Positions 1-24,954 of a stretch of DNA of 24,954 nt are shown piece by piece. Under the pieces are notes generated by a model. It was not told the DNA's origin and did not search any database. It saw only the letters and a program-made list of their open reading frames with translations. This DNA comes from Fragilaria crotonensis. Lineage: Eukaryota; Bacillariophyta; Fragilariophyceae; Fragilariales; Fragilariaceae. Both the position numbers and the translations under genes were made by a program. The stretch is taken from contig JAKSYS010000793.1 in NCBI GenBank assembly GCA_022925895.1, positions 1 to 24,954 on the forward strand, in the 5' to 3' direction. Within the stretch, counting starts at the first letter, position 1, and each line of letters begins with the position of its first letter.

Positions 1-221
1 GGAATTTCCACTTCATTTCGTTTTGGACTACTTTTTACCGTTATTTCTCAAATTATATTTTTAAGCACTACCATCATACATGTGCCAAGTTACTGATTTG
101 TACTGGCACGCTCTCAGGGTGCTAGTCTTGCTGTTTCTGACACCTTCTCTGGGAGAAGTTGTTTCACAAAATCATCTCAACAAAAGATCGTTGACTTATT
201 TCCTTCTCATTCGTAAGGAAA

Positions 222-256
222 ATAAGGAGATTTAAGCAGTTTCTGAATCTCCTTAT
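222..256. repeat. Hairpin repeat, copy 1
   Basis: The arms ATAAGGAGATT (222-232) and AATCTCCTTAT (246-256) are perfectly complementary over 11 bp around a 13-nt loop that starts TAAGCAG. The same unit recurs 180 bp downstream, so this is a repeated inverted repeat and not a chance palindrome. Its function is unknown; a small non-autonomous element remnant or a structured RNA are both possible. Confidence 0.7.
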
Positions 257-401
257 ATTTCCTTACATCGCAAAACGACAAAGCACTTATTTGTCATAGT
301 AAAATAAGAGGTGTCAAGAAGATTTATATGTACCGCCGTTCACAACAGAGTAGAACGGTATTTTCATGCTCCCATATTACAGTACGGTATTAACGAGGAA
401 A

Positions 402-435
402 AAAGGAGATTTAAGCAGATTCTCAAATCTCCTTT
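402..435. repeat. Hairpin repeat, copy 2
   Basis: AAAGGAGATTT (402-412) pairs perfectly with AAATCTCCTTT (425-435) around a 12-nt loop beginning AAGCAG. The stem and first half of the loop match the copy at 222-256, and both are followed by a T/A-rich tail (TATTTCCTTA, TATTTACTTA). The two copies differ mainly in compensatory or loop positions, so the stem is preserved. Confidence 0.7.
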
Positions 436-697
436 ATTTACTTATTATTCCTCATCCTTCCTTATGTCAACGTCTCAACAATAAGTTTTACGAAGTCCCG
501 GAGTCGGAACAAGAAGGAGATTTATGTCACCTTCTCCATATCAATTTTTCCTCCAGTGGCGGGCAGGCTCGCAAAGTTTCCATACTTTTGGCAAACTTGA
601 AAAAATGAACAAATCGTCAAAATAAGTGCCAGAGCTAGACCTCATAACCCAATAAACAACCTCACGTTAGGGATAAGGAGTTATTCCGGATGTCCCT

Positions 698-718
698 GTA
701 CTCGGAGTACTGGAGTAC
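698..718. promoter_or_regulatory. AGTAC palindrome pair, putative upstream element
   Basis: Two overlapping near-palindromes share a GAGTAC: GTACTCGGAGTAC (698-710) and GTACTGGAGTAC (707-718). They lie about 235 bp before the proteasome ATG. The same 12-mer occurs at 4238-4249 and, as its reverse complement, at 7607-7618, each time upstream of a gene. A regulatory role is inferred from this recurrence and position only. Confidence 0.4.
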
Positions 719-952
719 CAATTTAATCGAAGAAGTCGATTCAGAATCGCAAAGAAGCACAGCGACGGATGGATCCTCGCGGAGCTGTCGATAGGGAGCC
801 AACACAGTACTAGTAATACTTGTATTTCATAGCAGTCTCCCAAGGTAATCCGAGCACCAATATAAACTACGAATTGGGCAACACAAATCCGATTGTCGCA
901 CTCCATCTAGCATTGACTTGTCATCGCATTGATTGCATTCCATCATCACAAC

Positions 953-1783
953 ATGACTGCTACGTCTGGATTCTCGTTTGAGAATGTGCATCGCAACAAG
1001 ATGCTTGAAACAACATCAGCTGCTTCTGCTGGCACCAATTCCCATCTCCCTCAGGCAACAAAAACCGGAACGACCATTGTTGGGATGGTGTACAGGGATG
1101 GCGTTGTCTTAGGTGCGGACACTCGTGCTACTGGCGGGACTGAAGTTGCCGAGAAGAACTGCGAAAAGATCCATTATCTGGCACCCAACATGTACTGTTG
1201 CGGCGCCGGTACAGCTGCCGACACGGAAAAGACGACCGACATGATCGCCTCTCGTTTGGAACTTTTGCGTTTGGAGACACACAAGTCCTCCCGGGTTGTG
1301 ACAGCCTGCACCATGCTTAAGCGCATGTTGTACCGCTATCAGGGGCACATTAGTGCCGCCCTCGTGTTGGGCGGATGCGATATTTCCGGACCTCACGTGT
1401 ATCAAATTTACCCCCACGGGTCGACTGGGAAATTGCCCTATACGACCATGGGATCCGGATCTCTCGCGGCCATGGCCGTCTTCGAACAGGGGTGGCGCGA
1501 AAACATGACGGAGGATGAAGCGGTAGAATTGGTCAAGCGAGCCATCTTGGCAGGAGTCTTTAATGATTTGGGATCTGGTAGCAACTGCGATACTTGCGTT
1601 ATTCGAATGGATCAAACCGTCACCTACACGCGAGGCGCTGTGAAGCCCAATGACACGCAACCTCTGCGGGATGCCATTCGGCATTCGAGCAAGCTTACAA
1701 TTCAAAAGGGGACGACGCCCGTCTTGAATACTATGTATACGGAGTTTCCGACGTTGGCGGATGTTGAAATCACGGAGGCCTAA
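953..1783 (+). CDS. PSMB7: 20S proteasome subunit beta type-7 (beta-2), catalytic
   Basis: This encodes the trypsin-like catalytic beta-2 subunit of the 20S proteasome core, which degrades ubiquitinated proteins in cytosol and nucleus. The ATG at 953 gives 276 residues; the longer frame upstream begins only with TTG. A 39-residue propeptide ends in KTG, and autocatalysis would expose Thr40 as the N-terminal nucleophile (TTIVG). Counting from it, Asp17 (GADTRATGG) and Lys33 (EKNCEK) are in place, as are the family blocks [48 protein letters not shown] and [10 protein letters not shown]. The C-terminal tail has the length of the beta-2 arm that wraps beta-3. No intron is seen. The gene is convergent with the amino acid transporter, with 259 bp between stop codons. 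All expected catalytic residues are present, so it should be active. Confidence 0.97.
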
Positions 1784-2042
1784 ATTGTAGACCACGAGGG
1801 GAGAGTGCTGACCGGTACTGTATCCTAGCTGGCTCAATTCTATAAAGAAGATATTATTGTTTTACGCTTGGTGCGACGTCTTGTCGTCTTGTTTGATTTC
1901 AGAAAGGCTTCTCATTCTCAGCGATTCTGTCGAAGAATCCTGATGGTTGTAGAGGAATCAAGGGAGCATAGATAAAACTTCCAGATTCACCTGACGACCC
2001 ACCCCAGTCGCATTCGGCGTGTGGCGTGTACGATGCCAACAT

Positions 2043-3966
2043 TTAGCGTTCTTCTGGACTCAACGCCATGGGCGGAATGAGTCGTGCTCCACTCGGAATG
2101 GCATTGTAGTGTGCGCTAGATGATATGATCAAGGGTCGACCCTCTTCAGAATCGCAGCTTTCCTCCTGTTGTCGCAGTGTCGAATGGTGGATTCCGTATA
2201 GCAGATATATAGTGAGGCCCACGAACAACCATGACATGCTCAATATCCACGACATATTGGGCAAGGCACCAGCCATGAACAAATTCGCGCCCATTCCCAA
2301 CAAGGGCACCAAGGGGACCAAGGGGCATTTGAAAGTTTCAGGTGGATCCGAGTGGGGAAGGAGTGATAGTATGATGCAGCAAGTTACAGACAGAATGCCA
2401 AAGAAGACAATCACGAATCTGGGCCACGAATCGCGGACCCCGACTGAAAGCAACACCGTGGCGAAGGCGAAGCAAATAACGAGCACTATGGGTTTTGAAC
2501 CATTGTCACGAACCGATTTGCTATGAAACAAGCGCGCCCAGCTGGTCCCAGAGAAGAGCGGTGCCACGGGTGGAGTGGACAAGGTGGTGCTTGAATTATG
2601 TCGCGACACTTCCGGCGTATGGAGTACGAACGCTCGTTCCGATAGCTGCATGTGTTCATGCCATGGCCGTAATCGAAGAATAATGACGGCCGCGTCCACA
2701 AAGCTAAAGACAAGGAGGGTACCGAGTGAAATGACTGTCGCCAAGACCTGGAGATCCACGAAGCACGCCAAGGTGGCGCACATAACTCCTGTAATGAGAA
2801 TTCCTGCGGTGGGGACGTGAGTTTCAGGGTCGACTTCGCCGAAGATTGAAAACAGTAAACCGTCTTTCGCCATACTGTAGAAGATGCGAGGCTGACCCAT
2901 CAGGCCCACAAAGGTGGCAGAGGTCAAAGCGAAAATTGCACCTGCGCCAACAATGCGACTTGAGAGGAGCTGCAGTGGGTGAATTGCCGCACAGGTATTG
3001 TGCAAGCAGACTGCAGCAGCATCGAGGGCTAATTGTTGTTCATGACTGCAGCATCCATTTGCCAGAAGTGCGTTCGTTATGGGGACTTCACCACCCAACA
3101 ATGCTATTGGTGCCATTCCGACCACCACGAGCGAAATCGAAACGTAAATTGCACCCGAAACAAGGAGCGACCCAACGATTCCAATCGGCATGTTCCGTCC
3201 CGGATCGATTACCTCTTCACTCATACATGCCACCATATCGAAGCCGATGAATGCAAAGAATACAAGCCCCGCCCCAGCTGCAACCCCTGAAACACCCGTC
3301 GGGAAAAAGGGCGTCAGATTGTCAATCGATACCACTGGAATTCCCGAAAGCAGCACAATGAGAAGAACACCAATGTTGAAGCATGTCATTGCGTTGTTGA
3401 AATTGGATGATTCCTTGGCACCGCTTTTCAAAATCCAAGTCAGAAAGAGCAACAATCACCACACTCAATGGCGAACAAGAGTATGTCCCGGCAACCGGAA
3501 ACTTGGTGAGGTATCCAAGGCTCGCCTCTAAACTGGACCACGCGAATCGTTGTGCCATGGACGTTAACCACACTGCCATGTATTCGGCCCAGCTCCGAGC
3601 AACCACCGAAGCCGCAAATCCATATCCTAATGTAAGGTTCCAACCCACCAGCCAACCCCACACTTCGCCAAACGTCGTGTACGCATAGACGTAGGCGGAT
3701 CCCGTGACTGGGATCCGGGCAGCAAACTCGGCGTAAGCGAGAGAGGTAAAGACACATGCCAAGCCGCAACATGCGAATGAAATTGTTATTCCCGGGCCGG
3801 CCATTTTCGCACCAATGCCAACCAAGCAGTAGATTCCCGCCCCAACAGATGATCCAACACCGTAAAGAACAAGGTCGACGGCGTTCAAGGTTCGCTTGAG
3901 TTGCGACTCGGACGGCGGCTCGAGGGGCTTGCGCCGTAGCATTTGTTGCCAGATGGATGACGGCAT
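2043..3966 (-). CDS. Cationic amino acid transporter (CAT/APC family), frameshifted
   Basis: This is a multi-pass membrane permease of the SLC7 CAT subfamily, which moves cationic amino acids across plasma or vacuolar membranes. The ATG at 3966 opens a frame with the TM1 signature GVGSSVGAGIY (about residues 36-46), then YAEFAARIPVTGSAYVYAY and FGEVWGWLVGWNL. The frame changes near 3444-3446: upstream coding ends in SPLSVVIVAL and coding resumes one frame over with LTWILKSGAKESSNFNNAM, the CAT motif before TM6. One surplus T (coding strand CTTTC) accounts for it; without it the protein would be about 640 residues. Later blocks FFAFIGFDMVACMSEEV, QPRIFYSMAKDGLL and the CAT C-terminal domain (FKCPLVPLVPLLGM, IYLLYGIHHS) are intact. 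No GT-AG intron of suitable length explains the shift, so an assembly indel or a recent inactivating mutation is likely. Substrate specificity cannot be read from the sequence. Confidence 0.9.
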
Positions 3967-4472
3967 GAGGTGAGTGGTACTGTACCTGATTACTTGAAGG
4001 AGTGGAGATGGCTCCGCTGAGCCGCAAAATATGGTTAGAAAGGTGACGAAAGAGAACTTGTCACTTAAATTTGTGAAGGAGCGTTTGATGACTGCTTCTG
4101 ATGGTGCTGTAGATTTAGGTACAGTATCAATACTGGCGCAAGATATTGGCTGACGGATTGACGATCTTCATGAAATTGAAAATTCAGTCTGGACGGTGGA
4201 CTGTGTTTTGGTCGAGTACTACCAGTACTACTACGATGTACTGGAGTACTATGTACTGTCGGCTTGTTTGCGCCAAGTCCCGCAGTCTCTGATGGATCGA
4301 CAGAGTCTATCTTGTATCTTCGGATGTCGCCCGCCTGCACCCAGAAATGAACAACGGAACACACAGAACAGGCGCACAACAAAGTTCTGTTTTGGTAGGA
4401 TTAGTCGTTTCGCCAACGTTAAGGTCCAATAGGATCATCTTTCGTCCATCTCTCCACTCTCCACACACAAGC
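3967..4472. promoter_or_regulatory. Divergent intergenic promoter region
   Basis: This 506-bp gap separates the transporter start (minus) from the start of the plastid-targeted unknown gene (plus), so it should hold both promoters. It contains an AGTAC-rich cluster at 4214-4257, including GTACTGGAGTAC at 4238-4249. An open frame beginning at 4347 runs into the downstream gene in frame, but its first 42 codons look like 5' UTR because a signal peptide starts at the ATG at 4473. Confidence 0.5.
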
Positions 4473-5608
4473 ATGCTGGCTTCCATCTTCGTGACTTCCC
4501 CATTCATCTTGTTATGCCTAAACCTAATGAAGGTTTCGGAAGCCTTTGTTTTAAATTCTGCTGCCTCGCGGGTCACGGTGGGACATTCATCCTCGACTCC
4601 AGTAACGACAAGGACGAAGTAAATGATACACCAGAATGGACCATGTCTCAGGAATGGGCTCTTCTTGATTTGGTGCCCAAGTTTACAGTCGGTGAAGATG
4701 TTCACGCGAGAACATTTTGGGCACAGCTCGCGGCCTCCACACCTATTCTGAGTCACTTCACCGATTCTGACCTTCAGCAACGATACGACGCAATCCGCTC
4801 GAACAGAGATGGTCCTGGCACAGTAATCCACTCAAATTCAACAGCTATTGATGCAGGCACTTCAGCACCATTGTCCTTTCTTCGACCACCGCAAGTCCTT
4901 CAGGATTGGAAAGTTATTTCCACGGAGGGTCAACCAATGAGGATGAGCGGCATTTTGAGTGATGGGCGTACCATTTGGTTTCCGATTCAAACAGTGGGAA
5001 AATTCGAGTCTGATCCTGCAGCACTCGACTTGGAACCAAGTTCGATGACTGCTGCGACTGCTGGCGGATTTGTGGAGTCTGTGGGAGGTCGCATCTATGA
5101 ATTGGGCCAACCGGCGACGACCATATTCATGAGCGAGAAAGAAACCGGTCAGCACAAAACAAGTGTTGTGCTATCACCGCAGCGAGAAGATGATGAAAAA
5201 TCCTTCAAGATGTCAGACGCATTTCGACGATTTCCGTGGGTGTCGGCTACTACGGCAACAATGTCGGCTCTTGTTGCCTCGTCGATTCTATCCGCAGCGA
5301 TCGGATACGGCTCAGGTCTCGGTATAGCGTCGATAGAATCCAGAGAATTATCACTTCAATCAGCTTCTTCTTTACCCCCCTCAACTGTTATGATGCGGCA
5401 CCACAACAGGGCCTCTGGATCTGTTGTTGTCTTTCAATCGAGTGTGACAGGAATGCTGCCCATAAGCGAACAACGCGAACGAGCTGAAGTACGAGTGCAA
5501 CAGGAACAGCGACTCATGGAGAGGCTTTTGGAACGACTAGAGCAAGATCAAGTCGTTTTGCAGCTGCTTAAAATGGAAGAGGGTTTTGCTGGATCTCTAG
5601 CACCGTGA
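4473..5608 (+). CDS. Unknown protein, probably plastid-targeted
   Basis: I do not recognise the family. From the ATG at 4473 the protein opens with a hydrophobic signal (MLASIFVTSPFILLCLNLM) followed by KVSEAF-VLNSAASR, resembling a diatom plastid presequence with Phe at +1. That frame stops at 4622, while the main body continues in another frame to the stop at 5606-5608. Coding there is convincing from about 4613 (DEVNDTPEWTMSQEW). The two must be joined by a very short intron or a lost base; GT at 4572 to AG at 4612 (41 nt) would work and give about 364 residues, but is shorter than the other introns here. The body has a Trp/Leu-rich block (WALLDLVPKF, TFWAQLAAS, LQQRYDAI), a hydrophobic segment (SALVASSILSAAIGYGSGLG) and a C-terminal coiled coil rich in Glu, Arg and Gln. 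It may be a membrane-anchored plastid protein. Confidence 0.7.
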
Positions 5609-5984
5609 TTTTTTATAGATACTCATCCATGACAGACCTACAAATTGCCACGGAATGTTCGCCTGCAATTTATATGCAATGGCAGCAATGTCTCTGTATT
5701 AGTGGTCCGGATTACACTTCTGCACTATAGGCTGCTAACGTACATATGTACAAGTAACGAATCACAGTGGTGGTTCCGGTATTGGAAGTGGCATATTAGC
5801 CTACCGGTAGCTAGAGTCTGGCTAAGGTCAACGAAAAACATGCTCACCAACGATAAACCTGTACTACCAGTAATGTGGCTCTCCTGTGGAATATAGGCTG
5901 TATGGGAGATAGGTCAACAAAACGGCGTAGATATAGTTAAGGACAAATTCACAAAAGAGAAACACTCTTTCAGATCCCACAGCG
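5609..5984. other. Intergenic region
   Basis: No gene is visible between the unknown plastid protein and the terminator of the minus-strand tRNA. The stretch likely includes the 3' UTR of the upstream gene. Confidence 0.5.
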
Positions 5985-5997
5985 AAAAAAGTCAAAA
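5985..5997 (-). terminator. Pol III T-run terminators after the permuted tRNA
   Basis: On the minus strand a run of four T (5997-5994) and then six T (5990-5985) follow the 5' half of the tRNA and its short trailer. T-runs of four or more are the standard RNA polymerase III stop. Their place downstream of the 5' half, and the absence of a T-run between the two halves, fit one transcript that reads 3' half first. Confidence 0.65.
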
Positions 5998-6005
5998 GAG
6001 GAACA

Positions 6006-6091
6006 CCGTAGTCAGGCGCCTTGCCGTTGGGCCAACAGGTCGAGATGCAGCGCTTAAACCTGCCCGGGATTCGAACCCGGAATCTCCTGAT
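6006..6091 (-). tRNA. Circularly permuted tRNA-Arg (anticodon ACG)
   Basis: The minus strand first encodes the 3' half (6091-6056: position 38, anticodon stem TCAGG, variable loop AGATT, T-arm CCGGGTTCGAATCCCGG at 6080-6064, acceptor GCAGGTT, discriminator T), then 14 intervening bases (6055-6042), then the 5' half (6041-6006: acceptor GACCTGT, TG, D-arm with AACGGCAA loop, anticodon stem CCTGA, loop CTACGG). Joined 37-to-38 they give a full cloverleaf: acceptor 7/7 pairs (two G-U), anticodon stem 5/5, T-stem 5/5, D-stem 3 pairs plus the C13-A22 that I recall from plant tRNA-Arg(ACG). The B box GGTTCGAATCC (6077-6067) precedes the A box TGGCCCAACGG (6034-6024). Leader 6104-6098 pairs with trailer 6004-5998 over 7 bp; this leaves 3-nt bulges on each side with cuts expected after the second bulge base, exactly at 37/38. 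CCA is not encoded. The discriminator T is unusual. No normally ordered cloverleaf can be drawn here. Confidence 0.85.
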
Positions 6092-6409
6092 GGCTGAGTT
6101 CCTCATTGCCCATTTAGGGAAAATTAAGGTATTTAACGTCTCTCCTAAGAGGCACCGATACACTTATTGATTTCAGCTCCCGTTTGCTGGGCTGCACTCG
6201 AAATTCGCTTGAGGCTGTATGTCATATGTACTCAGGTACATTGTACTGATGTCATACGAGCAGATACGAGTACCAGTCGTACACGAAAAAAAATAACAAT
6301 TTGTCGACACCGTGCCCTGACCCTGTAATGATATCGTCACCAGCCTTTGTCTCTGTCACATCGCATCTACATTTGACGTTTGGCTCATGCGCATCCATCT
6401 GACGACATT
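6092..6409. promoter_or_regulatory. Intergenic region with AGTAC cluster
   Basis: This gap carries the leader of the minus-strand tRNA (pairing element at 6098-6104) and, at about 6226-6284, a cluster of GTAC and TGTCAT(A) words including a repeated pattern (TATGTCATATGTACT then TGTACTGATGTCATA). It is followed by an A-run near 6285. It is the probable promoter of the gene starting at 6410. Confidence 0.4.
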
Positions 6410-7471
6410 ATGGCGAAGGGAAAAGGTCGGCAAAGCGGCGGCTTTGCAAGTAAGGCTCAGCGTGCTCAATTTCACGCTGAATGGAAAGAGCGCCTTGCCG
6501 AAGATGCCGCTGATCGCTGGCGGGGAAAGTCAAAATCAGTAACTAGCGTGAGGGAGCGTCCGAAGCTTCGACTTCAGTCCCTTCAAATTATTCTCCAGGA
6601 ACGCCAGTATGACGACCAAGTGGAGCACAAATCCATCCGACAGAAGCATTCGTCAGTGGCGAAGCGCTGGCACGTTAGTCAACCTGGTGAACTGCTGTAC
6701 GACCGTGACAATGATTACGGCAAGGAATATCGCAGGACTTGCCAAAGCCTTCAGTCACTCTGCTTGCAAGCGTTAGCCCCATCATTGCCAAACTACCTAG
6801 ACCAAATGGGTGAAACGATGCTACATCACTACTTGTCACTACTTCCTGGGCCAGCTCTGGCGGCACTCTCTGTCTACATATCCGCTTCAATTGGTATGTC
6901 TAATTCACTGGTGCGTCTCCTCAATCAGACCCAAGTCACGCGATTATCAATCGTTGCTTCGAAGAACGATGATGAGACGGATAGCCACTGGAAGGCACTT
7001 ACGAAGCAAGGGTTGGAGGCCCTTATTCCAACATGGGGACACGTTTCAGATACAGTGGTGCGTGAATCATGGGAAGATATCAGCGCAGACGAAGAGGAAC
7101 TATGGCAGTGGCGGGGTTGTCGACGCCTAGAGCGCCTCGAATTGGGTAATCTTCCACATTTCTCACTTGAAAGCTTGGAAAAGTTGCTCGAGTCGTGCTC
7201 TGCTTTGACACACTTGGGACTTAGTGGAACATGCGCCTATGAGTCGGGACCCGATGTCCTCTGGCGGCTCCCAGACTGGCTCCCACAGCTGCAGTACTTG
7301 GATGTGTCAGGCAATCCCTGGGTCACCGAGATCCTCCTTCGAAAACTGTTCGAAGAGTACAGTCTGCGATACCCTCAAATTCTCCGGATCAAAGGAGTCG
7401 GGTGTTTGGCTCCCTCCAGTCGAGTTAGTTTGGAGCTTGACTTCGGGGATCAGTTCATTTCTACTGTGTAG
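6410..7471 (+). CDS. Unknown protein with C-terminal LRR-like region
   Basis: The ATG at 6410 gives 353 residues; the frame is open further up only through a TTG. The N-terminus is basic and charged (MAKGKGRQSGGF, then an Arg/Lys/Glu-rich helix to about residue 60), which suggests a soluble, possibly nucleic-acid- or ribosome-associated protein. No signal peptide or transmembrane segment is seen. The last third has irregular leucine-rich repeats of the RNI/F-box-partner type: LERLELGNLPHFSLESLEKLL, LTHLGLSGTCAYESG and LQYLDVSGNPWVTEILLRKL. Such repeats normally bind proteins. I cannot name a specific function. The gene has no visible intron and ends in TAG. Confidence 0.8.
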   Translation: MAKGKGRQSGGFASKAQRAQFHAEWKERLAEDAADRWRGKSKSVTSVRERPKLRLQSLQIILQERQYDDQVEHKSIRQKHSSVAKRWHVSQPGELLYDRDNDYGKEYRRTCQSLQSLCLQALAPSLPNYLDQMGETMLHHYLSLLPGPALAALSVYISASIGMSNSLVRLLNQTQVTRLSIVASKNDDETDSHWKALTKQGLEALIPTWGHVSDTVVRESWEDISADEEELWQWRGCRRLERLELGNLPHFSLESLEKLLESCSALTHLGLSGTCAYESGPDVLWRLPDWLPQLQYLDVSGNPWVTEILLRKLFEEYSLRYPQILRIKGVGCLAPSSRVSLELDFGDQFISTV

Positions 7472-7900
7472 TCGGTAATGGATCCGAAAGTATTCAACCA
7501 TGGCCATGCTTAGTCACATTGTTCGCGTACAACGGTGCCATGGTATGATGTATTGGAAGGCAACTCAAGTGATGGTTCGGTGCACTCGGAGTAATCTACA
7601 GTAGTAGTACTCCAGTACAGTAGCTGCTGGTGTTGCCAACGGTAGGAGCGCTAAGAACAAATGGGGTAGTGAGTACTGTATATGTACTCCGAGTACATAA
7701 TACTGAGTACTGAGTATCAAGTACTGACCTCCGAATACACTGTATACCGCCTCGTGTTGCACATCATTGGCGGGATGGATTGACGAGGAGGAGGATAGCA
7801 TGTCGGTTTTCCCTGTACCTGGTACTCGTACACAACTACTATCCCATGTGACACACTGACGGTTGCCTCCATTCATCATTTTGTACTGTCCTTACACCCC
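7472..7900. promoter_or_regulatory. Intergenic region dense in AGTAC words
   Basis: This gap before the pseudouridine synthase has one of the densest AGTAC/GTACT clusters of the window, at 7598-7735. It includes GTACTCCAGTAC (7607-7618) and the near-palindrome GTACTCCGAGTAC (7684-7696), which is the exact reverse complement of the element at 698-710. Several spaced copies of GAGTACTG follow. Promoter function is inferred from position. Confidence 0.4.
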
Positions 7901-9386
7901 ATGTCGATTTGGCGTAACCTCGTTCGCCTATCATCTCGTCAACCTTGTTATCTAAGTGCCCACTTGAAAAGTCCTTGCTGCTTCATGAGTGCTCCCACCA
8001 ATAGTGATGGCATCGGTGTTGAGGCCGTGGTCAAAAATGACGACAACCAGATCTCAAACTCTCTGGATGCTCCCAACTCAAACAATAAGCGAACGAAGAA
8101 AAATCCGTACGAGAACTTTAAAAAGAAAAAGAAAGGAGAAGCGATTGACGGCGTCAACGGAAATCTGAGAAAGGAATTTCGTAATGAGAAAAAACACTAT
8201 ACCCCACGAAGGATCGTATGCATGCCCTGCGTTGCGGGAGCAATTTAACATATCCTTGGCCGAGCAGGCACCATCCGACCTTAAGGTATCCAAGAAAAGG
8301 CTTGCGATCCTCATGTCCTACGTTGGATCCAAGTTTGCTGGTTTCCAAATTAACAAGGAACAAAGGACTATCCAAGCTGAGTTGGAATTGGCATTGTACA
8401 AGGCTGGGTTCCTTCAAGAGAGCAACTTTGGCTTTCCACACAAGTATGGGTGGTCAGTGTCGGGAAGAACGGACAAGGGTGTTCATGCATGTGCGCAAGT
8501 ATGTTCGGCCAAGCTGGAGGTGGGTGACATGACGGAAGATGAGGTTCGGGAACGCATAAATGAGCATTTGCATCCTGATATCCTCGTCCTGGATGTCAAG
8601 CGAACTCTTCGCAGTTTTTGCGCTAAAACACAACGAAGTCGAGTAAGATATCAATACATGATCCCCAGCTATCTTTTCTATTCGGACGCGAAACGACTGT
8701 TTAGTGAGTTCGGAATCGGTGAGAGGCAACCTGGTGCGGCTCCTCTTACGCCGGAAGAAGTTAAATCGTTGAGGGCAAAAATCAAAGATTATCGCATAAC
8801 CCCTCAACAACTGACAACTCTCAAGTCAGCTCTGGGACGTTATGTCGGTACTCATGCGTTTCATAATTTTACAAAAGGCATGAACCTAGGTGACTCTTCG
8901 GCGAAGCGATACATTGTGGAATTCAATGCCGATGACCCAATCATTCGCGAGGATGGAACAGAGTGGATCTCAACAGAAGTTGTTGGCCAGTCCTTCTTGT
9001 TGAATCAAATCCGAAAGATGATTGCCCTGGCCTGCGATGTGGTTTGCGAACGAGCCACCTTGGAAACGATGGAGATGGCTCTTGATTCAAAGACACGAAT
9101 GATTCTTCCAATCGCGCCCGCACAGGGTTTGTTTCTGGACATGAGTGTCTATGACTATTATAATGAACGGAAAGGCAAGAGTCCGAATGATGCGGATGAC
9201 CTAGATTGGATTAACAATCCAGGAAGTCCTGCTATGCTGCGATGGAAAAAGTTCAAGGATGAGATGGTTCTCAAAACGATTTTTGACGAAGAAAAGAACG
9301 ACGGTAATTTTGTCACCTATCTCTACATGCAAACGAACATCTTTGAATGGGAGGACAACTATCGTCTTGATAGAGCATCAGAATGA
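7901..9386 (+). CDS. PUS1: tRNA pseudouridine synthase, PUS1/TruA family
   Basis: This enzyme isomerises uridine to pseudouridine in tRNAs and, in the eukaryotic PUS1 group, in some other RNAs. The first frame (ATG 7901) and the main frame are joined by a 52-nt intron, 8216-8267 (GTATGC...GAGCAG, with a TTTAACAT branch-like site), phase 0, giving 477 residues that read KKHYTPRRI-APSDLKVSKKRLAIL across the junction. An alternative acceptor at 8264 keeps the frame. The catalytic motif SGRTDKGVHA puts the active-site Asp at about residue 174. The second-half motifs GTHAFHNFTKG, GQSFLLNQIRKMI and PAQGLFLDM are present. The first 28 residues are Arg/Ser-rich without acids and look like a mitochondrial presequence; a second Met (7985, MSAPTNSDG) could give a cytosolic or nuclear form, as known for PUS1 of yeast and mammals. 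A Lys-rich patch near residue 75 could act as a nuclear signal. Confidence 0.93.
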
Positions 9387-9706
9387 TTCCTGGAATAGCT
9401 TATTCGCAGTGTCTCGATGGATTCACACATTTCGTTCAATGCTGGCTGAAGTACTACGAGTGGCCAACATGCGCCTTGAGATGGGTGATGTCTTTGCTAC
9501 ACTTGAGATAGGAGGTGTCGCAGCCTACGCCGACCACTCCAGACGTGTAGTTCTTCTTTTATCGTATAAAGGCTATGATAAATGGTGTTTTATGCTGTCA
9601 GGCATGATAATTTAATGTTATGCATACGACTAGTAACGTAGTTCAATCATCAATGTGCACGTCACCCAGAGTTTAACATGCCCTACGCACTGATGTTTGG
9701 AGTGAT
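9387..9706. other. Intergenic region between convergent genes
   Basis: This holds only the 3' flanks of the convergent pseudouridine synthase and CHRD genes. The open frame that runs into it from 9259 is an out-of-frame shadow. I see no RNA gene or repeat. Confidence 0.5.
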
Positions 9707-10636
9707 TTAGTCGAATTGACCGCGAATAGCCGTGTTAAACTTTCTGGAGCCTTGCTTGCCTAGATGGAACTGGATATAGAAATCAGCCGGTTGGTCAAGA
9801 ACTTTACTTGCCAAATCAGAGTCATCGATGCCCAAACCTGACAACGTGTTGCATCCGAGGAATCGACCCGGTGCAACCCTGAACTTGGAAAAGTCCGCAA
9901 CAAGATCGCCGTTTGCACCAGCTGGGCCGTTGTGAAAGTGAGAAACAACGGGGTCAAAACCGGTGATGCTGGCGTCCATGCAAATCGTTGTTCCACCATC
10001 TTCAAAGGAGATTGTCGCGGTTCCAGATGCATCGAGATCTTGCTCATATTGGCCCACTTCTTCATCAGCGCTGACATCCGTAGTTAATCGCTGAATAAAC
10101 TGACCGCGAATACCACGTAAGCGGAGAGACTCTGGAGACTCGGCGACTTGGGCGTTCACATAAAAGTACTCCTGCGAAGCGATATAAAATGTCAGCAATG
10201 TCCAAGTCATGAGAGCAAGAGCAAGATAGTCGACGACACAGCGCGGCGCGGTCTTACCGAGTTACCTTTCATGTCATTGTAGACTGCTTGATCCACATTC
10301 TTACAACCCTTGAAGGTTGGTTCGCCACGTAGCATTTTGCTGTTCGACCTTGTCTATTAACCCGTTCAATGATATCTGGGCCTTGCGAATATGGAGTTGG
10401 TCTGGGATGAAACCGATCACATTAGTCTCGATGCAAACTTTCCACTTGCCGGTTGTACGCGCAGAATTGTAGTCGAGTTTGACATCAGCGACACCATAAG
10501 CATAGGGTACGCCAGTGAATGGGGACCTTTCATTCTTTGGAGTTAGCTTGATTTGAGAGAATGCAATGTTCTGCGTCGTGGCAGTTGCAGCCGCCAAGAA
10601 TGTGACAAGGACTTTGATGGTTGAGATGGCTTTCAT
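9707..10636 (-). CDS. Secreted protein with two CHRD domains, frameshifted
   Basis: This encodes a probable extracellular protein of two tandem CHRD (chordin-type) domains, about 280 residues once joined. The ATG at 10636 starts a signal peptide (MKAISTIKVLVTFLAAATA). Domain 1 shows GFIPDQLHIRKAQISLNG, then the frame must shift by one base near 10350-10351 (coding GACAAGG) to continue with SKMLRGEPTFKGCKNVDQAV; removing one A gives a seamless join LIDRSNSKM. A phase-0 intron follows, 10257-10172 (86 nt, GTAAGA...TTCGCAG), joining DMKGNS to EYFYVNAQV and RLRGIRGQF, the domain end. Domain 2 has SHFHNGPAGANGDLVADF, FLGCNTLSG and FNTAIRGQFD before TAA. CHRD domains occur in animal chordin and in many bacterial and algal secreted proteins; the function here is unknown. 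The frameshift is either an assembly error or a damaged allele. Confidence 0.85.
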
Positions 10637-13076
10637 TTTTGATTTCGAGTTTTGATTTCCTTCCTTTGTGAGAACAAACAAAACTTAAAATGTATTTGGA
10701 GTCAAGGCAAATTGCGAATCCTCACCAACCAGGATTCTCATCTTCATTCGAAACAAGACAAACGAGGAAGGTAGGTGCGTGCATACACTGGTCCTCCTAG
10801 GACGCCGCGGGGCAGATTGGCAAGCCTTGATTGGTAAAAGGTTGTCGAATTTTGCGTTCGCTTTCCAGTTCGCTTCGCGCTCGGTTGCTCTTATGGCATC
10901 CGCGAAGTAGTTACAAGGGGATGGACTGCCATGTCAAATGTGCATTTTTGACACGACTTCTCGTTGGCAGCATGAACATGCTCTGAGCTTCTGCGAAGCT
11001 TGAATTGGATGAGCCTCAATGAACATTTGCGTCACAGAGACTGGGAATGTTAGAGTACCAGGTATCCTACAACCCGGTTTCGAATGATTGCATGGAATGC
11101 AATGTGACAAGTGACAACCGCGGTGAGCATTGGTCGGAACTCCGAGCGAGAGAGTAGAATTGAGCTCCCGCTTCACATCACGTGATGACAAAAGAACAAC
11201 AATTCTACTTCGCAATCAAGGTGACTCACAAACCGAAGACAGGTATCACTTCAAATAGCAGTGTGACGTACAGTGTGGTACCTGGAGTCGCGATGAGAGT
11301 CAAGGTGTCAAAGCCAGGCGTTTGTTATCATACTCGCCGGCACACAGTAATAATGGGGAACAAAAACAAGAACCCCTTCATCGATCATCGACGCCGAAAG
11401 GTCGAAGTGATCGTCCCTCTTAAATACATAATCCGCCCATCCTATTATGCCTCCCATTTCCCATCACAAATCCCGAATCCCCGCGCTCTTAGTAGAGTAT
11501 AGAGAGAGTCTACTACTACTAGAGAGCACAGTACCTGGTACCGGTACGGAATACTCCAGTAGCTAGCACTCCGTTTGCCATTCTCCAATGATGACTGTGC
11601 AGTTTTAAGCTGCTTGACGGTTCTTGACAACTCCAAAGAACCAGACCTGAGGGTTGTGTCCGCATATCTTTGAATTGACTCCAACAAGCTGCTGAAGTCC
11701 CTACCGTCATTCAAAAGAATTGCAGCATTTCTTGCCTCTTCTGCATTCTTTGTGCTTGCGTCAACTTGGATCAATGATGTCGCTGGGACTCAGCATGCTT
11801 CTCATCCTCAGGTTGCATTTTTCACTTCAACAATGAACCAGCAATGGGGTGTCTTGGACTTGATGTTGTCTGGTCCTCTTTTTGATTCCCTGAAGAAACT
11901 CGCGGCGTAACTGGGAAGGTACATTGATCTCTCCACGGCTCATTCATTGTCCCCTTCTTCATGCAGAACTCAAATCCTGTTGTCATCTTGTCGATTGTGT
12001 CCACTTGGAAAATTAGTACCATATTTCTGATGTCCTATGCCTCTTGCTGCACGCAGCCTTTGCATTTGTGCTCTGTCTTTCTTGTCCACTTTTGTTGCTC
12101 CAAACAGTGCTGGGTATTCCGTCATTCCTCCTCTTGTTGCGCTTGCTTGGTGTTGTTCCTATTGAAGAGCAGGGCTGTGGGGCAGGAACACAGAGCAACC
12201 AGGGGTGGGTGGGTCAAGGGTCATCCCCTCCACATTTGCCACCTGGATAGCATCAGGTATCTCAGTCCTCCCTAGTAGTATAGTCATGAGTTTACCAATC
12301 TGATGATTTGTGGCTGATCACGGTATCTCATGCTCATCCTCGCTCCGCAATCAACGATCTTGAGGTCTACAACATCTCTTGATAGAGAAAGGTACGCCTA
12401 GGCTCAATTTGCCACAATCAAATTTAAGTCAGGCATGTGGGTGAAGGACAGAACAAAATCAACAGCAACTGCTGCAGTCCTGCCTGTGAACAACCTTTAT
12501 TTTCATCATGTTGGTGCCGCTGCTGTTGGGGTTGTAACAACAACTAGTAGTGACAGAGGTAACATGGAGCATTCTCTCATCCACCTTCGCTGGCTGAAGC
12601 AATAAATTGGGCACCATTCCCACTCCTCAGTCAATCAGTTGGGTTGATCTCACTGAGCGGTGAACAAGCAATGCCATGCTGGTCAAGAAGTGGTGTGCAG
12701 CTCCACAATTTTGTAGTAAGTCAATTACAAACAATATTTCAACAATACCCTATTTGAATGAACCAACCTTTCACTGGTGTTCCCAGGAGCATTAGCCAAA
12801 TTTCAATCCTATACAGACGTTGTGCAAGATGAGGGGAGAAACATTTCCTACTACATGGGTTGGCACATGTTCAGTATACATGTGAAGGGAGGATAAACAT
12901 TCTATTGGTAGATGTGTCTGACGGACAGGCTGACGGTGACGTGTTCGGCGTTTCAATATTCGACGATTTGACATTTGACACGGAGACAAGAAGTCAGTTT
13001 CAGTGGACGCAGTCTCTACTCTCCACATGATGCCCATAGATTTGGCGTTGTTCACTTCATCGCCCTTGCCGTTACC
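10637..13076. other. Gene-poor 2.4-kb stretch
   Basis: No intact gene is visible. From 10682 to about 11440 I see nothing interpretable apart from the CHRD promoter flank. At 11499-11570 there is low-complexity sequence (repeated TACTAC and AGAGAG) and an AGTAC/GGTACC cluster. From about 11570 to 12200 the minus strand carries short coding-like pieces in different frames (see the separate entry), among them a 52-codon frame from ATG at about 12127 (MTEYPALFGATKVDKKDRA). From 12250 to 12900 there is nothing recognisable. The last 150 bases are the probable 5' flank of the protease gene. No terminal repeats or transposase motifs were seen. Confidence 0.45.
11563..11768 (-). pseudogene. Possible degraded coding fragment
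   Basis: One minus-strand frame reads as plausible protein: QVDASTKNAEEARNAAILL, then SLLESIQRYADTTLRSG and ELSRTVKQLKTAQSSLENGK. It is helical, rich in charged and Leu residues, and has no ATG at its start. It runs into the AGTAC cluster below 11560, where it loses protein character. Nearby upstream frames (to about 12130) have similar composition but do not join. It may be the remnant of a gene or of an element; it may also be chance. No family recognised. Confidence 0.25.
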
Positions 13077-14414
13077 ATGGTTCTTGCATTGAAAAGGCTT
13101 GTTTTCTTGGTGTTAATCGTGGACAACGTTGTGGCTTTCGTGCCTGTAAGAAAACCGCAGACTAGGATTAATGCGATAGCTGCTGAAAGTGCGAAGAAGG
13201 ACGCGTTCGTCGAAGCAAGAAATGCCGCCACGACTGCTGTATCGGTTCTCTTTGTTTCAGCCGTACTAGCATTGAATACTCCTCCAGCCTCTGCAGAGAA
13301 TTTCGGATCGTTATCGAGCGAACAAATGGCGGTTGCTGAGGCTTGGCGTCTGGTAGATAAGTCCTTCATTGACCGTACGTTCAATGGGCAAGATTGGTTC
13401 AAGTTGAGACAAGATAACGTGGGGCGAAAATACAAGAACATGGAGGAAGCTCGGACTGCGATCACCAGCATGATTGGAAATCTGGGGGACAAGTACACTC
13501 GCTACCTATCCCCTTCCAAATACCAGTCACTGGTGAATTCAGCCACTGGGACGTTGGCCGGCGTCGGAGTTGAAATTTCGACCAACAAAGACGGTCAAGT
13601 GATTGCTTCAGATGTGGAACCCTCGAGTCCTGCTGAGTTAGCTGGAATTCGTCCGAAAGATATTTTTGTCGAGGTAGACGGCACAAAGTTTGACACAACG
13701 TCTACCCCCGACGACGTAGCCCTCAAGCTGCGTGGACCGGAAGGATCAAAAGTGGGTGTCGTTATGGAACGCGACGGAAAGACTTTAGACTACATCGTGA
13801 CTCGAAAGGCAATCAAGATTACATCTGTGCGGTCTTATTTAACCAATATTGGAGGCGTCGGAAAATGTGGAGTCATTAGAGTCAAGTCGTTTTCTGGAAC
13901 GACGGCAGACACCGTCAAAAGTGAGCTCGAAAGTTTGAAGAAGAATGGTGCTAAGGCAATTGCTATCGATTTGAGAGGCGATCCAGGTGGGCTCTTGCCT
14001 GGCGGGGTTGATACAGCTTCTCTCTTTTTGGAAGCAAACAAGCCAGTTGTTTTCGTTGCGAATAAGAATGGAGTTGTGGATGCGCAAACCACTTATGCCA
14101 ATGGAGTTGACTTGGAAATTCCGCTGGTTCTACTTGTCGACAGCGGCACTGCCTCGGCTGCAGAAGTCTTTACGGCTGCCTTGCAGGAGAATGGACGAGC
14201 AACTGTAGTTGGAGAGCAAACATTTGGCAAGGGAATTGTGCAAACCATTCTCCCGTTGCAAAATGCGAATGGCGGGATCGCTGTGACTGTTGCGAGATAC
14301 GAGACTCCACAGCACCACAATATCAATAAGCAGGGTATTCCTGTTGATATCAAGGCATCGGTGGATTGTCCCAAGGACGACGCCAGTGCATGCTTGCCAT
14401 CTAGCGCGTTTTAG
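13077..14414 (+). CDS. CTPA: Carboxyl-terminal (D1) processing peptidase, thylakoid lumen
   Basis: This S41 serine peptidase should remove the C-terminal extension of the photosystem II D1 precursor in the thylakoid lumen. The ATG at 13077 sits in a good context (ACCATGG) and gives 445 residues; the longer frame upstream starts with TTG. The presequence is tripartite: an ER signal (MVLALKRLVFLVLIVDNVVA), a plastid transit part starting at Phe (FVPVRKPQTRINA), and a second hydrophobic Sec-type lumen signal (AATTAVSVLFVSAVLALNTP) ending in ASA before ENF. It then has the N-terminal CTP helix region, a PDZ domain (GTLAGVGVEIS to about YIVTRKA) and the protease core. The catalytic Ser360 (DSGTASAAEVF) and Lys385 (GEQTFGKG) are 25 residues apart, the spacing of the family Ser-Lys dyad. 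No intron is seen. Confidence 0.95.
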   Translation: MVLALKRLVFLVLIVDNVVAFVPVRKPQTRINAIAAESAKKDAFVEARNAATTAVSVLFVSAVLALNTPPASAENFGSLSSEQMAVAEAWRLVDKSFIDRTFNGQDWFKLRQDNVGRKYKNMEEARTAITSMIGNLGDKYTRYLSPSKYQSLVNSATGTLAGVGVEISTNKDGQVIASDVEPSSPAELAGIRPKDIFVEVDGTKFDTTSTPDDVALKLRGPEGSKVGVVMERDGKTLDYIVTRKAIKITSVRSYLTNIGGVGKCGVIRVKSFSGTTADTVKSELESLKKNGAKAIAIDLRGDPGGLLPGGVDTASLFLEANKPVVFVANKNGVVDAQTTYANGVDLEIPLVLLVDSGTASAAEVFTAALQENGRATVVGEQTFGKGIVQTILPLQNANGGIAVTVARYETPQHHNINKQGIPVDIKASVDCPKDDASACLPSSAF

Positions 14415-14673
14415 ATCCAATAGAGTTGTCTTGAATAAAATCCACAATTCATGTGGTTTGCCCTGCCTCCAGTCTTTGGTCAAGACTATAGATTATCCCG
14501 TTTACGGCTGTCTACAAAACCATCGTCCGCTCAAAAATCGTTCCATACCAGGCTCTCGTAATGGCAGCTTCTTAAATAATAAAAGTTAGTGGGAACGCAA
14601 ATTTCATGTACTTGCCTCCTGTCGTCGTTGCTTCAAATCTCGACAACGATTTGACCAGGTGAGTTTTCAAAAT

Positions 14674-16770
14674 CTACGCTGCCACCTGAAGGGACCTGCA
14701 GCCAACTTCGAAATCTTCGCAGCAATCGCATTTGACATTCTTGTCTACGTAGATGCCTCCAGCGATACCGAGGTCGCACATGCCGGATGGAAGAGACCCA
14801 GAAAGGGTGGAAACTCCGAAAAAGTCGAACTTGTACAACACGTTAAGATGTACGAGCTCATGAGGCAACGTGCCACTAAAAAAGTTGTCTCCGCCGTCGA
14901 ATATTGTCAGAGCTGTAAGCATTCCCAATTCAGACGGCAAGGTGCCGCGAAAACCACTGAGGGATAGAAAAAGTTGCTCTAACATGAAAATCAACAATGT
15001 TCGAAGTTAGCACGTGCATTGGGCAAAGGCATTAATTTGGCAACGGTTTGACCTACCAAGTGATGTACACCTTCCAAGCTCACTTGGGATGCTGGTTCCA
15101 TCCATTACGCACCCGCGGAGCTCCAATATTTTAAGTGACGACCCCAAGCTTCCAATCTCCGTGGGAAGAGGCCCTTCGATTGGTGACAGATCGGCGTTGA
15201 AGGTTGCCAGATTTGTCAGGAGCCCAATTTCGGTTGGGATTGTTCCCCAGGTCTGCGTGACGGAGCAGTCGATATTCGCGAGACGCCGTAGCAGGCCTAT
15301 TTCATTGGGGATGGTGCCATCAATGGTATTCACGCTAATTGCAAAAGTTTCTAAATCATTCATTCAGTCTGAGTACGGCGGGCGAGCATATTGTTACATT
15401 CTTTGGGCCTCAGTATCGACTCACCTATGTCCTGCCAAGATGAAATCAGACTCCATGCGTCGCCTACGAACACGTTTGTCGAAACGTCGAATGTCTCTGG
15501 TGAGAACTGCCGTAAGAGTGCGTGCGCAAAATCACAATGTTGACACAATCCGAGTTTACTCACTAAGCTTTTTTAGCGACCTCAACCCGTCTGGAAATGA
15601 TCCAGATAGGAAGTTTAGTTCGAGCTTGAGTATCTCTGCGCCAAAGCGTGCGGTGAGCGTTAGACAGGTCGCGTAGCAAATCAGCAGGCAACAAGGTTGT
15701 TCATACATACCGAGATTGGTGAGCTTTCCAACATCAGCGTCAAGCTCTCCAGCAAATTCATTATTCGCGAGGTCTAATGACACCAGATTTGTTAGGGAAT
15801 ACAGTCCCTTTGGAATGGTACCTTCGATTCGATTTCGTGGCAAAGCGAGCAATGCTGTCGAGAGGCACCGGTATTGTAAGTGTTGGTGTTGATGTCTATC
15901 GCCACGACCTACCATCGCGGTGCGAATGTTAACACAGAACAGACTTACTAAGCGACGAGAGGAACCGAATTTCGTCCACGAGCGACCCGGTCAACAGCAC
16001 ATCAACCCCCAGGTGGAGCTCCTGAACCTGATCCCTGTCGTTACAAACAACTCGATCCCAGTCGCACTCATGCATACCCGGGTCATCGGCCCACCCAACG
16101 AAGTGCCATCCAGTCCCACCCATCGCGAAGTACAGGACCAAAAGTGCATACCGTTGTTCCAGACGAATTGTGTTGTTTAGAGAAATTCGAAGAGTGTCAG
16201 TGTATGTCATCCAATCGGTTGCGACGAGTTGAGCTGCTTCGGTTCAAGACGAAACGTATCGATGCCCAGAATGTTGACTCGAAGCTCTTGGAGATAAGTG
16301 TTCCCTTCGTCCGTTTTTGTCGACCCTTCTTTTGGAGAAGGTTCAACGCTTGTGACGGTATCATGGCCACGACTTGTGCAGTATAGAATGATTGCTGGTA
16401 TGCCGAGCGAGAGCACGACGGTGCCCGCCAACGCGACATATTTCCACGCGGGACAGCGATTGCATTGACGACACGTCGCACGATTACTTCGACCATCAGC
16501 AACTACCGGAGACGTCTCGTGTGGCTGGTGATTGGCTACACTTGTTTCCTGGTGATGGTGTTCGAGGTCTCCCATGTCGTTTGGCTGAGGCGCTAGCACA
16601 GCAACATGGCCATTGCCCTCATTCAAATGGACTACAGTAGGGATGGGAGCATGTGGTTCTTCGGAAGAGAGACAATAATCGTCAACAGAGTCACGCGTAT
16701 TCTCCACACGGACTGTAACTTCATCGCCTTCCCTTGGATAGCGAGCAATCGCAACATCAGGACTCATCAT
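14674..16770 (-). CDS. LRR membrane protein A (type II), frameshifted
   Basis: This is a probable surface protein: an N-terminal acidic cytoplasmic tail, one membrane segment (about residues 111-131), a short stalk, an LRRNT-like cap (RLEQRYALLVLYFAMGGTGW, HECDWDRVVC) and then leucine-rich repeats of the LxGTIPxEIG type, with a Cys-rich end (KCDCCEDFEVGC). Exons, all joined in phase 1: 16770-15949, 15854-15711, 15635-15564, 15350-15057, 14978-14674; introns 94, 75, 213 and 78 nt, with donors GTAAGT, GTATGT, GTGAGT and GTAGGT. Exon 1 has a frame break near 16243-16244: one missing base in coding GAACC. Adding one base gives FRLETEAAQLVATDWM, which aligns without gaps to FRLSADAPQSMATEWM of the neighbouring paralogue. 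Restored length is 545 residues. The longer frame begins with GTG, so the ATG at 16770 was chosen. Ligand and role are unknown; similar diatom proteins are presumed receptors or adhesins. Confidence 0.85.
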
Positions 16771-17880
16771 CGAGATAACAATTCGTCGTTCAGAAAAAGG
16801 CACGCTCGGACAATGTTGGACCACACATCCAAAAAGTAAATCACAGACATTTTCCTTGGGTCTAGTGTGTGATCAAAGTGGGACTCTTTGCTTTAAGAAC
16901 GTGGGCCAATCGGCGTCCGATAATGCTTGGTGGTAGCTGAGTCTTTCCCATTTGTTCAGTATAGATCGTACAGTCGTCACAACCTGGTGGCGCGTGACTA
17001 GAAACTTGGCCCACAAATTGTGTCCTGCTATATCCACTAAAATGGTATGTGCCGATGTGTGACTCTCACCCGACACGTCTTGCGAAGACCCAAGACTCGA
17101 CGAGTCGCAAGTCATGGGATGGGACGACCTACCAACCCGACTCCAGGATAGGAGCTTCTCGGCAACAGCACCTCCGTCGATTTTAACTCCTCACAAATAG
17201 AGCCGCATCCCATGAAAACAATATCAGTGGTACATGGCTGCGATGGGAGTTCACTGCCATCAAGAATGCGCACCACCATCCAACTGTTGAAACACAGCGG
17301 TAGTTAGGTGGTTGATGAGAGTGAAGGGGGATAAGGGATGATTGGCACTCGTGAGTCGTCACTGATGTGCAGGTTACAGGAAACCACTTCGAAAGGCCAA
17401 ATCAAGGGTTGGTTCTCCAGGCAGTTCCTTGTATACTTCTCTAGGATAACGTACAGGTAAGCAGAGATGAAGGTCATCCTGATATGACGGCTAGTATGTG
17501 TACATGTGACTTTGATGCCCTGCATGGAGCATACCGGAAACAAAGGGCAATCATTTTCGATGGTCATCTCCCGATGCTTTATGTAGCAAGCTATGCCTGA
17601 CAAGTCGAGCACAGGCTCTGCATTCCTGTCCGGTTGAGATTTTGAGGGACTGCTCCGAACTCCGAGCATCATGCAACTATTCCCAATATGGTTCACAACA
17701 TGTTTCAATCCTTACTTTTCCAAATTAACTATGGGACGAGATGAAACTAGAAAACAGACGCAGCAGCTGGTGTATCTTACATCTCCATGGGGGCCGTTGG
17801 AAAGTGTCAATGCCGTGCAGGTTTACAAAAGCGCCTTTCTCAAAACTTTTGAAACCTGCTTCGCGGCGATGCGAAGTATG
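16771..17880. other. Intergenic region between the two LRR genes
   Basis: This 1.1-kb gap contains the promoter of LRR gene A and the 3' flank of LRR gene B. Apart from a weak 80-codon frame (listed separately) I see no convincing gene. A longer minus-strand frame at 17304-17708 starts only with TTG, has no family motif and an uneven composition. Confidence 0.45.
16873..17115 (-). CDS. Weak hypothetical small ORF
   Basis: This minus-strand frame has an ATG at 17115 and 80 codons. Its composition is protein-like (HTILVDIAGHNLWAKFLVTR, NKWERLSYHQALSDADWP), with three Trp and balanced charge, but no recognised motif. It lies just upstream of LRR gene A on the same strand and could be chance or an unrelated remnant. 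Confidence 0.2.
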   Translation of the reverse strand: MTCDSSSLGSSQDVSGESHTSAHTILVDIAGHNLWAKFLVTRHQVVTTVRSILNKWERLSYHQALSDADWPTFLKQRVPL

Positions 17881-20021
17881 TTAAGAACAGCAAGCACAAT
17901 CTTGAAGGGTAACCCACTTGTCAGCAACCGCACATAGACCTTCAGGCACCGTCCCACTCATTCGTTCATTTCTGCCGAAATTGAATGACGTCACTTGACT
18001 CAACATCCCCATTTCAGAGGGTAGAGTCCCAGTGAAGGCGTTCTGGGCGGCATCGATTACATGCAATGAAGTCAGACTGCCAAGTTCGGATGGTACGGTA
18101 CCAGAGAAAGCATTTCCAGCGATTCCGAGATCAGCTGTGATCGTGATGGACGCAACAAAGAAATTTGAGTACACAGGAGATCACAGGCAAACAGCGAGCG
18201 ACCTTGACCGCAGCTGTTCACACCACTTACTGAGCATCGTACACAAGCCAATCTCTGTTGGAATAGTTCCACTCAGGACACAGTCGCTCAGCCGCAATTC
18301 CACTGGAATGTTGTGAGGAAAAACACATATTGAGTGATTATGTATGTCGTCGCATTGGATAGCACATCACATCCACAAGGCTTGCGCAACAGCAAAACAT
18401 ACCAAGAAACCTCAGATGTCCGATTTCGCTTGGAACTTTGCCCCGCACTGATGTCACGCGTCCATCGAGCACTGTTAAGGAGGTAAGCAGCCCAATTTCG
18501 GACGGAATCGTGCCCGCGATTAGTGTGCTTCCAAACGAGAGAAACTCTAAATGTTTGAGGACGCCGATTTCGGTGGGGATTGTGCCTGTTACATCGGAGG
18601 AGACGAGTGACAGAAAAACTGCGTCAATCGAGTAAGAAGGAACCACACCATCTGTTAGCTCAACGGTACAAAACGATACCCTCTGGGTGACGAACCAGCA
18701 CTGTCATCCTTACCCATATTTGGCAGTTTGCATATGATACGCATCATGTTTCCCCCAAGTGAAGTGGAATCCAGTATGAGTTTCGCTGCCAAAACATGTT
18801 AGGTGAAAGAACCCAAGGAGCTATTCACAAATGATGTCTTATACACTCACTAAGTTTCGTGAGCGACGAAAACGAGTCTGGTAAAGTACCGGTCAATGGG
18901 TTTGCCATAAGGTTCACAGATTCTTCACGATCCAGGAGGTGATTAGCAAATGCAAGAGGTTTTCGAGACCAATCACGTTCAGATTGCCACCATGACGTAC
19001 CAAGGTTCGACAACCTTTCGAATTCGGATGACACGCCCCCCTGGAGGTTATTTCCACCCAACTCTAGGCGAACTACACCGAGACAATGGTGTCAGAAGGG
19101 CAGAAAACAATCCATGACAAGTATGCTGCAGAAAGGAAGCCGTACATACCAAGATTAGACAGCGAAAACAGGACACCAGGTATTGTGCCATCTACAGAGC
19201 TTTCGTGTGTACTCAATGAAGCTGTGAGGAAGGGCAGATAATCGTGAGCGCATGCCTGTAACAATCGGAATCACTTGACGAGGCGCATCAAAGCAGTCGC
19301 ACTTACTCAGCGACGAGAGGAGAGCTATTTCTTCAACAAGAGTGCCCGTTGCCCTAATGAGGTCAATTTCAGTGACTTGCTTGGCCGAATCGCATCCAAC
19401 GTTCTCCCAGTCGCATTCGTGAGTTCCAGGAACTAACAAACTGGAGCTAGCAGGATTCAAGTTCATTCCAAAGTAGATGGCCAAGAGCGCGTACCGCTGT
19501 TCCAAGCGCGTTACATTGAGCTCAGCCTCGCACGCATTATCCTCCACTGCCATCCATTCCGTTGCCATGGACTGCGGCGCGTCGGCGCTGAGACGGAAGG
19601 CTTCAATCCCCAAAAAGGCACGACGTAGTTCATGTTGACATCTCTTCGCAGCGTCGGTTTTCGTAATGTTGACGGGGTCGGAGTTTTGTTCTAGAGATTC
19701 TTTGTTGTCCGGAGCGGTGAGCAATAACGCCGATGTTGTGATGATTGCCACAGTTATGGTGAAGATGACAAGCGGTAGGAACTTTCTCACCGTATTCGGA
19801 GGGTACACTTTCTTTCCGGGTGTGCCGCAGAGCAAAGATTTGCGCGGGCTTAGAAGTTCATAGGTTTCTGGGTGCTTTTCTTGCGGGGCTTCAGCAGTTG
19901 CATCCTCACGTGGTTCCACTGTTGGATTACCCTCAACAAAATCAGACGAACCTTCAGGATTTTCGTTATCGAAGTCATTGATGTCCCCAGGATGCGATAA
20001 TGCAGACAAGGAAGCAGTCAT
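17881..20021 (-). CDS. LRR membrane protein B (type II), intact
   Basis: Paralogue of the LRR gene A, 514 residues, same architecture: acidic N-terminal tail, one membrane segment (about residues 81-102, FLPLVIFTITVAIITTSALL), LRRNT-like cap (NVTRLEQRYALLAIYF, THECDWENVGC) and leucine-rich repeats ending in a Cys cluster (QDCACCS). Eight exons, all phase 1: 20021-19307, 19221-19150, 19072-19001, 18922-18851, 18785-18714, 18618-18403, 18302-18231, 18134-17881; introns 85, 77, 78, 65, 95, 100 and 96 nt, all GT-AG. Five internal exons are exactly 72 nt and one is 216 nt (three repeats). Each 72-nt exon is one 24-residue LRR. The frame stays open upstream of the ATG at 20021 as far as a TTG at 20225, so a further upstream exon with an earlier start is possible. 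The protein is probably a cell-surface sensor or adhesin; the ligand is unknown. Confidence 0.88.
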
Positions 20022-20947
20022 CGTTTGTCGAATACGTGGATTCGCGCTTCTCGCGCTATCTCCACCACGATGGATTTTGTCGATGTGGCCTGAGCGCGAA
20101 GCCAAGTTGTGGTGAGATCCAAATAAATCACGAGAGGAACGAACTGCTTGGTAAACTTGCTCAATTATAGACGTATTGACAGAACGAGGGGGCGCACAAG
20201 GAGATTCAGTTATTATGTCAAACAAATTGAATTCTCAGGAAATCAATTGTCCAGCCGTAAGGAGGATGTGAAAGGCGATGACGATGGCACCTGGTGGCGG
20301 AGGAAATGGGTTGGTGCCAATACGCATGAAATGAATTGGCATCGTTTCGACAAGCTCACCTAACTCCTCTCCTCCGATGGAAAGCGGAACTCTAACACTG
20401 CCGTCTCGGGCATATGCTAGTACGCTCAAGGATGTGAAAGCGGATTGTTGGGTGTGATCGTTTCCTGTGAACCTGAAATTCGAGGAATAAATGTGTACAG
20501 ATCTGTCGAGCTCGTATCTCGTACTTCAGACTTTTACACTATAACACGCCCGACATTACGAGGTCGAATGTGATGAAAATCTGCTTTACGAAGAGCGAAT
20601 AAAGCATTCTTGCGAGTACATGTCCTACTCCAGTACAGTGTGACTGGTGTACCTCTGCACTCCTATTAGTGCATAGTGCATAGTCTCACTGGCATATGGG
20701 GATTGGTATCATATCTTTATTATGCACTGCGGTAATTGTTGCAGAATCTTCGAACAACATTCTCCATTTCGCTTTTTTGTGATCACATAACACGTCATGG
20801 ATTTCGATTATTCTCGCGAACTTTGCATTGAAACGACACCGCCGGACGTTTCTTTCGGTATTTGTTGGGAGTGGATGGTTCAATACTCATGTACTTGTAA
20901 CCTGTGACGCAAAGGCTAGCTGATGTTCAACCTGGGGTTTGTCCACC
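20022..20947. promoter_or_regulatory. Divergent intergenic region before the two-pore channel
   Basis: This separates the start of LRR gene B (minus) from the channel gene (plus) and should hold both promoters. An AGTAC-type cluster lies at 20615-20655 (TACTCCAGTACAGTGTG, GGTGTACC). Part of 20022-20225 remains open in frame with LRR gene B. No other gene is convincing. Confidence 0.4.
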
Positions 20948-23927
20948 ATGTCAACGAATTCAAGGCATGGTGCTGCATGTCCAGATACCGTACACATCCA
21001 AGAACAGGCTTTCGCCATTGAGTATCCCCCGCTTTCTGACGATGGCGTTGCGGAAGATACACCACTTTTCATCAATCTGCCATCATATCAAGGCCCTTCC
21101 CACAAACACAAAACCTCAGCCCGTTCCAGCGCCATTCCTTCTGCCAACTTCAAATCACTCCCTTCTGAAGTAGATTCAATCCGAGACGATGAATCTCAAA
21201 TTATATCCAACTCTGGCTTGGAACCTGACTCGTTGCATTCCATTTCATCGCGGATTGGCAGGAATAAGAAGCAACCAGCGGAATGGAAGACTCTGAAGGA
21301 AGATGGTGGAGGAAATAATGCCGAATACATTCCTTTTTCAATTGCGGAGTCGACGTTCGGGATCGATGATGGCAAAATTTCCAGCGATGCGTCATTCATG
21401 GAGAAGCGCAGGTCGGCTGAGGAATGGGAACAAGCCATATTTATCACATCCATCTTTTTGAGTGACTATGAGCAAGCTCGGTCACCAACGCTCCGGTCGG
21501 CGTCGAACGTCTCCCGCGCAACCTTGTTTATCCACTGTTGTAGATATTCGTTTCTTTGGAAGATAGCGAAAGCGTTGGCTGTATGTTCTCTATTCTTTGC
21601 ATCTTGCTTTGAAGGAAACGAAAGCATTGTGCTACCTTTTTCGCTAAACCTATTCTTCATCATTATCCTTTCTGCTGACCTTCTAATGCAGAGAAAATTA
21701 TCAGTTTCTAACGGAAACTGGACTCTACCGACTCTTGTGATGGTTACTGCCCTGTCTATGGAGATGCTCTTTGTCATACGTTTCCCCTGGCTTCGAGGGA
21801 GATTCATCATCAGTAGCATCGCGAAGCCGATCGTTCTTTTTTACTGTTCAGCCAAGGCTCGCAATGCAATCGAAGCTGTTGTGAGAATCCTCCCGATTGT
21901 TTCCAGGGTGTTGGCGTTGGAACTGTTGCTCATTCTGTCTTTTGCTGCGGTGGCATGTCGACTTTTTGCCAACTTTGAATCCTTCCGGGACCTTCCTACA
22001 GCGTGGGTGAGCTTATTTCAATGTAAGTGCACCCAGCGGTTGTGTTGCCATTCCTGTTGTAGAGTCTTACTTATTTGAATTAATAGTGTCGACAACGGTC
22101 GTGAACCCAAGCTTGTGGATGCCGATGTACAATGAGTCGAAGCAGTCAGCATTCTTTTTCGTTCTTTTTCTTCTCACCATAACCGTTTATTTGCACTCTC
22201 TGGTTCTCGCCGTCGTTTTCCACGCTTACATTCACGCATCAACGACCATCTACCAGCGTTCGCTTGCAGACCGTGAGGAAACGTTGCGACTGGCATTCAC
22301 GTCTTTGCAAGAGCTGGATTGCGCAGACAGTACAGTTCGGGTGGTCCAAAGAAGAAACATTTGGAAGACGCTGAAGATCCTCCGACCTCATTATAGTGCC
22401 AACAAATTGGACACACTGATCGGGATCGTGGCCCCAGCAAGCTGCGATGTAATTGACTACCACACGTTTCGAACCAAAATACCGCAGGCTTTAAGCGCAA
22501 CAGTTCGGTCAGCTCCTTCTCGGCCGAATTTCTTTTCCCACATCGTCGAGATCACCGGAGCAGTCGTCGCCATAAGTAATTTCATCTACGTCATTCTTGT
22601 GACGTCGCAACGTCAAGTACATTGGTTCGACAGGATCACGCTTCCTGCCGGTTTCTCGATCACCTTACTGGGTTTGCTCGAGCTAGTGGCACGCACAACT
22701 CCGTGCTTTCGCTTTCGTTACACTCCGACCACCAAACTCAGCTTCGTTTTTGATGGTTTGGCAGCGTTGGCGGCGGTGGTGTCTTGTTGGGGCATCCTAC
22801 GGCGGAAAATTGGCTTGGACCTCATGCTGACAGGGCGAGCAATCGATATGATTCGCATTACGAGGTTCCATCGCATCTTTCGAGATGTAATTCGCCGAAG
22901 CGGTGAGCTCATGCCAGCACTCGTAGGTCCATTGGCATTGGTTGTTACAACTCATCATATCTTTGTTTATATTGGAATGTCGATGTCGGGAGGCGGAATC
23001 GATGTGGGCAAGTATGGGGACCTTATCTCACCACTCTACGATCTCAACAATTTCAATTCTTATTCCGACGTAAGTGCTAATTCTGGAAGGTGCATTTGTG
23101 CACGGAAATTCCATTTTTTCCCCTCATCCCAACTATCTCCATGTCAGGGGCTGGTAACAATGTTCCAAATTCTCATTGTCAACGATTGGCATGCAATCGC
23201 TGCTGTGTTCCTCCATGCCACCAGTTTTCATCACCCTATTTTCGTGTATTCCTACTTCATTCTCGCAAATTTGGCAAGCGTTAGTGTCGTGCTCAACTGT
23301 CTGGTGGCGTTCTTTGTGGGAGCTTTTGTGGCCAAAATTGACGGCAAGAGTACGGGCGACAAGGGAACACCAGTATTTGCTCCACAGAAAAGAGTGTCAT
23401 TCCTCAGCGAGACATCTTGCAAGTCGTGGAGACCTCCTGTCGCGGCGTTGAAAGACACCGCATTCTCGCGTGCTTTCGGGCATTCCAACGATGCTTCAAG
23501 TGCAGATGTACCTGAATTCCATGTGTTTGAAAGGGAAGGGTTTGGTAACATCATGAGAGCCGCGGGCGGTGGGGCCGATACCGATGATGTTGATGCGTAT
23601 GCCAAGGAAGTCTACGATATGCTTGACCTTGCCGACAAACTGTCACCGGGACAGTTTAAACGTGGGTACTTAGTTTACTGTCAACAAGCAAAGGGCACGT
23701 ACAGTAACCATCATCGTTTCCGAGCACTTGCTGAAGATTTCTTGGAAGGGCATCAGCTGCATATCATTCTGAATGACATGCATGAACAATTGCTTCATCA
23801 TCAGAATGAGGAAGGAACAGTTCATCGCGTGTTCACCCGGGATGGGCATCTACTGCAGTTGGCGGCATCCCTGCTGCGGCGTCAACCGTCGATTTCGTTG
23901 TTTGTGTCAGTGATTGCCACACGATGA
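20948..23927 (+). CDS. TPC1: Two-pore cation channel (TPC family)
   Basis: This is a voltage-gated-like channel with two six-helix domains in one chain, the TPC layout of endomembrane Ca/Na channels. Exons 20948-22022, 22087-23069 and 23148-23927 give 945 residues. Intron 1 (64 nt, GTAAGT...TAATAG, phase 1) lies inside the first pore, joining WVSLFQ to LSTTVVNPSLWMPMY. Intron 2 (78 nt, GTAAGT...TGTCAG) is a multiple of three without a stop, so the unspliced frame stays open; it joins NSYSD to GLVTMFQILIVNDW, the second pore. Domain II has an Arg-bearing S4 (TGRAIDMIRITRFHRIF). The linker after domain I (REETLRLAFTSLQELD to TFRTKIPQAL) has the layout of the plant TPC1 EF-hand region but lacks clear Ca-binding loops. 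The long N-terminus is Ser-rich and polar. The ATG at 20948 (ACCATG) was chosen over an upstream TTG. Ion selectivity and organelle cannot be read directly. Confidence 0.9.
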
Positions 23928-24762
23928 ACTCGCTGCGTGTTCTTACTGAAATCTTTCGATGCTCTGTCAGCTGTTGCCCCTGCGTCGAAAGGTCTGCTTT
24001 TCCGGTAACTCAGGCAACGCACCCCGGCTTGTTATCAATGTTTTATGTTGAGGCTAGAGAGTTGTCTACGACTTATGATAGGTCTGCTACTTGTAGGTCT
24101 ACGTCGAACCTTGCACCGGGAAATTACCGGAGTTCGAAACGACTTTGATACTCGAAAACGAGTAGTACTGGTACCAGTATGACATTTGCTTTTTTTGTCG
24201 CATCGACGGAACCTCACTGTAACGAGAATCGAACCGAAACTTGAACTTGGAAGTAAAAATTCTCTGTGGACACTGACTACAATTATTTGATTGGGTAAGG
24301 AGAATTTGCTGCATTTGTTTCGCATCATGATGTATATATGATATGATATATATATATATGAATAAAAGATAGGCCTGCTATCAGAGTTCGCGTTTTGAAA
24401 GTGCGTTTCTGTGGAGGCGTTGTCATACATCTATCCAAGGCGCTGTGAGGGTGCAGGTCGCATAACTTTCAGAAGGGTTTCGTTGCGATCGACACCCTCG
24501 TTCCTCTAACGTTGCTTTTGCCTCATATACCAAGGTAAGCTGAGCGCTTCGTTCAGGTTGTCACGCTATCTCTCGGCCTGCCGTTGCTTGCTGGATTCAG
24601 AAGCGGTAGGAAGCCCGGTAGGAAGATTCTGCTACTTCCTGGGTGCTTGAGAACATCATTCCTTGCACTCTCACCTGTCTGCCCCTTGAATGCCGTTTTT
24701 GGACATGCGGTTCAGCTGCTCAATACTAACGATCTGTTATCTCTTTCGACCTTCAAAAGACG
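23928..24762. other. Intergenic region
   Basis: No gene is visible. A short AGTAC/GGTACC palindrome occurs at 24162-24178 (AGTAGTACTGGTACCAGT) and a TA microsatellite at 24331-24360. The last 100 bases are the probable 5' flank of the gene starting at 24763. ORFs starting at 24584 and 24690 have no protein character. Confidence 0.5.
24331..24360. repeat. TA-rich microsatellite
   Basis: The stretch is built almost wholly of TA and TGATA units (TGTATATATGATATG followed by a pure TA run). It lies in intergenic DNA and is likely length-variable. Confidence 0.8.
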
Positions 24763-24954
24763 ATGATCATGATGACCCTTCGCCGTGTCTCGTCATTGGG
24801 TTCCTCGGCCCATACGACGACATCGACTCTTTCCGGGCTCCAGCTTACACATTTGCTCCTCATCGTTCCAATCCTCGTATCGATAATGACGCAAAATGTG
24901 CGTGCCGTATGCCACGGTGAGCCGGATTTCGATTACATGATCGGTTGCGACACA
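24763..24954 (+). CDS. 5' end of a secreted or membrane protein (runs off window)
   Basis: An ATG at 24763 opens a frame that stays open for 64 codons to the window end. It begins MIMMTLRRVSSLGSSAHTTT, continues into a hydrophobic segment (LQLTHLLLIVPILVSIM) and then a Cys-bearing polar part (VCHGEPDFDYMIGCDT). This is the layout of a signal peptide or signal anchor entering an extracellular or lumenal domain. Two further Met codons at 24769 and 24772 could also start it. The family cannot be named from this fragment. Confidence 0.5.
   Translation, partial: MIMMTLRRVSSLGSSAHTTTSTLSGLQLTHLLLIVPILVSIMTQNVRAVCHGEPDFDYMIGCDT

Follow-up and report, generated by a model that had tools for sequence, protein, structure and literature searches.

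A probable nuclear circularly permuted tRNA-Arg(ACG) gene in a diatom, among at least four permuted tRNA loci

Can a tRNA gene whose two halves stand in reverse order serve a diatom nucleus? The question is raised by a locus on the minus strand of contig C772, all 24,954 bases of which are referred to here as the window. The permuted layout is rare, having been described so far in one archaeon and a small number of red and green algae, and diatoms would add a supergroup. The origin and persistence of permuted tRNA genes are unsettled. The original prediction for this DNA was a circularly permuted tRNA-Arg(ACG) gene in a diatom-like genome. Our analysis leads to a similar but more specific reading: the locus is very probably a nuclear type II (37/38) circularly permuted tRNA-Arg(ACG) gene of an araphid pennate diatom, and one of at least four permuted loci.

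What are the parts of the locus? Direct reading confirmed the predicted reversal, with the 3' half placed before the 5' half on the minus strand and 14 nt between them. From 6104 to 5985, the order is leader, 3' half, 14-nt spacer, 5' half, trailer, and T-runs. The features, all on the minus strand, are as follows.

6130..6136 (-): TATA-like TTAAATA, a possible upstream RNA polymerase III promoter, 45 nt ahead of the 3' half
6098..6104 (-): leader arm GAGGAAC of the putative bulge-helix-bulge h' helix, leader -7 to -13, from 7/7 pairing
6056..6091 (-): tRNA-Arg(ACG) 3' half, nt 38-73 (anticodon-stem 3' strand, variable loop, T arm with B box, acceptor 3' strand, U73), from the sequence, ARAGORN on joined halves, and a covariance model
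6042..6055 (-): 14-nt intervening sequence linking the acceptor 3' and 5' ends, from the sequence; predicted to be removed by tRNase Z and RNase P
6006..6041 (-): tRNA-Arg(ACG) 5' half, nt 1-37 (acceptor 5' strand, D arm with A box, anticodon-stem 5' strand, anticodon ACG), from the sequence, ARAGORN on joined halves, and a covariance model
5998..6004 (-): trailer arm GTTCCTC of the putative h' helix, trailer +2 to +8, from 7/7 pairing
5994..5997 (-): first T-run, a likely RNA polymerase III terminator, starting 9 nt past the 5' half
5985..5990 (-): second T-run (6 T), a possible back-up terminator, from the sequence

A T-run beyond the 5' half had been predicted, as had the stem pairing, which holds on inspection by eye: the acceptor stem is paired at 7/7 positions, with wobbles at G1-U72 and U7-G66, and the anticodon stem at 5/5. 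The T-stem is likewise paired at 5/5 and the D-stem at 3/4. The locus has U8, A15:U48, G18G19, U33, and T54T55C56, and CCA is not encoded. The rebuilt halves carry the features of a normal eukaryotic elongator tRNA (U8, R15:Y48, G18G19, U33, and UUC at 54-56). U73 is unusual, and the conventional Arg(TCG) gene of the same genome likewise ends in U73. The leader/trailer helix, the TATA-like site, a second Arg copy, and permuted Cys and Ile genes, all described below, go beyond what had been predicted.

How can such a gene be detected? ARAGORN called no tRNA on the raw window, and Rfam at gathering score gave no match; both scans are blank because they are blind to permutation. With the halves joined in conventional order, ARAGORN calls tRNA-Arg(acg). 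A permutation-aware covariance search, which had been suggested as a check, also finds the locus. The model used here, R2, was trained on 13 other conventional nuclear tRNAs of the genome, permuted in silico, with no permuted tRNA included, and it scores the window locus at 54.4 bits over its full length, with a rough E value of 2.8e-16. Together with the ARAGORN call on the joined halves, this score supports the reading as a circularly permuted tRNA-Arg(ACG). R2 also scores the second Arg copy on contig C48 (52.8 bits) and the permuted Cys and Ile loci (67.5 and 57.1 bits). An earlier permuted model, which had Arg(ACG) in its training set, gave 67 bits for the window and 63.8 bits for C48. 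This earlier model also matches tandem conventional Trp genes on C256 and C560 (56.5 and 56.6 bits) and gives up to ~36 bits to isolated halves of conventional tRNAs, so a model score alone is no proof of a permuted gene. A tandem-conventional-tRNA reading of the window was rejected because ARAGORN finds no intact tRNA there. A strict rule-based scan, with a rule devised after the loci had been seen, found one site in the window (both strands) and one in 430 Mb of simulated single-strand sequence. The Arg gene has those gene-level features of the type II permuted class that its sequence can show.

Do the flanks resemble a tRNA intron? In the canonical bulge-helix-bulge geometry at 37/38, the partner of trailer position +k is leader position -(k+5). 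Trailer +2 to +8 of the window locus pair with the leader at 7/7 positions in this k:k+5 register. The helix on C48 pairs at 6/7 and covaries with that of the window: there are double changes from A-U to G-C at -8:+3 and from G-C to A-U at -13:+8, and a break at -12:+7. The Ile leader and trailer pair at 6/7 in the same register as Arg, and those of Cys at 4/7 at shift 5 and better, 6/7, at shift 6. Over the four permuted loci the register total is 23 (7, 6, 4, and 6 of 7), with totals of 8-15 in the other registers from -1 to 13, and only 8 of 200,000 shuffles reached 23. The intron register is not strictly diagnostic, however, because two intron-containing tRNA-Tyr genes give just 4/7 each at the same register. 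The central helix of the bulge-helix-bulge has, by eye, 2/4 pairs, with 32 and 33 pairing with -3 and -4. The pairing indicates that a bulge-helix-bulge-like structure at 37/38, built from leader and trailer, is present in relaxed form. When left to fold freely, the window precursor favours another structure in the acceptor/D region (-40.4 vs -36.2 kcal/mol), and free-energy folding with longer flanks did not give the cloverleaf.

The second permuted Arg copy lies at G000:C48:50181-50268(-), unlinked to the window contig. Both halves are identical between the two loci (72/72 nt). The C48 spacer, at 16 nt, has diverged from that of the window; counted by eye on the blastn alignment, the spacer, 13-nt leader, and 8-nt trailer together differ at 9/35 aligned positions plus a 2-nt indel. 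The difference between 0/72 changes in the halves and 9/35 in the surrounding parts gives a Fisher p of 2e-5. Could these be two alleles of one locus? A blastn comparison of the 25-kb window with 30 kb around the C48 copy returned a single match of 106 columns (~105 bp) at the tRNA. An allelic origin was rejected, as the flanks beyond ~105 bp share nothing at E 1e-3, and with similarity confined to the tRNA the two loci are dispersed paralogues.

At least four loci of the genome are permuted tRNA genes, two for Arg(ACG) and one each for Cys(GCA) and Ile(UAU). The permuted tRNA-Cys(GCA) is at C118:50149-50230(+), with all modelled stem pairs standard and a U38 that is unusual by eye. The permuted tRNA-Ile(UAU) is at C726:13849-13930(+), with one acceptor mismatch. 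Neither was in the covariance training sets, and both appear from their features to be of the same type as the Arg gene. The junction is at 37/38 in all four loci, the spacers are 7-16 nt long (14 in the window, 16 on C48, 10 in Cys, and 7 in Ile), a T-run starts 7-11 nt past the 5' half in 4/4, and a TATA-like site stands 39-58 nt upstream in 4/4. Among conventional nuclear tRNA rows, 40/40 have a T-run within 40 nt and 20/40 a TATA-like site within 100 nt upstream, so the TATA-like site is weak evidence. Beyond the complete permuted Cys gene, extra Cys 5' halves and their trailers form a partly decayed array (G000:C118:50149-51333(+)), the halves being at 50290-50321, 51210-51245 (94%), and 51298-51333 (92%).

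The Cys and Ile loci were among four matches of a genome-wide search with the YrlA family at E<=10, the other two being plastid tandem tRNAs. Rfam RF02553, YrlA, describes a bacterial non-coding RNA with a permuted tRNA-like fold, and presumably it is this fold that makes the model respond to the diatom genes. The search scored 46 of 1468 candidates, and the two Arg loci were not among the matches listed; it is thus not exhaustive, and further permuted genes may exist. Sub-threshold responses of the model also occur in 13 of 14 control prokaryotes, so a match with it nominates a locus and no more. RF02553 is, in effect, an unintended and unspecific detector of eukaryotic permuted tRNA genes that missed both Arg genes genome-wide.

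Whose genome is this? The assembly comprises 62.1 Mb in 881 contigs. C881 (150 kb) carries plastid genes, with rpoB and atpB reading frames, and C880 (108 kb) is presumed to be the mitochondrion. C880 also has six identical tRNA-Lys(TTT) genes on one strand, ~1-1.4 kb apart (C880:69508-75687). For plastid RpoB, the first organism-named matches are Licmophora sp. and Thalassionema nitzschioides (86% each; best match overall 98%). For a pseudouridine synthase encoded ~2 kb from the permuted Arg locus, the first organism-named match is Thalassiothrix antarctica (58%; best overall 93%). These organism-named matches agree with the predicted diatom origin, and the host is best read as an araphid pennate diatom. 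Elsewhere in the window, ORFs on the minus strand at 14674-16824 and 18338-20225 resemble, by eye in the ORF list, pieces of leucine-rich-repeat receptor-like genes.

Are the permuted genes needed? ARAGORN calls in the nuclear stretches examined add up to 44 distinct conventional tRNA genes, some pairs of which may be alleles; the Rfam tRNA search of the genome scored 63 of 2258 first-look candidates. In this incomplete census, none of the 44 has anticodon ACG or GCA. The conventional Arg anticodons among them are TCT, TCG, and CCT, and the intact conventional tRNA-Arg(ACG) family that had been named as evidence against the prediction does not appear. The same partial census recovered no Val, Asp, Glu, Pro, or recognised initiator Met in either layout. 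In a blastn search of the genome for Arg(ACG) at E<=10, the two permuted loci alone were found and no conventional gene. The Arg D-arm pattern, with up to 3 mismatches, has 10 sites, namely the 2 permuted genes and 8 without a tRNA call. A pattern of ACG followed by a B box gave 5 matches vs 18 in the reversed control; one overlaps the permuted Ile locus on C726, and none is a conventional Arg(ACG), as judged by eye and by ARAGORN where scanned. A survey with the D-arm pattern TAGCTCAG..GG..AGAGC gave 51 matches, of which 28 are nuclear; conventional genes account for 26 of these and the Cys locus for 2. The initiator-Met D-arm pattern gave 15 matches vs 17 in the reversed control, with no tRNA called in the 5 that were scanned, and the Gly/Val/Asp/His pattern gave 10 matches vs 52, with 4 conventional tRNAs in the 9 scanned. 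Of 15 matches in a Ser/Leu D-arm survey, 7 were scanned and all were conventional, one is the known Ser gene on C874, and one is plastid; no permuted Ser or Leu was seen in this diatom. An exact 30-mer of the 5' half had 0 matches in viral_contigs and 0 in prokaryotic genome_contigs, neither of which was built from diatoms.

In five ORFs of the window, CGU and CGC together make up 40 of 2251 codons. With the census incomplete, it may be that Arg(ACG) and Cys(GCA), both needed by the cell, come from permuted genes alone. It seems to us somewhat likelier than the contrary that permuted tRNAs are an established working class in the diatom lineage, and that nuclear decoding of CGU/CGC (Arg) and UGU/UGC (Cys) runs wholly via permuted genes processed through circular RNA. 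Is there processing machinery? Two tRNA-Tyr(GTA) genes (G000:C16:42670 and C350:12175) carry introns of 12 and 17 nt, with exon edges set at 37/38 by hand; hence, ordinary tRNA splicing substrates exist in the nucleus. Two matches to PF01974 (tRNA_int_endo) exceed the cut-off, on C870 and C68, and by these domain matches two splicing-endonuclease subunit genes are present in the genome. A search for a Trl1-type ligase (PF09511) gave no match, and its controls were equally silent.

Could the locus be something other than a permuted gene? It might consist of shuffled tRNA pseudogene fragments. In one published model of origin, a tandem pair loses its outer halves (PMC3978253), and C118 offers an example of decaying extra Cys 5' halves. 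However, the unlinked Arg copies have kept 72/72 nt while spacer and flanks changed, their leader/trailer helix has been retained with compensatory change, and the partial census turned up no intact Arg(ACG) gene that could have been the donor, which makes pseudogene fragments very unlikely. An assembly artefact or foreign DNA, such as a misjoined contig or a green or red algal contaminant with permuted tRNAs, has a probability close to negligible: C772 is short and is one of 881 contigs, but the halves and spacer lie within 86 bases, the arrangement recurs on C48 with further permuted genes on C118 and C726, and the protein encoded ~2 kb away has a diatom as its best organism-named match.

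The locus might alternatively yield a stable regulatory RNA rather than a tRNA, as a YrlA or Y-RNA-like mimic. Bacterial YrlA RNAs, which bind Ro-type proteins, contain a domain resembling a permuted tRNA. When 5900-6200 was scanned permissively with Rfam, YrlA did come first among 8 matches (22.5 bits, E 0.013, full length), yet this score is far below the gathering threshold of 69, which the best listed genome-wide (33.2 bits) does not reach either. Moreover, a mimic would not account for the anticodon stem-loop, the geometry at 37/38, or the failure to find conventional Arg(ACG) and Cys genes. We regard it as extremely unlikely.

How would the permuted tRNA-Arg(ACG) gene work? RNA polymerase III would produce a single linear RNA with leader, 3' half, spacer, 5' half, and trailer, ending in the T-run. 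Paired with each other, leader and trailer would resemble both ends of a tRNA intron at 37/38, allowing the tRNA-splicing endonuclease to cleave both exon edges, and a ligase would link nt 37 to nt 38 to form a circle. RNase P and tRNase Z would remove the spacer, CCA would then be added to the tRNA-Arg, and A34 would be converted to inosine, reading CGU, CGC, and CGA. We infer that the permuted tRNA-Arg is transcribed, circularised, ligated, processed at its ends, edited, and aminoacylated, and that the gene is probably functional. Much of this scheme has been described for permuted genes elsewhere, with a linear Pol III transcript, a junction most likely cut by splicing endonuclease, and a circular intermediate (Soma 2014, PMC3978253), and with spacer removal likely by RNase P and tRNase Z (PMC3978253).

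What are the implications? Should conventional genes for Arg(ACG) or Cys(GCA) be absent altogether, translation in a culturable algal group could not do without circular-RNA processing. The two unlinked Arg copies and the Cys locus with its decaying halves are material for testing tandem-duplication and retro-insertion models of origin. The blank ARAGORN result on the window suggests that diatom assemblies contain needed tRNAs which standard finders overlook. Among the open-licence papers listed, none announces a permuted tRNA gene of a diatom or other stramenopile in its title or the start of its abstract. The word "diatom" does not occur in the permuted-tRNA review PMC3978253 or in the review PMC4033280.

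How does the diatom compare with known systems? The nucleomorph of Amorphochlora is a later addition to the record of permuted tRNA genes (PMC4494063). Auxenochlorella, a green alga and likewise a later addition, also has permuted nuclear tRNA genes, which were noticed through an incomplete tRNAscan-SE set (PMC12633428). The red alga C. merolae and the diatom share the 3'-half-first order, an upstream TATA-like element, and a downstream T-run. C. merolae has junctions at 20/21, 37/38, 50/51, and 59/60, whereas all four in the diatom are at 37/38, and the circular intermediate has been demonstrated in C. merolae (PMC3978253). Type II genes were described in the prasinophytes Ostreococcus and Micromonas by Maruyama et al. 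2010 and are tabulated in Soma 2014 (PMC3978253). The diatom belongs to another supergroup (stramenopiles), and its Arg(ACG) and Ile(TAT) are absent from that table (PMC3978253). Both have the 37/38 junction, a relaxed bulge-helix-bulge, a permuted tRNA-Cys(GCA), and short spacers (11-64 nt in prasinophyte type II genes, 7-16 nt in the diatom), and an extra Cys 5' half lies downstream both in O. lucimarinus and on C118 of the diatom (PMC3978253).
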